Below the pieces are notes generated by a model. The model did not search any database. It saw nothing but the letters and a program-made list of their open reading frames with translations, and was not told the origin of the DNA. A program made the translations under genes and the position numbers. From assembly GCA_009781425.1 (NCBI GenBank), contig WQYC01000011.1, positions 1 to 64,000 on the forward strand: a stretch of DNA of 64,000 nucleotides. The letters run 5' to 3'. The first letter of the stretch is position 1; each line of letters starts with the position of its first letter. This document shows, piece by piece, positions 1 to 64,000 of the stretch. The DNA comes from Oscillospiraceae bacterium. GTDB taxonomy: Bacteria > Bacillota > Clostridia > Oscillospirales > Ruminococcaceae.

Positions 1-165
1 TGTCCGTCCGCGCACTAAGATTAACTCTTCCATGAACGTATTCTTGACTATGCGGTCTTTGCGGTAGCCGGGGGTGTTGATGTTCATGACGTTGTTACTG
101 ATTGAGTCAAGCTCGCGCTGCTGGTGAATCATCGCCTGCGCCGCGTTGTAGAATCCTCTAAGCAT
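1..165 (-). CDS. flagellar rod/hook-basal body protein N-terminus (FlgG/FlgF type), partial
   Basis: Only the first 55 codons lie in the window; the gene runs off the left edge. The start ATG is at 163-165. The N-terminus MLRGFYNAAQAMI, followed by Q-R-E-L-D-S-I-S-N-N-V-M-N-I-N-T-P-G-Y, has the SxNNxxNxxTPGY signature of the axial flagellar protein family (FlgB/C/E/F/G). A distal rod protein (FlgG or FlgF/FlhO-like) fits because such genes often follow fliA at the end of Firmicutes fla operons. FlgF and FlgG cannot be told apart from this piece. It lies 56 bp downstream of fliA, and a heptamer repeat array fills that gap. Confidence 0.85.
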   Translation of the reverse strand, partial: MLRGFYNAAQAMIHQQRELDSISNNVMNINTPGYRKDRIVKNTFMEELILVRGRT

Positions 166-183
166 TTTTACTCCCTTCGTCGC

Positions 184-219
184 CAATTGTCAATTGTCCA
201 TTGTCAATTGTCAATTGTT
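184..219. repeat. heptamer tandem array (CAATTGT family)
   Basis: Five consecutive seven-base units (CAATTGT, CAATTGT, CCATTGT, CAATTGT, CAATTGT) and a TTCG edge fill the fliA-flgG/F gap. On the minus strand the array begins at the fliA stop codon (TGACGAACAATT). The same GACGAACAATT edge is seen at motB and inside the yfhO-like gene. Confidence 0.85.
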
Positions 220-221
220 CG

Positions 222-962
222 TCACATTTTAATATAATCTTCTAACATTCTTTTTAAGTACAGCATTGATTTTGAATGGATTTGGCAGACTCGTGATTCG
301 GAAACGCCTATGACCTTTGCGATTTCCACGAACTTCAGCCGTTCATAATAATGCAGTGAAATGACCTGCTTCTGCTTGGGGTTGAGCGTTTCGATTGCTT
401 CAGTGATAATTTGCCGAAGCTCGCGGTCGTAAATGGTTCTGTCCGCTTCGTTGGCGAGCGCGCTTTTGTTGCTGAAGTTATCTTCATAGAGCAGCTCTTC
501 AAACGAAAGCGTCATGCTTCCCGCCGCGTCTGCCATGTATTTCGCGAACTTTTCTTTAGTAAGTCCCATTCGCTCGGCGATTTCGCTGTTAGTTGGAGAC
601 CGCCCGAGCTCGGTGTAAAGCAGATTGTACGTCTCTTCAAGCTCCTTACCGAATCTGCGCACCTGCCGCGGAATCCAGTCCTGCTTTCTTACATAGTCGA
701 TAATCGCGCCTTTTATTTTTAAGTTTGCGTAGGTTTCAAATTTAACGCCGCGCTCGAGGTCAAAGGTTTCGACTGCGCTGATTAAGGCGATTACGCCCTC
801 GTTTACAATATCGTCAACGTCGCCGTATTTGGAATAAACATTACGCAGGGACATGGCAACATATTTCACGATATTCATGTAAATAAGAACCAGCTCGTTA
901 CGGATTTCGACGTCGCGGGTTTCTTTATATTCACGGAATAACGCTAAGCTATCCACTGCCAT
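222..962 (-). CDS. fliA: flagellar-type RNA polymerase sigma factor (sigma-28/FliA-WhiG)
   Basis: This is a sigma-70 family factor of about 246 residues. It directs RNA polymerase to late flagellar and chemotaxis promoters. Region 2 (YMNIVKYVAMSL, then DDIVNEGVIALI), the WIPRQVRR segment typical of FliA, region 3, and a region 4 helix-turn-helix (LKFVEIAKVIGVSESRVCQIH) are all visible. The frame stays open to 1079, but I take ATG at 960-962. It has a GAGGT ribosome site 5 bases upstream and gives the normal family length. The extra 39 codons upstream are mostly a GTAGGG palindromic repeat. It lies directly behind flhA; no flhF or flhG separates them. Confidence 0.93.
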   Translation of the reverse strand: MAVDSLALFREYKETRDVEIRNELVLIYMNIVKYVAMSLRNVYSKYGDVDDIVNEGVIALISAVETFDLERGVKFETYANLKIKGAIIDYVRKQDWIPRQVRRFGKELEETYNLLYTELGRSPTNSEIAERMGLTKEKFAKYMADAAGSMTLSFEELLYEDNFSNKSALANEADRTIYDRELRQIITEAIETLNPKQKQVISLHYYERLKFVEIAKVIGVSESRVCQIHSKSMLYLKRMLEDYIKM

Positions 963-975
963 AACTACCTCGCGC

Positions 976-1067
976 GTAGGGAACGTATTTATACGTTCCG
1001 TTTTATCAACGTTTGTAAACTTTACCGGCGTTGGCGGAATTCCGGAACGTATAAATACGTTCCCTAC
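976..1067. repeat. composite GTAGGG palindromic element between flhA and fliA
   Basis: It begins GTAGGGAACG and ends CGTTCCCTAC. Each end is itself a palindrome (GGAACGTAT/ATACGTTCC), and about 40 bp lie between them. It sits just upstream of the chosen fliA start and keeps the fliA frame open, so a naive call would add it to the protein. Confidence 0.85.
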
Positions 1068-1075
1068 GCCAACGG

Positions 1076-3175
1076 TCACATCGTGATGTTTCCTACCGCC
1101 TGTATCTGCGTTGTATTATCTATTTCATTATATGAAAGCACGGTGAGTCCGGGGATATATTGGTCGATGAGTCTCTTAAAGTATACGCGCACTATAGGCG
1201 ATGTCAGTACAATCACGCTCGGAAGTACGTCCTTGACCTTTTCGACTTCCTCTGTAGTCTTCGCGATAATCGTCTGCGCCGCGTCAGGGTCGGGAACGTA
1301 AACGCTTCCTCTGTCAGTCTTCTTGATATTAGCGATAATAGAATCCTCAATCCGCGGGTCAAGCGTAATCACGCGGAGCGAGTTCGCTTCTGCGAATCTT
1401 CTTGTAACTGTACGCTTGAGCGATTGCCTTACGTATTCTACGATAATATCCATGTCTTTAAGCGCAGAAGTATTTTCCGACAGCGTTTCGAGAATAGTTT
1501 CCATATCGCGAATCGGAATCCCCTCACGAAGCAGCATAGCAAGCACGCGCTGCAGGTATCCGATGCTGACAATCTGCGGGATTAAATCCTCGATTACGCT
1601 TGGGTTGGTTGACTTCATGTTGTCTACCATGGTCTTTACGTCCTGACGAGAGAGAATCTCGTGGCAGTGCTGTTTTATAATCTCAGACAAGTGCGTAATC
1701 ATAACAGAAACAGGGTCAATCAGCGTATATCCCGCAACGTCAGCCATGACCTTTTTGTCCTCGCTTATCCAGCGCGCGGGAATCCCGAACGCAGGCTCAA
1801 TAGTGTCAATGCCGTCAACGTGCGACGTTACGTCGCCGTTATCAAGTGCAAGATAGTGGTCGGAGAGAATCTCGCCGCGCGCGACTTCCTCACCCTTGAT
1901 TTTGATTACGTACTGGTTGGGGTTGATTTCGGGGTTATTTCTCATTCGCACGGACGGGAAAACCATTCCCATGTTCATAGCGAAGTCCTTACGGAATATA
2001 ACAAGGCGTTCAATAAAGTTCCCGCCGCTCTTTTCGTCAACTAAGTGCAGAAGACTGTAGCCGAATTCCATTTCAATCTGGTCAACCGACAGAAGCTTGA
2101 ATACATTGTCGATGTCGCGGTAGTAGCTTTCGCTTCCTGCCGCCTCTGCGACTGCCTGCTCCTGTGCTTCCTGCGCCTGCATCAGCTCCTGCTCTTCCAC
2201 AAGAATTGCCTGCGCGAGCTTGTTCCGCCGCAGATAAAAGCCGAGCGCGATAAGTGAAGCGCCGAGCACGAAAAGCACCATTCTCGGGAAGCCCGGAATC
2301 GTCATGAGCGCGAACATAACCATGCCCGCAATGAACATAACTGTCGGGTTCTGCCCGAACTGAACCCTCAGTTCAGAGCCGAAGTTGCCTGTTGACGCTG
2401 TTCTCGTTACAACCATACCTGTCGCGAACGCTATCAGAAGCGCGGGAATCTGCGAGCTTAATCCGTCACCCACTGTCGCTAATGAGTAGGAAGACCAAAC
2501 CTCGCCGAAGCTCATGCTGCTGCCTATCATTCCGAACGCCATGCCGCCGACTAATGTTATAATCATCGTTACAATCGACATGATTGCGTCGCCCTTTACG
2601 AACTTAACCGCACCGTCCATAGCTCCGAAGAAGTCCGCTTCGCGCTGGATTTTAACACGGCGAACCTTCGCTTCCTCGTCGTCGATTGCACCAGCCGCTA
2701 AGTCAGCGTCAATCGCCATTTGCTTACCGGGCATAGCGTCAAGCGTGAATCTCGCCGCAACCTCGGAAACGCGCTCCGCACCCTTGGTAATTACAAGGAA
2801 ATTTACAAGTACAAGAATAACGAAGATAATAAAACCTACTCCGGCGTTGCCGCTCATGACGAAAGCCCCGATGGCTTGAATTATATTCCCCGCCGCCGCG
2901 GTGACTTCTGCCGCGTTGGTACTGGAGAGAATCAATCGCGTGGTCGATATGCTTAGTGCTAATCGGAAAACTGTGGTAATCAGCAGGATTGACGGGAAAA
3001 TCGAGAATTCCAGTGCCTCGCTGATATAAAGCGTAATGAGCAGAATAATTATAGCTAATGCGATATTTGTTGCAATCAGAAAATCTATGATAGTTTTGTT
3101 AAGCGGAATAATCAGCGCAAGCACGATGACTATAACAAATACCGCGAAAACGTTGTCAAGCATTCGTTTCAGCAT
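1076..3175 (-). CDS. flhA: flagellar type III export gate protein FlhA
   Basis: This 699-residue protein has the family's usual size. The N-terminal half holds about eight membrane segments. Between them is the conserved FHIPEP-family cytoplasmic loop (ARFTLDAMPGKQMAIDADL, then DDEEAKVRR). The C-terminal half (from about residue 350) is the soluble FlhA-C domain, which docks export substrates and chaperones as a nonameric ring. FlhA works in the inner-membrane export gate with FlhB, FliP, FliQ and FliR, all encoded just upstream. No frame damage is seen. Confidence 0.97.
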   Translation of the reverse strand: MLKRMLDNVFAVFVIVIVLALIIPLNKTIIDFLIATNIALAIIILLITLYISEALEFSIFPSILLITTVFRLALSISTTRLILSSTNAAEVTAAAGNIIQAIGAFVMSGNAGVGFIIFVILVLVNFLVITKGAERVSEVAARFTLDAMPGKQMAIDADLAAGAIDDEEAKVRRVKIQREADFFGAMDGAVKFVKGDAIMSIVTMIITLVGGMAFGMIGSSMSFGEVWSSYSLATVGDGLSSQIPALLIAFATGMVVTRTASTGNFGSELRVQFGQNPTVMFIAGMVMFALMTIPGFPRMVLFVLGASLIALGFYLRRNKLAQAILVEEQELMQAQEAQEQAVAEAAGSESYYRDIDNVFKLLSVDQIEMEFGYSLLHLVDEKSGGNFIERLVIFRKDFAMNMGMVFPSVRMRNNPEINPNQYVIKIKGEEVARGEILSDHYLALDNGDVTSHVDGIDTIEPAFGIPARWISEDKKVMADVAGYTLIDPVSVMITHLSEIIKQHCHEILSRQDVKTMVDNMKSTNPSVIEDLIPQIVSIGYLQRVLAMLLREGIPIRDMETILETLSENTSALKDMDIIVEYVRQSLKRTVTRRFAEANSLRVITLDPRIEDSIIANIKKTDRGSVYVPDPDAAQTIIAKTTEEVEKVKDVLPSVIVLTSPIVRVYFKRLIDQYIPGLTVLSYNEIDNTTQIQAVGNITM

Positions 3176-3205
3176 AAGTGCTCAGGCTTCCTTTCTGTGT
3201 TATCT

Positions 3206-3354
3206 GTAGGGGACGCCCTATGTGGCGTCCCGTATTTCGGGCAACCACGCAGGGTTGCCCCTACGTATCGGGGTTCGTAGGGAACTGCATTTAGCGTTTT
3301 CTGCGGAAACCGCTATGCGTTCCGATTTGCGGAACGGATTAATCCGTTCCCTAC
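3206..3354. repeat. two composite GTAGGG palindromic elements between flhA and flhB
   Basis: Element one (3206-3264) starts GTAGGGGACG, contains GGACGCC..GGCGTCC and GGGCAACC..GGTTGCCC palindromes, and ends CCCCTAC. Element two (3277-3354) starts GTAGGGAACT, holds GGAACGGAT..ATCCGTTCC, and ends CCCTAC. The last TAG, read on the minus strand, is the flhB stop codon. They fill nearly all of the 175-bp flhA-flhB gap. Confidence 0.88.
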
Positions 3355-4442
3355 ATATCATCTTTGAGGTTAATCTTTTGCTTGATTGTATCGAGCTCTG
3401 CGAAGATTGTCGCGACCGCTGTGAACAGCTCGTGCGGGATTTCCCTGTCAAGCTTAACTGTGTCGTAGAGAGCTTTTGCGAGCGGTCTGTCCTCGGTGAC
3501 GGAGACGCCGTGCTCCTCGGCGATTGCGATAATTTTAAGCGCTAATTCGTCCTGCCCTTTAGCTACGACCTTGGGCGCGGAGATTAACTTCCCGGGGTCA
3601 TAGCGGAGTGCGACTGCGTAGTGCGTAGGGTTTCTGACTACTACGTCAGCAGTCGGAACCTCCTGCATCATGCGGTTTTGTGCAACCTCGCGCTGCTTTT
3701 GCTTGATTTTGCTTTTAATCAGCGGGTCACCCTCGATTTGTTTATATTCGTCCTTGACCTCCTGCTTGGACATTTTCAGCTTCTTTTCATATTGCCACCA
3801 CTGATAAACGTAGTCCAAAACGGAGACAAAAGCGAAGAGAATAACGATTAAAACAACTATTGAAAATACATTTCTCGCTGTAAACGCGACGCCTTGAACG
3901 AGCTCCATCTGCGGCAGTCTGCGTATTTCGGGCAGGTAAGCCATCATGCGGGAATAAACTATGGCAACGATTGCACAGATGACGATAATGCCTTTGATTA
4001 CCTTTACGAACGACTCCATTGAGAAGAGCCTTTTTATGCCTGTAATTGGGTTCAGCTTTGAAAACTTAGGCTTAAGCGGCTTCATCGTGAAGAGCCCTTT
4101 GGTTTGGAAAACCGACGGAATAACTCCGACTAACAGCGCGACGCCGAGCAAAGGAGCGGCAATTATTGCGATGAACCTGATTATGCTGAGCCCCATCCAG
4201 GTGAAAAATTCTTGATTTATAACGTGGTCCTCGCCTGCGCCGCCAATGAAGAAGCGCAGAGCCGCCTGCAGCTGCGAGTACATAAGAGGTCCGAGAATCG
4301 AAAGCGCGACGAACATAACCAAAAGAGAAATCGCGGTGTTTATTTCCTTGCTTTGCAGAACGTTGCCTTCTTTTTCGCGTGCGTCCTTACGCTTTTTCGG
4401 CGTGGCTTTTTCGGTCTTTTCCTGTCCGCCTCCCTGTGCCAA
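3351..4442 (-). CDS. flhB: flagellar type III export switch protein FlhB
   Basis: This 363-residue protein has an N-terminal membrane domain with four hydrophobic segments and a cytoplasmic domain carrying the self-cleavage motif N-P-T-H (N about 271). Cleavage between N and P switches substrate specificity from hook to filament proteins; FliK triggers it. The start is TTG at 4442, with GAGGT close upstream. The stop codon TAG (3351-3353) is the first triplet of a GTAGGG repeat, so the repeat may have set the present C-terminus. It follows fliR, separated by a heptamer inverted pair. Confidence 0.96.
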   Translation of the reverse strand: MAQGGGQEKTEKATPKKRKDAREKEGNVLQSKEINTAISLLVMFVALSILGPLMYSQLQAALRFFIGGAGEDHVINQEFFTWMGLSIIRFIAIIAAPLLGVALLVGVIPSVFQTKGLFTMKPLKPKFSKLNPITGIKRLFSMESFVKVIKGIIVICAIVAIVYSRMMAYLPEIRRLPQMELVQGVAFTARNVFSIVVLIVILFAFVSVLDYVYQWWQYEKKLKMSKQEVKDEYKQIEGDPLIKSKIKQKQREVAQNRMMQEVPTADVVVRNPTHYAVALRYDPGKLISAPKVVAKGQDELALKIIAIAEEHGVSVTEDRPLAKALYDTVKLDREIPHELFTAVATIFAELDTIKQKINLKDDM

Positions 4443-4460
4443 TTACCTCACCTACTTTTA

Positions 4461-4549
4461 AATTCATAATGCATAATTCATAATTCATAATTAAATATGC
4501 ATTATAATAAATGGCTAATTATGCATTATGCATTATGAATTATGCATTA
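4461..4549. repeat. inverted pair of heptamer arrays (ATTCATA family)
   Basis: The left arm (4461-4493) is built from ATTCATA/ATGCATA units. The right arm (4516-4549) is its inverse (TAATTATGCATTATGCATTA). Only about 22 bp separate them, so the unit could fold into a long AT-rich hairpin. It fills the flhB-fliR gap, and the fliR stop codon TAA overlaps its edge. Confidence 0.88.
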
Positions 4550-5335
4550 AATAAACGTATTCAGAAAATAATCCATTGTTCCCCACATATTTGTGAGGAG
4601 CGCGTCTATGAAGTTTGAAATCGGGCGCGCCAGCGAAAACACCATGAAAAGCCCGAAGATGATTTTAAGCTGAATATTTATAACGAAAACCTGAATCGTC
4701 GGGACAGCCTTCATGATTACACCGACGCAGATTTCAACCGTGAGCCCTGCGGAGATTACAGGCAACGCCAACTTCGCCGCTAATACGAAAATTGTACCGA
4801 AATACATTACGATGTTGTGTGTTAAAGCTAAGGTGCTCGCGGTAAACTCAAAGCCCATCGGGATTATGCTGTACGACAGCGCGAAAAGCTTTATATACTC
4901 GAGGTGTCCGTTCGTAAGAAAAAAGTAAATAACAAATATATAGTAATAAACAGTCGCGAAGACGGGCATTTGTATTCCCGTTCCGGGGTCCATGACGTTC
5001 GCCATCATCATACCGATTTGCCTGTCTGTGGCTTCACCCGCGAGGATTAAAGTGGTCAGAAACATATTAGTCAGTACGCCGAAGACAAAGCCGAAGAACG
5101 CTTCCGAGAGCAGAACAAGAACAAAATGCGGGATACTCTGCGGGATAAAGCCTGTTGAGCCGCCGGTTACAGCGAGCATACAAACTGCGAACGCCATCGA
5201 CATTGCCACCCGCACTCTCATGGGAACATTCTGCCGCCCGAAAATCGGATTAAAGGTGAAAATCCCCGTAACCCGCGCAAAAACAAGCAAACAGCCGATA
5301 AAATTATAAACGATTAAATTCCAAAGCTGTTCCAT
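4547..5335 (-). CDS. fliR: flagellar biosynthetic protein FliR
   Basis: This hydrophobic protein of 262 residues has about six membrane segments. It is a member of the FliPQR export core, which forms the central channel of the flagellar type III apparatus. Motifs such as F-A-R-V-T-G-I-F-T-F-N-P-I-F-G near the N-terminus and G-L-T-V-E-I-C-V-G in the last third are typical. It overlaps the end of fliQ (TAATG-type junction at 5333-5337), as is usual for translationally coupled fliQ-fliR. Confidence 0.95.
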   Translation of the reverse strand: MEQLWNLIVYNFIGCLLVFARVTGIFTFNPIFGRQNVPMRVRVAMSMAFAVCMLAVTGGSTGFIPQSIPHFVLVLLSEAFFGFVFGVLTNMFLTTLILAGEATDRQIGMMMANVMDPGTGIQMPVFATVYYYIFVIYFFLTNGHLEYIKLFALSYSIIPMGFEFTASTLALTHNIVMYFGTIFVLAAKLALPVISAGLTVEICVGVIMKAVPTIQVFVINIQLKIIFGLFMVFSLARPISNFIDALLTNMWGTMDYFLNTFI

Positions 5336-5607
5336 TATCGCAGTCCTGTTTGTGACATTAAGTCAAAGATATTCTCCATGAATTCGATAATCCTGTTAGT
5401 CATCCACGGCCCTGCCGCGAGCAGCGCGAGCGTGATTGCAACCGCCTTAGGCACGAAGGTCAGCGTCTGCTCCTGCACCTGCGTCGCCGCCTGCAGAATA
5501 GCGATTACCAAGCCTATAAGCATAGCAAGGAGGAGCATTGGTCCCGCCAAGCTGAACGCAAGCCCGATTGCCTGTTGGAATATATCCATTACTAATTCTT
5601 GAGTCAT
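5335..5607 (-). CDS. fliQ: flagellar biosynthetic protein FliQ
   Basis: This 90-residue protein has two membrane helices and the family pattern (VIAILQAATQVQEQTLTFVPK). It has the full length for FliQ, a small component of the export channel. In most Firmicutes fliQ follows fliP directly. Here about 450 bp carrying a four-helix-bundle gene with inverted heptamer arrays is inserted between them. Confidence 0.96.
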   Translation of the reverse strand: MTQELVMDIFQQAIGLAFSLAGPMLLLAMLIGLVIAILQAATQVQEQTLTFVPKAVAITLALLAAGPWMTNRIIEFMENIFDLMSQTGLR

Positions 5608-5621
5608 AAAATCGCTCCGCT

Positions 5622-6059
5622 CTTAATTCATAATGCATAATTCATAATGCATAATTATTTTTTGACGTTTTAACTATGCTGTGAAGAATTTTAAGCAATT
5701 CTTGACAATCGGTGTATATACTATTAAATTCACCTTTGTTTAAATAATCTGTTTCGTGTAAAATTTCCAACCAATACTCTGTTTCTGATATTTCTTTCAA
5801 TGAGATGTTCATTTTTGCTATAAAATCCGCCTTGCTCTGACCTCTGATAGCTTCTTTTATATTTGCACCAACGCTCGTTCCGCTTCTGAGCAATTGTTTG
5901 GATAAAACGTATTCTTTCTTTTCTTCGCACAAAAATTTATATAATTTAACAATTCGTATCGCAAACGCTTTACTTTTATCACGCACTATATTATCGTGCT
6001 TCATATAAATTTCTCCCCAATTATGCATTATGCATTATGCATTATGAATTATGAATTTG
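5622..6059. mobile_element. candidate cassette: four-helix-bundle gene flanked by inverted heptamer arrays
   Basis: The left arm at 5622-5659 (ATTCATA/ATGCATA heptamers) and the right arm at 6019-6059 (the inverse series) enclose one short gene. The arms match the paired arrays at 4461-4549, 41714-41789 and 49002-49086, where no gene lies between them. The unit splits fliP from fliQ, which are normally adjacent. That it moves or has moved is an inference; no target-site duplication is certain by eye. Confidence 0.6.
5642..6004 (-). CDS. four-helix-bundle protein (S23/23S rRNA intervening-sequence protein family)
   Basis: The protein has about 120 residues. ATG at 6002-6004 is chosen because GGGGAG lies 8 bases upstream. 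The pattern K-S-K-A-F-A-I-R-I-V-K-L-Y, then SKQLLRSGTSVGANIKEA, then KMNISLKEISETEYWLEIL is the hallmark of the four-helix-bundle family found in 23S rRNA intervening sequences and related to the Avd accessory protein of diversity-generating retroelements. Its function in bacteria is not settled. The last five residues and the stop codon are encoded by the flanking heptamer array. It has no obvious role in flagellar assembly. Confidence 0.85.
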   Translation of the reverse strand: MKHDNIVRDKSKAFAIRIVKLYKFLCEEKKEYVLSKQLLRSGTSVGANIKEAIRGQSKADFIAKMNISLKEISETEYWLEILHETDYLNKGEFNSIYTDCQELLKILHSIVKTSKNNYAL

Positions 6060-7016
6060 TCAGGGGTTGAACGAAGCCGCTATGCTTCCTACTACCATTT
6101 GCCAGCCGTCAACCAAGATGAACAGCATGAGCTTAAACGGCATTGAAATCATTGCGGGCGGGAGCATCATCATACCCATAGACATGAGCGTACTCGCCAC
6201 AACTATATCAATAATCAAGAACGGAATAAACAGCATAAAGCCCATTATAAACGCTCTTGAGAGCTCACTAATCATAAACGCGGGAATCGCAACCTCAAAG
6301 CCGAACTGGTCGGCGAACTCGTCAAGGTTGGATTCGGTGGTGTTTACATCAACGGGAACAGGGTTGTCCGTGCCGAAGGTATCAGACGTGTAAATCGTAA
6401 CGTCAGCCAAATTAAGGAAGAAAGCCATTGTGCTTCTTGAGGTTTGCTTGAGCATGAAGACCTTTATCGGTCCGCCTGCCCGCTCAACAGCTTCCCATGT
6501 TGTAATCTCGCCGTTTTCATAAGGCTTGTACGCAACCTCGTTAACCTGCATGAACACGGGCCACATCAGAAACATAGTCAGAAACAGCGCGAGAGAAATG
6601 ACCACCTGGTTCGGCGGTGTCTGCTGTGTCTGCATGGCATTGCGCAGAAAACTCATAACGATGACAACCCGCGTGAAGCAGGTCATCATCAGCAGAATCG
6701 ACGGCGCGATTGAAATGATGGTTATTAATAATAGTATCTCTAAAGGCTGCGAAGCGTCCACGCCTATGAGGTCGAAGAGCGCGCTTGTTTCCGGCGCGAG
6801 AGTCGCGTCGGGGTTCGCCGCGTTTACAGCCGTAGGAGAGTCTGCTATGTCAAAGTTGGTTACGGGGACTAAAGGCTCGTCAGCCGCAATCGCGTTTAAA
6901 CTAAAAACGACGGTGAACAACGCCGCTGTTAAGATAAGAGACGCGAAAAAACGGATAAAGAGCTTGGTTCTCAGCGATTTAAGTGTCTTCGTTCTGGTTA
7001 AACCATTCTCTTTCAT
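6060..7016 (-). CDS. fliP: flagellar biosynthetic protein FliP
   Basis: FliP is the main subunit of the FliPQR export channel. The protein is about 318 residues when started at ATG 7014-7016; an upstream start at 7040 is also open. An N-terminal signal-like hydrophobic stretch ends near A-I-A-A-D-E. The family core follows: LEILLLITIISIAPSILLMM, then TRVVIVMSFLRNAMQTQQTP and PNQVVISLALFLTMFLMWPV. Further membrane segments lie at the C-terminus. It overlaps the 3' end of fliO. The stop codon abuts the right arm of the heptamer cassette. Confidence 0.96.
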   Translation of the reverse strand: MKENGLTRTKTLKSLRTKLFIRFFASLILTAALFTVVFSLNAIAADEPLVPVTNFDIADSPTAVNAANPDATLAPETSALFDLIGVDASQPLEILLLITIISIAPSILLMMTCFTRVVIVMSFLRNAMQTQQTPPNQVVISLALFLTMFLMWPVFMQVNEVAYKPYENGEITTWEAVERAGGPIKVFMLKQTSRSTMAFFLNLADVTIYTSDTFGTDNPVPVDVNTTESNLDEFADQFGFEVAIPAFMISELSRAFIMGFMLFIPFLIIDIVVASTLMSMGMMMLPPAMISMPFKLMLFILVDGWQMVVGSIAASFNP

Positions 7017-7422
7017 CGCTTTTTTTATTATCCGGTTCAACGGTGTTATCCTCCCTCTCGGGTTTTCTTTCCGTCCTTTTATTTGGGTTCATGATATTGC
7101 TTAGTATATCGGAAAATTTAACGCCGGGCTTGTCCGCGTTGTTTGGTTCAATATAAGCCGAGCCGAAATAATCCTCCTCGCTAATGCTCAAGTCGCAGAG
7201 CTTTTCAATTTTTCCCGCGCTTACGCCCACCAGCATGAGCTTTCCGCTTACGCTGACGACAAGCAGGGAAGAATCTCTGCCCGTATTCGCCCTGTCAATG
7301 ATTCGCAGCTTGTTGCCGCTTGCAACAGCCTGCATTTTGCTCACTTTTCTCAGCATCCAGAACATAAAAAGTATAAGCCCTATTATGCCTGAAAAAGAAA
7401 GCACGAACCTTAACCATTCCAT
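6979..7422 (-). CDS. fliO: flagellar biosynthesis protein FliO/FliZ type
   Basis: This 147-residue protein has a single N-terminal membrane segment (about residues 8-25) followed by a small soluble domain (LRIIDRANTGRDSSLLVVSVSGK type) characteristic of FliO. FliO helps assemble the FliPQR channel. The C-terminal tail is charged and variable. It overlaps fliP by about 38 bp, and cheY lies directly upstream. Confidence 0.88.
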   Translation of the reverse strand: MEWLRFVLSFSGIIGLILFMFWMLRKVSKMQAVASGNKLRIIDRANTGRDSSLLVVSVSGKLMLVGVSAGKIEKLCDLSISEEDYFGSAYIEPNNADKPGVKFSDILSNIMNPNKRTERKPEREDNTVEPDNKKSDEREWFNQNEDT

Positions 7423-7448
7423 AAAACTCTCCTCCGGTATGTACCGGA

Positions 7449-7811
7449 TTAACCGAGGATTTTAGAAACAGTTTGCAGGATTCTGTCCGGTTTAAAGGGC
7501 TTTACAATGAAGTCAAGCGCGCCGAGCTTAATCGCTTCGACAACCATTGCTTCCTGCCCCATTGCAGAACACATGATTACTTTTGCTTCGGGATATTTGC
7601 CTTTGATTTCAGCGAGTGCTTCAATCCCTGTTTTGTTGGGCATGGTGATGTCCATGACTACGAGGTCAGGCTTCTCCGCTTCGTAAACCTGTACAGCGAT
7701 TTCGCCGTCAGCCGCTTCGAGAATAGAGGTGTAGCCGTTCTTGGTGAGTGTGTCTTTTATGAGCATTCTCATAAAAGCCGCGTCGTCTACCAACAGAATT
7801 TTCTTGTCCAT
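7449..7811 (-). CDS. cheY: CheY-type response regulator
   Basis: This single receiver domain of 120 residues has no output domain. The acidic pair D-D near residue 9-10, the phosphoacceptor D in LVVMDITMPNKTG (about residue 54), a Ser in IMCSAMG at the switch Thr position, and the K in FIVKPFKPDR are all present. Such CheY proteins bind FliM and FliY to set flagellar rotation. The position between fliY and fliO is the common Firmicutes arrangement. Confidence 0.93.
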   Translation of the reverse strand: MDKKILLVDDAAFMRMLIKDTLTKNGYTSILEAADGEIAVQVYEAEKPDLVVMDITMPNKTGIEALAEIKGKYPEAKVIMCSAMGQEAMVVEAIKLGALDFIVKPFKPDRILQTVSKILG

Positions 7812-7820
7812 AAGTGTTAC

Positions 7821-8990
7821 CTACTCCTTACCTAATGAATCCATGAATTTGGATTTTAATATTTCAGTGATTCTTACTGCAAAGTTATCGTCGATTACCA
7901 CGACGTCGCCTCTTGCAATCAGATTGCCGTTGACTACTACGTCTACAGGGGCTCCCGCTTGTCTTTCAAGCTCGATTATTGTTCCCTGTGTGAAGTCTAA
8001 TATTTCCTTGACCTTGCGCTTAGCTGTACCGATTTCTACCGAGATTTGAAGCGGCACACCCATGAGAAGCTGTAGGTTCTCGCCTTGGTCGCTCTGTAAA
8101 TTGAAGGTCGGAACCTCAAACTGATGAAGCTGAGCGTTTTGTATGTTTACAGAGGGAGGCGGGTATCCGTAAGCCGGCGGGTATCCGTAGCCCGGAGGCG
8201 GTGCTCCCATTTGCATTGGCGGTGCTCCGTAAGGCATTGGCGCTCCTCCTTGTGGCATCATCATCTGCTGCTGCATCATTGGCTGCTGTTGCTGCATTGG
8301 CTGTTGCATCATCGGTTGTTGCTGAGGTGCTTGCTGGGCAGGCGCGGCAGCAGCGGGCGCAGGCGCAGGTGTGGGCGCAGGCTCGGGCTCGGGGTCGGGA
8401 TTAAGCATTTTGTCGCAAATAATCTGTGCTAAATCCGCGCTCATAACCGAAACGAACTCTGATTTTATGACGCCCTCGATAGTTATGTCGAAGGTGATTG
8501 CGATTACCTCTTCGTCCGTATCATAATCATGAACCTCAGATAACTTGATTTCATTCATTATATACGGTGTGGGCACTGAAATATCCACGTGCATTCCGAG
8601 AAAATTCGACAAGGCGGTAGCGGAGGAGCCCATCATCTGGTTCATAACCTCGCTCACTGCGCTGATATTAAGCTCATCGAACTCGAAATCGGGCGTAACC
8701 TCCAGCGGCTGACCCATGAGCTGATTCAAGATAAGCTGAACGTCGTCCTGCTTGAGAATCATCATGTTCGTGCCGGAAATACCCTTAATGTAGACAATTT
8801 TTACGCATATTGCAGGTTCGAGAGATTCCTTGCGAAGCTCTGCGGCTTTCTGTACGGACACGCGCGGCGTTGTAATCCACACCTTTGCGTTAAGCAGCTC
8901 TGATGCGGCTGTCGCGGCGTTGCCCATGCTTATGTTCATAACCTCCGCGATTGCATCCTTTTGCAAATCCGTAAATTCTATTGCAGCCAT
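7821..8990 (-). CDS. fliY: flagellar motor switch phosphatase FliY (CheC-like domain plus FliN domain)
   Basis: The protein has 389 residues. Residues about 1-195 form a CheC/CheX-like domain with two phosphatase-type motifs (E-V-M-N-I-S-M-G-N and E-V-M-N-Q-M-M-G-S). A linker very rich in Gln, Met and Pro follows (about 200-285). The last 90 residues are a SpoA/FliN domain (LQISVEIGTAKRKVKEIL). FliY forms the C-ring with FliM and dephosphorylates CheY-P. The low-complexity linker is longer than usual. Confidence 0.94.
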   Translation of the reverse strand: MAAIEFTDLQKDAIAEVMNISMGNAATAASELLNAKVWITTPRVSVQKAAELRKESLEPAICVKIVYIKGISGTNMMILKQDDVQLILNQLMGQPLEVTPDFEFDELNISAVSEVMNQMMGSSATALSNFLGMHVDISVPTPYIMNEIKLSEVHDYDTDEEVIAITFDITIEGVIKSEFVSVMSADLAQIICDKMLNPDPEPEPAPTPAPAPAAAAPAQQAPQQQPMMQQPMQQQQPMMQQQMMMPQGGAPMPYGAPPMQMGAPPPGYGYPPAYGYPPPSVNIQNAQLHQFEVPTFNLQSDQGENLQLLMGVPLQISVEIGTAKRKVKEILDFTQGTIIELERQAGAPVDVVVNGNLIARGDVVVIDDNFAVRITEILKSKFMDSLGKE

Positions 8991-9018
8991 ATTATGCGGT
9001 TATCCTTTCCCTTCGACT

Positions 9019-10053
9019 TTACAATTCCATACCGAAGATGTTTTCTATTTTTACTGCTTTTTTGTTGTTAAATACGCCCATTTTGCCGTCAAACCACTTT
9101 TTACCGCCGATGTTGAGGCTTATGTTGCTTTCTATGCTCTTTCCGAGCGGAATAATATCACCCTGCTGTAATCGAAGCACGTCGAGCATATCAAGGTCAA
9201 CCTCTCCGAGCACCGCCCGAATGTCAAGCGCGGTATGCGTTACGCCGTCTAAAATGTTCACCTTGCGTTCTTTTTCTCTGTTGGCGTCGATTTTGCGTCC
9301 TGTGCGGGTCTGGCGCGTTGTATACTTCTGCATGATTCCTTCAAGCCCGATTGCAGGCATACAAACAGTGATTAACGCTTTTGTCTCGATTATCATGATT
9401 TCTAACATGACGATAATCATCGTGTCATCGTGCCCCATGGTGGAAATTACCCTTGAGTTGGTTTCCATGCGTTCAAGCTCGGGTTCGATTTCAACATAGC
9501 TCGCCCACGGCTCTTTCATTAGTCCGAGGAAGTGCCTTATGAGGTTTTCCATGATGCTGACTTCGATTTCGGTGAACTCGCGTTCCCCTGTGTCTAAGTG
9601 CTCACCCTTACCTCCGAGCAGACGGTCTATCATGATGTAGGTCAGCGTATTTGATAACTGCACAATCAGGTTTAAGTCCTCGACCTCGTCGTCCTTTAGC
9701 TTCAGCTCTGCCATTCCCATCATAACGTAGTCGGGCAGGGCGTTGTTAAACTCAAAATATTTCTGCTCCTCAACCGAAACAAGCGAAACCTTGCAGTAAA
9801 GTCTGAGCAGTCCCGTGAGATACGAGGAGAGCAATCGCGAGTAGTTATCAAAAATGCTGTCAAGAGTTTTTATACGCTCTTTCGTGAACTTTTTAGGCGA
9901 GCGGAAGTCATATTCCTTGACCTCAAGCGGCTTTTCCATTTCTACAACTATAGGCTCGCCCGCGCTCGCGTTGCTTAGCATGGCGTCTATTTGCTCTTGA
10001 GTTAATACATCCGCCAAACTAAAACACCAACTTTCACAATTGACAATGTACAA
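9019..10053 (-). CDS. fliM: flagellar motor switch protein FliM
   Basis: FliM is a C-ring protein. The CheY-P-binding motif L-T-Q-E-Q-I-D-A-M-L is at the N-terminus. The middle CheC-like domain (F-T-E-I-E-V-S-I-M-E) and the C-terminal SpoA domain (L-R-L-Q-Q-G-D-I-I-P-L) follow. The conserved protein begins at a possible TTG start at 10015-10017. The longer ATG start at 10053 lies inside a heptamer repeat and would add 12 non-conserved residues. No strong ribosome site precedes either start, so repeat insertion may have displaced the original one. Confidence 0.95.
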   Translation of the reverse strand: MYIVNCESWCFSLADVLTQEQIDAMLSNASAGEPIVVEMEKPLEVKEYDFRSPKKFTKERIKTLDSIFDNYSRLLSSYLTGLLRLYCKVSLVSVEEQKYFEFNNALPDYVMMGMAELKLKDDEVEDLNLIVQLSNTLTYIMIDRLLGGKGEHLDTGEREFTEIEVSIMENLIRHFLGLMKEPWASYVEIEPELERMETNSRVISTMGHDDTMIIVMLEIMIIETKALITVCMPAIGLEGIMQKYTTRQTRTGRKIDANREKERKVNILDGVTHTALDIRAVLGEVDLDMLDVLRLQQGDIIPLGKSIESNISLNIGGKKWFDGKMGVFNNKKAVKIENIFGMEL

Positions 10054-10149
10054 TGTACAATGTACAATTAAATTTTAATTTATAAGTTTATTTTTTCTTT
10101 TTAACGATTACTAATTGTTCATTGTTCATCGTCAATTGTTAATTGTTCG
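10035..10149. repeat. inverted pair of heptamer arrays around the fliM-motB junction
   Basis: The left arm (10035-10070) is ACAATTG followed by repeated ACAATGT units. The right arm (10112-10149) is TAATTGT/TCATTGT/CAATTGT. About 40 AT-rich bases lie between them. The right arm is read in motB as the last residues (DEQLTIDDEQ) plus its TGA stop. The left arm runs into the 5' end of the fliM frame. Confidence 0.85.
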
Positions 10150-11237
10150 TCGCCGTTACCGTTTGCTGTTGCGTCGTATGGCGAGGTGAAATCTTCGTCG
10201 CGCATTGTTGTGAAGCCGCCGTGCGACGGGCCTATTGAATTCGCGCCGCTTCCGGGGGCGTTCTCCCTGTAACCGTATCTTTCGGTGAGGTCTCCGATGA
10301 TTCCCGCTACTACTGTTTCGATGGGCGTCCCGGGGGCTTCCATTATGTTGCCCACTGCGTCAACGTCGAACATCGGCTGGTTAAAGTCAAACTTCGTTAT
10401 ATCGTCTACGAAGCGGTTTTCCTCTTCGGTGAGGTCGTTGCGGTTAATGATTATTTCAACGCGGCGGTTCTGCGCGCGCCCTTCGGGCGTGTCGTTTTCT
10501 GCCGCAGGTGAATACTGCGCGAAGCCCTCGACTATGAACTTTTCGCTGTCAACCATACCTGTTGAGTTTAAGCGTTCGCCGTTGACTACGAGCGAAATCG
10601 TCATTTCGTCAAGGTGACGGACTACCGACACTGCTCTCATTGAGGACAGCTGCCAGTCGTTCATTCCTACTCCGGCTATTCCGCCTACGTCGGCTGTGTG
10701 CCCCTGCACCTGCACCGAGCGTATGTATTTTTCAACTTGATTTATAGACGGTGAGATTACGTTGAGCACGTGCTGTCCGCCTGCGTTAAGCTCGTAGCTG
10801 TCGGGGTCGAAAACCACGTCACCGTCAAGCACTACACGGATAAGCCCGGGTCTTGAGAAAATCTGAACACCCTGCAAGCCTTCATCGTCGATTAAGTCGG
10901 CGAGCGTGTTATAAAGCGCGTCGAACAGGTTCGGCTGGTTTGTGTCGCCTGGGTTGTTGCCGTCCTTTTCGCCGGGGGTCTGCGGAGGAATATGAGTGTT
11001 TCCGCTTTCTCCGCTCGGTTCAAGCGGCGGCTCGGGCGGTCTGCCCACCACGATGTTGATGTATCTGCCTGTGGTGTTCATCGCCTGTAATATATATTGG
11101 AATCTTGCTTCGTCTTGATTGGAAGCCGAATAGAGCATTACGAAAAAGCAGAACAGCAGCGTAACCATGTCCGCATATGTTGCCATCCAGTCGTCAAGCC
11201 CCTTTTTTATAATCGGGCCCTTCTTTTTCTTAGCCAT
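10119..11237 (-). CDS. motB: flagellar motor stator protein MotB
   Basis: The protein has 372 residues. The N-terminal segment (DDWMATYADMVTLLFCFFVM) carries the proton-channel Asp (D23). An OmpA-like peptidoglycan-binding domain covers about residues 145-275 (VQVQGHTADVGG, then AQNRRVEIIINR). About 90 extra C-terminal residues follow, ending in a repeat-encoded DEQLTIDDEQ. With MotA it forms the ion-driven stator anchored to the wall. ATG at 11235-11237 has GGAGGA upstream, and a sigma-A-like promoter lies in the motA-motB gap. Confidence 0.95.
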   Translation of the reverse strand: MAKKKKGPIIKKGLDDWMATYADMVTLLFCFFVMLYSASNQDEARFQYILQAMNTTGRYINIVVGRPPEPPLEPSGESGNTHIPPQTPGEKDGNNPGDTNQPNLFDALYNTLADLIDDEGLQGVQIFSRPGLIRVVLDGDVVFDPDSYELNAGGQHVLNVISPSINQVEKYIRSVQVQGHTADVGGIAGVGMNDWQLSSMRAVSVVRHLDEMTISLVVNGERLNSTGMVDSEKFIVEGFAQYSPAAENDTPEGRAQNRRVEIIINRNDLTEEENRFVDDITKFDFNQPMFDVDAVGNIMEAPGTPIETVVAGIIGDLTERYGYRENAPGSGANSIGPSHGGFTTMRDEDFTSPYDATANGNGDEQLTIDDEQ

Positions 11238-11256
11238 GGCTTCCTCCTTTCAAATA

Positions 11257-11285
11257 AGTATAACATATTGTAAAGAAAATTGCAA
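11257..11285 (-). promoter_or_regulatory. sigma-A-like promoter before motB
   Basis: On the minus strand TTGCAA (11280-11285) and TATACT (11257-11262) are separated by 17 bp, in the AT-rich 100-bp gap between motA and motB. This would let motB and the genes after it be transcribed apart from the main operon promoter. No hairpin or other element is visible in the gap. Confidence 0.55.
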
Positions 11286-11339
11286 TTGTAATTTTTGTTA
11301 AATTTACAATTTATTATTTATTTTTCATATTTTTCTTAA

Positions 11340-12122
11340 TTATTTGCCCTTACCCTTGTCGTCACCGCCGCCTCTGCCTGTTCTCGGAAGCATGAATTCA
11401 AGCTTCTCCTGAATGAAGCGCGGGTTTGAGCCTGACGCTATCGCCATTACGCCCTCTATTATTATATTCATGCAGAGCTCTTCGTTGCCGTGCGCGTGGC
11501 GCAGTGCAGTTTCGAGCGGGGCGCAGATAACGTTAGACATGATTGAGCCGTAGAGCGTCGTGATAACCGCGGTCGCCATTGAACCACCCATTTCCTCGGG
11601 GTTGTCGCCCATTACCTGAAGCATCGAAACAAGCCCAACAACCGTACCCATCATACCGAACGCAGGTCCGAAGGTAACGCCCTTCGCGAAGAAGTCCGCA
11701 CCCTTTTGGTGGCGTTCAGCAGTGTGGTCAACCGCGCTTTCAAGCATTTCACGAACCTTGTCGGGGTCGTTCGCGTCAACTATAAGCATTAACGCCTGCT
11801 TCATGAACGGGTCTTTGGCTTGGTTTGCACTTTCTTCAAGCGCGAGTAAGCCCTTGCTTCTTGCTATTGTTGCGTATTCAACGAGTTCCTTTATGTATTG
11901 CTTTGGGTCGAATTTAGGAGGGAAAATAGCATATTTCATGTATTTTCCGACGCCCTTTAACATACTCGGGGTCAGTGTACCTATCATCGCAAAAGCTGTA
12001 CCAACGACAACTATGAATAGAGAAGCGGGGTCTGCGAACCATATAAGTTCGCCGGCGATGAGTATGGATATGACAATCGCCGCAAATGAGCCGACCCAGC
12101 CGATAATAATGGTAAAGTTCAA
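11340..12122 (-). CDS. motA: flagellar motor stator protein MotA
   Basis: This 260-residue protein has four membrane segments. The MotA signature (FFAKGVTFGPAFGMMGTVVG near residues 142-161) and a cytoplasmic loop with conserved charged residues (ARSKGLLALEE) are present. The start is TTG at 12122, overlapping the end of flbD, with GGGAGGT just upstream. The last residues are Gly/Lys-rich. MotA and MotB form the stator that couples ion flow to rotor torque through FliG. Confidence 0.95.
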   Translation of the reverse strand: MNFTIIIGWVGSFAAIVISILIAGELIWFADPASLFIVVVGTAFAMIGTLTPSMLKGVGKYMKYAIFPPKFDPKQYIKELVEYATIARSKGLLALEESANQAKDPFMKQALMLIVDANDPDKVREMLESAVDHTAERHQKGADFFAKGVTFGPAFGMMGTVVGLVSMLQVMGDNPEEMGGSMATAVITTLYGSIMSNVICAPLETALRHAHGNEELCMNIIIEGVMAIASGSNPRFIQEKLEFMLPRTGRGGGDDKGKGK

Positions 12123-12319
12123 GAGTTACCTCCCTGTCTCCGCCGCGACAGGCGGCGAAAATCTATAGTTTTTTTCATGATTTCGTCGAGCGATTCTGCG
12201 ACGATATAGGTATGTCCGTTGTTCATCAGTATAATTGTGTCGGGCGTTTCATACGCCGTTTCTATAAGCTGTTCATTTATAAGGATTTGCTTGCCGTCAA
12301 GCTTAGTTAAAACAATCAT
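12119..12319 (-). CDS. flbD: FlbD-family small flagellar protein
   Basis: This is a protein of about 66 residues starting at ATG 12317-12319 (AAAGGA upstream). It begins M-I-V-L-T-K-L-D-G-K-Q-I-L-I-N-E, then I-E-T-A-Y-E-T-P-D-T-I-I-L-M-N-N-G, which is the SwrD/FlbD small-protein signature found between flgE and motA in Firmicutes. In Bacillus the homologue SwrD supports motor power. The open frame runs upstream to 12376 but that part is not conserved in kind. The C-terminus overlaps the motA start. Confidence 0.9.
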   Translation of the reverse strand: MIVLTKLDGKQILINEQLIETAYETPDTIILMNNGHTYIVAESLDEIMKKTIDFRRLSRRRQGGNS

Positions 12320-12350
12320 TGGAGCTTGTCCTTTTTTATTTATCTTCGCG

Positions 12351-12422
12351 TGTTGCCGGCGTGCCGGGGGCGTCACGCCCTACTAAAGCTTTCTTGTAGG
12401 GCGCGATGCCCTCAGCGCGCCG
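12351..12422. repeat. divergently arranged GTAGGG palindromic elements between flbD and flgE
   Basis: GGGGCGTCACGCCCTAC and GTAGGGCGCGATGCCC face away from each other with an 11-bp gap, the reverse of the usual arrangement. They occupy the centre of the 165-bp flbD-flgE gap. Nothing else is recognisable there. Confidence 0.75.
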
Positions 12423-12484
12423 AATTCACGCAAAAGTTATTAAGTTAAAATAGTACTCTTACAACCTTTATTTCTCAACTACGA

Positions 12485-14434
12485 TTAGCGTTTGAGGTTA
12501 ATCAGCTCTTCTAACATGGTGTCAGAAACAGTGATTATTCTCGAGTTCGCCTGGAATCCTCTCTGTGTTATAATCATGTTCGAGAATTCCTCGGAGAGGT
12601 CTACGTTCGCCATTTCGAGCGCGCCGGAAACTACCTCGCCTGCGCCGTCGTCGCCCGGGATTTTAACCTCTGCCTGACCCGAGGAGAGCGACTCTTTGTA
12701 GTAAGATGTTCCGAACTGCTGTAAGCCGTTGGCGTTCTGGAAGATTGCGAGGTCGATACGACCGAGGAGCAGTCTGCCGTGAACAGCGTGTTCGCCGTAG
12801 ATTACGCCGCCGGAGTCAATGAAGACTAAGTCAAGGTCACGGACTGTCTGAGGCCCTGCGAAGCGTCCGTTTTCCATTACGACTGTGCTCATGGACTGGA
12901 TTATAGAACGATAGAAGTTATCCTGTCCGCTGTGAAGCCCGATTCTTCTCGGGAGGTCGCCGATTACGTTTGACAACTGCTGACCTGCGGGAGGAGTAAC
13001 TGCACCCGTAACTGTAAGTCTGCGGTTTTGGTTTCCGCTTTCTAAGTCCCATGCTCCGCTGCCAAGTCTCGTCATGCCTGCCGCCGCGTTAATCGCGTCC
13101 TGAATCATTTCGTTGGTTACGTTTGCGCCTTCTCTGACTGTGACCGTAAGCACATTCTGCGCCCATTGTGCGCGGACTGCGGGAGCGTCAGCATTGTCGG
13201 TGGTTCTCATGTTTACTTCAAACGCGTTTGCATGGATTCCTGGGACTACAGCAGTGAACTCAAGTCTGCCCGCCGCGCCGAAGTTGAAGAAGTTGGAAGC
13301 GGGAATAGCCTGTGTGCTGGACGGGATACTGCTGAAATCTATGTTCAGAGGGAGAACGCCGTCACCCGGGTTTACGCCGCCGACTCTGATTGCGTCGTTT
13401 ACAGCCTGTTCAAAGCCGTTAGAGTTTCTGAAGTTCGTCGCAGGGCTGACAAGAGCGGCAGGGACAGCAAGTGCTGTTGCCGGAGGGGTAGCCGCCGCAC
13501 GAATCGAGTTTTCTGCTGCGATTGAGGGAAGTGCCGCTGCTATAATAGCATTAGCGTTACGAACTATTTCATCAAGCTGCGCTACAGTTGCATCAGCGGG
13601 AATGGTAGTGGGAGTAATCAGCGTAAGCGGTGACGCCGGTGCAGGAGTCATGTTGTTATATGCGGTGATTGCGGTATTTGCATCGGTGATTGCTGTACCT
13701 GCGGCGGTGATTGCGTTTGTTAAATCACCTGCAGTAATCGGAAGCGTATCAAGTGTAAGCGGGTAGTAGTCGAAGTTCTGCGTTAAGTCCATTTGTATGG
13801 TAAGCACCGAGCCGTTCATAGTTGCAAAAGGAACCTGGCTGTGCGTAATATTGAGTGCGATGTTGCCGTTCGGTCCGTAGCCTGACGCGCTGAATCTGAT
13901 TTCGTATTCAGAACCGTTGAATAAAACAGTGCGGTTTGAGCTTGCTTCTTCGTTCATGACGTCGGGAATGAAAAGATTGATTCTCTGGCTTCCGGGGCCC
14001 ATGCCTGTCGGATCGCCCGAAATTCCGAGAACTACGTAACCGTTGGAGTCAACAAGGTTTCCTGCGTTGTCTACGTTGAAGACGCCGTTTCTGGTGTAGT
14101 AGATATTTCCTGCCGCGTCCATAACCTGGAAGAAGCCTTCGCCTTTGATAGCACAGTCATAAACGCTGTCAGAGAAGGTAAAGCCCGACTGGGTCATAAC
14201 CTTGTCGATTGAACCGAGAGCAAGACCGTAACCGATTTGGCGGGGGTTTGTACCGCCGGATACGTTGTCGCCTGCAGAAGCGAAGCTTCTCGTCTGATAG
14301 AATACGTCTCTGAAGGTTACTGTGTTGCCTTTGTACGCCATTGTGTTTACGTTTGCGATGTTGTTACCTATTACGTCCATACGAACGGTATGGTTTTTAA
14401 GTCCGGAAACGCCGGAAAAAAGCGATTTCATCAT
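12485..14434 (-). CDS. flgE: flagellar hook protein FlgE
   Basis: This 649-residue hook subunit has the axial N-terminal motif (M-D-V-I-G-N-N-I-A-N-V-N-T-M-A-Y-K-G) and the C-terminal heptad region (N-V-D-L-S-E-E-F-S-N-M-I-I-T-Q-R-G-F-Q-A-N-S). These coiled-coil ends form the inner D0/D1 tube of the hook. The middle (about residues 200-520) is Ala/Pro/Thr-rich and longer than in B. subtilis; it would be surface-exposed. GAAAGGA lies upstream of the start. The 127-bp leader before it is unusually structured (see 14459-14543). Confidence 0.95.
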   Translation of the reverse strand: MMKSLFSGVSGLKNHTVRMDVIGNNIANVNTMAYKGNTVTFRDVFYQTRSFASAGDNVSGGTNPRQIGYGLALGSIDKVMTQSGFTFSDSVYDCAIKGEGFFQVMDAAGNIYYTRNGVFNVDNAGNLVDSNGYVVLGISGDPTGMGPGSQRINLFIPDVMNEEASSNRTVLFNGSEYEIRFSASGYGPNGNIALNITHSQVPFATMNGSVLTIQMDLTQNFDYYPLTLDTLPITAGDLTNAITAAGTAITDANTAITAYNNMTPAPASPLTLITPTTIPADATVAQLDEIVRNANAIIAAALPSIAAENSIRAAATPPATALAVPAALVSPATNFRNSNGFEQAVNDAIRVGGVNPGDGVLPLNIDFSSIPSSTQAIPASNFFNFGAAGRLEFTAVVPGIHANAFEVNMRTTDNADAPAVRAQWAQNVLTVTVREGANVTNEMIQDAINAAAGMTRLGSGAWDLESGNQNRRLTVTGAVTPPAGQQLSNVIGDLPRRIGLHSGQDNFYRSIIQSMSTVVMENGRFAGPQTVRDLDLVFIDSGGVIYGEHAVHGRLLLGRIDLAIFQNANGLQQFGTSYYKESLSSGQAEVKIPGDDGAGEVVSGALEMANVDLSEEFSNMIITQRGFQANSRIITVSDTMLEELINLKR

Positions 14435-14458
14435 AACTGATAAAGTCCTTTCTCATGC

Positions 14459-14543
14459 GCCGAACGACTCTCTTTTCTACCTATCAATCGGTCAAGGCAG
14501 AGAACATTCCCCGTTAGGGACCATGTTTTAATAGTTCGTCGGC
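14459..14543 (-). promoter_or_regulatory. structured 5' leader of flgE, candidate cis-regulatory RNA
   Basis: Reading the minus-strand RNA, GCCGACGA pairs with TCGTTCGGC (one bulge) and closes a loop of about 70 nt. Inside, ACAT..TCCC pairs with GGGA..ATGT around a short loop, and TCTCTGCCT can pair imperfectly with AGGTAGAAAAGAGA. This gives a three-way-junction-like fold ending about 24 bases before the flgE start. It does not match the GEMM c-di-GMP or other riboswitch consensus known to me. The pairing was found by eye; no covariation data are available. Confidence 0.4.
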
Positions 14544-14561
14544 TGTTATTAAATTTTAGTT

Positions 14562-14972
14562 TTACATGATTACTGTTGAATCAATGTTGGTAAATACGTT
14601 GCCCTTGAGCTCTTCCATTTCCATGGTTGTGATTACCTTGTTGTTAGGGACATTAACGATGAACGCCGTGGTGTCTACTAAGATTAACGTATCATTGCTT
14701 CCCTTTTCGGCGGCTACTCTGACTCCTTCATTTAGCCTTTCTAACTTTCCGTTCTCTACAATGTCTACGCTCCTGCTGTCAAGTCTGCGGATTGCGTGGT
14801 TTGAAAACTCGATTGCGCTTGTTTTTTCAAGCTTCTGCCTCAGCGCGTCCGCGAAGGACTGACCTTGCTCGTTAACCTCGGGAGTTGCAGGAACATTCGG
14901 CAATTGCGTGTCTTGCGGTTTATTAACACTTATTTGCTGACCGCGCAGTTTAAGAAAGTCATTTAACAGCAT
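14562..14972 (-). CDS. flagellar operon protein, TIGR02530 family
   Basis: This 136-residue protein lies between flgD and flgE, the usual place for the TIGR02530 family. The pattern FSNHAIRRLDSRSVDI, then L-E-R-L-N-E-G-V-R-V-A-A-E-K-G-S-N-D-T-L-I-L-V-D-T-T-A-F-I-V-N-V-P-N-N-K-V-I-T is typical. Its exact job is unknown; a role in hook assembly is assumed from gene order. No membrane segment or signal peptide is seen. Confidence 0.88.
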   Translation of the reverse strand: MLLNDFLKLRGQQISVNKPQDTQLPNVPATPEVNEQGQSFADALRQKLEKTSAIEFSNHAIRRLDSRSVDIVENGKLERLNEGVRVAAEKGSNDTLILVDTTAFIVNVPNNKVITTMEMEELKGNVFTNIDSTVIM

Positions 14973-14995
14973 CCTTGCTCACTCCTTTCTAATAG

Positions 14996-15778
14996 TTAGT
15001 AAATTAGCTGATTTAATTCCTCCGTGTAATTCTCAAGGTCTGAAATTAAGTCTGATTGTGCAGATTGTGCGTCCGGGTCTGCGGGTGGATTTGCCGCGGG
15101 CGGTTCTTCTACCGAGCCTTCGCCCGTCCAGTTGTCGTCATCGCCGGGGCCTTTTGCGCCTGCACCTTCGACTCTGAGCACGCTTGACAGCGGATACGCC
15201 TTGTCGTCGATGATTATGCTGATTTCGTTATCTCTGATTTCAAAGCGTGAAACGATTCCTGTTTCGGTAACTCTGACGCCTGTGTCGCTTCTGCCTGCAA
15301 TCGTGACCTTCATGCCTATGAGTGCGGCGGCGTAAGCTCCTTCGTTCCCTGTAATCGTGTAAGGGTTATGTGTCGGCAGGATTTCCATTATGCTCGAAAG
15401 CGGGTGGTCCTTGCCGTTGACTTTGAGGCTGAATTCGCCGTCCGTAACATTCATCGAGGTTACTATTCCGCTGACGAATCTTATGCCTGAGTTTCCGCTG
15501 TAGTCAGGGACTGTCACGGTTTTGCCTACTAACGACTGCGCGTAGTTCGCGTTTTGATAGTAGAGCGCGTCCTGCTGAGCCTTGAGTGCCGTAAAATTCG
15601 CTAAGCTGCCGATAAACTCTGTGTTTGACATGGGCTCGAGTGGGTCTTGGTTTGACATTTCAGCCATCAGCAGATTGAAGAAGTTTTCCATTGAGAAGGC
15701 GTCTTTGTCTTGCTTTGTAAAGTATTTCGCGAACCGTTCCCTATTCTCGGCAATATTTTGTGTACTGTTTACGCTCAT
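14996..15778 (-). CDS. flgD: flagellar hook assembly scaffold protein FlgD
   Basis: The protein has 260 residues. The N-terminal FlgD signature is clear (FFNLLMAEMSNQDPLEPMSN, then L-A-N-F-T-A-L). Two repeated beta-type modules follow (G-K-T-V-T-V-P-D and G-M-K-V-T-I-A-G-R), each ending in a H/Y-P-L-S-S motif, an internal duplication. The C-terminus is Pro/Asp-rich. FlgD caps the growing hook and is shed when FlgE polymerisation is complete. GGAGGA precedes the start. Confidence 0.93.
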   Translation of the reverse strand: MSVNSTQNIAENRERFAKYFTKQDKDAFSMENFFNLLMAEMSNQDPLEPMSNTEFIGSLANFTALKAQQDALYYQNANYAQSLVGKTVTVPDYSGNSGIRFVSGIVTSMNVTDGEFSLKVNGKDHPLSSIMEILPTHNPYTITGNEGAYAAALIGMKVTIAGRSDTGVRVTETGIVSRFEIRDNEISIIIDDKAYPLSSVLRVEGAGAKGPGDDDNWTGEGSVEEPPAANPPADPDAQSAQSDLISDLENYTEELNQLIY

Positions 15779-15801
15779 GTTTTTCCTCCTTTCATAAAGG
15801 A

Positions 15802-17367
15802 TTAGCCTGCTTGAAGTAATTCCGCGAAGCTTATGCCTTGCTCATCTTCGCCGTTTTCTTCGGATTCCTGCTGCTGCTCGCCGCGGTTGTTGCTTTGGTT
15901 CTCGCGCTGTTCGCTGTAGTCCTGCTTGTTTTCAACGTTTACGATAAAGCTTTCAAGCTTTGCTTCGCCTTTGTCGAGTGCAAGACCGATTCTGTCTGCG
16001 CTGTTTTGCAGAAGCTGAGCGGTTGCGGCTTTTTCTGCGGTGATTTCGACTGCTGTTCCTGTTGCTCCTATTACGATTTTGACTGCGATTTTGCCGAGCT
16101 CGACAGGATTCAGAATCATCTCGAAGGTAGTCGTGCCGTTGGTCGCTGTCGTTAATTTCGCTAAAACCTGCTCGCTGACCTGTGCGACTGTGCTTTGGGG
16201 AAGCTGAGGCAGTTCTGCTTTTGCAAGAATCGCGGGTTTGGGTTCAAAATAGGTTGTCGCGGATTCTTGCGGCGTGCCGGGGACGTCACGCCCTACAGGA
16301 GCTTCTGATTTTTGCGGTTTTTCAAAGTTTTCCGATTTTTCCGGATTTTGCGCCTTGAACTTTTCTAACAGTTCGTTAAATTCTTCCGGCTTCTCTTGAA
16401 TAACGACGTGCGCTTTTTGCACTGTTTCCCATGCTTTGAGCAGTTCCTCGGGCTTTTCCGATTCGGCTGTCATTTGCGCGCTTTTGCCGTTTTCAACCGC
16501 TAACTTGACCTCTGCGAACTTTTCAAGGAATTCCTTGACTTCGGGCGTTAACTGCGTTACAGGGTGTTTTTCAGCGGTTACAAAGGTTTCTATGGGTTTT
16601 TCAATCGCTTGCTCGTTTAAAACAGCAGATTTCGCCAAGTGCGCTTCGGGCAATTCAGCCTGCGGGATTCCTGCGTTAATGAAGTTCAAAGCTTCTGCGT
16701 ATCGCTGAATCAGTTCTGTTGTTGCCGCTTCGATTTTGCCGCCAGCTTCGAGCTGACTTACTGCCCATTTGATTTGCTCTGCCGTCAGTATTTCGTTTCC
16801 TTCGTAATCCTTACCGAAAACTAATTCGCGGATTGCATTGAAGTACTCGTAAACTACTTCGAGCGACGGGCGGTGCGAAAGGTCTTGCGAAGGCTCGGGG
16901 TTTGCAGTTATTTGCGAGGTTTCCGATTTTTGCGGTTCGTCGGGGACGCCGAACCCTACAGGGATTTCCGGTATTTCGGGGTTTACGGTGAATTCCGGCA
17001 TTTTGGGTGTTTCAGTAAATTCCGGTGCGTCGGGGACGTCGCACCCTACAGGGATTTCCAACTGCGGCTTCACTGCGAGCTCAAGCTCGTTCATTTTCGG
17101 CTGTTCGTCAACTACAACGGGTTTCGCTATGCTGAGAAGATAAGCCGCCAAATGCTCTGCGTCGTCGAACTCCTGTCCGGTTTTTTGCGGCGTGACGGGC
17201 GTTGCAGTCTCGAATTGCTCCTTGCCGCCTGCCTTGAAAGCGTCTCTCATGTGCTCTGCGAAGCTTTCTTCTGTGAAGTCGCCTTCGACCTTGACAAATG
17301 CGGGTAACTGCGGGAATTCTTGCGGGGTAATGCCTGCGCCACTACATAGAATCATCTTTCCATACAC
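15802..17367 (-). CDS. fliK: flagellar hook-length control protein FliK
   Basis: The protein has 521 residues and is rich in Glu, Pro and Lys. The C-terminal FliK substrate-specificity domain (F-E-M-I-L-N-P-V-E-L-G-K-I-A-V-K-I, then T-A-E-K-A-A-T-A-Q-L-L-Q-N-S) is clear. The N-terminal ruler part is low complexity. It contains at least three in-frame GTAGGG repeats read as P-V-G-C-D-V-P-D-A-P, P-V-G-F-G-V-P-D-E-P and P-V-G-R-D-V-P-G-T-P. Inserts in the ruler region would be expected to change hook length. A sigma-A-like promoter precedes it. Confidence 0.93.
   Translation of the reverse strand: MYGKMILCSGAGITPQEFPQLPAFVKVEGDFTEESFAEHMRDAFKAGGKEQFETATPVTPQKTGQEFDDAEHLAAYLLSIAKPVVVDEQPKMNELELAVKPQLEIPVGCDVPDAPEFTETPKMPEFTVNPEIPEIPVGFGVPDEPQKSETSQITANPEPSQDLSHRPSLEVVYEYFNAIRELVFGKDYEGNEILTAEQIKWAVSQLEAGGKIEAATTELIQRYAEALNFINAGIPQAELPEAHLAKSAVLNEQAIEKPIETFVTAEKHPVTQLTPEVKEFLEKFAEVKLAVENGKSAQMTAESEKPEELLKAWETVQKAHVVIQEKPEEFNELLEKFKAQNPEKSENFEKPQKSEAPVGRDVPGTPQESATTYFEPKPAILAKAELPQLPQSTVAQVSEQVLAKLTTATNGTTTFEMILNPVELGKIAVKIVIGATGTAVEITAEKAATAQLLQNSADRIGLALDKGEAKLESFIVNVENKQDYSEQRENQSNNRGEQQQESEENGEDEQGISFAELLQAG
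16271..17056. repeat. three in-frame GTAGGG palindromes inside fliK
   Basis: Copies lie at about 16271-16296 (GGCGTG..CACGCC then CTAC), 16942-16964 and 17032-17056. Each ends in CCCTACAG on the plus strand. Each is about 27 bp including its edges and keeps the reading frame, adding roughly nine residues of the PVGxDVPxxP type. Confidence 0.82.
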
Positions 17368-17473
17368 CTCCTTTCTGCATGAAATTAATATATATCAAGC
17401 TTTTTTACGGCTTAATAACGAAATTCAAAAGCAAAAACGGCAAAAATGGTGCATATTTACCCACCTTCTTCTA

Positions 17474-17502
17474 ATTATACACAATATTTGCGCTAATGTC
17501 AA
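17474..17502 (-). promoter_or_regulatory. sigma-A-like promoter upstream of fliK
   Basis: On the minus strand TTGACA (17497-17502) and TATAAT (17474-17479), both perfect consensus, are separated by exactly 17 bp. It lies in the 183-bp gap between fliJ and fliK, about 105 bp before the fliK start. It would boost fliK, flgD and flgE apart from the flgB promoter. The rest of the gap is AT-rich without a clear hairpin. Confidence 0.7.
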
Positions 17503-17550
17503 TAATTACTCACTCTTTTTACAAATTTTATATAAAATAATTGTCGAAAT

Positions 17551-18000
17551 TTAACTCTTCTGCTTCCTAAAGTCCGCGTTAGTCATGAATTCATCGATAA
17601 ACAGCTCGGTTTCTTTAAGCTCCAGCGCGCGGTATTCCTCAAGCTGATTTTCCTCAAGCTTTTCAAGCGAGGCGACTTCTTTCTGTAATTCCAGTACGAG
17701 TTCAAGCTGACGCGCTATTTCGTCCTCCTTGCGGACGATTTCGATTTGCTTGAGCGAAGCGTCCTGCTTGCGGGAGGTAATGAAGCGTTTGCGCACTGCT
17801 ATATCAACGGGAGTAATGCCTGTGAGCATTTTCTCGGCGAGCTCGGCGTTTTTTTCTTCAATGTGGCGGAAAATATCCTGTAGCTGTTCCTGCAGAACAA
17901 CAAGCTCCCGCCGAAGAATCCCGAGGTTGTTCTTCTCGGCTTCAAGCATACGCTCTTTGTAGGTTTTTAGCTTCGCTAAAGAAAACTCGAATTTTTTCAT
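17551..18000 (-). CDS. fliJ: flagellar export protein FliJ
   Basis: This 149-residue protein is almost wholly alpha-helical coiled coil (K-F-E-F-S-L-A-K-L-K-T-Y-K-E-R start, heptads throughout), typical of FliJ. FliJ is the central stalk of the FliI ATPase ring and links it to FlhA. It is separated from fliI by a lipoprotein gene, which is unusual. The upstream gap of 20 bp is consistent with co-transcription. Confidence 0.85.
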   Translation of the reverse strand: MKKFEFSLAKLKTYKERMLEAEKNNLGILRRELVVLQEQLQDIFRHIEEKNAELAEKMLTGITPVDIAVRKRFITSRKQDASLKQIEIVRKEDEIARQLELVLELQKEVASLEKLEENQLEEYRALELKETELFIDEFMTNADFRKQKS

Positions 18001-18020
18001 TGATTATCAGCTCGTTTATA

Positions 18021-18638
18021 TTATTCAATAGTTGCAAATGTTTCAAGGATTCTGTCTGAGACGCTGAAGACTTCGTCGATATTCTGCGGATTTCCCGCGG
18101 CTATATACTGATATATCCTTTCTCCTGCATACCAAAAAAGCTCTCTGCTTATCACGACATCGCCGTCAGGGAAGTCAAATTCAAAAGCATATGCATAACC
18201 TGTATATTTTCCGCCGATAATGATTTGCTCCGGATTATTATATGTTATCGTAACTCCGGGGGTCGCAATCATGGCGTGGAACGTTTTAGACTGTTCCCAT
18301 AAATCTTCAATATATTGCTCAACATCGCCGGTAAATACTGCCGAATCTATTGAAATAACCGCTTCTTCAAATCCGTCGTGCTCGTTGAAAAAAACAACCT
18401 CCTCGCGTTCACCCCTCTTGTCAAAAGCCCAATCAGGATTGTTAATTTCAAAAGTCATGTTCATGTACGTATCGGTATAAACTCCGCCGATATGCACCAT
18501 TTCGGGCTCTTCTTCCTTTTCGGCTTCTATGACAGGCTCGCTGACGAGCTCCTGCTCGTCGTTAATTATATCGTTTCCTGCCGAGCAAGCCGCGAAGAGA
18601 AAAATAAAAATTATTAGTATACTTATTATTCTTTTCAT
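18021..18638 (-). CDS. predicted lipoprotein inside the fla operon
   Basis: This 205-residue protein has a lipoprotein signal peptide: M-K-R, a hydrophobic core of about 14 residues, and lipobox L-F-A-A-C (Cys 18). The mature part is rich in acidic residues and aromatic beta-strand-like segments, and resembles PsbP/DUF1795-like small lipoproteins only loosely. It sits between fliI and fliJ with gaps of 4 and 20 bp, so it is almost certainly co-transcribed. I do not recognise it as a known flagellar protein. Confidence 0.75.
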   Translation of the reverse strand: MKRIISILIIFIFLFAACSAGNDIINDEQELVSEPVIEAEKEEEPEMVHIGGVYTDTYMNMTFEINNPDWAFDKRGEREEVVFFNEHDGFEEAVISIDSAVFTGDVEQYIEDLWEQSKTFHAMIATPGVTITYNNPEQIIIGGKYTGYAYAFEFDFPDGDVVISRELFWYAGERIYQYIAAGNPQNIDEVFSVSDRILETFATIE

Positions 18639-18642
18639 AATA

Positions 18643-19946
18643 TTAAATTACCACCTGTTCTAACAGCTTCACAGTCTCGTCCAAGTCAAACGATTCCTTG
18701 ACTTTTTGCGTGAGGAAGCCGTTAATCGCGTTGATTTTGCCAATCGCTTCGTCAAGCGCGGGGTTTGTCCCTGCTTTGTACGCGCCGATTGCGATGAGGT
18801 CGGCGTTAGCTTCGTAAAGCGCGAGCAGATTCCGCAGTCTGTTCGACAAATCCTGATGCTCCTGCGGCGTAACAAGCACCATAAGGCGTGAAACGCTGTT
18901 TAATATATCAATAGCGGGATAATGGTTGCGCGCCGCTATTTTCCGCGATAAAACTATGTGCCCGTCGATAATCCCGCGTACAGTGTCCGCAATAGGCTCG
19001 TTGGTGTCATCGCCCTCAACAAGCACTGCGTAAATCCCCGTGATACTGCCTTTTTCAAAGCAACCCGCGCGTTCCAAGAGCTTCGGAAGTGCCGAGTAAA
19101 TTGACGGCGTGTAGCCTCTTGCAATCGGCGGCTCGCCGATAGACAGCCCGACCTCTCTCTGTGCCATAGCAAAGCGGGTGAGATTATCCATCATGAGGAG
19201 CACGTCCTTGCCCTGCCGCATGAAATATTCCGCTATTGCCGTTGCGGTCAGCGGGCACTTATTGCGCATCATTGCAGGCTGGTCGCCCGTTGCGACTACG
19301 ACTACAGAGCGCGCCATTCCCTCGTCGCCGAGGTCGTTTTCTATAAATTCACGAACCTCACGTCCGCGCTCTCCTACGAGCGCGATTACGTTCAGGTCGG
19401 CTTTAACTTTTCTCGCTACCATGCCCATCAGCGTGGATTTACCAACGCCCGAGCCCGCGAAAATCCGATTCTCTGCCCTTTTCCGAGCGTCATTACGCCG
19501 TCGATTGCCTTTACACCGAGCTCAATAGGCTCTGCGATTTTCGGGCGGGTCAGCGGGTTGACAGGAATCCCCGAAATAGGCATTACGCCTGTGTATTCGA
19601 TTTCGCCGCCGCCGTCAATCGGGTTGCCGATTGCGTCGATGATGCGCCCGATTAGATTCTCGCCGGTTTTGACCATGAGCTTTTCGCCTGTGTTATCGAC
19701 GATACTGCCCGGACCTATCCCCTCAATGTCGGTATAAGGCATGAGCAGTACATTTTCGGAGTTGAACCCGACTACCTCGGCAAAAACATGGCTGTGCATA
19801 TCCTTGCTGAAAATGCGGCAGACGTCGCCGATGTTACAGGAGGGTCCGCTCGCCTCGATGGTCATTCCGATTATTTTCTCAATCTTACCCATATTACGGT
19901 AAGAATCGTAGGTTTTTAATTCTTTTACGAAGCTGTTTAAGTCCAT
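18643..19946 (-). pseudogene. fliI: flagellar export ATPase FliI, broken by a one-base deletion
   Basis: Two frames together give a full FliI of about 433 residues. The first (19946 to about 19460) ends in A-I-D-G-V-M-T-L-G-K-G-Q-R-I-G. The second starts in F-A-G-S-G-V-G-K-S-T (the Walker A loop) and continues through M-M-D-N-L-T-R-F and the C-terminal domain. One base is missing near 19458-19466, where GGAATTTTC is expected and GGATTTTC is read. The stop in the first frame would remove the entire ATPase core. It is either a real null mutation or a sequencing error in a T run. Confidence 0.88.
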
Positions 19947-19963
19947 ATCTTTTCAGCGTGTTT

Positions 19964-20011
19964 GTAGGGAACGCATTTATGCGTTCCAGAACGGATAAAT
20001 CCGTTCCCTAC
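19964..20011. repeat. GTAGGG palindromic element between fliI and fliH
   Basis: It starts GTAGGGAACG, contains AACGCATTTATGCGTT and AACGGATAAATCCGTT palindromes, and ends CCCTAC, 48 bp in all. The TAG on the minus strand at 20008-20010 is the fliH stop codon. Confidence 0.88.
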
Positions 20012-20973
20012 ACGTCGTCCTCCGATTTATCGCGGAATTTCCCTTTTCCGAGCTTTTCTATCATCATCAGCTGTGTTGCCACACCTGCGTCGGTGATTTC
20101 GCTGCCGTTGTCAAGAATCAGTGTACCCTCGGGCGCGTCCTTGACTACCTCAAACTCAATATGCTGTGACTCGCGGAAAATCTCCCGCATAGCGTCCATG
20201 CCCGCTGTTCCGACCTGCTCAACGTCAAGCTTTGACAGCGTAACCCGTATATACTCGGAGTTTCTGAAGCTCTTCGCCGCTTCGCGGAGCATTTTTGTGA
20301 TTACTGTCTTGTCTTTTTGTTTTAAGCTGTCTACCGTGATTTTATTCGCTATAGTAAATATAGTATCAAAAAGGCGGCTCTCGTATTCCTTAAAATATCT
20401 TTCCCGCTCGCTGTCGATTTGTGTAAGTGCGCCTATTAGCTCTTGCAATGTGTCCTTGCACTCGCCGAGTGCCTTTTCGTAGCCTTCCTTGTAGCCTTTT
20501 TCGTCGCCCTCGGACAAGCCGCGCTCAAAGCCGTCGCTATAACCCTGCTCCTGCGCGGTTTTGCGCTTCTCTGCGCAGTCCTGCTCGTTCTTAGAATAGA
20601 GTTTGCGTATATCGTTTTCGGTGGTTTCGATTAGTCTTTGCGCCCATTCCTGCGCGTCAAGCCGCGCTTTCTCGCCCTCTGCAATATACTGCTGTCTTAA
20701 AGCGTCATACTGCTTTATGATTTCCTTGCGGAGCAGAAGCTGTTCCTGCGCGTTTAAAGGCTCTTCGACTTCCTGCGGTTCTTCTTGTAACGGTGCGTCG
20801 GGGACGCCGCCCCCTACAGCAGGTACATTAGCCTTAAAACCCTGCCGCATTAAAGGCTTGGACGCAGCTTCCTCGCCGCTTCCTTCAACCCGGCGCATGA
20901 CTGTACTCCCGGAAGCGGAATTTTCAACCGTATGCCCGGGAATAAAGACAAATTTGTTATTTTGCTGTAACAT
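20008..20973 (-). CDS. fliH: flagellar assembly protein FliH
   Basis: The protein has 321 residues. The central region has the Gly-heptad/GxxxG-like run typical of FliH (Q-G-Y-S-D-G-F-E-R-G-L-S-E-G-D-E-K-G-Y-K-E-G) in a long coiled coil, and the C-terminal domain (V-D-S-L-K-Q-K-D-K-T-V, then G-T-L-I-L-D-N-G) resembles V/F-type ATPase subunit E. FliH binds and restrains FliI at the export gate. An in-frame GTAGGG repeat encodes A-V-G-G-G-V-P-D-A-P. The stop codon TAG is supplied by another copy of the repeat. Confidence 0.9.
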   Translation of the reverse strand: MLQQNNKFVFIPGHTVENSASGSTVMRRVEGSGEEAASKPLMRQGFKANVPAVGGGVPDAPLQEEPQEVEEPLNAQEQLLLRKEIIKQYDALRQQYIAEGEKARLDAQEWAQRLIETTENDIRKLYSKNEQDCAEKRKTAQEQGYSDGFERGLSEGDEKGYKEGYEKALGECKDTLQELIGALTQIDSERERYFKEYESRLFDTIFTIANKITVDSLKQKDKTVITKMLREAAKSFRNSEYIRVTLSKLDVEQVGTAGMDAMREIFRESQHIEFEVVKDAPEGTLILDNGSEITDAGVATQLMMIEKLGKGKFRDKSEDDV

Positions 20974-20991
20974 TCACTTCACCAGTTTTAA

Positions 20992-22011
20992 TTATATTAT
21001 CATTTCGTCGCCGCCGCCCTTGGAAATCGTCAGAACGCCGTCGTCTTCAAGCCGTCTGATTACTGCAACTATGCGCTGCTGCGCTTCTTCTACGTCGCGC
21101 AGACGAACGTTGTGCAGGTATTCGACGTCGGTTTGCAGGGATTCACGCGCACGCTGAGACATATTGCGGTAAACCGAGTCGGCAACCTCCGAGGTTGAGC
21201 CTTTGATAGCGATTGCGAGGTCCTTCGGGTCGACTTCCTTGAGGAACGCCTGTACAGATATATCGTCGAGCATAACGATGTCCTCGAATACGAACATCTT
21301 CTGTCTGATTTCGTCTGCAAGCTTCGGGTCGCGCTGAGCTAATTCATCGAAGATTTGCTTCTCCGTTCCTCTGTCTACAGAGTTTAAAACGTCTGCAATG
21401 TAGTTGATACCGCCCACGTCCATGCTTTCCGCGCTTACGAGATTCGCGAACTTCTTCTCCAACGTCTGCTCGATTGAGCGGACGACATCGGGGGAAGCCG
21501 CGTCCATCTTCGCGATTCTTTCAACTACCTCTATTCTTACTTCCTTGTTGAGCTCGGACAAAATCGCCGAAGCCTAGTCGCTTCTCGCATAGGAAAGAAT
21601 TAATGCAATGGTCTGCGGGTGCTCGTTCTGCACGATTGCGAGCAGGTTCTTGTAGTCAGCTTTGCGTACAAAGCTGAACGCTTTTGTTTTAAGCTGTTTT
21701 GTAATCTTCTCGAATAACGCCGCCGCCTGCTGCTGCCCGAAGGCTTTTTCAAGCACCTCGCGCGCATAGTCCACGCCGCCCTCGGAAATAACCTTCTGTG
21801 TAAGGCAGAGCTCGTAAAAGTCGTTAAGCACTTCTTCAACGATTTCCATAGGCCAGTAGTCGTTTTTCGCAACCTCAAGCGTAAGCTTTTCTATTTCATC
21901 GTCCGAGAAGTTTTTGAAAACCAAGGAGGCATTCTCCGCGCCGATAGAAGACAGCACGAGAGACGCTCTTTGCATATTAGAAATATTTCCGCCTTCAGAC
22001 ATGGAATCCAC
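20992..22011 (-). pseudogene. fliG: flagellar motor switch protein FliG with an in-frame TAG
   Basis: One uninterrupted frame of 340 codons encodes a full FliG apart from TAG at 21574-21576. Before it is the middle domain ending H-P-Q-T-I-A-L-I-L-S-Y-A-R-S-D. After it A-S-A-I-L-S-E-L-N-K-E-V-R continues the conserved helix. The normal residue here is usually Lys (AAG), so one substitution explains the stop. The C-terminal torque helix domain (D-D-I-S-V-Q-A-F-L-K-E-V-D) is intact. Truncation at residue 145 would abolish motor function unless the stop is suppressed or is a sequence error. Confidence 0.88.
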
Positions 22012-22027
22012 CTCTTTAAAAATTTAA

Positions 22028-22064
22028 TTAATTGTACATTGTCAATTGTTAATTGTTAATTGTC
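22028..22064. repeat. heptamer tandem array between fliG and fliF
   Basis: TAATTGTACATTGT/CAATTGT/TAATTGT units fill the gap. On the minus strand it starts right at the fliF stop (TGACGGACAATT). This is the same edge seen after fliA. Confidence 0.83.
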
Positions 22065-22066
22065 CG

Positions 22067-23710
22067 TCACCCACCGTCGCGAATCCAAGTGCGGATAAGC
22101 TGTGCGACTATATCGGGATTAGTTTTAGCGAATTCGCGGATTTCATTCTTGAGCAGAACATCCTTTGTATCCGTTCCGTCGCCGCCGAGCGGCATAAGAG
22201 TAAACTCTTCCTGCTCTATGTCGGGAGTTTCAATGACGTTATAGCCGCCGAGGCTCACGTCATCAAAGGCAGGCGTAGCCCCTTGATACGCGTCCCCTCT
22301 GACGCGGACGAGCCGCCGCTTCTTCGAGCCGCTTGACATAATCGCGAGCATGAAGAGTATGATTAACAGCGCGCCGAGCGAAATAATAATGAATACAAGC
22401 AGATTTCTTACAGGCGATTGCTGACTGTAGTATATATCCGAGGAGGGAGGAACGAGCAGGAAGTTGGTAGGTCTTACGGTGACGAACGCCATTTCTGTGC
22501 CTACCGCGTTTGCAATCAGTGAACGCCATGAATCTATTTCGTCCTGCGGAAGCGCACCTTCATCAATTTGCACAGCTACGGAAATAAATTCAACGTCGAA
22601 GCCACTTGACCGCGCAAAGGTATTATATTCATTTACTAAGTATTTTAAATATTCCGAGCTTTCGTAATATCCCTCGTTGCCCTCTCCGCCTATCCAAGTG
22701 GGGAAATCGGGGGAAATATCCGCGTTAGGCATAACGCCGACCAAGCCGCCGTCAATGTCGATGGCGTTCCAGGCGACAAGGCGTTCGGAGAAGTCTAAAA
22801 TCCCGTGCTGAAAGCCTCGTTCGTCAACATTTGCGCCCTCGTATTCAAGCGTTGTTTTTTCCCACTCGCTGAAGTTCAGCCTTACGTTAACAGTAACGCG
22901 ATAATCCCTCACAGTCCCCGAAAGAAGATTCTCAACCGACGCTCTGAGGTTATTTTCCATTGTTCTCTGGTATTCCATCTGCATATTAATTTTCTGCATT
23001 TCGAGCGCGAAGGCGGCTTCCGCACTGCCTGCGTCGTCCGCTATGAGCGTTATGCCGTCCTGATTGGCAATACTAATATTTTCTCTGTTAAGCTCCGGCA
23101 CGGACATCTGAACCAAGTGATAAATACCTTCGATTTGCTTCGGGCTGAGCCGAACGCCGGGGCGAAGCGTAAGCTGAACCATCGCACGAGCGGGCTCTCT
23201 GTCTGTGTGCATTACGTATCTGTCATGCTTTGCGGGGGATATAATTACTAATGCGTCCTGCACGTCGGTTATATTTCTGAGCGTGGCTCTGATGTTCTGC
23301 TCTAACTGTTGCTTCTGAATTTCCCGTCTTTCGGCGTCTGTCGAGAACATTCCCACGCCGTCGTTCCATATATTATAGTTAAAGGTAGACTTCGGGAAGC
23401 CTTGAATCGCGAGCTGCATACGCGCGTTGTCAACCGACTCTTTCGGCACGCTGACCGCTGAGCCGTCTATCCTCGCCTGTATGCCCATTGTGCTGAGAGC
23501 GGACGAAATCTCGCTGATTTCCTCTGCGGAAACGCCTGTATAGAGCACGGCGTAATCTGTGCGGGTCGAAAGTGCAATCAGCACAAACAAAGCCACGAGC
23601 ATAGCCGCCGCAACCGCAAGTGTAATTATACGCGCGCTTCTGTTCGCCGCGCTCCACTTTTCCCGAACAACGCCGCTAACCTTTACAAAGCTTTCTTTTG
23701 CCTTGCCCAT
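22067..23710 (-). CDS. fliF: flagellar MS-ring protein FliF
   Basis: This 547-residue protein has two membrane segments (about residues 25-47 and 450-472) bracketing a periplasmic-type domain with the YscJ/FliF ring-building motifs (Y-A-V-L-Y-T-G-V-S, then Q-L-E-Q-N-I-R-A-T-L-R-N-I). The C-terminal cytoplasmic tail (E-I-R-E-F-A-K-T-N-P-D-I-V-A-Q-L-I-R-T-W) is the FliG-binding segment. FliF is the first-assembled base of the basal body. The stop codon TGA abuts a heptamer array. Confidence 0.96.
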   Translation of the reverse strand: MGKAKESFVKVSGVVREKWSAANRSARIITLAVAAAMLVALFVLIALSTRTDYAVLYTGVSAEEISEISSALSTMGIQARIDGSAVSVPKESVDNARMQLAIQGFPKSTFNYNIWNDGVGMFSTDAERREIQKQQLEQNIRATLRNITDVQDALVIISPAKHDRYVMHTDREPARAMVQLTLRPGVRLSPKQIEGIYHLVQMSVPELNRENISIANQDGITLIADDAGSAEAAFALEMQKINMQMEYQRTMENNLRASVENLLSGTVRDYRVTVNVRLNFSEWEKTTLEYEGANVDERGFQHGILDFSERLVAWNAIDIDGGLVGVMPNADISPDFPTWIGGEGNEGYYESSEYLKYLVNEYNTFARSSGFDVEFISVAVQIDEGALPQDEIDSWRSLIANAVGTEMAFVTVRPTNFLLVPPSSDIYYSQQSPVRNLLVFIIISLGALLIILFMLAIMSSGSKKRRLVRVRGDAYQGATPAFDDVSLGGYNVIETPDIEQEEFTLMPLGGDGTDTKDVLLKNEIREFAKTNPDIVAQLIRTWIRDGG

Positions 23711-23732
23711 TATATGTACCTCTATTTTTTAC

Positions 23733-24041
23733 TTAAATTGACATTTTAATTATTTCGTTATATGCTTCGAGAGTTGTGTTTCTGACGTTGACTAAAAGCT
23801 CAAGCGCGACCTGCGCCTTAGTCATGTTGCTTCCGATACGCTCTAAGTCGTCAACATTGCCGAGCATGAGGTCAAGCATATCCTGCGACTTCTGTGCCTG
23901 TGTTTGGGCTGCGCCGCCCGCAATGCTCTTAAACACGTCAAGAAAGCTCGGCGAATTGATGTTCAGCTCGTCCTTCTGCGTGTTCTGATTGCCTAATAAT
24001 CCGCCAAGCGGTTGAATTTGTGAATTAATTTGATTAATCAT
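23733..24041 (-). CDS. fliE: flagellar hook-basal body protein FliE
   Basis: This is a 102-residue rod-MS ring junction protein. The C-terminal half (D-L-E-R-I-G-S-N-M-T-K-A-Q-V-A-L-E-L-L-V-N-V-R-N) carries the FliE signature with the helices that pack in the rod. FliE is one of the first exported substrates. It lies in the normal flgB-flgC-fliE-fliF order with only a few bases between genes. Confidence 0.95.
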   Translation of the reverse strand: MINQINSQIQPLGGLLGNQNTQKDELNINSPSFLDVFKSIAGGAAQTQAQKSQDMLDLMLGNVDDLERIGSNMTKAQVALELLVNVRNTTLEAYNEIIKMSI

Positions 24042-24043
24042 AA

Positions 24044-24526
24044 TTATCTCCCTATAGTCAAGGCTCTTGTCGCCATGTTTTTGAGTTCGTCGAAAATTGT
24101 CAGATTCGCTTCATACGAGCGGGTTGCCGCAAGCGCGTCCATTTGCTCTGTCGCTAAGTCTACGTTCGGCATATAGTAATAGCCTTCCGCGTTTGCGTGG
24201 GGGTGCGTGGGGTCATACACAGGAGTCAAGGGTGTCGGGTCTTCCGCGATTCTCAAAACCTGCACGCCTGCCATTTGTCTTTGCCGCCGCTGTGCAATCG
24301 TCATTTCAAGTATGCTCCCGAAGCTCGGGTTTTTAACATAGTTTCTGCCGGGCTGCATATTCTTGTATGGTCTGTTCTCGCCGAAAACAACCACCTGCCG
24401 CCTGTAGGCATCGCCGTCCGGGCGGGTGGTAGATTCGTTCGCGACGTTGTGCTGAATGACTTCAAGGCGCAATCTCTGCGCCGCCATCGCCGAAACAGAT
24501 ATATCTAAGTAAGATAAAAAAGCCAT
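24044..24526 (-). CDS. flgC: flagellar basal-body rod protein FlgC
   Basis: This 160-residue proximal rod protein has N-terminal axial motif M-A-A-Q-R-L-R-L-E-V-I-Q-H-N-V-A-N-E-S-T and C-terminal motif E-Q-M-D-A-L-A-A-T-R-S-Y-E-A-N. Both are FlgC-specific. It follows flgB with a two-base gap and precedes fliE by two bases, typical of tight translational coupling. Confidence 0.96.
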   Translation of the reverse strand: MAFLSYLDISVSAMAAQRLRLEVIQHNVANESTTRPDGDAYRRQVVVFGENRPYKNMQPGRNYVKNPSFGSILEMTIAQRRQRQMAGVQVLRIAEDPTPLTPVYDPTHPHANAEGYYYMPNVDLATEQMDALAATRSYEANLTIFDELKNMATRALTIGR

Positions 24527-24528
24527 AA

Positions 24529-24903
24529 TTAATTTCTCCTCATTGCGGTTCTTAACAATTCAAACTCAGAGTTAAGCTGATTGATTAAAGCTTCGTAGCG
24601 GAGCTTGTTCTTGGCGAAGAGCGCCTGCTGTGTGTCGTTGCAGACGTTATTGCCGTCGGGCTGACCCTTTGTGTACTCGTCTATGTACATCGCCGTCCCC
24701 ATGTGAAGCTCTTTCTTGAACTTTTCCGTGCCTCTCATGTTCATCTTCTCGCGGAGAATCCCCTCGAAGTATAAATATTTAGTCTTATAACCGGGCGTAT
24801 CGGCGTTGGCTATGTTCTGGGCAATAATACGGTTGTTCTCCGCCATTATGCTTACGCCCTGCTCAACTACCCTAAAAGCTGTTGTATTGAATAATCCCGA
24901 CAT
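24529..24903 (-). CDS. flgB: flagellar basal-body rod protein FlgB
   Basis: This rod protein of about 124 residues starts at ATG 24901-24903, ten bases after GGAGG. The N-terminal motif is I-I-A-Q-N-I-A-N-A-D-T-P-G-Y-K. It is the first gene of the operon and lies about 50 bp behind a good sigma-A-like promoter. The open frame runs a few codons further upstream but through the ribosome site. Confidence 0.95.
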   Translation of the reverse strand: MSGLFNTTAFRVVEQGVSIMAENNRIIAQNIANADTPGYKTKYLYFEGILREKMNMRGTEKFKKELHMGTAMYIDEYTKGQPDGNNVCNDTQQALFAKNKLRYEALINQLNSEFELLRTAMRRN

Positions 24904-24954
24904 AAATGCTTGTCCTCCTTGCACAGAAATGCATTAAAAAATCGCATATAGATT

Positions 24955-24983
24955 AGTATAGCACAATATATAGATATTTTCAA
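24955..24983 (-). promoter_or_regulatory. main fla operon promoter (sigma-A-like)
   Basis: Minus-strand TTGAAA (24978-24983) and TATACT (24955-24960) are 17 bp apart, about 50 bp before flgB. This matches the vegetative promoter that drives fla/che operons in Firmicutes. No sigma-28 consensus was noticed here. Confidence 0.75.
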
Positions 24984-25051
24984 CCCTTTTTCGTCAACTT
25001 TTTGATAAAATTTTTATTCTTTTTCGATATTTTTCGAGCTTTTCCATTTTT

Positions 25052-25768
25052 TTACATTTTCTGCAGTCGGTTGAATTTCGCTAAAGCCCGTCTGCGTCTG
25101 ACAAAATCGGCTTCCTTGTGTACATAAGGTTTCGGCTTCGGCGCGTCTGAAAAATATTTTTTTGCTTCAATAATATTGCTGAAAATTTTTTCCATGTCCG
25201 TTTCGGTGAAAATTTTCGGGATTCTCACCGCCGAAATATTTTTGAAGCCGTTTTCGTTATACCACCAGCTCCCGAATTCGGGGAAGCCGTCCGATAATTT
25301 ATAGTTGAGCCGCTCGCTCAAGTCGCAATACTCGCGGAAATCCTCGCCCTCAAGGTAAATTCTGCGCTTCTTTTGGCTGAAGCCGATTTTTTTTAAGGAG
25401 GATAAAGGGATTACATAAAGCCTGCGGCTCACGATTCTTTTCCCGCGGCTGATATAATCGCCGTCGTAGCGGCTGAAAATCAACGATTTCTCCGCTATTT
25501 CAAAATAAGTATAGCGCGCACCCCGCTTCACAAGCTTTTCCGTGAAGATATAAGCCGCAAAGAAAAGCAATACCCCCACGAGCGCGGCAACCCCAACCCC
25601 GCGCACTGCAATTAAGTGAAAGCCTTTTTCGTGAAAGGCGCGGAAGTTAACAATAACTATGAGCGCGGCGATGAACGACGCCTGAAAAAGCGGCAGAAGC
25701 GTCAGCCATAAAATATATTTCCGCCGTTTTATGTATTTTTCTGTATCTGCATGAAAAAAACTGTGCAT
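25052..25768 (-). CDS. hypothetical membrane protein with two N-terminal segments
   Basis: This protein of about 238 residues starts at ATG 25766-25768 (GGGGGAAC upstream); the frame is open further. Two hydrophobic segments (about residues 20-45 and 58-80) are followed by a soluble part with a PH-like/YcxB-like feel (T-Y-F-E-I-A-E-K-S-L-I-F-S-R-Y-D-G-D-Y, then V-I-P-L-S-S-L-K-K-I). The C-terminus is basic (R-R-R-R-A-L-A-K-F-N-R). I assign no function. It is divergent from the PilZ operon and separated from flgB by 280 bp. That gap holds the fla promoter and otherwise nothing recognisable. Confidence 0.7.
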   Translation of the reverse strand: MHSFFHADTEKYIKRRKYILWLTLLPLFQASFIAALIVIVNFRAFHEKGFHLIAVRGVGVAALVGVLLFFAAYIFTEKLVKRGARYTYFEIAEKSLIFSRYDGDYISRGKRIVSRRLYVIPLSSLKKIGFSQKKRRIYLEGEDFREYCDLSERLNYKLSDGFPEFGSWWYNENGFKNISAVRIPKIFTETDMEKIFSNIIEAKKYFSDAPKPKPYVHKEADFVRRRRALAKFNRLQKM

Positions 25769-25914
25769 TTTGTTCCCCCGTATAATTATTTTTATTATAC
25801 AGCTTTTTTTTGATTTTGTACAGCTTTTTTCACGAAAAAACTGCAAAAGGCAGAAATTACATTCGTTTTATTAAATTTTATCGATAAAAACTGCAAAAAT
25901 ATATCTAAATTCTA

Positions 25915-25943
25915 TTGATTTATTTTTTATTTTATAGTATACT
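25915..25943 (+). promoter_or_regulatory. sigma-A-like promoter of the PilZ-cyclase-ParA operon
   Basis: TTGATT (25915-25920) and TATACT (25938-25943) are 17 bp apart, about 58 bp before the PilZ gene start. The spacing and -10 are good and the -35 is fair. Confidence 0.65.
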
Positions 25944-26000
25944 TATGGGAACAGAGATTTTTTTCATCTTAATTCATCTTATCGGCAAGGAGTTGTTTGC

Positions 26001-26717
26001 GTGTTAGTTCTTGATAAGGACAAGGTAATTAAATTAGAAATATGCACTTCAAAAGGGCGCGCTCTCCTGACCCTGACAAAGAATTTTATGTTCCCGCAGA
26101 GCATCGTCAGAGAGAACGAACGTTTCAAGCCTAATGAAACTGTTTTAATAAAAGGCAAAAACCTGCCCGTGTTCGCGCGCAACGCGAGCATTACCGTAAT
26201 CGCTCACACGAGAGCGGGCGACAGGTTCAATCTTCCGGGGCATATCGCCGTTTCGACCGAGGTTCAGCTTAACATCACGCTGACGCAGGTGGAAGCCGAG
26301 CTGATTCCCGACCGTCGTCGCTTTTATAAAATCGCGATGGAAATCCCCTGCGTACTGACTTCAATCACCCGCGGAACCAAGCACGTAGACGTTGACCCGC
26401 ATATTCCGTTCGTAATACAGGATATTAATATCGGCGGGGTTTTTCTCGGGAACAGCGAGCAGGTTGAGCTGAAGCGGGACGACATGGCGGCTCTCGTTAT
26501 AACCGAGGGGCTCGGGAACATGGAGTTCGTAGCTAAGGTTTTAAGAGTAAAAAAAGACGACGACGATATTGTTTTAGGCTACGGCTGCAGCTTCCTCTTC
26601 ATGAACGCACGCCAAGAGGAATTAGTTGCGAAATACATAAACGAGATTCAATTGAAGCAGCGCGCGCTCGAAAAGGCGGAAGCCGACGAAATCGTAGATG
26701 TCAGCAGATTTATCTAA
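26001..26717 (+). CDS. PilZ-domain c-di-GMP receptor (YcgR/YpfA-like flagellar brake type)
   Basis: The protein has 238 residues. The start is GTG at 26001 with AAGGAG eight bases upstream. The N-terminal half is a YcgR-type beta domain. The C-terminal half is PilZ: the arginine-rich R-R-R-F-Y-K-I loop (about residue 105-111) and the D-I-N-I-G-G-V-F-L motif (D/N-x-S-x-x-G type with Asn-Ile) supply the c-di-GMP contacts. YcgR-like proteins slow the motor or interact with MotA. It is the first gene of a five-gene operon with a diguanylate cyclase immediately behind it. Confidence 0.9.
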   Translation: MLVLDKDKVIKLEICTSKGRALLTLTKNFMFPQSIVRENERFKPNETVLIKGKNLPVFARNASITVIAHTRAGDRFNLPGHIAVSTEVQLNITLTQVEAELIPDRRRFYKIAMEIPCVLTSITRGTKHVDVDPHIPFVIQDINIGGVFLGNSEQVELKRDDMAALVITEGLGNMEFVAKVLRVKKDDDDIVLGYGCSFLFMNARQEELVAKYINEIQLKQRALEKAEADEIVDVSRFI

Positions 26718-26732
26718 ATTAAGGAGTAAATC

Positions 26733-28724
26733 ATGAAAATAGGATTAAAACCGCTGTTAAGCTTAGTTTTATTAGTCTCGATATTAGTTCCGGCGGGGGT
26801 CGCGGTGGCTGTCGGGGTTTCGGCGACGGCAGGGCAGAACAGAAAAATCATCACAGCCGAGATTGAAGCACTGAGCTATGCGCAGGCTGTCGGGCTTGAC
26901 GTAATCGTTGACGAATGTGTGACGTCGCTGCAGTCGCTTGCACAGTTTGAGGAAATCAAGCTCGCCGCAACAGGGAACTACAGCGAGGTTAAGGACGAGG
27001 TCACCCGCTTGTTTGAAAGCGTGACGACTGTCAGCCCGCACCTGCTTAATATTATCGTGAGCAACGCCGAGGGTCATGTGTTTATTGACTCGTTCGGAGG
27101 CTTCGGTTATATGTTTGATGAATATTTAGAAGCCGACGCGCTGAACCGTAACGAAACCGCTATGTCTGATATAAACTTAGACGATAATACCTTTTCGATT
27201 TACACCGCTATATCCGAGGAGGAAATCGTTCACGGCTATGTCTGCATGATTTTCTCGGCTGAAATCTTCAAAAATTACCTCAGAACCAGAGGCTTGTTTG
27301 AAGATGAGGAAGGCGGAACCTTCTTCGTGACCGACAGAAAAGGCACCGCGCTTTGGCTTTACGACAACCCTGTTACGCGGATTTCGCAGTTTACCTCGCC
27401 TGTGCTTGCAGAAATTGTAAATAATACAATCACAATAAGGCGCGATGTGGATTCGGGGCGGCTCACTAACAGCACATATATCGGCGCATACGGCACAATC
27501 AACGGAAACAAAAACAGCGTAGTGAACGGCTGGTACTGGTACGGGGCGTACCCCGCGGCTTCAATCACGGCAGTTCCGCTTATCGTCGGCATGGCAGTGG
27601 TGGTTATAGCGGGAATGTGCGCTATATCTATAGTTTTCGCTTTTTCAATCGTTCGCCGCGTGACCTCGCCGCCGCATGACGTTATCGAAAAAATGCGCAG
27701 GATAAACGAGGGCGACATGAGCGAGCGGCTCGTCGTTAAGGGCACGGACGAATATGCTTATATCTCCGATTCGTTTAATGATATGCTTGACGAGGTTTTA
27801 ATCAGCGGGGAAATGCACATGACTATTTCTCAGCTGTCCGACAATATGCTGTTCGAGTGGGACTTCAAGAAAGGCGTGCTCTTCGTTTCCGATAATTTCA
27901 AGGAAATGTTTGAAATCGAAACCGAGCAGGCAACGCTGATGAACGGCAGATTCATAGAAGCGATTATGGACAAAGAAGACGCCGAGCGTTATAAAGTGGA
28001 TATTAACAAGCTGTTCAGAAATAAAGGCTCTATGAACGGCGAGTATCAGGTAACAACGAAGTTCGGAAGCATGATTTGGATTTCCGTCCGCTCGCACTGC
28101 GTGCTTGACCGCTCGGACGAACTGACGAGAATCGTCGGCGTTGTAACTAACATCAACAGCGAAAAGCTTCTCTCCTTGCAATTATCCGAGCGCGCAAGCT
28201 ACGACTTCCTTTCCGGGCTGTATAACCGTCAGACCTTCATGCGTGAGCTTCAAGCGGAGATTACAAGAACTGCAACCAGCCGCGTAGGAGTAATATTCAT
28301 AGACGTTGACGACTTTAAATTTATCAACGACACCTACGGTCACGATACGGGCGACGAAATTATCAAGCGCGTCGCAGACATTATAAAAGAAAAGCTCGGA
28401 AGCGCAGGCTTCGCGGGGCGTTTCGGCGGCGACGAGTTCGTCATGTGCGTAACAGACGAGAAGACATTAGACGAAATAGGCGAATTAGCGACCGGCGTGC
28501 TTCAGCTGTTTGATAAGGGCTATGAAGCTGTAAAATACAATGTAACTCTTAAAATTAAAGCGAGTCTCGGCATTGCGATTGCTCCCGAGCATGGCAGGGA
28601 TAACGAAAGCCTGCTCGCCGCCGCTGACGAAGCGATGTACTTCGTTAAGAAAAACGGCAAATGCAACTATCATATTTATAATCCCGAGGATAGCGTGCTG
28701 ACGGAACTTATGCATTCAATATAA
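26733..28724 (+). CDS. membrane diguanylate cyclase with extracellular sensor (CACHE-HAMP-PAS-GGDEF)
   Basis: This 663-residue protein starts 15 bases after the PilZ gene. A first membrane segment (about 7-28), an extracellular domain of about 240 residues with dCACHE-like features, a second membrane segment (about 278-305), HAMP (I-N-E-G-D-M-S-E-R-L), a PAS-like region (about 365-470) and a GGDEF domain (about 490-650) follow. The signature R-F-G-G-D-E-F is intact near residue 565, so cyclase activity is expected. The inhibitory I-site (RxxD before GGDEF) is absent: G-S-A-G is read there. Confidence 0.9.
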   Translation: MKIGLKPLLSLVLLVSILVPAGVAVAVGVSATAGQNRKIITAEIEALSYAQAVGLDVIVDECVTSLQSLAQFEEIKLAATGNYSEVKDEVTRLFESVTTVSPHLLNIIVSNAEGHVFIDSFGGFGYMFDEYLEADALNRNETAMSDINLDDNTFSIYTAISEEEIVHGYVCMIFSAEIFKNYLRTRGLFEDEEGGTFFVTDRKGTALWLYDNPVTRISQFTSPVLAEIVNNTITIRRDVDSGRLTNSTYIGAYGTINGNKNSVVNGWYWYGAYPAASITAVPLIVGMAVVVIAGMCAISIVFAFSIVRRVTSPPHDVIEKMRRINEGDMSERLVVKGTDEYAYISDSFNDMLDEVLISGEMHMTISQLSDNMLFEWDFKKGVLFVSDNFKEMFEIETEQATLMNGRFIEAIMDKEDAERYKVDINKLFRNKGSMNGEYQVTTKFGSMIWISVRSHCVLDRSDELTRIVGVVTNINSEKLLSLQLSERASYDFLSGLYNRQTFMRELQAEITRTATSRVGVIFIDVDDFKFINDTYGHDTGDEIIKRVADIIKEKLGSAGFAGRFGGDEFVMCVTDEKTLDEIGELATGVLQLFDKGYEAVKYNVTLKIKASLGIAIAPEHGRDNESLLAAADEAMYFVKKNGKCNYHIYNPEDSVLTELMHSI

Positions 28725-28739
28725 AAAGGCGGACGTAAA

Positions 28740-29570
28740 ATGGCGAAGATTATAGCGGTAACAAATCAAAAAGGCGGCGTCGGGAAGACGACTGTCTGTG
28801 CGGGGATTTGCGGGTGCTTATCCGCAATGGGCAAAAGCGTCCTTGCGATTGACCTTGACCCGCAGGGGAATTTAAGCTTCTCGCTCGGTGCGGAGTCGGA
28901 GGACGCCTATACTATATATAATGTGTTCAAGGGCGAGGTTGACCTTTATGACGTCATAAGGCACACCGAGAGCTGTGACGTTGTCTGCTCGAATATTCTG
29001 CTTTCGGGCGCGGAGCTTGAGCTTACTTCAATCGGCAGAGAGCATATTCTCAAAGACCAGCTTGACCAGCTTTCCGCCGACTACGACTATGTTGTAATCG
29101 ACACGCCGCCCGCACTCTCGATTCTCACAATTAACGCTTACACCGCCGCGAACTGGCTTGTAATCCCTATGATTCCCGAAATACTCAGCTTACAAGGGCT
29201 TTCACAGCTTAAAGAAACAATTTTCGCGGTTAAGAAATATTTCAACAACGCGCTCGAAGTTCGCGGGATTCTGCTTAATCAATACAACCCGCGCTTGATT
29301 CTAACCAAAGAAGTTGAGGAGCTTTCGAGCCTTGTCGCAGAACAGCTTGACACAGATGTATTTGAAACGAAAATCCTCAAAAGCGTGACGCTTGCCGAAG
29401 CCCCCGCGCACGGCAAGACGATTACAGACTACGCGCCCCGCTCAAAGTCAGCGGCGGAGTTCCGCGACTTGACCTGCGAGATTCTCGGTATTGACAAGCC
29501 CAAACGCGTGGAAAAGAAATTAGGGCGCGGCAGACCGCGGAAGTATCCGCGACCTGAGGAAATTGTTTAA
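28740..29570 (+). CDS. parA: ParA/Soj-like ATPase with AT-hook-like C-terminus
   Basis: The protein has 276 residues. The deviant Walker A motif K-G-G-V-G-K-T-T (about 11-18), the D-L-D-P-Q-G-N motif and the Walker B V-I-D-T-P-P-A-L are intact. The C-terminus ends in G-R-G-R-P-R-K-Y-P-R-P (262-272), resembling a DNA minor-groove AT-hook and not a usual ParA feature. No ParB partner is adjacent. The operon also lacks flhG, so it might position motility machinery, but its start (M-A-K-I-I-A-V-T-N-Q) is Soj-like and lacks the DQAxxLR motif of FlhG. It overlaps the next gene by one base (TAATG). Confidence 0.9.
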   Translation: MAKIIAVTNQKGGVGKTTVCAGICGCLSAMGKSVLAIDLDPQGNLSFSLGAESEDAYTIYNVFKGEVDLYDVIRHTESCDVVCSNILLSGAELELTSIGREHILKDQLDQLSADYDYVVIDTPPALSILTINAYTAANWLVIPMIPEILSLQGLSQLKETIFAVKKYFNNALEVRGILLNQYNPRLILTKEVEELSSLVAEQLDTDVFETKILKSVTLAEAPAHGKTITDYAPRSKSAAEFRDLTCEILGIDKPKRVEKKLGRGRPRKYPRPEEIV

Positions 29571-30052
29571 TGTCAGAGTATTATATGAGTTTTATTCCGG
29601 ACAATCCGAGCTACAAGTTAGATACAACAAGCATTGAATTAATTAAGAAGCTTAGCTTTTATTCAAATTATTATAACGAAGAGGATAATATAGTAATTGA
29701 AGTTAGTGATGTTATTCAATTTGCAGATTGCGGCGGGAATTTAGAAGAAGCTTTGTGCCCGTTTTGCAAAGTCTCCGCTTTGGACTGGTGGGGAGATGCG
29801 ATGGGCTCGGTTTATTCAGAAGAGAGCGGCTTTGAAGATTTAAACGTCACTACTCCCTGCTGCCAAAAGGCTGTGTCATTAAACGACCTTGACTACAGCT
29901 TCCCGCAAGGCTTTTATAAATCTATTATTAGAATAGATTTATTGTTTAAAATAAACCTTGATTTTTCTGATAAGCAGGTCTGCAACAAAATCTGCGAAGA
30001 ACTTTATAAAATAACGAATACTACATGGCGTGTTATTCATGCGAGATATTAA
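29570..30052 (+). CDS. hypothetical protein with Cys pairs (possible zinc ribbon)
   Basis: This 160-residue protein overlaps parA at its start. It contains C-P-F-C and later C-C, plus another Cys near residue 58, which could bind a metal. Tryptophans flank the first pair (A-L-D-W-W-G-D-A-M-G). No membrane segment or signal is seen. I do not recognise the family. Its tight placement in the operon suggests it works with the ParA or the ComFB-like protein. Confidence 0.75.
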   Translation: MSEYYMSFIPDNPSYKLDTTSIELIKKLSFYSNYYNEEDNIVIEVSDVIQFADCGGNLEEALCPFCKVSALDWWGDAMGSVYSEESGFEDLNVTTPCCQKAVSLNDLDYSFPQGFYKSIIRIDLLFKINLDFSDKQVCNKICEELYKITNTTWRVIHARY

Positions 30053-30068
30053 ATCCGAAGGTGTGTAA

Positions 30069-30692
30069 ATGCCCAGAAACAATAAAACTTCAAATGTTTT
30101 GAAGCTTTTGAATTTAAAAGAATATTTCGACATAGGGGACGATGGCAATCGTCCCGCGCCGAATGTAGGGAACGACGCCAGCGCACTGCGCGCGGCGTCT
30201 CCGTTAAAATTTTCCGAAACCGACGGTGCGCCGGGGGCGTCGCACCCTACACTTGAACGCCCGCGCCGTCCGCGCAAAAACATAACCAAGCACATGAAGC
30301 TTGAAAAGCTGTCGGAATCCGTGGGTGAAAACCCCGCCTTAAAGGCAATCACCGAAGAAAAAAACGCCGAGCCCGAAGAAATCATCGAGCGTGTTTTTAT
30401 TCGCCCTTCGGAGTCTATTTCCGAGCGGCAGATTGTCAGCGTGCCGCTTCTGCTTATATTAGAACAGCTCGGAACGGCTGTCGAGCGGTTCAACGCCTGC
30501 GCTTGCGATGAGTGCCTGCGCGGGATTACCGACAGGGCTTTAGACTTAATGCCGCCGATGTATATTCGCGTGGTTAATGCCGCAGACGAAAACGAGGTCA
30601 ATCGGCTGATAAAGGAGCGGCGACCGGAGGTTATAAGAATACTTGCGAAAATCTGCATAGCGGCGAATAAGAAGCCTTTTCATGATGAGTGA
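30069..30692 (+). CDS. ComFB-like protein with repeat-expanded N-terminus
   Basis: The protein has 207 residues. The C-terminal ~80 residues contain C-A-C-D-E-C, then D-R-A-L-D-L-M-P-P-M-Y-I-R-V-V-N, the pattern of the late-competence ComFB family. ComFB domains were recently reported as cyclic dinucleotide receptors in cyanobacteria (from memory). The N-terminal part carries three GTAGGG-type inserts (read as N-V-G-N-D-A-S-A-L-R-A, among others) and is otherwise low complexity. It ends just before a rho-independent terminator, closing the operon. Confidence 0.8.
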   Translation: MPRNNKTSNVLKLLNLKEYFDIGDDGNRPAPNVGNDASALRAASPLKFSETDGAPGASHPTLERPRRPRKNITKHMKLEKLSESVGENPALKAITEEKNAEPEEIIERVFIRPSESISERQIVSVPLLLILEQLGTAVERFNACACDECLRGITDRALDLMPPMYIRVVNAADENEVNRLIKERRPEVIRILAKICIAANKKPFHDE

Positions 30693-30694
30693 AT

Positions 30695-30723
30695 CCCTCT
30701 GTTAAAAAGCAGAGGGGTTTTTT
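30695..30723 (+). terminator. rho-independent terminator of the PilZ-ComFB operon
   Basis: The arms CCCTCTG / CAGAGGG enclose the loop TTAAAAAG and are followed by GTTTTTTG. It directly follows the ComFB-like stop codon. Confidence 0.85.
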
Positions 30724-30762
30724 GTGCATTTCGCCGAAATTGCAAAAATATGTAAAGTTAGC

Positions 30763-30814
30763 TTGACATTTCAAAAGCTTCGTGTTATTATTAATGTAAA
30801 GCAGGCTTTACATT
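30763..30814 (+). promoter_or_regulatory. promoter and candidate operator before the XRE gene
   Basis: TTGACA (30763-30768) and TATTAT (30786-30791) are 17 bp apart. Starting two bases later, AATGTAAAG (30793-30801) and CTTTACATT (30806-30814) form a perfect 9-bp inverted repeat with a 4-bp spacer. Its place over the transcription start suggests autorepression by the downstream XRE-type protein. Confidence 0.7.
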
Positions 30815-30818
30815 AAAT

Positions 30819-30853
30819 GTAGGGACGCCATTAATGGCGTCCGTTATTCCTAC
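30819..30853. repeat. GTAGGG palindromic element in the XRE leader
   Basis: GTAGGGACGCC, a central palindrome around ATTAAT, and a CCTAC end make 35 bp between the operator and the ribosome site of the XRE gene. It would be transcribed as a hairpin in the leader RNA. Confidence 0.8.
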
Positions 30854-30875
30854 AAATTGCCTTGGGAGGGATTCC

Positions 30876-31079
30876 GTGAAAAACAAACTCGAAGAAATCC
30901 GAAAACAGCAAAGCATAACGCAAGACGAGCTCGCCTTGACGCTCGAGGTTTCAAGGCAGACGATTATCTCGCTTGAAAAAGGCAGGTATAACCCATCGAT
31001 TATTCTTGCGTTCAAAATCGCGCGGTATTTTGAAATGAGCATTGAGGAAATATTTATTTTTGAGGAGGAAATGAAATGA
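30876..31079 (+). CDS. XRE-family helix-turn-helix regulator
   Basis: The protein has about 67 residues, starting at GTG 30876 with GGGAGGG five bases upstream. The HTH (S-I-T-Q-D-E-L-A-L-T-L-E-V-S-R-Q-T-I-I-S-L-E-K-G-R-Y-N-P) is a strong match to the small YgzD/YozG-like regulators paired with membrane proteins. The end overlaps the next gene by 4 bp. It probably represses the perfect palindrome in its own leader. An ATG at 30834 would add repeat-encoded residues and is not favoured. Confidence 0.88.
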   Translation: MKNKLEEIRKQQSITQDELALTLEVSRQTIISLEKGRYNPSIILAFKIARYFEMSIEEIFIFEEEMK

Positions 31080-31519
31080 AAGACAAAATCAAGAAAGAAT
31101 TAAAATCGCTTATAGTTTTATTAATAGTCGGCGTTGTCGCCGGTGTAGTTACGGGGGTGTTTGTGGCTTTTGATATTATAGACCCGCCCGAAAATGCACG
31201 CGAAATAAATTGGTGGCTTATCGGAGGCTTGATTTTAGGCGGGGCGGTTTTGTTTATTGTTCCGACAGTTATTTTAGAGCTTGCAAAAAAGCGCAACAAG
31301 CAAATCGCAATCGAAGAAAAAGACGAACGGAATCTCGCCGTTAGAGGAATCGCCGCTTTTCAAGCGTGGCTTTTTAACATCGGGCTTATTACCGCTGTGA
31401 TTATCTTCTGCGTTCTTACAGGCTATGAGCCGCCGACACTGCCGCTTTTAAGCATTATAGCAATCGCAAATGTTGTCTTTGCGCTCGCTGCTATGGTTTA
31501 TTATCAGAAGAAGATGTGA
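31076..31519 (+). CDS. DUF2178-like membrane protein paired with the XRE regulator
   Basis: The protein has 147 residues and four hydrophobic segments in two pairs, with the cytoplasmic motif E-E-K-D-E-R-N-L-A-V-R-G-I-A between them, which is typical of DUF2178/DUF3796-like partners of small XRE regulators. Function is unknown. It overlaps the XRE gene and ends at a bidirectional terminator. Confidence 0.75.
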   Translation: MKDKIKKELKSLIVLLIVGVVAGVVTGVFVAFDIIDPPENAREINWWLIGGLILGGAVLFIVPTVILELAKKRNKQIAIEEKDERNLAVRGIAAFQAWLFNIGLITAVIIFCVLTGYEPPTLPLLSIIAIANVVFALAAMVYYQKKM

Positions 31520-31524
31520 AACAG

Positions 31525-31553
31525 AAAAACTCCGCTGAACAGCGGAGTTTTTG
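31525..31553. terminator. bidirectional rho-independent terminator
   Basis: The hairpin ACTCCGCT-GAAC-AGCGGAGT has A tracts on the left and T tracts on the right, so it can end transcripts from both the plus-strand membrane gene and the minus-strand small gene that stops at 31554. Confidence 0.85.
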
Positions 31554-31736
31554 TTATGCACTGGTTTTTTTCATGATTTCTGCGATTTCTGCGATTTTTT
31601 TAGCATCTCTTATATATTCTAAATTATCCACAGTTTCTTGCATTTTATTAACTTTAGCTATAAGTGTATTATGCATATTAGTTTGCTCTTCTAATATTTC
31701 TTCCAACATAGATGTTATTTCTTTTCCAAATTCCAT
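31554..31736 (-). CDS. small coiled-coil protein, 60 residues
   Basis: This single-helix-like protein (M-E-F-G-K-E-I-T-S-M-L-E-E-I-L-E-E-Q..) has heptad-like spacing throughout. AGGGG lies nine bases before ATG, and a consensus promoter overlaps the end of mfd upstream. It has its own promoter and terminator, so it looks real despite its size. Function is not evident. Confidence 0.7.
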   Translation of the reverse strand: MEFGKEITSMLEEILEEQTNMHNTLIAKVNKMQETVDNLEYIRDAKKIAEIAEIMKKTSA

Positions 31737-31765
31737 AAGATTACCCCTGCTTTGTCATTAACTAA

Positions 31766-31794
31766 AGTATATCATACTTTCTACCCCTTGTCAA
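31766..31794 (-). promoter_or_regulatory. sigma-A-like promoter embedded in the mfd 3' end
   Basis: On the minus strand TTGACA (31789-31794) and TATACT (31766-31771) are 17 bp apart. The -35 lies in the last codons of mfd (L-D-K). The transcript would start about 25-30 bp before the 60-residue protein. Confidence 0.68.
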
Positions 31795-34700
31795 GATACG
31801 CCTCCAAGAACCCTCTCGCCGTCCTCAGTGGTTCTTCACCCTTTACAAGCTTTACACTAACCTTATATTTCCCCGTAAAGTCAAGCGAAACCCGCTCGCC
31901 CATTGCGGCGACAGCGCGGCTCACGCTCTCCATGTCGGGCTTATCATTAAGGATTTTCAAGACTGCACCGTCTTGCAGTATTTCTTTGATTCCCGCCTCG
32001 CCCGCCAAGTTGCGCACCTGCGCGGCTTCAATCAGCCCGACTACAGACGCAGGCGGCTCGCCGTAGCGGTCGATTAACTCATCGGTAACATCAAGCGCGT
32101 CCTCGTTATTGCGGATTTCCGCGATTCGCTTATAGCACCAAATCCTCTGCGCCGCACTTGAAATATAATTCTCGGGGATAAAGGCGTCCATTTTCACATC
32201 GATTAACGCTTCTTCGCGAATTGGCGATTCCTCACCCTTCTGCTCGGCAACTGCTTGATTGAGCAGCTGCAAGTACATATCATAGCCCACCGCGCTCAAA
32301 TGCCCCGACTGCCGCGCGCCGAGGATTGAACCTGCGCCCCGTATTTCTAAGTCGCGCATTGCAATATTAAAGCCCGAGCCGAACTGCGTGAACTCGCGAA
32401 TCGCGTTTAATCTTTTTGTGCTTATTTCGGTCAGCACTTTCCCGCGCTTAAACGTGAAATAAGCATACGCGCGTTTGTTCGTCCGTCCAACGCGCCCGCG
32501 AAGCTGATGCAATTGCGCGAGTCCCATGTGGTCGGCGTTTTCAATAATAAGCGTGTTGACGTTCGGGACATCAACGCCTGTTTCAATGAGCGTAGTGCAA
32601 ACAAGTACGTCAATCTCGCCGTCTAAGAGCTTGCGCCAGACCTCGAGTAGCTCGTCCTCGTTCAGCTTGCCGTGTGCTATGCCGATTTTAGCTTCGGGGC
32701 AAACCGAATGAATTTTCGCCGCGCAGTCTAAAATCGTCTCAATGCGGTTATGAATATAATAAACTTGACCGTTTCGGCGCAGTTCCTTGTTAATAGCCTG
32801 CGCGACAACGCCGAGGTCATGCTCGATTACATAAGTCGTCACGGGCTGTCTGTCCTGTGGCGGTGAGTTAATTACGCTCATGTCGCGGATTCCGCTCATA
32901 GCCATATTGAGCGTCCGCGGAATCGGCGTGGCTGACAGCGTCAGCACATCTACGCCGCTGAACGCTTCCTTGAATTTTTCCTTGTGATTAACGCCGAAAC
33001 GCTGTTCTTCGTCGATAATTACAAGCCCTAAGTTGCGGAATTCAACATCGCTTTGCACTATTCTGTGCGTGCCTATTACAAGGTCAACTATGCCTTTTTT
33101 AAGCTTTTCGAGAATCTGCCGTATTTCCTTCGCGCTCCTAAAGCGTGAGAGTAGTTCTATGTTTATCGGAAAGCCGCTCATGCGCTTGATTGCAGTTTGA
33201 TAATGCTGCCACGCAAGCACTGTCGTCGGGCAGAGCAAGGCGCATTGCCGCCCGTCCATAACGCACTTGAACGCGCCGCGAAGCGCGACTTCTGTTTTCC
33301 CGAAGCCCACGTCGCCGCAGAGCAGTCTGTCCATCGGCTTCGCAGTCTGCATATCGGCTTTGATTTCCCGGGTACAGCGGAGCTGGTCGTCGGTTTCGAT
33401 ATAGCTGAAATGCTCCTCGAACTGCACCTGCTCGCTGTTATCGCGCGGGAACTTATGCCCCGTGCTTTTAAGACGCTTTGAATACAGCGCGATTAACTCC
33501 TCCGCAAGCTCGTCCGCGGCGGCTTTTGCTTTTGCTTTGGTTTTAGCCCATGTGTCCGAGTGAAGCTTGTTCAGCTTCAGCGACACGCTGTCGGTATTGC
33601 CGATATAGCGCGAAATCATGTCAAGCTGCGTGACGGGAACATAAAGCACGTCTGTTCCTGCGTATTTAATTTTGATGTAGTCCTTGCTGACCTCTTCGCT
33701 CGTAAGCTTCGTTACGCCCTCGAAGATTCCTATGCCGTAATTCTGATGAACTACGTAATCGCCTGCGTTTATGTCGGTGAGACTGCGGATTTCTTCGCCG
33801 CGGCGTTTCTTCTTTTTCGGACGGTGAATTATTTCGGGCGATTGATAATCGCCCCTACCGGAAGACTTCGCCAAGCTTAACATAACGCACTTCGCGTCGG
33901 CGTAATCGTAGCCTGCGCCAACAGTCCCCGCAAGAACATACGCGCGCTTCGCGTAGATTTTCTTAGGGTCAACCGAGAAGTCAACAGGAAAGCCGTCGTC
34001 CTTTAAGTCCTGTGCCAACGTCCGCGCGGCTTTTTCAGTTCCCGCGAAGACAACGACAGCGTAGCCTTTCTTGAAATATTCCGTAAGCTCCGAGCAGAGA
34101 AGCTTATATTCGCCGCTCCAGCTTGAAAGCTGATTCGCGCGGACGCTTAGAATTTCAGCTAACTGCAATCCGCCGCCCCGCATGAACGTATCGAAATAGG
34201 CGCGGATTTTACTCTGCGAGATTTCCTTGAACTCGCCGCGCGTAAGCATGAATTTGTCTTTTCTTTTTATGCTGCCGTTTTCGACTGCGATTTTCAAGTC
34301 TTCCTCATGCCGAATCGAAGCCGCGCGATAGCTTTCCGCGCAGTTGACGCTTTCTAAAACTATGCAATTCTCTGCATAGTCGAATAATGATGACGTAGGG
34401 GCGCGCATTGCGCGTCCGTCAGCGAGGTGGTTTTCAAAACACGGCGCAATCTGTATCGGGCGGACAGGGTCGTCCGCCCCTACGCGCCGTTGCGTTTCTT
34501 TATCGAAAAAGCCTATATTGTCCGCCGTATCGCCCCAAAACTCAATGCGCACGGGGCTTTCGTTATTAGGCGCGAAGATGTCAACAATCGCGCCGCGCAC
34601 CGAAAACTGCGCGACTCCCTCAACCATATCGCACCTTGAAAAGCCCATGCTTACAAGCTTTTCTTTTAAGTCTTCTAAGTTTATTTCATCGCCCTGCTTG

Positions 34701-35176
34701 ATTGAAACAGTCTGCGCTTTTAAGTCTTCGGGCGAAATTGTCAGCTGCCCTGCGGCTTCAGGCGTGGCGATGATTATTTTAGGTTTATTGCTCAAAACGT
34801 GCAATCTTCTGTATTCGTATTCTTTTGAGCCCGTTTCAAAAGTGCCTAAGTTCAGGTCTTTTGCGGGGTAGACAAGTGAAGTTTGCGCATTCGTGAAGGT
34901 GTTTATATCCTCGGAAAGGCGCATTGCTTCGCTTTCGGTTTCGGTTAACACCAGTAGGGGACGGCGTCCTCGACGTCCCGTAGATTTTGCATTTTCGATT
35001 TCATTTAACGGGACGTCGAGGACGCCGTCCCCTACAGCCAACGCCGCTAAAAAATGCGCCTTGTGAATGTGCGAAAGCCCCGTTGCCAATGTAGGCAGGG
35101 GGTTATCACTGTTAATATTACGAGCTAAGTGCCGGAATTCCGGCACTTGCTCGGCTACGTTGCGGAAAAAAGTCAT
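31781..35176 (-). CDS. mfd: transcription-repair coupling factor Mfd
   Basis: This 1131-residue protein dislodges stalled RNA polymerase and recruits UvrA. UvrB-like N-terminal module, RNA polymerase interaction domain (Y-V-V-H-Q-N-Y-G-I-G-I-F-E-G-V), a RecG-like translocase with Walker A (C-G-D-V-G-F-G-K-T-E), the DEEQ box (D-E-E-Q-R-F-G-V) and C-terminal TRCF domain are in order. The N-terminal third carries three GTAGGG-type inserts kept in frame. The last codons contain a promoter for the next gene. Confidence 0.96.
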   Translation of the reverse strand: MTFFRNVAEQVPEFRHLARNINSDNPLPTLATGLSHIHKAHFLAALAVGDGVLDVPLNEIENAKSTGRRGRRPLLVLTETESEAMRLSEDINTFTNAQTSLVYPAKDLNLGTFETGSKEYEYRRLHVLSNKPKIIIATPEAAGQLTISPEDLKAQTVSIKQGDEINLEDLKEKLVSMGFSRCDMVEGVAQFSVRGAIVDIFAPNNESPVRIEFWGDTADNIGFFDKETQRRVGADDPVRPIQIAPCFENHLADGRAMRAPTSSLFDYAENCIVLESVNCAESYRAASIRHEEDLKIAVENGSIKRKDKFMLTRGEFKEISQSKIRAYFDTFMRGGGLQLAEILSVRANQLSSWSGEYKLLCSELTEYFKKGYAVVVFAGTEKAARTLAQDLKDDGFPVDFSVDPKKIYAKRAYVLAGTVGAGYDYADAKCVMLSLAKSSGRGDYQSPEIIHRPKKKKRRGEEIRSLTDINAGDYVVHQNYGIGIFEGVTKLTSEEVSKDYIKIKYAGTDVLYVPVTQLDMISRYIGNTDSVSLKLNKLHSDTWAKTKAKAKAAADELAEELIALYSKRLKSTGHKFPRDNSEQVQFEEHFSYIETDDQLRCTREIKADMQTAKPMDRLLCGDVGFGKTEVALRGAFKCVMDGRQCALLCPTTVLAWQHYQTAIKRMSGFPINIELLSRFRSAKEIRQILEKLKKGIVDLVIGTHRIVQSDVEFRNLGLVIIDEEQRFGVNHKEKFKEAFSGVDVLTLSATPIPRTLNMAMSGIRDMSVINSPPQDRQPVTTYVIEHDLGVVAQAINKELRRNGQVYYIHNRIETILDCAAKIHSVCPEAKIGIAHGKLNEDELLEVWRKLLDGEIDVLVCTTLIETGVDVPNVNTLIIENADHMGLAQLHQLRGRVGRTNKRAYAYFTFKRGKVLTEISTKRLNAIREFTQFGSGFNIAMRDLEIRGAGSILGARQSGHLSAVGYDMYLQLLNQAVAEQKGEESPIREEALIDVKMDAFIPENYISSAAQRIWCYKRIAEIRNNEDALDVTDELIDRYGEPPASVVGLIEAAQVRNLAGEAGIKEILQDGAVLKILNDKPDMESVSRAVAAMGERVSLDFTGKYKVSVKLVKGEEPLRTARGFLEAYLDKG
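33836..33857. repeat. GTAGGG-type palindrome inside mfd (single)
   Basis: GGGCGATTGATAATCGCCCC then TAC. It is read on the minus strand as G-R-G-D-Y-Q-S-P, just before the RNA polymerase interaction domain. Confidence 0.75.
34395..34483. repeat. composite GTAGGG element inside mfd, first
   Basis: It starts GTAGGGGCGCG and ends GTCCGCCCCTAC, about 89 bp. It consists of two palindromes with a middle of about 40 bp. It is wholly in the mfd frame. Confidence 0.8.
34954..35034. repeat. composite 81-bp GTAGGG element inside mfd, second
   Basis: It starts GTAGGGGACGG and ends GCCGTCCCCTAC; the two ends are near-perfect inverses (GTAGGGGACGGCGTCCTCGA). Its length of 81 bp (3 x 27) keeps the mfd frame. 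The encoded peptide starts V-G-D-G-V-L-D-V-P and ends G-R-R-G-R-R-P. Confidence 0.85.
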
Positions 35177-35184
35177 GTTAAATT

Positions 35185-35790
35185 TTATGTTACCCTTCTG
35201 TCCTGTCCGTATTCAATCAAGCGGACAATGACGGGAATAAGCACAAGATTGAGCCCGAGCTCTACAAGGAAGTTAATGCCGACCATGCTGAAGAAGATGA
35301 AGGTCGTGCTGCTTTCTATTCCGCCTGCCCACTCGGAAATAAGCGGCAGGAAAAATAAATACGAGCCGACAATGAAAACACCTGTGTTTACAATCGGGCA
35401 GATTATGCCCGCGCACGCCGCCGCGACTGTCTTGCTTTTGCTTGCGAGCAGCTTGTAAACGAAGCCTGCCGCTGTCCCTGCGAGCAAGCCCTTGGCGAGG
35501 ACGACTAAGATTGTTCCCGGTGCGTTGAAGACTAAAAACAGATTCGCGTCGCCCGAGATTAAGACAGCCGCTCCGAAAGCAAGCCCGAGCCACGCGCCCG
35601 CGTGCACGCCGATGATTGCCGCGCCGACTGTTATCGGAAGTAAAACGAGCGAAATAGTAAATGCGGGGAACATAGGTCTCATTGCGATTGCAATGATTTG
35701 CAGTATGACGACGATTGCCGTCAGTACGCCGAGCTGTACAAGCATGAGCGTACGTTTCTGAATCGCTCTGCTGTTTTCTTTGTTTGCCAT
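35185..35790 (-). CDS. ECF transporter S component, possibly for pantothenate
   Basis: The protein has about 201 residues and roughly six membrane segments. ATG at 35788-35790 has AAAGGA upstream. The pattern L-T-A-I-V-V-I-L-Q-I-I-A, a Pro-rich loop, G-V-H-A-G-A-W-L-G-L-A-F-G and conserved Asn/Gly in the C-terminal half fit ECF S components (PanT/RibU class). It is next to coaX, the pantothenate kinase, so pantothenate is the best guess for its substrate. The ligand is not provable from sequence alone. Confidence 0.8.
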   Translation of the reverse strand: MANKENSRAIQKRTLMLVQLGVLTAIVVILQIIAIAMRPMFPAFTISLVLLPITVGAAIIGVHAGAWLGLAFGAAVLISGDANLFLVFNAPGTILVVLAKGLLAGTAAGFVYKLLASKSKTVAAACAGIICPIVNTGVFIVGSYLFFLPLISEWAGGIESSTTFIFFSMVGINFLVELGLNLVLIPVIVRLIEYGQDRRVT

Positions 35791-35818
35791 GTTTGGTTCC
35801 TTTCTTGCTGTCGCCCCA

Positions 35819-36595
35819 TTAAGGGTGCAACGCGTTTTTTTTATGTATAATTCGCAGTCCCTGTGAAACAAGGTGCGGATTAACCTCGAAGCTTCGCTCA
35901 CAATACGGCTTTATTACCGCGGCGTTCCCGCCTGTCGCAACGACTGAGCAGTTTTCGCCGATTTCTTTCTCAAAGCGAGCGATTAAACCGTCTAACATAC
36001 AGCCCACGCCGTTCAACACGCCCGAGCGGATACAGTCAACCGTGTTCGTGCCGATAATGCTTTGGACAGCAGTATCAGAGCCGACGAGCGGAAGCGCGGC
36101 TGTCCCTTCTGCCATAACCTCAAAGCTGAGCTTTACACCCGGCGAAAGCGTCCCGCCAATTAGCGCGCCGGTTTTGTCAAGAGCCATTACTTTTATAATA
36201 GTCCCCATGTCTATAACTATGCAGGGCATTGCATATAATTCCTTCGCCGCCACCGCGCCGCAGGCAAGGTCCCCGCCAAGGCTCGAAGGGTCGTCGATTT
36301 TAATGTTCAGCCCTGTTTTTACCCCGGGCTCAATCAGCAAGGCTTTAAGCCCGAACAAGTCCTCGACAGCCGCTTTAATCTGCGTGGTAACAGGCGGCAC
36401 AACAGAGGAAATAATCACGCCTTTTACGCAGTCCCGGTCAACGCCGCGCAGCTTGAAAATATCCATGAGCGTAATAGCATACTGGTCAGCCATGCGCGCG
36501 GAATCAGTGTTTATACGCGCCTCAAAGACAGGGCAGTCGCCGTCAAAAACCGTAAAAACCGTATTAGTATTCCCAGCGTCAACAGTTAAAAGCAT
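35819..36595 (-). CDS. coaX: type III pantothenate kinase CoaX
   Basis: The protein has 258 residues. The ATPase-fold N-terminus M-L-L-T-V-D-A-G-N-T-N-T-V-F, the catalytic region (M-A-D-Q-Y-A, then V-I-S-S-V-V-P-P), and motif D-M-G-T-I-I-K-V-M-A are characteristic of CoaX, which phosphorylates pantothenate in the first step of CoA synthesis. GAAAGGCAG lies upstream of the start. It is 28 bp upstream of the ECF S component on the same strand, so they are probably co-transcribed. Confidence 0.93.
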   Translation of the reverse strand: MLLTVDAGNTNTVFTVFDGDCPVFEARINTDSARMADQYAITLMDIFKLRGVDRDCVKGVIISSVVPPVTTQIKAAVEDLFGLKALLIEPGVKTGLNIKIDDPSSLGGDLACGAVAAKELYAMPCIVIDMGTIIKVMALDKTGALIGGTLSPGVKLSFEVMAEGTAALPLVGSDTAVQSIIGTNTVDCIRSGVLNGVGCMLDGLIARFEKEIGENCSVVATGGNAAVIKPYCERSFEVNPHLVSQGLRIIHKKNALHP

Positions 36596-36613
36596 ATATT
36601 CTGCCTTTCAGAG

Positions 36614-36656
36614 TTAATTAATTGTACATTGTACATTGTCAATTGTTAATTGTCAA
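36614..36656. repeat. heptamer tandem array between coaX and the yfhO-like gene
   Basis: TTAATTAATTGTACATTGT then CATTGTCAATTGTTAATTGTCA. The TGA stop of the yfhO-like gene is its right edge. Confidence 0.8.
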
Positions 36657-39600
36657 AGCGTGCCCGGTCCGAACGGCGGCGTAAAGTTAAAGCCGTCATC
36701 GTCTTCTTGCGGGACGCTGAGGACATCGTCCCCTACAGCGGATTCGCTTTCATCAATTGCGAAGTCCTCTTCCTCGGCGAATTCATCGAAAGTTCCCTCG
36801 AACTGCGATTCTTCCGTTACAGTGAACTCAAACTCCTCGAAAACCTCGTCGTAATTCCAAGGCGGAGGAGTGTGAAGGGAGGGTTCAGACGGGACGCTGA
36901 GGACATCGTCCCCTACATTAGGTTCTTCTTCTGGCACAAGGAAATCCTCAAGCTCCTCTTCAAGCGAGAAGAGCGGCTCTGCCTGCGCTTCAGCGACTAC
37001 GGGCTGTGCGTCTTCTATCGGCGTGACCTCGGTGATTTCAAATTCTTCTTCATACGAGTCTGATATATCGCCCGAGAAGGACTGCTCAAGCTCCTCGCGT
37101 TCCTGCATTAGCTCTAACTCTAACGCCCTTCTGCGCGCCGCGAAGTCAATCTCTCCCATAGTAGGCGGCGGGGGCGCGGGTTCGTCTTCCGGTAAGCTAA
37201 GGTCGATTTCGGGCATACTTAAATCGTCAAGCTCTATGTCGGGCTCTTGCGGGACGTCGAGGACGTCGTCCCCTACAACGGGAAGCATATTAATTTCGGG
37301 CGGGACTAAGTCGTCAAGCTCGATGTCGGGCTCTTCCTGCGGTTCAACGTCAAGCGTTACCTCCGGCACAGGCAGGAAGCCGTCGTCTATTTCGATGTCG
37401 GGTTCATTCCCCTCTGTGGAGGGGTGCCCGAAGGGCGGGGTGGTTTCAAATTCATCTTCTTCAAGCGGGACGCTGAGGACATCGTCCCCTACGTCGGGTT
37501 CTTCTTCTTGCGGGACGACAGGGTCGTCGTCCCCTACATCGGGTTCAGCGTTTATTTCCGCGAAGTCAGCCGCTATGCTTTCAAAGGCTTCATCACTGCC
37601 TAAAATCAGTTCTTCCTGTGGTTCTTCTTCAATTGTCAATTGTCCATTGTCAATTGTTAATTGTTCGTCGTCTTCCGCGAAGAAGGATTTCGGCATGAAA
37701 GAAGCAGGTTCGGGCTCCGGCTCGAGCACGGGCTCAGACGGAATCTCCCCGAAGAAGTCGTCGAGTTCGGGTTCGGGTGTAGGGGCAGACGACTCTGTCT
37801 GCCCGTCATCAAGCAGTTCTATTTGCGGGACGCCGAGGACGTCGTCCCCTACATTAGATTCTTCCGCTATTTCAAATTCAAACTCGTCAAAGTCTTCAAT
37901 CGTGAGCTGTTCATTGTCTTCTTCGTCTTGCTCCTCGTCTTCTGCTCTTGTTTTCTTCGTCTTTGTATAAATCACGCAAAGAATTATGAAGATAATCAAG
38001 CCGCCGCCCGAAAGGAACAGCGCAATCGGATAGCCCACAGCCGAGTATTTCATTTCAATTACGTGCGTCCCTGCAGGGAGCTGAATCCCAATTAGCGAGC
38101 CGAGAACCGTAACGGGCTTGATTTCCCGCCCGTCAATCGTAATCGTCCAGCCGGGCTCAGCAGGAATCGTAGTGAGCAGTAACCTTTCGGTATCAGCGAA
38201 AACGTCGATTCTTAGGTTATTTGCCGAGCGCATAGTAACAGCAGTCTGCGAATTGAGTGCGTGCAAGGAGTTAATCGCCGCGCCGTAAAGCTCGCTGTCC
38301 ATATAAGCGAACTGCGCGGTTTTATAATACAAATCCTCTCTGTGAAGCGTTAGCGTTACTGTGAACAGCTCGCCCGCGCTGAATTCGCCGAGGTTCATAA
38401 TGCAGTAGTCGTCGTATTCAAAGTAGCTCCCGCGCCAGTCGTTGTGAACAACTGCGCCTTCCTCGTCTATGCGCTGAACCAAGACGCTCGCGCGTCTTTC
38501 GTGCGCCGTCGGTAGCCACATGAACACCGCGCCGTCAGCCTCTGCGGTTATGTTGTAATGAATCTTCGAGCTTTCAAAGGGTGTGCCTGTCGCGTGATAG
38601 GAGACGTGCCCGTCGGTTGTCCCGCCCTCTGTGATATTCTCGACAGTCTTTTCGATGTTTTCCGCGCCGATAGTTCTGATATATTCAACCACTCTCGGCT
38701 CGCCGAGCATAGTTGAAAGCAGGCGGTTCTGCCGTCTGAAAAGGTGAACATCGTCAGTCGGGTATTCATCAAGATTCAAGGTCATCAGCCTTGTGTCTGT
38801 AAGATAGGCAATCGGCAACGCGGTTTCGTTGTGTGTAATCGTCAGCACGCCGTCAGCGAGGGGCTGTCCGTAGCTATAGCTGCTGTGCGACATGATATAA
38901 CGCACGCCGAATAAGTCATTAACAAGCGGCGTTGCGCCGCTGTAGCGCGTGTAATGCCCGCGCGAGGTCAGCCCGAGCTTGCCGAGCAGGTTAACAGGTG
39001 CTTCGTTAAAGGTACTCGCGCTGTGCGAAAAGCCGTACATACCAAGAGCAATCGGGTCATTCACCATGCGGTGGAAGTCCTTTTCAATGCGATAAAAGCC
39101 GTCGTCAGCCTCTTTAATTTCATTTACCGCTTCCCTCATCGGAATCACGAAATCCGTGTAGGTAGCGCGGTCAGAATAAGATATATCCTCGTCCTGCTTA
39201 TTTAAGCTCGTGTGCGTATTATAGAAAAGCTCTAACGCGACCACCACGCCGACTGTAACAGCGAGCGCGGTTTTCCCGAAGCGCTTGTTCTTGTTGCAGA
39301 GCAGAATGATTGTCAGAACTACTATGATTAACAGCGCGGGAATGACTACAGTTGCGTTGTCGAACAACTCACGTCCGCCGTTGCCGAGCGTCGCGTCAAA
39401 GGTATCGCGGCTCTCAAACAGCACTAAAAGCCCGAAGATTCCGAGCGCGGACATTCCAATCGTGCGCCGCGAGAACTGCCGAAGCTTCTCGAAAACCTCC
39501 GCGCCCCACGTTATAAGCAAAAACGAAAGCATAAAGCTGTAGCGGTAAGGGAGCCAGTTTGGAACTTGAAAACCGTGCATAACAGTGTCAACCGGCGTAT

Positions 39601-40786
39601 AATACATACTCAGAATCAGAACTAATGCTAAAACCGCGCCCACTGCTCTTTTTCTGACGGAAATTACTTTTTCTTTTCCTGCAAAGAAGAACAAAGGCAG
39701 AAGAATCAGCACTAATGTTCCGCTGTAAATCGCTGGCAGGCTTTCGTTGCGGACAGTATCGTAAGTATTCGGGAAGACCTTACGCGCAAGGTCAGCAAGA
39801 ATGAAGTTCGTCTGCCCGAAGAAGTCGGTGTTAAGCTCGCCGCCGGGCGTCATGAAGGGCGAGGTGAAGTCGGATTTTCCAAGCTGCAGCGAGCTGTAAA
39901 CCGGAATAAGTATAAAGCTCGCCATAAGCACGGCAGTCGCCGCGGAAATAGCGAACAAGCCTATTTTCATAAACACTGCGCCGACGTCGGGATTGCTGTT
40001 AACAAGCGTGCCGTCCTGCTCTGAGTAACGCGAGGAAATCAAGAAGCAGATGAAATACAACGCCGTGAAAATCCCGAGCATATACCCGATATAGAAGCAG
40101 GTCACAAAGCTGTAAAACAGCGCAATTATAAGCAGTCTGTACCGTCCGTGCTTGACTAAAGCTTCAACGCCGTAAATCACAAGCGGCAAGGCTAAAACGC
40201 CGTCAAGCCACATAGGGTTCATCGTCTGCACGATTACGTAAGCACAAAGCGCGTACATCATCGAGAAGACAACCGCAGTCCCTGCGCTGTAATTCCTTCC
40301 CCGCTTGAGATAAACCGCCATACAAACTCCGATAGTGCCGACCTTTGCAATCAGCATGGTTAAAATGCCCTCGGTTATGTATTCGCGCGGAAACAGCCAG
40401 ACAAGAAGATTAAAAGGACTCGCTAAGTAGTAGCCGAAAATACCTAAGAATTCACCCGAAAGGCTTCTGCTCCAGGAATAGAAAAGGCTCTGACCGCCTG
40501 CAAAAACATCGTGCATATAATCGAAGTAATAGACATACTGCCCGTTTAAATCAAGCGCAAGCACCGAAGCCTCGCCGAACGGATAAACCTTGAACAGCGC
40601 GTAAGAAACAAACAGAATCACAGCCGGCAAAAAGAACGCCGCTAAATAAAACGGGTTCTCCTTAAACAGCCACTTCAGCGGGTTTACTTTATTTTTCATC
40701 GGCTTTATACCGTCCTCGTTATCGGAAACAAGGACGCTCCCTTTCTCGTTAAACAGCCATTTTTGCTTTTGATTCTCACTGTTCAT
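36653..40786 (-). CDS. YfhO-family membrane glycosyltransferase-like protein with long acidic tail
   Basis: This protein of about 1377 residues has a GT-C-like N-terminal part with about 13 membrane segments (to residue 490), an extracytoplasmic domain and a further membrane segment near 935-960. It pairs with the GT2 gene upstream, as in csbB-yfhO, which glycosylates wall polymers. About 400 residues after the last membrane segment are acidic (E/D/P-rich), very unusual for YfhO. They hold six 9-residue GTAGGG inserts (V-G-D-D-V-L-S-V-P type) and one heptamer-array insert (D-E-Q-L-T-I-D-N-G-Q-L-T). ATG at 40784-40786 is preferred over TTG at 40795. The stop is in a repeat. Confidence 0.82.
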   Translation of the reverse strand: MNSENQKQKWLFNEKGSVLVSDNEDGIKPMKNKVNPLKWLFKENPFYLAAFFLPAVILFVSYALFKVYPFGEASVLALDLNGQYVYYFDYMHDVFAGGQSLFYSWSRSLSGEFLGIFGYYLASPFNLLVWLFPREYITEGILTMLIAKVGTIGVCMAVYLKRGRNYSAGTAVVFSMMYALCAYVIVQTMNPMWLDGVLALPLVIYGVEALVKHGRYRLLIIALFYSFVTCFYIGYMLGIFTALYFICFLISSRYSEQDGTLVNSNPDVGAVFMKIGLFAISAATAVLMASFILIPVYSSLQLGKSDFTSPFMTPGGELNTDFFGQTNFILADLARKVFPNTYDTVRNESLPAIYSGTLVLILLPLFFFAGKEKVISVRKRAVGAVLALVLILSMYYTPVDTVMHGFQVPNWLPYRYSFMLSFLLITWGAEVFEKLRQFSRRTIGMSALGIFGLLVLFESRDTFDATLGNGGRELFDNATVVIPALLIIVVLTIILLCNKNKRFGKTALAVTVGVVVALELFYNTHTSLNKQDEDISYSDRATYTDFVIPMREAVNEIKEADDGFYRIEKDFHRMVNDPIALGMYGFSHSASTFNEAPVNLLGKLGLTSRGHYTRYSGATPLVNDLFGVRYIMSHSSYSYGQPLADGVLTITHNETALPIAYLTDTRLMTLNLDEYPTDDVHLFRRQNRLLSTMLGEPRVVEYIRTIGAENIEKTVENITEGGTTDGHVSYHATGTPFESSKIHYNITAEADGAVFMWLPTAHERRASVLVQRIDEEGAVVHNDWRGSYFEYDDYCIMNLGEFSAGELFTVTLTLHREDLYYKTAQFAYMDSELYGAAINSLHALNSQTAVTMRSANNLRIDVFADTERLLLTTIPAEPGWTITIDGREIKPVTVLGSLIGIQLPAGTHVIEMKYSAVGYPIALFLSGGGLIIFIILCVIYTKTKKTRAEDEEQDEEDNEQLTIEDFDEFEFEIAEESNVGDDVLGVPQIELLDDGQTESSAPTPEPELDDFFGEIPSEPVLEPEPEPASFMPKSFFAEDDEQLTIDNGQLTIEEEPQEELILGSDEAFESIAADFAEINAEPDVGDDDPVVPQEEEPDVGDDVLSVPLEEDEFETTPPFGHPSTEGNEPDIEIDDGFLPVPEVTLDVEPQEEPDIELDDLVPPEINMLPVVGDDVLDVPQEPDIELDDLSMPEIDLSLPEDEPAPPPPTMGEIDFAARRRALELELMQEREELEQSFSGDISDSYEEEFEITEVTPIEDAQPVVAEAQAEPLFSLEEELEDFLVPEEEPNVGDDVLSVPSEPSLHTPPPWNYDEVFEEFEFTVTEESQFEGTFDEFAEEEDFAIDESESAVGDDVLSVPQEDDDGFNFTPPFGPGTL
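36711..37852. repeat. cluster of GTAGGG palindromes inside the yfhO-like acidic tail
   Basis: Copies at 36711-36736, 36891-36916, 37251-37276, 37467-37492, 37512-37537 and 37827-37852 each read GGGACG..CGTCCCCTAC, 26 bp. A further copy in opposite orientation starts GTAGGGGCAG at 37779 and with the last makes a composite unit. All keep the frame. The internal bases (CTGAGGACAT or CGAGGACGT) vary in pairs that keep the palindrome. Confidence 0.88.
37630..37667. repeat. in-frame heptamer array inside the yfhO-like gene
   Basis: CAATTGTCAATTGTCCATTG then TCAATTGTTAATTGTTCG. On the coding strand three heptamers make 21 bases, so the array is read as a 7-residue periodic peptide (D-E-Q-L-T-I-D, N-G-Q-L-T-I-E). 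Confidence 0.85.
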
Positions 40787-41705
40787 GTTTTTCAAATCCC
40801 AATTCCTGCGTTACTATAAAACGCGGTCTGAACTTTATTTCCTCGTAAATCTTGCTGATATAATATCCGATAATCCCGAGCCCGAGCATAATCACCGAGC
40901 CCGTAATTAAAACCAAAATAATAACCGTCGTGAAGCCCTCGGCGGAAACGCCGTTTAGGTACTGCACAATCGTGTTAACGCCGAGCCCGAGCGCGAAAAC
41001 AAAGAAGATTAAGCCGAGCACCGTCATTAACTGCATGGGAAAATAGGTAAAGCTCGTAAGGTTCGACAGTGCGAACTTGACTAATTTGCGGAAGCCCCAC
41101 TTGCTCTTGCCGTTTTCACGCTTTTGCACATCAAACTCAATCGCAGTGCGGTTAAAACCCACCCAGCTTGACAGCGCACGGAAAAACGTCAGCCGTTCGG
41201 GCATTTCGAGTAGCGCGTTTATAACCTTGCGGTCAAGCAGCTTGAAGTCGCTCGCCCGCGCCAAATCTATGTCGGAATTCGCTTTCATCGCGCTGTAGAA
41301 CATTTTCGCGAAGAGCTTGTAGAACAGATTTTCGTTTCCCCTTGTCCGCTTCACCGCTTCAACGACTTCAAAGCCTTGCTTCCATAATTTGCACATTTCG
41401 GGGATTAAAGCGGGCGGGTGCTGTAAATCGCAGTCGATAATGACTGCCGCTTCGCCCTTTGCGCGCTTCAGCCCTGCGAAAATCGCGCCTTCTTTCCCGA
41501 AGTTGCGGGAAAATCGCACGCCTTTTATGCAATCTTCTTCGGTTGACAGCACGGAAATTTCACGCCACGTCGCGTCTGTTGAGCCGTCGTCAACGAAAAT
41601 CAATTCATAATCAAGCTTTTCAGCGGTCAGAATCGAGCTTAAAACTCCCGCCGCTTTTCTTATGTTTTCTTCTTCGTTGTAGGCGGGAATGATTACTGAT
41701 AACAT
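40776..41705 (-). CDS. GT2 glycosyltransferase (CsbB/GtrB-like, dolichol/undecaprenyl-phosphate type)
   Basis: The 309-residue protein begins S-V-I-I-P-A-Y-N-E-E-E-N-I. GT-A motifs D-D-G-S-T-D, D-C-D-L-Q-H-P and R-A-S-D-F-K-L are present, followed by two membrane segments at about 230-255 and 270-290. This is the CsbB/GtrB class, which loads sugar onto undecaprenyl phosphate. The end overlaps the yfhO-like gene start by about 11 bp, a tight functional link. It probably supplies the donor for wall polymer glycosylation. Confidence 0.92.
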   Translation of the reverse strand: MLSVIIPAYNEEENIRKAAGVLSSILTAEKLDYELIFVDDGSTDATWREISVLSTEEDCIKGVRFSRNFGKEGAIFAGLKRAKGEAAVIIDCDLQHPPALIPEMCKLWKQGFEVVEAVKRTRGNENLFYKLFAKMFYSAMKANSDIDLARASDFKLLDRKVINALLEMPERLTFFRALSSWVGFNRTAIEFDVQKRENGKSKWGFRKLVKFALSNLTSFTYFPMQLMTVLGLIFFVFALGLGVNTIVQYLNGVSAEGFTTVIILVLITGSVIMLGLGIIGYYISKIYEEIKFRPRFIVTQELGFEKHEQ

Positions 41706-41713
41706 AGTTCACC

Positions 41714-41789
41714 AATTCATAATGCATAATGCATAATGCATAATTAGTTTTTAATTTAATTATGAATTATGAATTATGAATTATGCATT
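41714..41789. repeat. inverted pair of heptamer arrays (ATTCATA family)
   Basis: Left ATTCATAATGCATAATGCAT series (41714-41746), right TATGAATTATGAATTATG series (41758-41789), about 11 bp apart. The DUF4097-like stop codon touches the right edge. Confidence 0.87.
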
Positions 41790-42620
41790 TTACTGTATTG
41801 TTTCATTTCGTTTATAAAATTCAAGGTTTCCGCTGCTTGTCCGCACTGTAAACCTTAACGGGTTTGCGCCTGAAACTAAGTACATATCGCCCTCATGAGC
41901 GTGATATTCTCTGCGAAAAAAGTCTGATGTAAGCCTGCCTGTATCGGTCAGAAAAGTAAGATTAACAGCGGCTTTTTCGGGCATTGTAATGCGAACCTCG
42001 CCCGACTCGGCTTCAATTGCACAGGCGTCGGTAAAGTTCGCGAACTCCGCGTCAACACTGCCCTGCCGCGTGCTTACGGTAATCAGCCCTTCTATTCTGT
42101 GAAGCTTTATATCGCCCGAACGCGAGGTCGCGCTCATAAGCTCTGTGTAAATATTCTCGGCGTAAATCCCGCCTGAAGCCGTTGTCAGCTTGATTTCCCT
42201 GTAGGTCTCGCGCGGAAGCCAAACGGTCATTTTGTAGTTCAGAACATCGCGGCTGAACAGCGAAAGCGTGAAGTCCTCGACGCGGCTGATTTGAATTTCG
42301 TACTCGTCGTATTCGATAATCAGCGCGGTTTCGCCGATGTATTCAACGATGATTTTCTCGCCGCCATAGGTGTAAACCTCAAGAGGTATATCCGCCGCGT
42401 TAACGCTGATGAACAGCGAGGTTAACTCGATTTCCCGCCGCTCTCTGTGAACAGTTGAGCTCCAGCCGAACAGCGGCTCTGCAAACAACTGCATAAACAA
42501 AGCCAACACACCGCAAATTACTGCAAGGCAGGCGAAAATCCAAAACAGCTTAACAGCCGGTCTTGCTTTGTTTAAGCCTTTTATATGCATGAATCTTATG
42601 CGTTTTATTAAGTTTTTCAC
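41790..42620 (-). CDS. DUF4097-like beta-strand repeat protein with one membrane segment
   Basis: The 276-residue protein has one N-terminal membrane segment (about 22-48) followed by repeating short beta strands (I-K-L-T-T-A-S-G-G-I, then M-S-A-T-S-R-S-G-D-I and I-T-V-S-T-R-Q-G-S-V), the DUF4097 adhesin-like beta-helix pattern. Such proteins are usually controlled together with PspC/DUF1700 genes in Firmicutes. It overlaps the upstream small gene by four bases, so both are translated from one mRNA. Confidence 0.8.
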   Translation of the reverse strand: MKNLIKRIRFMHIKGLNKARPAVKLFWIFACLAVICGVLALFMQLFAEPLFGWSSTVHRERREIELTSLFISVNAADIPLEVYTYGGEKIIVEYIGETALIIEYDEYEIQISRVEDFTLSLFSRDVLNYKMTVWLPRETYREIKLTTASGGIYAENIYTELMSATSRSGDIKLHRIEGLITVSTRQGSVDAEFANFTDACAIEAESGEVRITMPEKAAVNLTFLTDTGRLTSDFFRREYHAHEGDMYLVSGANPLRFTVRTSSGNLEFYKRNETIQ

Positions 42621-42916
42621 GAGAAAATCTTCTCCACAGATGAATTAAAACGTCTGATTATTTTAGGGCAAAGAATGAAAAGCGCGGAAGCAATTGCGAG
42701 CGCGACAAAAACGCCGAAAAGCCCCGTAAACAGCATAGCGTGCGGCGCGAGGTCGGTTGCTATATTACGCAGAATCCCGACTATGCAGCCGAGCGCAATC
42801 AAAACCGAAAGCGAGCCCGTCGCCGATAAAACAATCACAAGCAGGACAGCCGCCGCAACCAAAAGCAATACAAAAACCGCTGATAGCACGGTTTTGACGA
42901 GCATGAAGCAATTCAC
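42617..42916 (-). CDS. small membrane protein, about 99 residues
   Basis: The start is GTG at 42916 with GAGGAG upstream. Three hydrophobic segments cover nearly the whole length. The family is not recognised. Cotranscribed with and overlapping the DUF4097-like gene, with a consensus promoter just upstream, so it may partner it. Confidence 0.68.
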   Translation of the reverse strand: MNCFMLVKTVLSAVFVLLLVAAAVLLVIVLSATGSLSVLIALGCIVGILRNIATDLAPHAMLFTGLFGVFVALAIASALFILCPKIIRRFNSSVEKIFS

Positions 42917-42943
42917 AATACACGTCTCCTCATTATTGCTTTT

Positions 42944-42973
42944 ATTATACTATATTTTAATGGGGTTTGTCAA
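42944..42973 (-). promoter_or_regulatory. sigma-A-like promoter of the small membrane/DUF4097 pair
   Basis: TTGACA (42968-42973) and TATAAT (42944-42949) on the minus strand are 18 bp apart, both perfect consensus hexamers, about 28 bp before the GTG start. Confidence 0.75.
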
Positions 42974-42978
42974 GTAGG

Positions 42979-44163
42979 CTACATCCGCAACGCGTCAATC
43001 GGCTTCATGTTCGCGGCTTTGAGCGCGGGGTAAACCCCGAACAGCCCGCCGAGCAACAGCGAAAACAATACAGGTGACAGGAAACGCCAGGCATTGAACT
43101 CAAACATAATGCCGAGAATTCCGCTCCCTGCGAGCGAAACCAACAACGCCGCTACGCTTCCCGCCGCACTGCCGAATAGTGCAATCAGCGCGCTCTCGGA
43201 CAGGAATTCCCGCATTATATCGAAGTTGCAGGCACCTACGGACTTCTTGATTCCTATTTCCCGCGTGCGCTCGTTTACGCTGACAAGCATAGTCGTCATG
43301 ACCGTTAAGCCTGCGACAAACAGCGAAATCCCTGCGATTACCGACAGCGCGAAGGTCACTGTTCCCATTATGCCCTGCAGTTGATTTTTCTGCTGTAATA
43401 AATTCGACGCGATTAAGTCCTGCTCTGTGTTTAAGCCGCCAAGCTTGGCTTCAATCCGCTCGGTCGTAGCCGGCTGAACGCTGTCAGCCTCGGGCGTTAA
43501 AAGCACTGCGATTTTGTCATAGGTTTCCCGCCCTGTAAGGCTTTGCATAGTCGAAAACGGCAGGTAAACAAAGTCGGGGATAATCCCCGCAAGTGCAGAT
43601 TGAAGCACGCTCAGCCCCGAATTAGCCACGCCGACAATCTCAAACTCGCGGTATTCACCGCCGACGAGCAGGCTTATATTTTTGCCGACAATATTACTTC
43701 TGCCGTAGGTTTTGAGCGCGATTTCCTCGTCGATTACGCAGACGAAGGCGTTTGAAATTATATCCCGTGCGTCAATCAGCCGCCCGTGCAAAGGGTTCAG
43801 CGAGATGATTTCCCGCGCATCGCTGTTAATTCCCCAAACCAAGCAAGACAGATTTTTTTGCAGAATTTCCGCCCGCCCGTTAGCGGACATCAGCGGCATA
43901 GCCTTGTCTACGCCTGTGATTGCGCCGAGCGCGATTATGTCGCTGTCGTCAAGGTTTGCGGCTGTGTTCGTCTGCCGCGACTGCACTAAAACCGTGTTGA
44001 TTCCCATGTTTTCTAAGATTTCTGAGACCTGCCCTGCGCCTGTCGCGCTGATTTGTGAAATCAGCGCGACTGCGAACGCACCGACGGCAATCCCTGTCAT
44101 AGTCAGGGCTGAGCGGGTTTTACTGCGGAGGATATTTTTGAGTGCGGATTTGTTTATGAGCAT
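42979..44163 (-). CDS. MacB/FtsX-type ABC transporter permease
   Basis: The 394-residue protein has an N-terminal membrane segment (residues about 18-40), a MacB-type extracytoplasmic domain (residues 45-260) and three C-terminal membrane segments. FtsX-family consensus in the second membrane part (T-M-L-V-S-V-N-E-R-T-R-E-I-G-I-K-K-S-V-G-A) is present. It probably acts with the fusion protein just upstream and the ATPase coded on the opposite strand to export a peptide, lipid or drug. Confidence 0.88.
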   Translation of the reverse strand: MLINKSALKNILRSKTRSALTMTGIAVGAFAVALISQISATGAGQVSEILENMGINTVLVQSRQTNTAANLDDSDIIALGAITGVDKAMPLMSANGRAEILQKNLSCLVWGINSDAREIISLNPLHGRLIDARDIISNAFVCVIDEEIALKTYGRSNIVGKNISLLVGGEYREFEIVGVANSGLSVLQSALAGIIPDFVYLPFSTMQSLTGRETYDKIAVLLTPEADSVQPATTERIEAKLGGLNTEQDLIASNLLQQKNQLQGIMGTVTFALSVIAGISLFVAGLTVMTTMLVSVNERTREIGIKKSVGACNFDIMREFLSESALIALFGSAAGSVAALLVSLAGSGILGIMFEFNAWRFLSPVLFSLLLGGLFGVYPALKAANMKPIDALRM

Positions 44164-44843
44164 TAAGATTCCATCGCTTTCACCAGCATATTTTCCGAAT
44201 AGCGTTCCGGTCTGACAATCAATTCATCGCCCTCGCGAATCCCCGCGAGCAGCTCCGCGCCCTCCGCGAGCTCGATTCCCGTGAGAATATCGCGCCTAAG
44301 CGCAGTATTCCCCGCCAAAATAAAAACATATTCGCCGCGCTTGTCTTGATTAATCGCGCTGTACGGCACGATTAGCATTTCCCGCGACTCGCCCACGTTA
44401 ATCACGGCTTCTGCAGTGTATCCCGCACGTATAAACTCGTCGGGGTTGACAGCTATTTCGTCTATGTTATTGAGCTCAAGAATCACGTCCACGACCGTTT
44501 CTGTTATGCCGCCGATTTCCTGCTGACGGGCGAAGTCTGCGATTTCCAAAACCTCGGCAGTGTAGATTCCATCGCCGATTGCCGCGCCGTAAAGCTCGGC
44601 AGGTTGACGGATTTTCACGGCGTTAATATCCCCCTCGCGGACGGCGGCAGAGAGGAAAAAGGTGTCCCCCGCGCTGTAAATTATTCCCGCGCCTCGGACT
44701 ACCTCGCAATGACTTACGACGCTCGGGAAAGTTGTTTCAACCTCGGGTAGCATATTAAAGGTTGCCTGCGGCGCAATCACCGCCGCCCATGCGCCTGCTG
44801 TAACAAAAATGCCGAGAAACGCCCATTTGATGTATTTTTTCAT
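44163..44843 (-). CDS. short membrane-fusion protein of the MacA/HlyD type
   Basis: The protein has about 226 residues; ATG at 44841-44843 has GGGGGTG upstream. One N-terminal membrane segment (residues 5-25) is followed by a beta-rich domain (lipoyl/barrel-like). It is shorter than usual MacA and the coiled-coil hairpin is missing or very short, so it may be minimal. It touches the permease gene (TAATG), which suggests a common complex. Confidence 0.75.
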   Translation of the reverse strand: MKKYIKWAFLGIFVTAGAWAAVIAPQATFNMLPEVETTFPSVVSHCEVVRGAGIIYSAGDTFFLSAAVREGDINAVKIRQPAELYGAAIGDGIYTAEVLEIADFARQQEIGGITETVVDVILELNNIDEIAVNPDEFIRAGYTAEAVINVGESREMLIVPYSAINQDKRGEYVFILAGNTALRRDILTGIELAEGAELLAGIREGDELIVRPERYSENMLVKAMES

Positions 44844-44956
44844 GTAATTCACCCCCATATAATAATTATTTTGGCTAAATTTTCCCGAAATATTATGCGG
44901 ATAATAAAAAATTTTCCGTTAATAATATGTATGAAAATGTAGTTTGAGGAGATTTT

Positions 44957-45127
44957 ATGAATTTGATTATATGCAACGAAGCCTGCCGCCATCAGCAGGA
45001 CGGCTACTGCGCTCTTGAGGGGAGCTCGCAGATTACCAACGCGCTGGCGTCGCCCTGCTGTTATTACGAGCAAACAAAACCAACATTAAAAGGAAAAACA
45101 GATGATAAAAATTCGCGATATATATAA
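44957..45127 (+). CDS. small Cys-rich protein (Clostridia 56-residue family)
   Basis: Starts M-N-L-I-I-C-N-E-A-C-R-H-Q-Q-D-G-Y-C at ATG 44957 with GAGGAG upstream. Cysteines 6, 10, 18, 34 and 35 and the Q-D-G-Y-C motif match a small protein seen in many Clostridia, often mis-annotated as a hydroxymyristoyl-ACP dehydratase. It probably binds a metal. The 3' end overlaps the ABC ATPase start by 26 bp in another frame. Its short length hides it from length-limited gene callers. Confidence 0.75.
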   Translation: MNLIICNEACRHQQDGYCALEGSSQITNALASPCCYYEQTKPTLKGKTDDKNSRYI

Positions 45128-45761
45128 AAGGTACACGATGGGAGACGGCATAATCGCCGCCCTTGACCGAGTAAATCTCGATATAAAGGGCGGCGAATTC
45201 GTTTCGATTACGGGCGCGAGCGGCTCGGGCAAAACCACGCTGATGAACATATTGGGCTGTTTAGACTCGCCGACGGACGGAAGCTATATCTTAGACGGCG
45301 AGGACGTTTCGCGTATGTCGAAGCGGCGTTTAGCCCGCGTGCGCAACCTTAAAATCGGCTTCGTTTTTCAGGGCTTCAACCTTATTCCCGCGCTGACCGC
45401 CCGCGAAAACGTGCTTCTGCCGCTGATTTACAGAAAAACGCCCGCCAGACTTCGCGAGAAGTTAGCGGACGAGGCATTAGAAATCGTTGGTTTAAGCAAA
45501 CGCGCGAATCACCGACCGAATCAGCTTTCGGGCGGACAGCAGCAGCGAGTCGCAATCGCGCGGGCTATCGCGGCGAAGCCGCCGCTGATTCTTGCGGACG
45601 AGCCCTGCGGAAGCTTAGACAGCAAAACAGGCGCGGATATAATGAAAACCCTGCGCGGCTTAAACGAGGCAGGGCGCACGGTTGTGCTGATTACGCATGA
45701 TGAGCGGGCGGCGGAAATGGCGGATAAAATCATACGGATTTCGGACGGGAGAATAGTTTAG
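45102..45761 (+). CDS. ABC transporter ATP-binding protein, LolD/MacB type
   Basis: The 219-residue protein has Walker A (G-A-S-G-S-G-K-T-T), Q loop, signature L-S-G-G-Q-Q-Q, Walker B (L-I-L-A-D-E-P) and H loop. It is of the class that pairs with FtsX-type permeases, which fits the adjacent permease and fusion genes even though they are transcribed divergently from it. The start overlaps the Cys-rich small gene. A strong terminator directly follows. Confidence 0.92.
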   Translation: MIKIRDIYKRYTMGDGIIAALDRVNLDIKGGEFVSITGASGSGKTTLMNILGCLDSPTDGSYILDGEDVSRMSKRRLARVRNLKIGFVFQGFNLIPALTARENVLLPLIYRKTPARLREKLADEALEIVGLSKRANHRPNQLSGGQQQRVAIARAIAAKPPLILADEPCGSLDSKTGADIMKTLRGLNEAGRTVVLITHDERAAEMADKIIRISDGRIV

Positions 45762-45780
45762 GGGCGGTTAAACCGCCCCT
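45761..45780 (+). terminator. rho-independent hairpin after the ABC ATPase
   Basis: GGGGCGGTT / AACCGCCCC with almost no loop, overlapping the stop codon. Followed by TTATAATTT, so the T tract is weak. Confidence 0.55.
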
Positions 45781-45790
45781 TATAATTTAC

Positions 45791-46000
45791 TTACGCAAAC
45801 TTCAGCCTTCCTCTCGGCTGTGGAATTTCCCGTCCTATGCTCTTAGCTGTTTCGAGCCATTCGTTAATGATTACTTCTACGTTTTTTAAGGCTTCTGAAG
45901 GGGTTTCGCCGTCAGAGCTACAGCCTGCAAGCTCGGGAACCTCCGCTATAAACGCGCTGTCTTCCTCGCTCCAGTAAAGAATAATTTCGTATTTATGCAT
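45791..46000 (-). CDS. hicB: HicB-type antitoxin
   Basis: The 69-residue protein begins M-H-K-Y-E-I-I-L-Y-W-S-E-E-D-S-A-F-I-A-E-V-P-E-L-A-G-C, the HicB partial RNase H-like fold, with G-E-T-P-S-E-A-L-K-N helix. It is the antitoxin that binds HicA. The start overlaps the end of hicA (about 8 bp), with toxin first. It lacks an obvious DNA-binding domain, so operator binding would need another protein. Confidence 0.87.
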   Translation of the reverse strand: MHKYEIILYWSEEDSAFIAEVPELAGCSSDGETPSEALKNVEVIINEWLETAKSIGREIPQPRGRLKFA

Positions 46001-46253
46001 CACCGCAGCCTCCTAACTTATACTTTATAATTATGTTGCTTACGTCTTTTACCTGATATGGTTTAGCTTTACCGTTTTTTGATTGTATATTAATGATTTC
46101 TTCAACGCCGTCTTTATAAAATATATGATGACTTCCTTTAATTCTTTGGTTGAATCCAAGGCTTGCGATTAAATTACACAATTCGTCAAATTGTATGTTT
46201 TTATCACTTGTACCGCTTAGTATTTTAGATATGAATTTACCACGCTGACCCAT
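45993..46253 (-). CDS. hicA: HicA-type mRNA interferase toxin
   Basis: The 86-residue protein has the double-stranded RNA-binding-like fold motif G-S-H-H-I-F-Y with the catalytic His, plus V-K-D-V-S-N-I-I. It cleaves mRNA when freed from HicB. The N-terminus is about 20 residues longer than the minimal toxin. Both genes are intact, so the pair may work. Confidence 0.85.
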   Translation of the reverse strand: MGQRGKFISKILSGTSDKNIQFDELCNLIASLGFNQRIKGSHHIFYKDGVEEIINIQSKNGKAKPYQVKDVSNIIIKYKLGGCGDA

Positions 46254-46308
46254 TTATACCGCCATCCTTTTATATTCAATTCCTATTCTTCCGTTGCCCG
46301 TTTATGTA

Positions 46309-46890
46309 TTAAGGTATCCTAATATTATTATCAAACTCAATCAGCGTTTCCGCCGCTAATCCTACCTTATTCGCTGACCATGCGTTGAAGTCAATCTCGT
46401 AGTACTTGGTGATTCTTTCCCGCGTTGTAAAATCGCTCGTGCGGACAAGCTCGTTGAACTCCGCAATGTCAGCTTCATATTGCTCCATCGCTTCTTCAAA
46501 CGCGCTGAACGGAGCTTTCCCCTCTTCAAACTCGCGGAAATACAGATAATGCCCGACCTCAAAGCGCAGAACAAACCTGAACTTCCTTTGCAGCTTTATA
46601 GACATTCCCTCGTTGTGCTTGACATAAGCCTTGATTTTATCGGTCATTACAGCGAGCTCGGCAGTTTCTATTTTTGACAAGCCGTTGTCGTCTATAATTT
46701 TAACCCGCAAATCAAAAACATCTACAGGGAGGTCTTTGTTGAACTTTCTCCTGTATTTTATGTCATCTAAGAAAACCAAATCTAAGTTTTTGATTTCAAA
46801 TTCGCGCGATATATTTTCAAATTCACGCATAATCGCTTCGACAATGCGTTCATATGCCGCTTCCATCTGCGCCATTTGGTTAATATCCAT
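46309..46890 (-). CDS. hypothetical 193-residue protein
   Basis: The protein is charged and mostly alpha-helical, without membrane segments. A basic stretch (A-Y-V-K-H-N-E-G-M-S-I-K-L-Q-R-K-F-R) lies in the middle. No family is recognised. It has its own consensus promoter upstream and is flanked by toxin-antitoxin genes, so a role in stress or defence is possible but unproven. Confidence 0.7.
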   Translation of the reverse strand: MDINQMAQMEAAYERIVEAIMREFENISREFEIKNLDLVFLDDIKYRRKFNKDLPVDVFDLRVKIIDDNGLSKIETAELAVMTDKIKAYVKHNEGMSIKLQRKFRFVLRFEVGHYLYFREFEEGKAPFSAFEEAMEQYEADIAEFNELVRTSDFTTRERITKYYEIDFNAWSANKVGLAAETLIEFDNNIRIP

Positions 46891-46919
46891 AAAAACCTCA
46901 CAAAAACATACTTATATTC

Positions 46920-46948
46920 ATGATACATTATATAATTCGTATTGTCAA
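46920..46948 (-). promoter_or_regulatory. sigma-A-like promoter of the 193-residue gene
   Basis: TTGACA (46943-46948) and TATCAT (46920-46925) on the minus strand, 17 bp apart, about 30 bp before the start. Confidence 0.6.
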
Positions 46949-46982
46949 GACATTCGGTGAAATTATACAAAAAAGCGAGAGG

Positions 46983-47162
46983 TTATTCAAATATTTTTAA
47001 TTCGGGAATTTTTTCAGCTATGTAATCAAAATCGCGGTCATTGTGTAGCAGCGCCTCCGCGCGCATGGCTTTGTAGTCATAATTATCCGCAATTAACTGT
47101 TCATCGCTGTTAAAAAGGTCATACAAATCTTCTTGTTTATCTTTAGGTTTTATTGTTTTCAT
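46983..47162 (-). pseudogene. probable truncated VapC/PIN fusion remnant
   Basis: About 59 residues. The C-terminal part (A-L-L-H-N-D-R-D-F-D-Y-I-A-E) is a good match to the last helix and strand of PIN-domain toxins. The first 35 residues are unlike any PIN core and could be a leftover antitoxin end or unrelated. AAGGAGG lies upstream of ATG 47160-47162. It cannot be an active nuclease. Confidence 0.6.
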
Positions 47163-47225
47163 AATCATAACCCTCCTTAACAATTATACCGCAAATAATC
47201 AAAGAAGTCAACAAATCGAAAGCGG

Positions 47226-47408
47226 CTAAGCTTTTTCGTTTTCTTCTTTATAATTATCCAAAGCATATTCACAGCATTGCAAAACAAGCGAGTTAAAAGA
47301 AACGCCATATTTTTCTTTAAACGCCATCATTCTTTCAAGTAATTCCTCGTTAAACCTTATTGGTTTCAAGATGTTTGGCTCTCTATATTTTTTATTAATC
47401 TTAAACAT
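47226..47408 (-). CDS. ribbon-helix-helix (CopG/Arc-like) protein, possible orphan antitoxin
   Basis: The protein has 60 residues with the beta strand N-I-L-K-P-I-R-F-N-E-E-L and helix-loop-helix (L-L-E-R-M-M-A-F-K-E-K-Y-G-V-S-F-N-S-L-V-L-Q). This is an Arc-type DNA-binding fold. It is 63 bp upstream of the PIN remnant, so it may be what remains of the antitoxin. The gap to the divergent XRE gene is 108 bp. Confidence 0.7.
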   Translation of the reverse strand: MFKINKKYREPNILKPIRFNEELLERMMAFKEKYGVSFNSLVLQCCEYALDNYKEENEKA

Positions 47409-47516
47409 TTATTTTCACCTCCTGCTATATTGACAATATAACATATTTATGATATTATTTATATTATATATTAATGCTATCTTTTTATGTTATCTTTTTG
47501 TGGGAAGGTAAAAACT

Positions 47517-47747
47517 ATGAACATACAAAAGCAGGGTGACGAATTGCTTGTTTTAATGGGGAGCATGGTGAGAGAGAAAAGGTTAGAACGGGGTTTATCT
47601 TTAAAAGAGCTTGCGGGAAAAGCTGATATTAAAGTTAATTTATTATCTGAAATTGAAGAAGGCAGAAAAGGAATGTCGATTGAAATTTTCTTTAAAATAA
47701 AACAAGCATTAGATGTTTCGTTCGGGTTTTTATTTGGCGAAGATTAA
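47517..47747 (+). CDS. XRE-family helix-turn-helix protein
   Basis: About 76 residues starting at ATG 47517, with GGGAAGG upstream. The HTH R-L-E-R-G-L-S-L-K-E-L-A-G-K-A-D-I-K-V-N-L-L-S-E-I-E is well formed. It is divergent from the RHH gene, so the two might share control sites. No partner gene is adjacent on the same strand. Confidence 0.8.
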   Translation: MNIQKQGDELLVLMGSMVREKRLERGLSLKELAGKADIKVNLLSEIEEGRKGMSIEIFFKIKQALDVSFGFLFGED

Positions 47748-47751
47748 AAAA

Positions 47752-47775
47752 GCGAGAGGGTTAATTCCCTCTCGC
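47752..47775 (+). terminator. rho-independent terminator of the XRE gene
   Basis: GCGAGAGGG / CCCTCTCGC hairpin, loop TTAATT, followed by CTTTTGG. It lies inside the end of the Asn-rich gene on the other strand. Confidence 0.75.
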
Positions 47776-47910
47776 CTTTTGGTTCTGCTGTGTATTTTGT
47801 TTTTCGGGCGCGTCTGCCTGCTTGTTTGCGTTATTAGCGTTGTTGCGGTTTTCGGCGTTATTGTTATTATTGCCGCCTTTGTTGTTGCCGCCCTTGTTCT
47901 TCTTAGCCAT
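47761..47910 (-). CDS. small Asn-rich protein, 49 residues
   Basis: The start is ATG at 47908-47910 with AAGGAG six bases upstream. Sequence M-A-K-K-N-K-G-G-N-N-K-G-G-N-N-N-N-N-A-E-N has more than 35 per cent Asn and is likely disordered. It resembles small Asn/Lys-rich proteins common in spore-forming Clostridia, but the function is unknown. The last codons form one arm of the plus-strand terminator. Confidence 0.65.
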   Translation of the reverse strand: MAKKNKGGNNKGGNNNNNAENRNNANNANKQADAPEKQNTQQNQKARGN

Positions 47911-47930
47911 ACGTTTCTCCTTGTTTAAAC

Positions 47931-47973
47931 AAAAATAGTTTCAAGCAAATGAAACCTGCTTAAAACTATTTTT
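47931..47973 (-). terminator. hairpin terminator after the 51-residue membrane protein
   Basis: AAAAATAGTTTTAAGC / GCTTGAAACTATTTTTG on the minus strand, loop about 11, ending in a T run. It closes the four-gene minus-strand cluster at 48.0-49.7 kb. Confidence 0.75.
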
Positions 47974-47996
47974 ACCGTAATTTTCAAAATTATTCA

Positions 47997-48152
47997 TCAA
48001 AACAAAAATACATACGCAATCGCCAGCACAAGCGGCAGCTCCGCGCCCTCGTACAGCAGAACTATAAGCAGCAACGCCATCAGCATTAAATCCTTGTCGC
48101 TGAGAATCGCGTCAATACTTAATTTGCTTAGTTTTTTTTGAAGTCTTTCCAT
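47997..48152 (-). CDS. small membrane protein, 51 residues
   Basis: M-E-R-L-Q-K-K-L-S-K-L start at ATG 48150-48152; two C-terminal hydrophobic segments (L-M-L-M-A-L-L-L-I-V-L-L, then L-P-L-V-L-A-I-A-Y-V-F-L-F). It overlaps the upstream gene by 25 bp. Function unknown; a role at the membrane with the neighbouring proteins is suggested by the cluster. Confidence 0.65.
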   Translation of the reverse strand: MERLQKKLSKLSIDAILSDKDLMLMALLLIVLLYEGAELPLVLAIAYVFLF

Positions 48153-48979
48153 GAGAATCCGCCCGGCACGCCGCCGCTTCCGCCCGTTGAGAAGCCTCTG
48201 CCGTCGTCTCTCGGGGCTTGCGCGCCGCTTGTTTTGTTGCAATTCGGACGCTGATTGTTACAATTGCGCTTATTATGCTCGTTTATGAATTTATTGAAGT
48301 TTGGCGGCTTTTGCCTGCCTGCGGAATTTTCACAGCGGCGGTGGCTATGCGCGGGTCTGCCGCTGCAGGTGTCCTCGCAGGTCTTGAAGTTTTCAAAAGG
48401 ATATTCGGTTTCTTCTTCCTCCTCCGCGCAAATCCCCTCAATCATCTCTTCATCGGGGAAGCTGAACTCTTCGGGCTCTTCGATTTGCGGGACGTCGGGG
48501 GCGCCGTCCCCTACATGAGCGATTTTTTCTATAATTTCTTTACCCTTTTTCACTAACTTTTCTGCATCTATATTTATATCGACATCGGCATTGATTTCGA
48601 TTTTCTTGCTTTGGTTCAACGTTATTTCCTGTTTGTTCTCGACTATAACAGGTTTTTCTATAATCTTCTCGACAACCACGGGCTTCTCGACGATTTTTTC
48701 CACAACCACGGGCTTCTCTACGATTTTCTCGACGACTACAGGAACCGGAACTTTTTTTTCGACGATTTTCTTGACCGGTTTAGGAGTTTCTTCTTTTTGC
48801 GGGCGGACAGAGACGTCCGCCCCTACAGGCGGTTCGGGTTCGGGCGCAGGCGCAATTTTTTCGGCTGCAGGTGCAGGCGCGGGCGCGCCGCGCTTCGCCA
48901 TATCCATCGCCGCTTTCATATAATCCGACTGCTTTCTTTCAAGCTCGGTTTTGTTAATGTTTTCACGTTTCCATTCCAT
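48128..48979 (-). CDS. hypothetical repeat-rich protein with VEKPVVVEKI repeats
   Basis: The 283-residue protein has a Pro/Ala/Glu-rich N-terminal part, a run of V-V-E-K-P-V-V-V-E-K-I repeats (about residues 70-115), an alternating-strand segment and a Cys/Asn/Arg-rich tail. Two GTAGGG repeats are in frame (P-V-G-A-D-V-S-V-R-P and H-V-G-D-G-A-P-D-V-P). The Cys and Asn pattern at the C-terminus recalls spore coat-like small proteins but this is a loose impression. No enzymatic domain is visible. Confidence 0.65.
   Translation of the reverse strand: MEWKRENINKTELERKQSDYMKAAMDMAKRGAPAPAPAAEKIAPAPEPEPPVGADVSVRPQKEETPKPVKKIVEKKVPVPVVVEKIVEKPVVVEKIVEKPVVVEKIIEKPVIVENKQEITLNQSKKIEINADVDINIDAEKLVKKGKEIIEKIAHVGDGAPDVPQIEEPEEFSFPDEEMIEGICAEEEEETEYPFENFKTCEDTCSGRPAHSHRRCENSAGRQKPPNFNKFINEHNKRNCNNQRPNCNKTSGAQAPRDDGRGFSTGGSGGVPGGFSWKDFKKN
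48489..48826. repeat. two GTAGGG palindromes inside the VEKP-repeat gene
   Basis: Copies at 48489-48514 (GGGACGTCGGGGGCGCCGTC then CCCTAC) and 48801-48826 (GGGCGGACAGAGACGTCCGC then CCCTAC), both 26 bp and in frame. Confidence 0.82.
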
Positions 48980-49001
48980 TTGAGTAAACCTCCATGTAAT
49001 C

Positions 49002-49086
49002 TAATTCATAATGCATAATTCATAATGCATAATTTTGCTTTTAATTTTTTAATTCATTATGCATTATGCATTTTGAATTATGAATT
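49002..49086. repeat. inverted pair of heptamer arrays (ATTCATA family)
   Basis: Left arm 49002-49034 with ATTCATA/ATGCATA; right arm 49050-49086 with ATTATGCATTATGCATT and an ATTATGAATT end; spacer about 15 bp. It lies in the gap between two hypothetical genes. Confidence 0.86.
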
Positions 49087-49088
49087 GC

Positions 49089-49484
49089 CTAAAACATTTT
49101 ATCAAACAAGCCGCTTTCGCGTAAATACGGCAGTAGTGCAGTGATTTTCACTATTTTGATTGCGGTTTCGATTTTATCTTTGTTTTCTTCGCGCAAGTGC
49201 GGCTTCAGCGCGCGCAAGAGGTCGGTGTTCTTGTCGGGGCTGTTGTAGCGGGAGAACATTTCGCCCGCTTTCATCAGCATATCGAAGTCGATTTTGTCAA
49301 AAAAACTGCCGAAGTCGAAGCCCGATTCACCTGTAGGGTCAGACGACCCTGTCTGACCGTATTCCTCATCTGTCGGGCGGACATGTGTCGAATCCTGCGA
49401 GGGGAACTCCGCCCCTACGTCATCATCATTGTTCAAGGCAGAAAAAAGCGACTGCAGCATATCCGACATATTATTCTGTGCCAT
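49089..49484 (-). CDS. hypothetical 131-residue protein with repeat-expanded middle
   Basis: The C-terminal half (L-L-R-A-L-K-P-H-L-R-E-E-N-K-D-K-I-E-T-A-I-K-I-V-K-I) is like a domain common in Clostridia small proteins of unknown function. The middle contains two GTAGGG units read as V-G-A-E-F-P-S-Q-D and G-Q-T-G-S-S-D-P-T. The N-terminus M-A-Q-N-N-M-S-D-M-L-Q-S-L-F looks helical. It follows the 74-residue gene with a short gap, so one operon is likely. Confidence 0.7.
   Translation of the reverse strand: MAQNNMSDMLQSLFSALNNDDDVGAEFPSQDSTHVRPTDEEYGQTGSSDPTGESGFDFGSFFDKIDFDMLMKAGEMFSRYNSPDKNTDLLRALKPHLREENKDKIETAIKIVKITALLPYLRESGLFDKMF
49333..49418. repeat. composite GTAGGG element inside the 131-residue gene
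   Basis: GTAGGGTCAG start, CGCCCCTAC end, 86 bp, with palindromes GGTCAGACGACCCTGTCTGACC and CGGGCGG..CCGCCC. It keeps the frame. Confidence 0.78.
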
Positions 49485-49501
49485 GCTGCCCGCCTCCCCG
49501 T

Positions 49502-49726
49502 TTACCGTTTCATTTGTTTCATCATTGCGGCAGCCCCCGGATTGCTCATAATCATGTCCAAAGCCGTGCCGTTTTCAAGAATGGATTTCATTTTCTGCTT
49601 GTCTTCGGGCTTCATGTTCGCTAAAACGCTGTTCATGTCCCCTTTTTCGAGAGCCCTCATGAGATTCTCGGGGCTCATGCCGAGCTTCGCGCAGGCTGTT
49701 TTCATTAATTTTTCCATACCGTTCAT
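49502..49726 (-). CDS. hypothetical 74-residue helical protein
   Basis: Starts M-N-G-M-E-K-L-M-K-T-A-C-A-K-L-G at ATG 49724-49726 with AAGGAGG upstream. All-helical with repeated charged segments and a Met-rich end (A-A-M-M-K-Q-M-K-R). It heads the four-gene minus-strand cluster. Function unknown. Confidence 0.7.
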   Translation of the reverse strand: MNGMEKLMKTACAKLGMSPENLMRALEKGDMNSVLANMKPEDKQKMKSILENGTALDMIMSNPGAAAMMKQMKR

Positions 49727-49809
49727 ACCTATCGCCTCCTTACAGTTTATTAAATTCATAACAAAAATAGACTAATTTAAGAACTTAGAAACTTTTAATA
49801 TAAAATAGA

Positions 49810-49838
49810 TTGACTTTTCGGAATATTTTGGTTATAAT
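49810..49838 (+). promoter_or_regulatory. sigma-A-like promoter of the metallophosphoesterase gene
   Basis: TTGACT (49810-49815) and TATAAT (49833-49838), 17 bp apart, about 47 bp before the start. Confidence 0.72.
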
Positions 49839-49884
49839 ATAATTTACAGATAGAATTAATTCGGGGAAAGGAACGATTCAAGAA

Positions 49885-50361
49885 ATGAAAATAACAGTAG
49901 TGGCGGACTCGCATAAGAACTTTGAAGTCCTCAAGAGCGTAGCAGACGCTAACACTGACTCTGATTTATTCATTCACCTCGGTGACGGGCAGTATGAGTT
50001 AATCGACGTTGCGAACCTGTACCCGAACATGAAGTTTGTCTTCGTTAAGGGCAATGTAGACTTCGGGAGCATAAAAGAAGAACGCGTGCTGAACTTTGAA
50101 GGGCACAAGATTTTCTGCGCTCACGGGCATACGCTTGATGTTCACGACGGTGTCGAGGCGCTTTTAGATAAGGCGATTTATCACGAGTGCCAAATCGCGC
50201 TCTACGCGCACACGCATATTTTTAATACAGACTATATTAACGGTGTTTATGTAATGAACCCGGGAAGCATATCCGAGCCGAGAGGTAAAAACCCGCCTAC
50301 ATACGGCATTATCGAAACGGCAGAGGACGCAACAATCAAAATGAAAATCGTCGAAATATAA
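49885..50361 (+). CDS. YfcE/MJ0936-type metallophosphoesterase
   Basis: The 158-residue protein has the di-metal motifs D8-S-H10, G33-D34, G-N-V-D near 55 and H-G-H-T, H-T-H at the C-terminal half. These small calcineurin-like enzymes hydrolyse phosphodiester or phosphomonoester bonds; the natural substrate is unknown. GGAAAGGA lies upstream of the ATG. Followed by a heptamer array and a pilT-like gene on the same strand. Confidence 0.9.
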   Translation: MKITVVADSHKNFEVLKSVADANTDSDLFIHLGDGQYELIDVANLYPNMKFVFVKGNVDFGSIKEERVLNFEGHKIFCAHGHTLDVHDGVEALLDKAIYHECQIALYAHTHIFNTDYINGVYVMNPGSISEPRGKNPPTYGIIETAEDATIKMKIVEI

Positions 50362-50381
50362 TCCGCCGCACAGCGGCACAG

Positions 50382-50420
50382 CAATTGTTCATTGTCCATT
50401 GTTATTTGTTCATTGTCTAT
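50382..50420. repeat. heptamer tandem array between the phosphoesterase and pilT
   Basis: CAATTGTTCATTGT then CCATTGTTATTTGTTCATTGT; units of seven with one or two drifting bases. Confidence 0.78.
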
Positions 50421-50443
50421 ATTATGCAAAGGAGACTAATTCC

Positions 50444-51607
50444 GTGAAAGATGTAATGATTAATGATATTCTCGACGAAGCGCGGGACCTCGGCTGTTCT
50501 GACCTGCACTTCACCGCCGGCTTGCCGCCGATGGTGCGTCTGCACGGCAGAATTCAAAAGCTCAGCGGCTACCCCGACTGCACGGAACCAATCATAGTCA
50601 ACGTAATTAACCAGATTACAACTTTAAAGCATAAACAAATCATTCAGCGCGGCGAGGACGCTGACTTTTCCTACGTCAGCTCCGCGGGGCACAGACACAG
50701 AGTTAACGTCTACCGTCAGCGCGGCTATCACGCGATTGCGTTCAGGCTTCTGCGCAACGATATTCCGACGCTCGCGGACTTAATGCTTCCGCCGCTCTTA
50801 GCGGAATTCTCGCTCAAGCCGAGAGGACTGATACTTGTAACAGGCCCTACAGGCTCGGGTAAATCCACCACGCTCGCGGCGATGATTGACCATATTAACA
50901 GGCACAAAAATTGCCATATAATCACGATTGAAGACCCGATTGAGTACTTACACACACATAAGCAATCTATGATAAACCAGCGCGAAATCAACGTAGACGT
51001 CAGCAGCTTCGCGCTTGCGCTCAGAGCCGCGCTTCGTGAAGACCCCGACGTGATTCTTGTAGGGGAAATGCGTGACTTTGAAACGATTGCCGCCGCGGTT
51101 ACAGCCGCGGAAACCGGACACCTTGTTATGTCTACCCTGCATACCACCGGCGCGGCGGAAACGCTCGACCGTATTATAGACACCTACCCCCCTCACGCAC
51201 AAGGGCAGTGCCGCTCGCAGTTAGCTAACAACGTCGTAGGCATTGTTTCGCAGACGCTTGTTCCCACAGCAGACGGCAAGGGGCGCGTCGCGGCGATGGA
51301 GCTTCTTAACTCAACCGACGCTATTGCGGCTTTAATCCGTGAAGGCAAAACCTATCAGATTCCGAGCTCGATTGCAACAGGGCGCGCGAAGGGAATGTTC
51401 ACGCTTGACCAGGACTTAGCGCGGCTGACCGCGCAGGGCAGAATCGCGAGAGAAGAAGCCCTCACCCGCTGTCAAGAGCCGAACGAGTTTATCAGATACC
51501 TTGACGCGGCTTATCTCAACCTCAAGACTAACCAGCCAACCGCAGTAAGCGCGAAGGCGGGAGTGCGCAGGTCGTTAGACGAATCGACTATGCGGGAACT
51601 GAATTAA
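50444..51607 (+). CDS. pilT: PilT-like twitching/retraction ATPase
   Basis: The protein has about 387 residues; GTG at 50444 has AAAGGAG upstream. The Walker A motif G-P-T-G-S-G-K-S-T-T (about residues 132-141), Asp box (I-E-D-P-I-E-Y), Walker B (D-V-I-L-V-G-E-M-R-D) and His box are present, as in PilT. It would power pilus retraction, but no pilin, PilB or PilC genes are in the window. A terminator follows immediately. Confidence 0.88.
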   Translation: MKDVMINDILDEARDLGCSDLHFTAGLPPMVRLHGRIQKLSGYPDCTEPIIVNVINQITTLKHKQIIQRGEDADFSYVSSAGHRHRVNVYRQRGYHAIAFRLLRNDIPTLADLMLPPLLAEFSLKPRGLILVTGPTGSGKSTTLAAMIDHINRHKNCHIITIEDPIEYLHTHKQSMINQREINVDVSSFALALRAALREDPDVILVGEMRDFETIAAAVTAAETGHLVMSTLHTTGAAETLDRIIDTYPPHAQGQCRSQLANNVVGIVSQTLVPTADGKGRVAAMELLNSTDAIAALIREGKTYQIPSSIATGRAKGMFTLDQDLARLTAQGRIAREEALTRCQEPNEFIRYLDAAYLNLKTNQPTAVSAKAGVRRSLDESTMRELN

Positions 51608-51616
51608 ATAATAAAA

Positions 51617-51641
51617 TCCCCCGTATAATTAATACGGGGGA
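51617..51641 (+). terminator. hairpin terminator, first copy of a repeated hairpin
   Basis: Arms TCCCCCGTAT / ATACGGGGGA flank a short AATTA loop; it follows the pilT stop codon. The same hairpin is repeated at 51890-51912. Confidence 0.75.
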
Positions 51642-51668
51642 TTACTATAATATAGATTATTTGCTTTT

Positions 51669-51839
51669 TTATTTACTATCAGCCTCGTCCATAAGCTGTT
51701 CGGTTTCGATAAATGTTTCCTTGCCAAGAACGACGAATATTAATTTATATAGCTCGTCGCCATTGATTTCACCGCGCTTAAATTTAACAACGGGACTTGC
51801 CAAGCTTCTCTTGAAAGCCTTAAATTCTTCTAAAGTCAT
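51669..51839 (-). CDS. small hypothetical protein, 56 residues
   Basis: M-T-L-E-E-F-K-A-F-K-R-S-L-A-S-P-V-V-K-F-K-R-G-E at ATG 51837-51839 with a near-perfect ribosome site (AGGAGGTGA). A consensus promoter lies just upstream. It ends D-E-A-D-S-K. It is short but well supported by signals. Not recognised; mixed helical and acidic. Confidence 0.65.
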   Translation of the reverse strand: MTLEEFKAFKRSLASPVVKFKRGEINGDELYKLIFVVLGKETFIETEQLMDEADSK

Positions 51840-51860
51840 GTTGCTTCACCTCCTGTTTTT

Positions 51861-51889
51861 ATTATACTATTGTTTTATTAAAGTGTCAA
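51861..51889 (-). promoter_or_regulatory. sigma-A-like promoter of the 56-residue gene
   Basis: TTGACA (51884-51889) and TATAAT (51861-51866) on the minus strand, 17 bp apart, ending right at the repeated CCCCC hairpin. Confidence 0.75.
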
Positions 51890-51912
51890 CCCCCGTATAA
51901 TTAATACGGGGG
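51890..51912. repeat. second copy of the CCCCCGTAT/ATACGGGGG hairpin
   Basis: The 9-bp arms are the same as at 51617-51641, with the same AATTA loop. Here it lies upstream of DUF6774 and its right edge forms the ribosome site region (GGGGGC), so it may mask translation or be part of a small repeat family. Confidence 0.7.
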
Positions 51913-51918
51913 CTTATT

Positions 51919-52149
51919 ATGAAAAACATGAATAAAACGAAAAGCAAAAGCTTAAACCCGTGCGAGCTGACCGCTGCCATAACCGCCGCCGCGAACTTAA
52001 TCGCCAAGGACTTAAAGGACGGCGAGCTGAACCTGCTTTCTGCGGCTCTTATGCAGCTTGCGGACACGCTTGCGACGATTGCGGTTGTGCGCGGGATAAA
52101 CGCGGAGAATTCAAAAGACGACGCCGAGGTCAGTCAGCCGCAGAATTAG
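51919..52149 (+). CDS. DUF6774-like small protein
   Basis: The 76-residue protein has the Clostridia DUF6774 pattern (P-C-E-L-T-A-A-I-T-A-A-A-N-L-I, then L-N-L-L-S-A-A-L-M-Q-L-A-D-T-L-A-T-I). The N-terminus is Lys-rich. Function is unknown; the family is widespread in gut Clostridia. The ribosome site is weak and buried in the repeated hairpin. Its 3' end overlaps that of thiT on the other strand by 20 bp. Confidence 0.75.
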   Translation: MKNMNKTKSKSLNPCELTAAITAAANLIAKDLKDGELNLLSAALMQLADTLATIAVVRGINAENSKDDAEVSQPQN

Positions 52150-52714
52150 AAGAGAAGAGACGGTTTATGTACGGCGTTTTCAGCAGAATCACCGCGCCTA
52201 TGGTTGTAAGGATAATTTCCGGGAACATAAACGCGCCGTTGTAAAGCAGTGAGTAGAGCGGGACGCTGTTCTGCGACCAGTCATAATAAGCGGCGTATTC
52301 ACCCCACAGAACTATTCCCGAAATAAAATGCGAAGCAAAACGCAGAGTTATCGCTCCGACCACGCCAAGACTCTGACCCTCAAAGCCCTGCTTACGGAAG
52401 AAGCCCGCCAGCCCGACAACAGTATAAGCTAATAAATAGTCAAGGAAAACCATGCCGACGAACACAGTCGGCGTAAGCCCCCACGCCATCACCCTGCCGA
52501 ACGCGAAAAAGAACTGCGCCAGCGAATATAAAAACGCGACGGAAAGCCCCCACTTCAAGCCGTGACGGATTGACACAACGGCAATCGGAAGCATCGACAA
52601 CAGCGTCACCGAGCCGCCCCACGGCATTTGAATAATTTTCACCATGCTGAGCGCGAACGCCAAGCCAAGCATAATCGCGCTTTCCACAAGAATCAAAACT
52701 TTTTTATTTTTCAT
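52130..52714 (-). CDS. thiT: thiamine ECF transporter S component ThiT
   Basis: The 194-residue protein has about six membrane segments. The motif P-W-G-G-S-V-T-L-L-S-M-L-P-I and the R-F-A-S-H-F-I-S-G-I-V region are characteristic of thiamine-specific ThiT/YuaJ. A TPP riboswitch lies directly upstream, which confirms the vitamin. It would work with shared EcfA/A'/T subunits encoded elsewhere. Confidence 0.94.
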   Translation of the reverse strand: MKNKKVLILVESAIMLGLAFALSMVKIIQMPWGGSVTLLSMLPIAVVSIRHGLKWGLSVAFLYSLAQFFFAFGRVMAWGLTPTVFVGMVFLDYLLAYTVVGLAGFFRKQGFEGQSLGVVGAITLRFASHFISGIVLWGEYAAYYDWSQNSVPLYSLLYNGAFMFPEIILTTIGAVILLKTPYINRLFSSNSAAD

Positions 52715-52722
52715 TAAAAAAG

Positions 52723-52746
52723 CCTCCTTAAAATATTACAAGGAGG
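52723..52746 (-). promoter_or_regulatory. Shine-Dalgarno sequestering hairpin of the thiT riboswitch
   Basis: On the minus strand CCTCCTT (52740-52746) is the perfect complement of AAGGAGG (52723-52729), the ribosome site 8 bases before ATG. A ten-base loop separates them. A run of six T residues follows, so the hairpin could also work as a weak terminator. Confidence 0.75.
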
Positions 52747-52751
52747 GTACT

Positions 52752-52836
52752 ATTTCCCTGCGATAGCATTATCTACCGGGTTATAGGTCGAAGTGTCGTT
52801 CCACTTCCTCTCAGCCGAAATATCAGCTCCCTGTAT
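52752..52836 (-). promoter_or_regulatory. TPP riboswitch (THI element)
   Basis: The minus-strand RNA contains GGGAGC, then GGCTGAGAGG, CGACCTATAACCC and GATAATGC..CGCAGGGA, the conserved core of the thiamine pyrophosphate riboswitch. The P1 arms CAGGGA and TACAGGGAG region flank it. It sits immediately upstream of thiT with a sequestering hairpin between. Confidence 0.93.
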
Positions 52837-52841
52837 TACCC

Positions 52842-52870
52842 ATTTTAACATAAGCTCCATTTTTTGTCAA
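52842..52870 (-). promoter_or_regulatory. sigma-A-like promoter of thiT
   Basis: TTGACA (52865-52870) and TAAAAT (52842-52847) on the minus strand, 17 bp apart. The start would lie about 10 bp before the riboswitch. Confidence 0.7.
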
Positions 52871-52873
52871 CCC

Positions 52874-52902
52874 TTGACAAAAAAATATTTTTATGCTATA
52901 CT
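52874..52902 (+). promoter_or_regulatory. sigma-A-like promoter of the secreted protein gene
   Basis: TTGACA (52874-52879) and TATACT (52897-52902), 17 bp apart. Its -35 and that of the thiT promoter are only three bases apart, back to back (TGTCAACCCTTGACA). Confidence 0.75.
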
Positions 52903-52934
52903 TAGTGCACCTATATGCAGGAGGTAATTTACAT

Positions 52935-53771
52935 ATGAAATTAGTGAGAATTCTCATTATAATTATCGCTGTTTTTCTCACAGCGATTCCCGCAGGTGCG
53001 GCGGCTATTTACGTGCAAAAGAATGAAGGAGACTTCTTGACTGCGCTGATTAACACGGAGGAGCTCGGGCTCGCCGCAGGGCAGACCTACGCGCTGACGG
53101 TGGAGATTGAAGCGGGCGGTACCACAGGCTACAGAATCAGATATACCGACGCTAACTACAACAGCTTCGGCGATACTGACAATGACGCGCTGAACTCTGC
53201 AGCCGCAATGGCGAAAGGAACAGAAGCGACTCAAATTCCCGCGCGCTTCGACAGCGGGACTATTTTAAACGGCAACACAGGCAGAATAGTCATATTCTTT
53301 ACGCACGGCGTTGACTTGCCCGATGTTGTTTATGACCCGAGTTTATATTATATCGGTGTTTACGGGATTCAAGGCGGCAGTGACTACACAGCGGCAGGCG
53401 TAATGGTTTCTGACGCTAACGGAAACGTGCTCGAAGCCTACGGCACACTCGAAGGTGAAGCCGCTCCCGCAATCCCCGAGAACCTTATAGGAACTGCACC
53501 TCCTCCGACGCCCGAGCCTGAGCCTGATGCCCCCGCTCCTGTTGATACTCCGCAACAACCCGAAGCTGAACCGCAAGCCCCTGCCGATACTCCGCAAGAC
53601 AACACAGGCGATGTTCAGCAAGATAACGCGCAAGAAACGTCCGCTCCCGCAAACACCACCGCTCCTCAAAGCACAGGCAAAACCAGCCCTCTGCTCGTTT
53701 TCCTTATTATAGCTGTTGCTGTTATTTTCGGCGGCGCAGTCGGCGGTGCAATTTTCCTCAAAAAAGGATAA
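52935..53771 (+). CDS. secreted protein with Pro-rich stalk and C-terminal membrane anchor
   Basis: The 278-residue protein starts at ATG 52935 (AGGAGG upstream). Signal peptide (M-K-L-V-R-I-L.., cleaved near A-G-A-A-A), a beta-type domain (A-L-T-V-E-I-E-A-G-G-T-T-G-Y), a Pro/Ala/Asp/Gln-rich stalk (about 195-250) and a final hydrophobic segment ending K-K-G are seen. No LPXTG is present, so it would be held by the membrane segment. Function unknown. Confidence 0.8.
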   Translation: MKLVRILIIIIAVFLTAIPAGAAAIYVQKNEGDFLTALINTEELGLAAGQTYALTVEIEAGGTTGYRIRYTDANYNSFGDTDNDALNSAAAMAKGTEATQIPARFDSGTILNGNTGRIVIFFTHGVDLPDVVYDPSLYYIGVYGIQGGSDYTAAGVMVSDANGNVLEAYGTLEGEAAPAIPENLIGTAPPPTPEPEPDAPAPVDTPQQPEAEPQAPADTPQDNTGDVQQDNAQETSAPANTTAPQSTGKTSPLLVFLIIAVAVIFGGAVGGAIFLKKG

Positions 53772-53847
53772 ATTGTGCAATTTGCCAATTGCATTTAGTC
53801 TCTGATTATGTTACAATATACAATATATTGTACATAAAGAGGTAAAA

Positions 53848-54003
53848 ATGATGTTAATGAACTTTTTTGCGGCAGTTGAATCGGAAATTATTGAAGTAAT
53901 TAAAAGCGGTGCTGAAACAGGCGTAGCCCCCGCCGCTACAGTTATCGGAATCGCGGTGGTTTCCGCGATAGGCGTTTTCTTCTCAGTTAAGAAAAAGGAT
54001 TAA
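53848..54003 (+). CDS. small single-span membrane protein, 51 residues
   Basis: M-M-L-M-N-F-F-A-A-V-E-S-E-I-I-E-V-I at ATG 53848 with AGAGGT upstream. One hydrophobic segment in the second half (A-T-V-I-G-I-A-V-V-S-A-I-G-V-F-F) and a K-K-K-D end recall the C-terminus of the preceding secreted protein. A terminator follows. Function unknown. Confidence 0.65.
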   Translation: MMLMNFFAAVESEIIEVIKSGAETGVAPAATVIGIAVVSAIGVFFSVKKKD

Positions 54004-54018
54004 TAAGCATAGCTTAAG

Positions 54019-54042
54019 CCCCCGACTTTAAAAAGTCGGGGG
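54019..54042 (+). terminator. rho-independent terminator of the small membrane gene
   Basis: CCCCCGACTT / AAGTCGGGGG with a four-base loop followed by TATTTATT. Confidence 0.8.
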
Positions 54043-54048
54043 TATTTA

Positions 54049-55728
54049 TTATCTCTTTCTGAACGCGCTCGGCAGGCACATCAGCGCGCCGCACAGAATC
54101 ACAACTGTTATAAGAATTATGTATTGATTCAATGTTTCGTTTATGTCGAGCTCGTTGTAGGCTTCGGCGAGTGTAGGGTGAATATCTTCTATATCAATCA
54201 CAATCGGCGGCGGCGGAAGCGGTGCAAAGGTATGCACGACCTCGGGATTCTCCGCTATCATGAGGTCTTTTATATACTGCTCGACAGACATTCCGAGAGC
54301 CGTGCCCATGCGGTCAAGATAAGTGCTGTTAAGCATTAGCTCGTATTCCGTCGGATTGCACATAAAGCCCATTTCAAACAGCATTGCCGCACCGCCCGTA
54401 TAGCGGGACATAGCAAAATTCTGCCGTCTGTGCCGCGGCTCGGGCGCGGCTTGCGTGAAAATGCTTACGCTGTCGTTAATGAGCGTAATCATACTGTCGG
54501 CGGCGCGCTCCGAGGTATCAAGCGTGTAAAACATTAAAGGCCCCGAAAGGCTCGAAAAGTCAGACGAGAGCGGCGCGGAATTGGCATGAACGCTGATGAT
54601 TACATCAGGCTCTAAGGAGAAAAACTCAACCCTGTCCATGATTTGCACAAAGTAGTCAATGTCGCGAATCAGCAGGACTTCAACGCCGAGCGTCCGCAGA
54701 TAGCTCTGCGCTGTCTGCGCTACGTATAAGTTAAAATCCTTTTCCATAGAGCCGAATTCACCGGGAGGACCCAGCGCGCCGGGGTCGCCGCCGCCGTGAC
54801 CGGCGTCAAGAAGCACGAAGGTTTCAGTAAGGCAGGTCGGCGCGAAGCGGAAGTCAATGTTCATCTTGCCGTCCGCGAAGCGCACGATGTATCCCGTCGG
54901 AATCCGCGCAAACTCGATGTCGTAAATTATTGCACTTGGCGCGAACTGCACATTTTTGCTTATTTCAGTTACATAAGACGCACCTGTTTGCAGGTTGCTC
55001 AAGTCCCTGTCGGCGTAAAGAATAAGCTCTGCGCTGTGCTCATTGAGCGTTATTTCATAAAGCGGGTTGTCCGTTACATCGAAGCTGACGGTGATTTTAT
55101 TGTTGCGGAAGCTGATTTCCCCGCCCGAAACAGTGAGTGAATTAATCGTTCTGCCGAGCTGATACACATGGTTCTTGAAAACCGCCGTATCGTCTGCAAG
55201 GAGATAATAGTCGCCGCGCTCGCCGATAATTTTGAAGGTCGTTCCGCTCATGAGTGGCGTTTTTCCGTGCAGGTCATCGTCGAAATAAGCAAAGCGCGGG
55301 ATATAATCCGCTTCAACCGAGCCGAAAATCGCTGTTGAATAATAAGTTGTTTCGGGCGCAGTCCAGTCGCCTGCCGCTTCCCGCGTTATTGTGATTATTT
55401 CCGAGTTCGTGCCGTTCACGAGCAGAAACTGATTCTCGCCGAGCGCGAGCTCGGCGTAATAAGTGAAGAAGCCGTTCGGCGTGGTTTTCACTTCCTCGCC
55501 GTTTATATAAAGCTTGTGCCGCGAGTCTGAGTCACCGAGGAAGCTCATGCGTGAGGACGTCGTAACTCGGCTGTTCTCGGCGGGGTGAGTTATGAACAGT
55601 GCTTCGCGGTCGTCATAGAAAATACGGCTTCTCGCAGAGTTGCTGACAGCACCCGCAGAAAAACCCATTAAAAAAATCATAAGTAACAGCGAAATAACAA
55701 TTTTTTTTATAATTCTCTTTGTTTTCAT
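54049..55728 (-). CDS. N-acetylmuramoyl-L-alanine amidase (Amidase_3) with C-terminal anchor
   Basis: The 559-residue protein has a signal peptide (about 1-27), an Ig/beta-type region, an AMIN-like part (about 205-300) and the zinc amidase domain from about 305 (D-A-G-H-G-G-G-D-P-G-A; M-E-K-D-F-N-L; V-H-A-N-S; L-F-E-M-G-F-M-C-N-P). The zinc ligands H, E, H and the catalytic E are all present. A membrane segment at the C-terminus ends in R-K-R. It would cut the peptide from peptidoglycan at the cell surface, with an unusual double anchoring. Confidence 0.9.
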   Translation of the reverse strand: MKTKRIIKKIVISLLLMIFLMGFSAGAVSNSARSRIFYDDREALFITHPAENSRVTTSSRMSFLGDSDSRHKLYINGEEVKTTPNGFFTYYAELALGENQFLLVNGTNSEIITITREAAGDWTAPETTYYSTAIFGSVEADYIPRFAYFDDDLHGKTPLMSGTTFKIIGERGDYYLLADDTAVFKNHVYQLGRTINSLTVSGGEISFRNNKITVSFDVTDNPLYEITLNEHSAELILYADRDLSNLQTGASYVTEISKNVQFAPSAIIYDIEFARIPTGYIVRFADGKMNIDFRFAPTCLTETFVLLDAGHGGGDPGALGPPGEFGSMEKDFNLYVAQTAQSYLRTLGVEVLLIRDIDYFVQIMDRVEFFSLEPDVIISVHANSAPLSSDFSSLSGPLMFYTLDTSERAADSMITLINDSVSIFTQAAPEPRHRRQNFAMSRYTGGAAMLFEMGFMCNPTEYELMLNSTYLDRMGTALGMSVEQYIKDLMIAENPEVVHTFAPLPPPPIVIDIEDIHPTLAEAYNELDINETLNQYIILITVVILCGALMCLPSAFRKR

Positions 55729-55775
55729 AACTATAGTATAACAGAAAGCGCAGGAATTATCAACAGGAAAATAAT

Positions 55776-57881
55776 TTATGTCCTATTTCTTTTTCTTATA
55801 ATAAGCACCGCGGCACCTGCTAAAATCAGCACTCCGGAAACTGCCACGATTATAATGGGGTTGCTGTCGTCTTTGGGCTCGGTGTCAGCTTGGATAACAG
55901 GTGTTTCGCTGTCATCAGACGGGACGCCGAGGACGTCGTCCCCTACATCGAGTTCTTCTTCAACAGCAACAGGAACAGAAATCACAACGCCCTCGCGCGG
56001 GTGAAAAACAATATCTGTAATTATATATTCCGCATCGCCGTCAAGGTGCTCCATGTGAATATAAATCGAGATTTCAAGCTCGCTCTCGTTGTCTAATTCC
56101 GCCGCCGCATTCGGGTCAAGCTGCATTGTTAAGGTTGACGGGGCAGAAGTCGTCGGCGGCAGAAAATTATTACCGGCAAGCGAGACGATTCCCTCAGTCG
56201 GAATATCGCCCGTTCCGTAATCGTATTCAAACTCGAACGGCAGTCCCGCGCTTCTCGGTGCGGCAATCACTGCCATCTTTTTACCCCAGTAATCCGCGTT
56301 TGTTTGGCAGGTGAACGAAACGCTTTCAAAGTCAGAAATCCGCAGTCCGTCGTGCAGAACAAGGTCGAATCTTGCGTAGGTTGCGCTGTATTGCAGTCCT
56401 CTGCCGTACACGAAGCGGAAGCCGTTGCCCGACGGTTCAATTAAAGCGTCGCCGTTTGCATTTCTTGAAACTGTTGTCGCAATTGGCACGTCGCCGAGTC
56501 TGATTTCAATGTTAACAGTGTTGTCGGGATTCGCACCTGCAGGCTCTGCGTCAGCTTGCGGCTTACCCTCGGCGTAAACCTCGGCATTAGCTTCGGAAGC
56601 GAACACGGTGGTTTTTAAGCTTTCGAGCGTAAAGTCCGCTAAAAACTCTTGTAAATGCACAGGGAAGTCGCTGACGTTGAATTCTATCCCGTTCCAGTGC
56701 CAATCGAGATACGCGAATAATTTAACCAAGTCTTCAAGCTCAATCGAGTGCCCGCTGAGGTGCATTTGAATCGCGAGATTGTCCTCTAAGCCGAGCAGCT
56801 CAAACGCGGGTCTTGATTCTTCATAATTGTACCACATTCCGGGCGGCGAGTTCCACATATCGGAATTTATTCCCGTAATCATGAACATATAGCGACCTTC
56901 CATAGCGGTCAGCGCGGTAAGGAAATGCTGGTCAAAAGGGCAGTGGTTATAAGCGTCGAAACGCTTGTAGGTCTCGTTGAACCAGCCCGAGCCTTGAAGC
57001 CCTTGAATTCCCTCTGTGCCGCCTGTGCTCGTCCATTCTGCGAGGTTAGAAACGCTGCTCGCTTGCGGGTCTTTTTCAAAATCGGGCAGTAAATTATAGG
57101 TAAGATTATTCGATTTATAGCGTCCCATAGTCAGCCCGCCGAAGCCCGAGCAGGACGGCATTGTCACCGCGAACCTTGTGTCAAACGCACCTGCGACCGC
57201 CGCGGCTTTACCATAACGCGAAACGCCTGTTATAATAGTTTTTTCGGTGCTGATGTTAAGCTGTGCACCTGCGCCTTGCTCAAGCGCGTCAAGCACCTTG
57301 CTCGCGCCCCACGACCAGCCCATAAGCACGCCAGACTGCTCCTCCCAGTTCCAGCCGCAGTAGGGATAAAGCTCGTAAAATATCCCGAGCCGAGCCGCAT
57401 TATCCGACGCGATTACGTTCGGGTTGAAGGTAATAACGGCGTAGCCCTGCGACAGCGCGTATTCAACGTTTGACGGCGCAGTTCCGCCGAAAATAACAAT
57501 AACAGGAAATCCGCCGACAGGCGCGTTCCCCTCGGGAAGCGAAACCTTCGCGTCGAAGTCAACTGTTTTGCCGTCATATGTAACGGAAATGTTCAGCGTT
57601 TCGCCGCTTATGGCATAGCTTAAAGCCTCACCCGCTCCGTCGCGCCAGGGTCCGTATATGTAATATTCAAGTATAGCACGAATTTCCTTCTGCCGCTCCG
57701 CCCACTGCGCCGCGTTCGTTACCGCTGTTCCGTCCCGCATGGTCAGCAGGTCGGGCGGCAGGATTTGCCGTTCAAGCAAGGACGGCGCGGGGAAGTCGTC
57801 CGCGCTCGCGCTCGCCATAAACGGCATTGCAAGCAGAAGCGAAAAAATGATAAGAAGTGAAAGCGTATTTTTAATTTTCAA
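55776..57881 (-). CDS. CE15-like (glucuronoyl esterase family) secreted protein with C-terminal anchor
   Basis: The 701-residue protein starts at TTG 57881 (AGGAGG upstream). A signal peptide, an alpha/beta hydrolase with nucleophile motif G-V-S-R-Y-G-K-A-A (family G-C-S-R-x-G-K-x-A) and C-P-F-D-Q-H-F with the expected His are present. The family's acidic residue after the nucleophile (P-Q-E-S-G) is read P-S-C-S-G, so the acid must come from elsewhere or activity is altered. A beta-rich C-terminal region, a GTAGGG insert and a membrane segment ending R-K-R-N-R follow. Xylan-lignin ester cleavage is the family role. Confidence 0.8.
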   Translation of the reverse strand: MKIKNTLSLLIIFSLLLAMPFMASASADDFPAPSLLERQILPPDLLTMRDGTAVTNAAQWAERQKEIRAILEYYIYGPWRDGAGEALSYAISGETLNISVTYDGKTVDFDAKVSLPEGNAPVGGFPVIVIFGGTAPSNVEYALSQGYAVITFNPNVIASDNAARLGIFYELYPYCGWNWEEQSGVLMGWSWGASKVLDALEQGAGAQLNISTEKTIITGVSRYGKAAAVAGAFDTRFAVTMPSCSGFGGLTMGRYKSNNLTYNLLPDFEKDPQASSVSNLAEWTSTGGTEGIQGLQGSGWFNETYKRFDAYNHCPFDQHFLTALTAMEGRYMFMITGINSDMWNSPPGMWYNYEESRPAFELLGLEDNLAIQMHLSGHSIELEDLVKLFAYLDWHWNGIEFNVSDFPVHLQEFLADFTLESLKTTVFASEANAEVYAEGKPQADAEPAGANPDNTVNIEIRLGDVPIATTVSRNANGDALIEPSGNGFRFVYGRGLQYSATYARFDLVLHDGLRISDFESVSFTCQTNADYWGKKMAVIAAPRSAGLPFEFEYDYGTGDIPTEGIVSLAGNNFLPPTTSAPSTLTMQLDPNAAAELDNESELEISIYIHMEHLDGDAEYIITDIVFHPREGVVISVPVAVEEELDVGDDVLGVPSDDSETPVIQADTEPKDDSNPIIIVAVSGVLILAGAAVLIIRKRNRT
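55921..55946. repeat. in-frame GTAGGG palindrome in the CE15-like gene
   Basis: GGGACGCCGAGGACGTCGTC then CCCTAC, in the tail between the last folded part and the membrane anchor, read as V-G-D-D-V-L-G-V-P. Confidence 0.86.
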
Positions 57882-57944
57882 GGGTATTTCCTCCTGTTTA
57901 TATGTTTACTTAAATTATAATATAAATTTACCGCACAGTCAAGC

Positions 57945-57966
57945 CCGCCCCTCACGGGGCGGTTTT
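57945..57966. terminator. GC-rich hairpin in the CE15-coiled-coil gene gap
   Basis: CCGCCCC / GGGGCGG with a TCAC loop followed by TTTTTACTTTTC. The T run is on the plus-strand side, although both flanking genes are on the minus strand; it may act on antisense RNA or simply be symmetrical enough to slow minus-strand transcription. Confidence 0.4.
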
Positions 57967-57976
57967 TACTTTTCTT

Positions 57977-59122
57977 TTATTTTCCAAGAAGCTTAGTAAT
58001 TAATTTAACTAATTCTTCTACGCTTACCATAGTTTTATCAAGATTTTGCTTTGAATTATTTTTATCTTTTAGCATTACGCTACCTTTTTCACTGACAATG
58101 TGCTTAGCTATTTCCTTATTTAAAAAGTGCTTTAATTCTTCTTCATCTTCGCCTAAGCCGTTGACAAAAGCATAAAACGCCTCTAAATCCATTTCCTTGT
58201 TTCTTGTATATCGTTCGATTGCTTCTTGTTTACTTGCTTGACGAGCGGCATATATCGCGATTGCCGCTAATGTCGTTGTCGTAAACACCCTCGAAGCAAA
58301 CTGCACCCAATCCGCCCCCTGAACGGGTTCAAGAACAAAGAAATTAAAAGCTATAACCACAGCCACCAGCATAACAACAATAGCCAATATATGCCAAAAC
58401 CATGCTATTTTATTAGATTTGTTTGCTTCATCACGAAATTTGTATGAATAAGTACCTGCTTCCATCTGCGCTAATGTAACTTTCGCTTTTTCTCTAATTT
58501 TATTAATCTCTTTTTCTTTCTCTTTAATATTTGAACTCGTTTCTTTTATTGAATTAAATATGTCATTTGTCTTCTCAACAATTTCTTCTTGTTTTTCCAA
58601 TAATTCATCAACTTCGGCTTTTGCGGTATTTATATGTTCTGAATATTCCTCTATATCTTTATTCAGAAAGTTTATTTTAAACATAATATTTAATAAAATA
58701 TCGACGTGTTTTTTTATTGTAGAAGTTATTGTGTCTTCATCGAGACGCTCATCTTCCTGATTGTCCTGATATACTTCTATCAATTCTAAAAGAAAATCTA
58801 AACTTTTTTTGGCTTCATCTCTCCAATCTTCTAAAATTAAATGCGATTCTGTTGAATCTAAAATTATTTTGAAGTTCGTAAGAATTAATTTAGTTGTCAT
58901 GAGAATATCTCTAACTCTCTTATTCTCTACTTTGTTTTCTTTTAACGCTTCGTCAATAGCATCTATAATGCTATTGATTTGTTTCCAATGATGAATTAAT
59001 CCAAAATCAAAATCAAAAGAGAAATCGGAATACTTTCTTTGGGAATTATCAACAGGTCTTGGTTCAAGTTCAAAAGGGAATGCAGAATGCTTTTTTTCGG
59101 AATTATCAACCGTTGTACTCAT
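57977..59122 (-). CDS. coiled-coil protein with two central membrane segments
   Basis: The 381-residue protein has an N-terminal duplicated segment (V-D-N-S-E-K-K-H-S-A-F-P-F and V-D-N-S-Q-R-K-Y-S-D-F-S-F), a long coiled coil (about 45-235), two membrane segments (about 245-270 and 285-305) and an acidic C-terminal helical domain. The family is not recognised. A consensus promoter precedes it. It lies next to the dpaB fragment but its low-GC, Lys/Glu-rich composition differs from neighbours; it could belong to recently gained DNA. Confidence 0.7.
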   Translation of the reverse strand: MSTTVDNSEKKHSAFPFELEPRPVDNSQRKYSDFSFDFDFGLIHHWKQINSIIDAIDEALKENKVENKRVRDILMTTKLILTNFKIILDSTESHLILEDWRDEAKKSLDFLLELIEVYQDNQEDERLDEDTITSTIKKHVDILLNIMFKINFLNKDIEEYSEHINTAKAEVDELLEKQEEIVEKTNDIFNSIKETSSNIKEKEKEINKIREKAKVTLAQMEAGTYSYKFRDEANKSNKIAWFWHILAIVVMLVAVVIAFNFFVLEPVQGADWVQFASRVFTTTTLAAIAIYAARQASKQEAIERYTRNKEMDLEAFYAFVNGLGEDEEELKHFLNKEIAKHIVSEKGSVMLKDKNNSKQNLDKTMVSVEELVKLITKLLGK

Positions 59123-59165
59123 TTTTAACGTCCCCCATTAATCGTCAATTTTTGTAATTTATATA

Positions 59166-59194
59166 ATTATATCACATATACTTTCAAGTTTCAA
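59166..59194 (-). promoter_or_regulatory. sigma-A-like promoter of the coiled-coil gene
   Basis: TTGAAA (59189-59194) and TATAAT (59166-59171), 17 bp apart, on the minus strand, about 45 bp before the start. Confidence 0.7.
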
Positions 59195-59210
59195 CATATT
59201 TCGCAACAAA

Positions 59211-59236
59211 AACCCCGCCTTTTTCAAGGCGGGGTT
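59211..59236 (-). terminator. rho-independent terminator after the dpaB fragment
   Basis: AACCCCGCCTT / AAGGCGGGGTT with T run on the minus strand (TTTTTG). It ends transcription from the dpaB side. Confidence 0.82.
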
Positions 59237-59250
59237 AATTATTCACTTCT

Positions 59251-59517
59251 TTAAAAAATCACCGGCTGCAGCTGCACTCCGCGCAGCGCGCTTTCGACCG
59301 CCTCAGGAATCTTCGCAAAGTCCGAAATAACCGATGTCGGCTTGTTCTGCGTGTCGTCCTGCCTGAGCGGCACGAAGAAATAATTCCGCAGGTTCATGAG
59401 GATTCCTATGTTCTTGGCAGAACCCGCGAGCGCGTCGTTGGTGGCGGCGCAGAGGAGAGCGGGGCGGTTGTTGCGTATGTGCGATTTTACTGCCATGGTT
59501 ACGGGGGTGGCGGTAGC
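59251..59517 (-). pseudogene. dpaB: dipicolinate synthase subunit B, 3' part only
   Basis: About 88 codons match the C-terminal half of DpaB/SpoVFB: A-T-P-V-T-M-A-V-K-S-H-I-R-N-N-R-P, then A-A-T-N-D-A-L, K-N-I-G-I-L-M, F-F-V-P-L-R-Q-D-D and L-Q-P-V-I-F. DpaA/DpaB make dipicolinic acid for the spore core. The flavin-binding N-terminal half is absent; homology ends abruptly at about 59517, where a TAA enters the frame. Directly upstream, in the same orientation, is a large serine recombinase, so the gene looks interrupted rather than decayed. Confidence 0.85.
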
Positions 59518-59603
59518 TTAGTAACGGAATACTCTCCGAATTAAAAAAGGCTGTATTGACCGCGCTTTTGACGATTTCGTAATAGGGCAAATTCACCAGT
59601 TCA
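59518..59603. other. candidate recombination junction (attachment site) between dpaB and the recombinase
   Basis: Eighty-six bp separate the dpaB homology end from the recombinase stop codon. An imperfect inverted repeat (CGGAATACTCTCCG) at about 59527-59540 fits the att half-site symmetry used by serine recombinases. The exact crossover cannot be set without the other junction. Confidence 0.45.
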
Positions 59604-61226
59604 CTATGAGTATTTGCCCACGAGAAAAAGAGAGGCTTTTTCCCCGTCCCAGACTGCTTTTGAGACGCATTTTTTGATATAATCCCGCTTCTCCGCCACA
59701 GAAAGCTTTCTGAACTCTTTTTTGAAGCTTTTCATAATGTCTTTGAGGCTTCCGAGCTCGGCTTGCAAGTCGGTTTTAACTTGATTCGCGAGCGCAAGCT
59801 TGTCATGCTCTGCTTGTAATCCCTTAATCTGCGCGTCAAGCTCGGGAATCCGCTTGTCGATGTAGGCTTCAGTGGCTTCATCAGGGCGTTTTGCAAGCTT
59901 GTCAACAAGTGAATTAATTTCTGAATTCTTGCCGTCAATGCTCTTCTGAATCCGCTCCATGTTCTCGTCGTAAGCGTCGCCCATTGACTTAATCTCGTCG
60001 CGCAGGGCTTCGAGCTGACCGCGGATATTCGCGTTAATTTTATTATAATTAAGCAGTTCTGTGCAGACAAGCTCGTCTAAAGTATTGCCGTTGACGTTGG
60101 AGTTGTGGCACTTTTTGCGGCGGGTTTTTTCTTTCGTTTCGCACATATAGACGAACGTGCGATTGCCGCTCGCGTCGACCCGCGTGTACTTCGGACGCAT
60201 ATATGAACCGCATTTGCACCTGACAACCCCTGAAAGTAGACAGTCGGAATTATGCACCTTCCGCTCGCTGAAGCTTTTATTTCCCTCAAGCGTGGCTTGG
60301 ACTTTCAGCCAGTCGGCGGAGCTGATAACTCCCTCGTGTGTCCCCACTGCAATTAACCATTCGTTCATGGGTTTCTTGTTACGCTTGTCGCTGCTGTCGG
60401 TTCGGTTGAACGGCATGAAGCCCGATTTGCCGTCAAGCTCATCAGATTGACAGCACAAAACGCAGTCTTTGTCGGAGAAATACTGATATGAGGCTTCGTC
60501 GGCGGTGCAATAAACAGGGTTAGTAAGAATCAGCTTTATAGTGAAAAGCGTTAGCTTTTTGCCGTTTTTGCTGTAGATGTCGTTGACTAAAAGATAGCGT
60601 TCGACCTGCGCGAGCGAACGAGTTTCAAGAAACTTTTCGTAGATTAATTTCACAAGCTTGACTTCCTCGGGATTGACCTGCAACCGCCAGCAGGAGCGGG
60701 TTTTGCCGTCAAATTCTATGTTGTCAACCTTTACGGGTTGAAAGCCTGTGGGGGCGGTTCCGCCGAGCCAACGCCCGTCACGGGCGAGCAGGTGGACGTT
60801 GTCGCGGACGCGTTCTGCGATTGTCTCGCGCTCTAATTGCGCAAAAACCGAGGCAATATACATCATCGCACGCCCCATCGGGGTCGAGGTGTCGAACTGC
60901 TCTTTTATGCAAATGAAGCTGACTTTTTGGGCATTTAATTGTTCAATCAGCGTCGCGAAATCGCCGACATTGCGGCTGATTCGGTCAAGGCGGTAAACGA
61001 CGATGTAGTCAAATTTTTGCTTTTCGTTGTCCGCAATCATCTGCTTGAAGCGCGGGCGGTCTAAGTTTTTCGCAGAATAGCCCTCGTCCTCGTAGACGAT
61101 GATTTCGGCGTTCTCGGAGCCAGAAATGTGCATTTTTATGTAAGCTCGGCACATCTCGATTTGGTTTTCGACGCTGTCGCCCTTGCCGGTGAATTTAGAT
61201 TTGCGGGAGTAGATTGCGATTTTCAT
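59604..61226 (-). CDS. large serine recombinase (SpoIVCA/resolvase family)
   Basis: The 540-residue protein starts at ATG 61224-61226 (AAGGAGGTGA upstream). The catalytic Ser7 in I-Y-S-R-K-S, the Y-R-L-D-R-I-S-R-N motif, a recombinase domain (G-G-T-A-P-T-G-F), zinc ribbon (C-K-C-G-S-Y-M, then C-E..C-H) and a coiled-coil C-terminus are all present. These enzymes integrate and excise large elements; SpoIVCA removes the skin element in Bacillus. It is transcribed toward the dpaB fragment from a consensus sigma-A promoter. Confidence 0.93.
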   Translation of the reverse strand: MKIAIYSRKSKFTGKGDSVENQIEMCRAYIKMHISGSENAEIIVYEDEGYSAKNLDRPRFKQMIADNEKQKFDYIVVYRLDRISRNVGDFATLIEQLNAQKVSFICIKEQFDTSTPMGRAMMYIASVFAQLERETIAERVRDNVHLLARDGRWLGGTAPTGFQPVKVDNIEFDGKTRSCWRLQVNPEEVKLVKLIYEKFLETRSLAQVERYLLVNDIYSKNGKKLTLFTIKLILTNPVYCTADEASYQYFSDKDCVLCCQSDELDGKSGFMPFNRTDSSDKRNKKPMNEWLIAVGTHEGVISSADWLKVQATLEGNKSFSERKVHNSDCLLSGVVRCKCGSYMRPKYTRVDASGNRTFVYMCETKEKTRRKKCHNSNVNGNTLDELVCTELLNYNKINANIRGQLEALRDEIKSMGDAYDENMERIQKSIDGKNSEINSLVDKLAKRPDEATEAYIDKRIPELDAQIKGLQAEHDKLALANQVKTDLQAELGSLKDIMKSFKKEFRKLSVAEKRDYIKKCVSKAVWDGEKASLFLVGKYS

Positions 61227-61249
61227 GAGGTTCACCTCCTTCTGATTTA

Positions 61250-61278
61250 ATTATAAAGGGTGAATTTGGGGTTGTCAA
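61250..61278 (-). promoter_or_regulatory. sigma-A-like promoter of the recombinase gene
   Basis: TTGACA (61273-61278) and TATAAT (61250-61255) on the minus strand, 17 bp apart, both perfect. Vegetative expression is therefore expected; no sigma-E/K-like sequence was noticed. Confidence 0.75.
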
Positions 61279-61309
61279 GTGACGGTATTTCTTTTTATGA
61301 TAAAAAATG

Positions 61310-61365
61310 TTGACATTTAATAAATATAGAGATATAATAAGTATTAGTTGTTAGTTGACAACTAA
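61310..61365 (+). promoter_or_regulatory. promoter and operator of the XRE-hsdM-hsdS operon
   Basis: TTGACA (61310-61315) and TATAAT (61333-61338), 17 bp apart. Just downstream TTAGTTGT (61344-61351) and ACAACTAA (61358-61365) form a perfect inverted repeat, with a second overlapping one (TTAGTTG/CAACTAA around 61358). This layout is typical of autoregulated controller proteins of restriction-modification systems. Confidence 0.8.
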
Positions 61366-61389
61366 TATTTACAGAGGGGAGAAATCTCA

Positions 61390-61722
61390 TTGCCGGTAAC
61401 CACAATTAAAAAGAAAACTCTTGGCAAACAAATAAAAAAGCAACGCGAAAAAGAAAAGCTCTCGCAACGGCAGGCTGCATTAAAATGCGACATTACTCCC
61501 GCTTCTTTTCATGATATTGAGAAGGGTATTATATTTCCAAGCGAAAAAACATTTCTTAATTTGATTGAAAAATTAAATTTTGATAATAAACCTAAAATAT
61601 GCGATATATATGCAAAATTAAAAGAAACAATCCCTCCGGATGTTGTTAAATACTTATATGAAAACCCTTCGGTTGTGGATGATATTCGGCAACGAATGAA
61701 AATTCAAGAAGAAAAGAGGTAA
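61390..61722 (+). CDS. XRE-family controller protein of the restriction-modification locus
   Basis: The 110-residue protein has a TTG start at 61390 with GAGGGGAG upstream. The HTH (K-L-S-Q-R-Q-A-A-L-K-C-D-I-T-P-A-S-F-H-D-I-E-K-G) is clear, and the C-terminal part is longer than in minimal controllers. It lies 7 bp before hsdM, so it very likely controls this operon by binding the palindrome at 61344-61365. Confidence 0.85.
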   Translation: MPVTTIKKKTLGKQIKKQREKEKLSQRQAALKCDITPASFHDIEKGIIFPSEKTFLNLIEKLNFDNKPKICDIYAKLKETIPPDVVKYLYENPSVVDDIRQRMKIQEEKR

Positions 61723-61729
61723 AAACACT

Positions 61730-63442
61730 GTGAGCATTACAGAAGTAGCCAATTTTATATGGAGCGTAGCTGATTTATTGCGCGGCAACTTTAAACAAGG
61801 CGAATACGGAAAGGTAATTCTTCCGTTTACGGTGCTGCGGAGGTTCGACTGCGTACTCGCTCCTTCGAAAGATAAAATCCTCGAAATGAATAAAACTTTA
61901 ACTGTCAGCAACAAAACACCAGTTTTCAAGCGACTCACAGGGCATGATTATTACAATGTCAGCCGATTTGATTTCGAGAAGTTGCTCGACGACTCAAACT
62001 CGATTGAAACTAACCTGCGAGATTATATTAACAGCTTCTCGGAGGACGTGAAAGAAATCCTTGATAATTTCGAGCTGGGCACAGTTATAGAGCGGCTCAA
62101 AAAAGCTAATCTACTTTATCTGATTATACAGAAATTCAATGAAATCGACCTTGCCGCCTCAACCGTCGACAACCTTGAAATGGGGTATATGTTCGAGGAG
62201 CTTATCCGCAGGTTTTCGGAACAATCGAACGAAACCGCGGGCGAACACTTCACGCCCAGAGAGGTCATAGAGTTGATGGTAGAGTTGCTTGTCGAGCCAG
62301 ACCTGACAGACGAACTCACTAAAGACGGTATAGTTAAAACCATATTCGACCCGGCATGCGGCACGGGCGGAATGCTCTCAGTAGCACAAAACATGATGCG
62401 GGCTGTCAACACAAGTTTGACAATTATCCCATTTGGGCAGGAGCTGAACCCCGAAACCTATGCGACCTGTAAATCGGACATGATTTTGAAAGGTAATGAT
62501 AACAGCAAGATTGTACTGGGCAACAGCTTTTCGGAGGACGGCTTTATAGGTCAGACCTTTGATTATATGCTGACTAACCCACCTTTCGGTGTGGAGTGGA
62601 AGAAAGTCGAGAAGTTCGTCAAGGACGAGGCGGCTAATCTCGGACACGGCGGGCGTTTCGGTGCAGGGACTCCGAGGATTTCTGATGGCTCGTTATTATT
62701 TTTGCAACACATGATTAACAAGATGACTCCCGCCGATAAAGGCGGAAGCAGAATTGGTATCGTCTTTAACGGCTCTCCTCTGTTTACAGGGGACGCAGGT
62801 TCCGGGGAAAGCGAAATCCGCCGCTGGATTATCGAAAATGACCTGCTTGAAGCAGTCGTTGCACTGCCAGACCAGCTTTTCTACAACACGGGGATTAGCA
62901 CATACATCTGGATTCTTACCAACCGCAAGACCGCCCGACGCAAGGGGAAAATCCGCCTTGTGAACGGCGTGTCGTTCTATGAGAAAATGCGGAAATCCCT
63001 CGGAAACAAGCGTAATCTCATCGAGAAGTCTATGCGTGATGAAATCGTGCGGCTGTATTCCATGCACGAACCCGACGAGAACTACATCGACTTTGATAAT
63101 GCCGACTTCGGCTACAACAAAATCACCGTTGAACGCCCTTTGTTGGACGAGAATGGCGTGGCTGTTACTGACAAGAAGGGGCAGGTCAAGCCCGACTCCG
63201 CTCTCCGTGATACCGAGACCGTTCCCCTCGAAGAAGACATTCACGCTTATTTCGAGCGGGAGGTGCTGCCGCACGTCCCTGATGCGTGGATTGACGAGAG
63301 CAAGACGAAAATCGGCTACGAAATCCCGTTTACCCGCCACTTCTACAAGTTCACACCGTTACGCCCGTCTGCGGAGATTATGGGCGAGATTAAGGCTTTG
63401 GAAGCAAAGATTGCGGCGGGACTGGCGGAGGTGGGGGTATGA
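61730..63442 (+). CDS. hsdM: type I restriction-modification DNA methylase subunit M
   Basis: The 570-residue protein starts at GTG 61730. It has the N-terminal HsdM helical domain and the adenine-methylase motifs F-D-P-A-C-G-T-G-G-M (motif I) and N-P-P-F-G (motif IV), with the Q-E-L-N-P-E-T segment between. It methylates adenine with the HsdS specificity subunit. The 3' end overlaps hsdS by four bases (ATGA). hsdR is not in the window but would be expected downstream. Confidence 0.94.
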   Translation: MSITEVANFIWSVADLLRGNFKQGEYGKVILPFTVLRRFDCVLAPSKDKILEMNKTLTVSNKTPVFKRLTGHDYYNVSRFDFEKLLDDSNSIETNLRDYINSFSEDVKEILDNFELGTVIERLKKANLLYLIIQKFNEIDLAASTVDNLEMGYMFEELIRRFSEQSNETAGEHFTPREVIELMVELLVEPDLTDELTKDGIVKTIFDPACGTGGMLSVAQNMMRAVNTSLTIIPFGQELNPETYATCKSDMILKGNDNSKIVLGNSFSEDGFIGQTFDYMLTNPPFGVEWKKVEKFVKDEAANLGHGGRFGAGTPRISDGSLLFLQHMINKMTPADKGGSRIGIVFNGSPLFTGDAGSGESEIRRWIIENDLLEAVVALPDQLFYNTGISTYIWILTNRKTARRKGKIRLVNGVSFYEKMRKSLGNKRNLIEKSMRDEIVRLYSMHEPDENYIDFDNADFGYNKITVERPLLDENGVAVTDKKGQVKPDSALRDTETVPLEEDIHAYFEREVLPHVPDAWIDESKTKIGYEIPFTRHFYKFTPLRPSAEIMGEIKALEAKIAAGLAEVGV

Positions 63443-64000
63443 AGCGATACGCGGAATACAAAGACAGCGGAGTTGAGTGGATAGGCGAGATTCCTGTTGA
63501 TTGGGATAGGACAAAGTTAAAAAATTTACTTGCTACACCGATAACAGACGGGCCACATGAAACACCGGAGATACTTGACGAGGGAATACCGTTTTTATCA
63601 GCAGAAGCTGTAAAGAATTTGAAGTTGAATTTCGATTTAAAGCGTGGTTATATCTCGCAGAACGAACACGAGCGGTTTTGTTTGAAGTGTAAACCTCAAC
63701 GCGGCGACATATTTATGATTAAATCGGGAGCGACTACTGGCAATATCGCGATGGTTGAAACAGACGAAGAATTTAGTGTATGGTCGCCGTTAGCACTTAT
63801 TAGGTGCAATGAAAATAAGATTGATAGATACTATATGTTTTTGTTTCTGCAATCATTTATATTCAGGCGGCAGGTTAAACTTTTTTGGAGCTATGGGACA
63901 CAACAAAATATCGGCATGGGGGTTCTCGGAAATCTATTCGTTGCGTATCCAGATGTTGAGACTCAAAGGCGTATCGCCGACTACCTCGACCGCCGCACTT
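63439..64000 (+). CDS. hsdS: type I restriction-modification specificity subunit S, partial
   Basis: The first 187 codons are present; the gene runs off the right edge. The N-terminus M-K-R-Y-A-E-Y-K-D-S-G-V-E-W-I-G-E-I-P is a typical HsdS opening, followed by the first target recognition domain and a conserved helix (P-D-V-E-T-Q-R-R-I-A-D-Y-L-D). It would decide the DNA target of HsdM (and HsdR). Confidence 0.9.
   Translation, partial: MKRYAEYKDSGVEWIGEIPVDWDRTKLKNLLATPITDGPHETPEILDEGIPFLSAEAVKNLKLNFDLKRGYISQNEHERFCLKCKPQRGDIFMIKSGATTGNIAMVETDEEFSVWSPLALIRCNENKIDRYYMFLFLQSFIFRRQVKLFWSYGTQQNIGMGVLGNLFVAYPDVETQRRIADYLDRRT

Follow-up and report, generated by a model that had tools for sequence, protein, structure and literature searches.

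In Bacillus subtilis 168, two insertions in sporulation genes are on record in the accounts available to us, skin in sigK and SPbeta in spsM. A sigK insertion of Bacillus cereus carries a type I restriction-modification (RM) system, and the gerE element gin carries an RM system as well, according to the available portions of PMC10745906 and PMC5595907. The gene studied here, spoVFB (dpaB), is interrupted by the excisable element vfbin in Bacillus weihenstephanensis KBAB4, as outlined in the accessible text of PMC4191935, PMC10747680, and PMC6957869. As to the control of excision, the passages of PMC5025042 at hand describe the recombinase of the C. difficile skin element, CD1231, as driven by sigma-A and present also in vegetative cells, and a small recombination directionality factor (RDF), CD1234, made under sigma-E and SpoIIID, as the component that limits excision to the mother cell.

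Here, we analyzed a 64,000-nucleotide stretch of DNA from an Oscillospiraceae bacterium (the window; positions 1 to 64,000 of contig WQYC01000011.1, here C11, which is 67,882 bp long and belongs to a draft assembly of 67 contigs). Toward its right end, the 3' half of dpaB meets a large serine recombinase gene, followed by the start of a type I RM operon. We consider it probable that this part of the window is one end of a skin-type intervening element in dpaB, which would be excised to provide the mother cell with DpaB. The locus was compared across a genus sample of 71 genomes, including that of the window (G000).

The dpaB junction and its attachment sites

Positions 105-194 of the profile NF006161 matched at 59248-59517 on the minus strand (E = 6.6e-29). 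A search with TIGR02852 agreed, and with both profiles this 3' half was the sole dpaB match in the whole genome of the window. As the original prediction had stated for the C-terminal half of DpaB, the match stops sharply: the dpaB-derived sequence begins at an AC dinucleotide (59508-59507, minus strand), located 11-12 bp upstream of an internal ATG and inside the codons for ITDT/PVT. From this AC core of ITDT/PVTMAVKSH, the 3' half runs to its stop codon as an intact ORF (59251..59508, minus strand; delimited by NF006161 and the junction alignment). The junction is real, and it is not a product of chance because partial dpaB matches are split at the same place in 8/71 genomes of the genus.

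Full-length dpaB, taken as a match over the family cut-off, was found in 49 of the 71 genomes, in support of the original prediction, which had proposed a search for intact copies elsewhere in the genus; 14 of the 71 had no dpaB match at 1e-10. One genome (G449) has two full dpaB-dpaA copies with identical scores on contigs C70 and C72, possibly reflecting a duplicated contig. In a survey of the order, 331 of 394 genomes had a dpaB match at 1e-10. Among the matches listed, a genome from another family of the order (G083) shows two partial dpaB matches (best 1.4e-29) and is a possible further case of split dpaB outside the genus.

Each of the eight split genomes has a homologous recombinase gene immediately upstream of its dpaB 3' half and in the same orientation. 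Five of them contain both halves (G004, G017, G033, G418, and G433), and the 3' half alone was found in the other three (G000, G022, and G422), where profile searches detected neither a dpaB 5' half nor a dpaA family match. The two halves lie on one contig and strand at a distance of ~7.3 kb in G433 and ~39.8 kb in G418; the intervening stretch of the latter also holds what we take, from inspection of the sequence, to be a polysaccharide gene cluster. In G017 (L035, C2:31001-51000), the halves are on one contig, 8.8 kb apart, and on opposite strands, which is due to either an inversion or a misassembly.

In relatives, dpaB has ITDTPVTMAVKSH or a close variant at this place. The dpaB 5' halves match these relatives through ITDT and then diverge, and the 3' halves rejoin the dpaB of relatives at PVT in 7/8 cases (AVT in G422). 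Alignment of eight attR and five attL sequences (G000, G022, and G422 contributing attR alone) places the common AC core at codon positions 1 and 2 of the second Thr. The P and P' arms, which carry GGT and GGAA motifs, flank this core symmetrically and form an attP dyad with it. In the window, attR extends over 59480..59545 (minus strand; arm extents are approximate), and comprises the P arm (59509-59545), the AC core (59508-59507), and the B' arm within dpaB. Joining the halves in silico at the 2-bp core yielded an uninterrupted DpaB of 192-197 amino acids with ITDTPVTMAVKSH in 5/5 genomes; the halves thus rejoin in frame wherever both are assembled, in keeping with the original prediction of a gene that could be restored.

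The dpaB 3' halves are open ORFs with no frameshift or stop in any of the eight split genomes. The recombinases of G033 and G418 are nearly identical despite a dS of ~1.6 between their dpaB 3' halves, and therefore the element has moved recently between hosts. Because of this movement, the omega ratios (0.06-0.17 in pairs with a split dpaB for which dS was computable, similar to the 0.06-0.13 of intact pairs) say little about the time since insertion, and dN/dS was discarded as proof of function after insertion. Each of the eight split genomes matched spoVAD or spoIVA, with spoVAD matched in 6/8 and spoIVA in 6/8.

Recombinase, cargo, and possible control of excision

The recombinase gene (59604..61235, minus strand) encodes a 543 amino acid protein with the Pfam domains Resolvase, Recombinase, and Zn_ribbon_recom, and is located directly upstream of the dpaB 3' half in the same orientation, as originally predicted. 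The strong sigma-A-type promoter ascribed to it was also found (61250..61278, minus strand): TTGACA-17-TATAAT at 61278-61250 matches the consensus at 12/12 positions. A second perfect sigma-A-type promoter (61310..61338, plus strand), called like the first by consensus match alone, points toward an operon divergent from the recombinase. This operon comprises genes for an XRE-type helix-turn-helix protein (61390..61722; Pfam HTH_31 and HTH_3), the type I methyltransferase HsdM (61730..63442; Pfam N6_Mtase and HsdM_N; PADLOC MTase_I, E = 2.3e-259), and the type I specificity subunit HsdS (63439..64000, continuing to contig position 64722; PADLOC Specificity_I, 2.4e-107), all on the plus strand, and the Pfam domains bear out the XRE-hsdM-hsdS order that had been read from the sequence. 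Beyond the window follows hsdR (64722-67709; PADLOC REase_I, 6.3e-41), and the contig ends 173 bp past it. Together, hsdM, hsdS, and hsdR constitute a predicted type I RM system. No phage structural genes were found among the genes assembled at 59509-67882, the assembled part of the element.

Regarding the cargo of other dpaB elements, that of G022 again comprises type I RM genes, encoding a 571 amino acid protein matching both methyltransferase and specificity models and a 669 amino acid hsdR-like part (PADLOC), that of G433 encodes a type III methyltransferase, and the left end of the G033 element carries PDC-M12A/B genes. The view that RM genes are an unusual passenger, expressed in the original prediction, had to be given up for type I RM cargo because the B. 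cereus sigK insertion and gin already have RM systems, according to the portions of PMC10745906 and PMC5595907 available.

The recombinases of six other dpaB elements are 40-51% identical to that of the window. We used an alignment of seven dpaB recombinases as the query of a homologue scan across named genomes, and analyzed the best 80 among 536 confirmed homologues. Among these best 80 of 536, a sigK half lies within 600 bp in 67/80, a dpaB 3' half in 4/80, and neither in 9/80; at the last nine loci, a sigK 5' half is 1.1-2.7 kb away in three and none is present in six. The prevalence of sigK beside the nearest homologues agrees with the skin-type serine-recombinase element originally predicted in dpaB. 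The layout is also that found at dpaB, since the sigK 3' half lies on the same strand 2-251 bp downstream in 59/80 of the best 80 of 536 homologues; the sigK 5' half is the adjoining one in 8/80. With a cut-off of 3,500 bp, 70/76 loci are sigK-linked. The gene at these loci was recognized by eye and is presumably sigK, and some could be a relative such as sigE; a gene divided at a single point is, however, the mark expected of skin elements, which could favor its identity as sigK.

In trees of 86 rows (L111, L144, L155, and L167 dropped as duplicates of G422, G004, G022, and G433) and of 83 rows (L157 and two outgroups left out as well), the eight dpaB recombinases form one clade beside seven sigK-linked ones, with SH-aLRT values from a quick method of 87 and 94, which are under the 95 mark and not conclusive. 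The simplest reading of the recombinase tree suggests a single change of target from sigK to dpaB.

The sigma-A promoter had been counted in the original prediction as an argument against regulated excision. It is no evidence against regulation because CD1231 is itself driven by sigma-A and its RDF sets the timing, as described in the available text of PMC5025042. By analogy, the promoter of the window's recombinase fits the C. difficile skin scheme, under which the recombinase would be made constitutively and excision would await an RDF that the mother cell produces. If so, dpaB would be rebuilt solely in the mother cell, which dies, and the spore would retain the element together with its type I RM cargo.

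A search for an RDF among small ORFs gave weak candidates only, neither of them general across elements. One is a double-HTH ORF situated just behind attL in the orientation of dpaB in G004, G033, and G418 (3/5 attL); G026 has a distantly related ORF close to its sigK 3' half (E = 2.5e-10). As a speculation, read-through of dpaAB into this ORF would tie excision to dpaAB transcription. The other is an ORF of 45-61 amino acids common to the G033, G418, and G433 elements. Several further small-ORF matches shared between elements look like shadow ORFs of the recombinase.

The locus in the window's genome and other interrupted sporulation genes

Synteny was analyzed over 40 loci taken from the 49 genomes with full-length dpaB. 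A gene for a CwlD-like amidase lies 3' of the dpaB half in the window, outside the element (54049..55728, minus strand; TIGR02883, E = 1.4e-20), and the same family is found downstream of intact dpaB in G423 and G026. Two gene families, which from their appearance we take to resemble uxaC and uxuA, precede dpaA in G026, G412, G423, G012, and G420, as well as in the split genome G017. Such shared neighbors in relatives place the window's dpaB half at the ancestral locus. In G000, the uxuA- and uxaC-like genes are on contig C43 and are followed by a dpaA that is cut after about codon 65 (at about 3620-3830 of L090, C43:12001-21620); the genes after the break presumably encode a resolvase, a relaxase, and TraG.

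The remaining stretch of ~1 kb, comprising the dpaA 3' part and the dpaB 5' half, was not found in the G000 assembly, and C11 finishes at 67,882 without a dpaB 5' half. The lack of a 5' half beyond the element had been named in the original prediction as a finding that would speak against it. This lack stands for the assembly, but not necessarily for the chromosome: both contig ends are in mobile DNA, so that a gap and a deletion are both possible. No contig-end overlap was found for C11. The end of C43 overlaps C51 by 123 bp, a join that we left unused as family searches place neither dpaA nor dpaB on C51. The dpaA break was also ruled out as the attL of the element, since it has no P' arm motif.

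It is quite possible, if short of probable, that the element belongs to the skin-type class and that the copy in G000 is dead, the dpaA 3' part and dpaB 5' half having been deleted, the element locked in, and no DPA being made by this route. Such a loss would account for the ~1 kb missing from the interval that the dpaA break and the dpaB core delimit and for a dpaA break that lacks the P' arm of the element; the same facts, however, are explained by a separate element in dpaA together with a short contig that was left unassembled or unbinned, and the remaining dpaB 3' half is open and conserved. A dead copy overlaps with the favored explanation, and the two are not mutually exclusive.

Further sporulation genes are disrupted in the genus, as seen in a survey of five sporulation families over the 71 genomes, which had no control genes and whose counts give no reading of enrichment. 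In G000, a sigK 5' half (positions 2-115, ending in STYASKCIDK; 4393-4785 of L199, C3:96001-102793) is convergent with a 532 amino acid serine-recombinase-like ORF of another subfamily (4748-6346 of L199). The sigK 3' half was not seen among the matches listed for this genome, where a weak one is possible. G026 shows a similar sigK arrangement in L200, and its sigK 3' half is located in L201. In G000, an insert of ~17 kb also interrupts spoIVA at about residue 400 (parts at 2-370 and 17587-17868 of L097, C24:1-19500, and in L098, C3:1-3000). This insert carries AbiEi/AbiEii and a gene resembling those of serine recombinases, in addition to a second full type I RM system; the first part of this spoIVA is also broken by contig ends. 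In G020, L108 (C40:1001-17566) contains a full spoIVA and, ~5 kb away, a repeat of its ~95 C-terminal residues (13647-15161 and 7984-8277), an arrangement resembling that left by an insertion supplying a 3' end of its own.

The spoVAD gene is split near residue 196 (at NMG) in G412 (L100, L101), G426 (L102, L103), and G425 (L104, L105), and G006 (L106, L107) has a spoVAD 3' part and a contig-edge 5' fragment. Judged by eye, the gene beside the split spoVAD of G412 and G426 is presumably serine-recombinase-like, and one near spoVAD in G426 and G006 appears phage-terminase-like. spoVAD is a forespore gene in B. subtilis, and a split copy could be restored only by excision in a compartment other than the mother cell; otherwise, it would mean loss of the gene. 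In addition, dpaA is cut in G003 (L091, on its contig C7) and G424 (L092, on its contig C11), at about profile positions 130 and 268, respectively, beside serine-recombinase-like genes of other subfamilies; neither genome has a dpaB match at 1e-10.

We tentatively propose that several late sporulation genes of this genus may serve as landing sites for different site-specific elements, with at least three interrupted at once in G000 (dpaB, sigK, and spoIVA), its dpaA broken, and two inserts each carrying a complete type I RM system that differs from the other. If all the inserts of G000 are still excised, a separate recombination would be needed in the mother cell for each of several genes, and its restriction systems would be lost as the genes are restored, whereas the spore would keep them all.

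These interruptions, spoVAD as a forespore gene among them, would also be compatible with an ordinary integrative defense island for which dpaB is a conserved landing site that becomes inactivated, excision serving transfer, in lineages that are losing DPA or sporulation. The three split genomes without a dpaB 5' half or a dpaA match, the truncated dpaA of the window's genome, the defense genes in the cargo, and the recent transfer between hosts point the same way. We nevertheless regard such an island as rather unlikely, given that the recombinase family is mostly found in sigK, a gene known to be freed of its element by developmental excision in C. difficile, that none of the eight dpaB 3' halves has acquired a frameshift or stop, and that all eight split genomes retain spoVAD or spoIVA. 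Finally, a misassembly of this metagenome-derived or draft genome, for which its 67 contigs and the opposite-strand halves of G017 could be cited, is a highly improbable source of the junction, since the same junction and att structure recur in eight genomes and the downstream synteny agrees with that of intact relatives.

Comparison with described intervening elements

Returning to the skin-type element in dpaB, a literature search that covered few subscription papers turned up no dpaB element described from Clostridia and no single genome of the kind of G000 with interruptions in several such genes. An insertion in dpaB (vfbin) and type I RM cargo are both already in print, as far as the available texts go, and the clostridial dpaB element is a variant of what they describe. 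It places dpaB elements in clostridia, the one described earlier in those texts being from Bacillus, and cells with a split dpaB may have to cut the element out when making spores. The results further suggest that the skin recombinase family apparently switched its target from sigK to dpaB, a change for which attB, the attP dyad, and the 2-bp core can be tested in vitro. Two more general questions also become testable, namely whether sporulation genes are favored as targets because the excising cell dies anyway, and what the outcome is for a split gene of the forespore.

Among the known systems, the C. difficile skin element resembles that of the window in that it encodes a large serine recombinase under a sigma-A promoter and interrupts a sporulation gene of the mother cell (PMC5025042, in the part available), and the window's recombinase falls among sigK-linked homologues, the likeness to CD1231 itself being drawn from its description. 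The two differ in their target, which is sigK in C. difficile and dpaB here. In contrast, vfbin shares the target gene and differs in its Bacillus host and its phage-like nature, a comparison based on how citing papers describe it. Yin, in yabG of Clostridium botulinum, is likewise a serine-recombinase element in a clostridial late sporulation gene, but it is prophage-like, occupies another gene, and is described in one strain in the available text of PMC10747680. Island IV (in sigK of Bacillus cereus biovar anthracis) and gin (in gerE of B. cereus ATCC10987) are, by their description in the accessible parts of PMC10745906 and PMC5595907, non-phage elements with RM cargo that are excised during sporulation; they differ from the dpaB element in target gene and host, and the cargo of Island IV is a type I RM system, as in the window.
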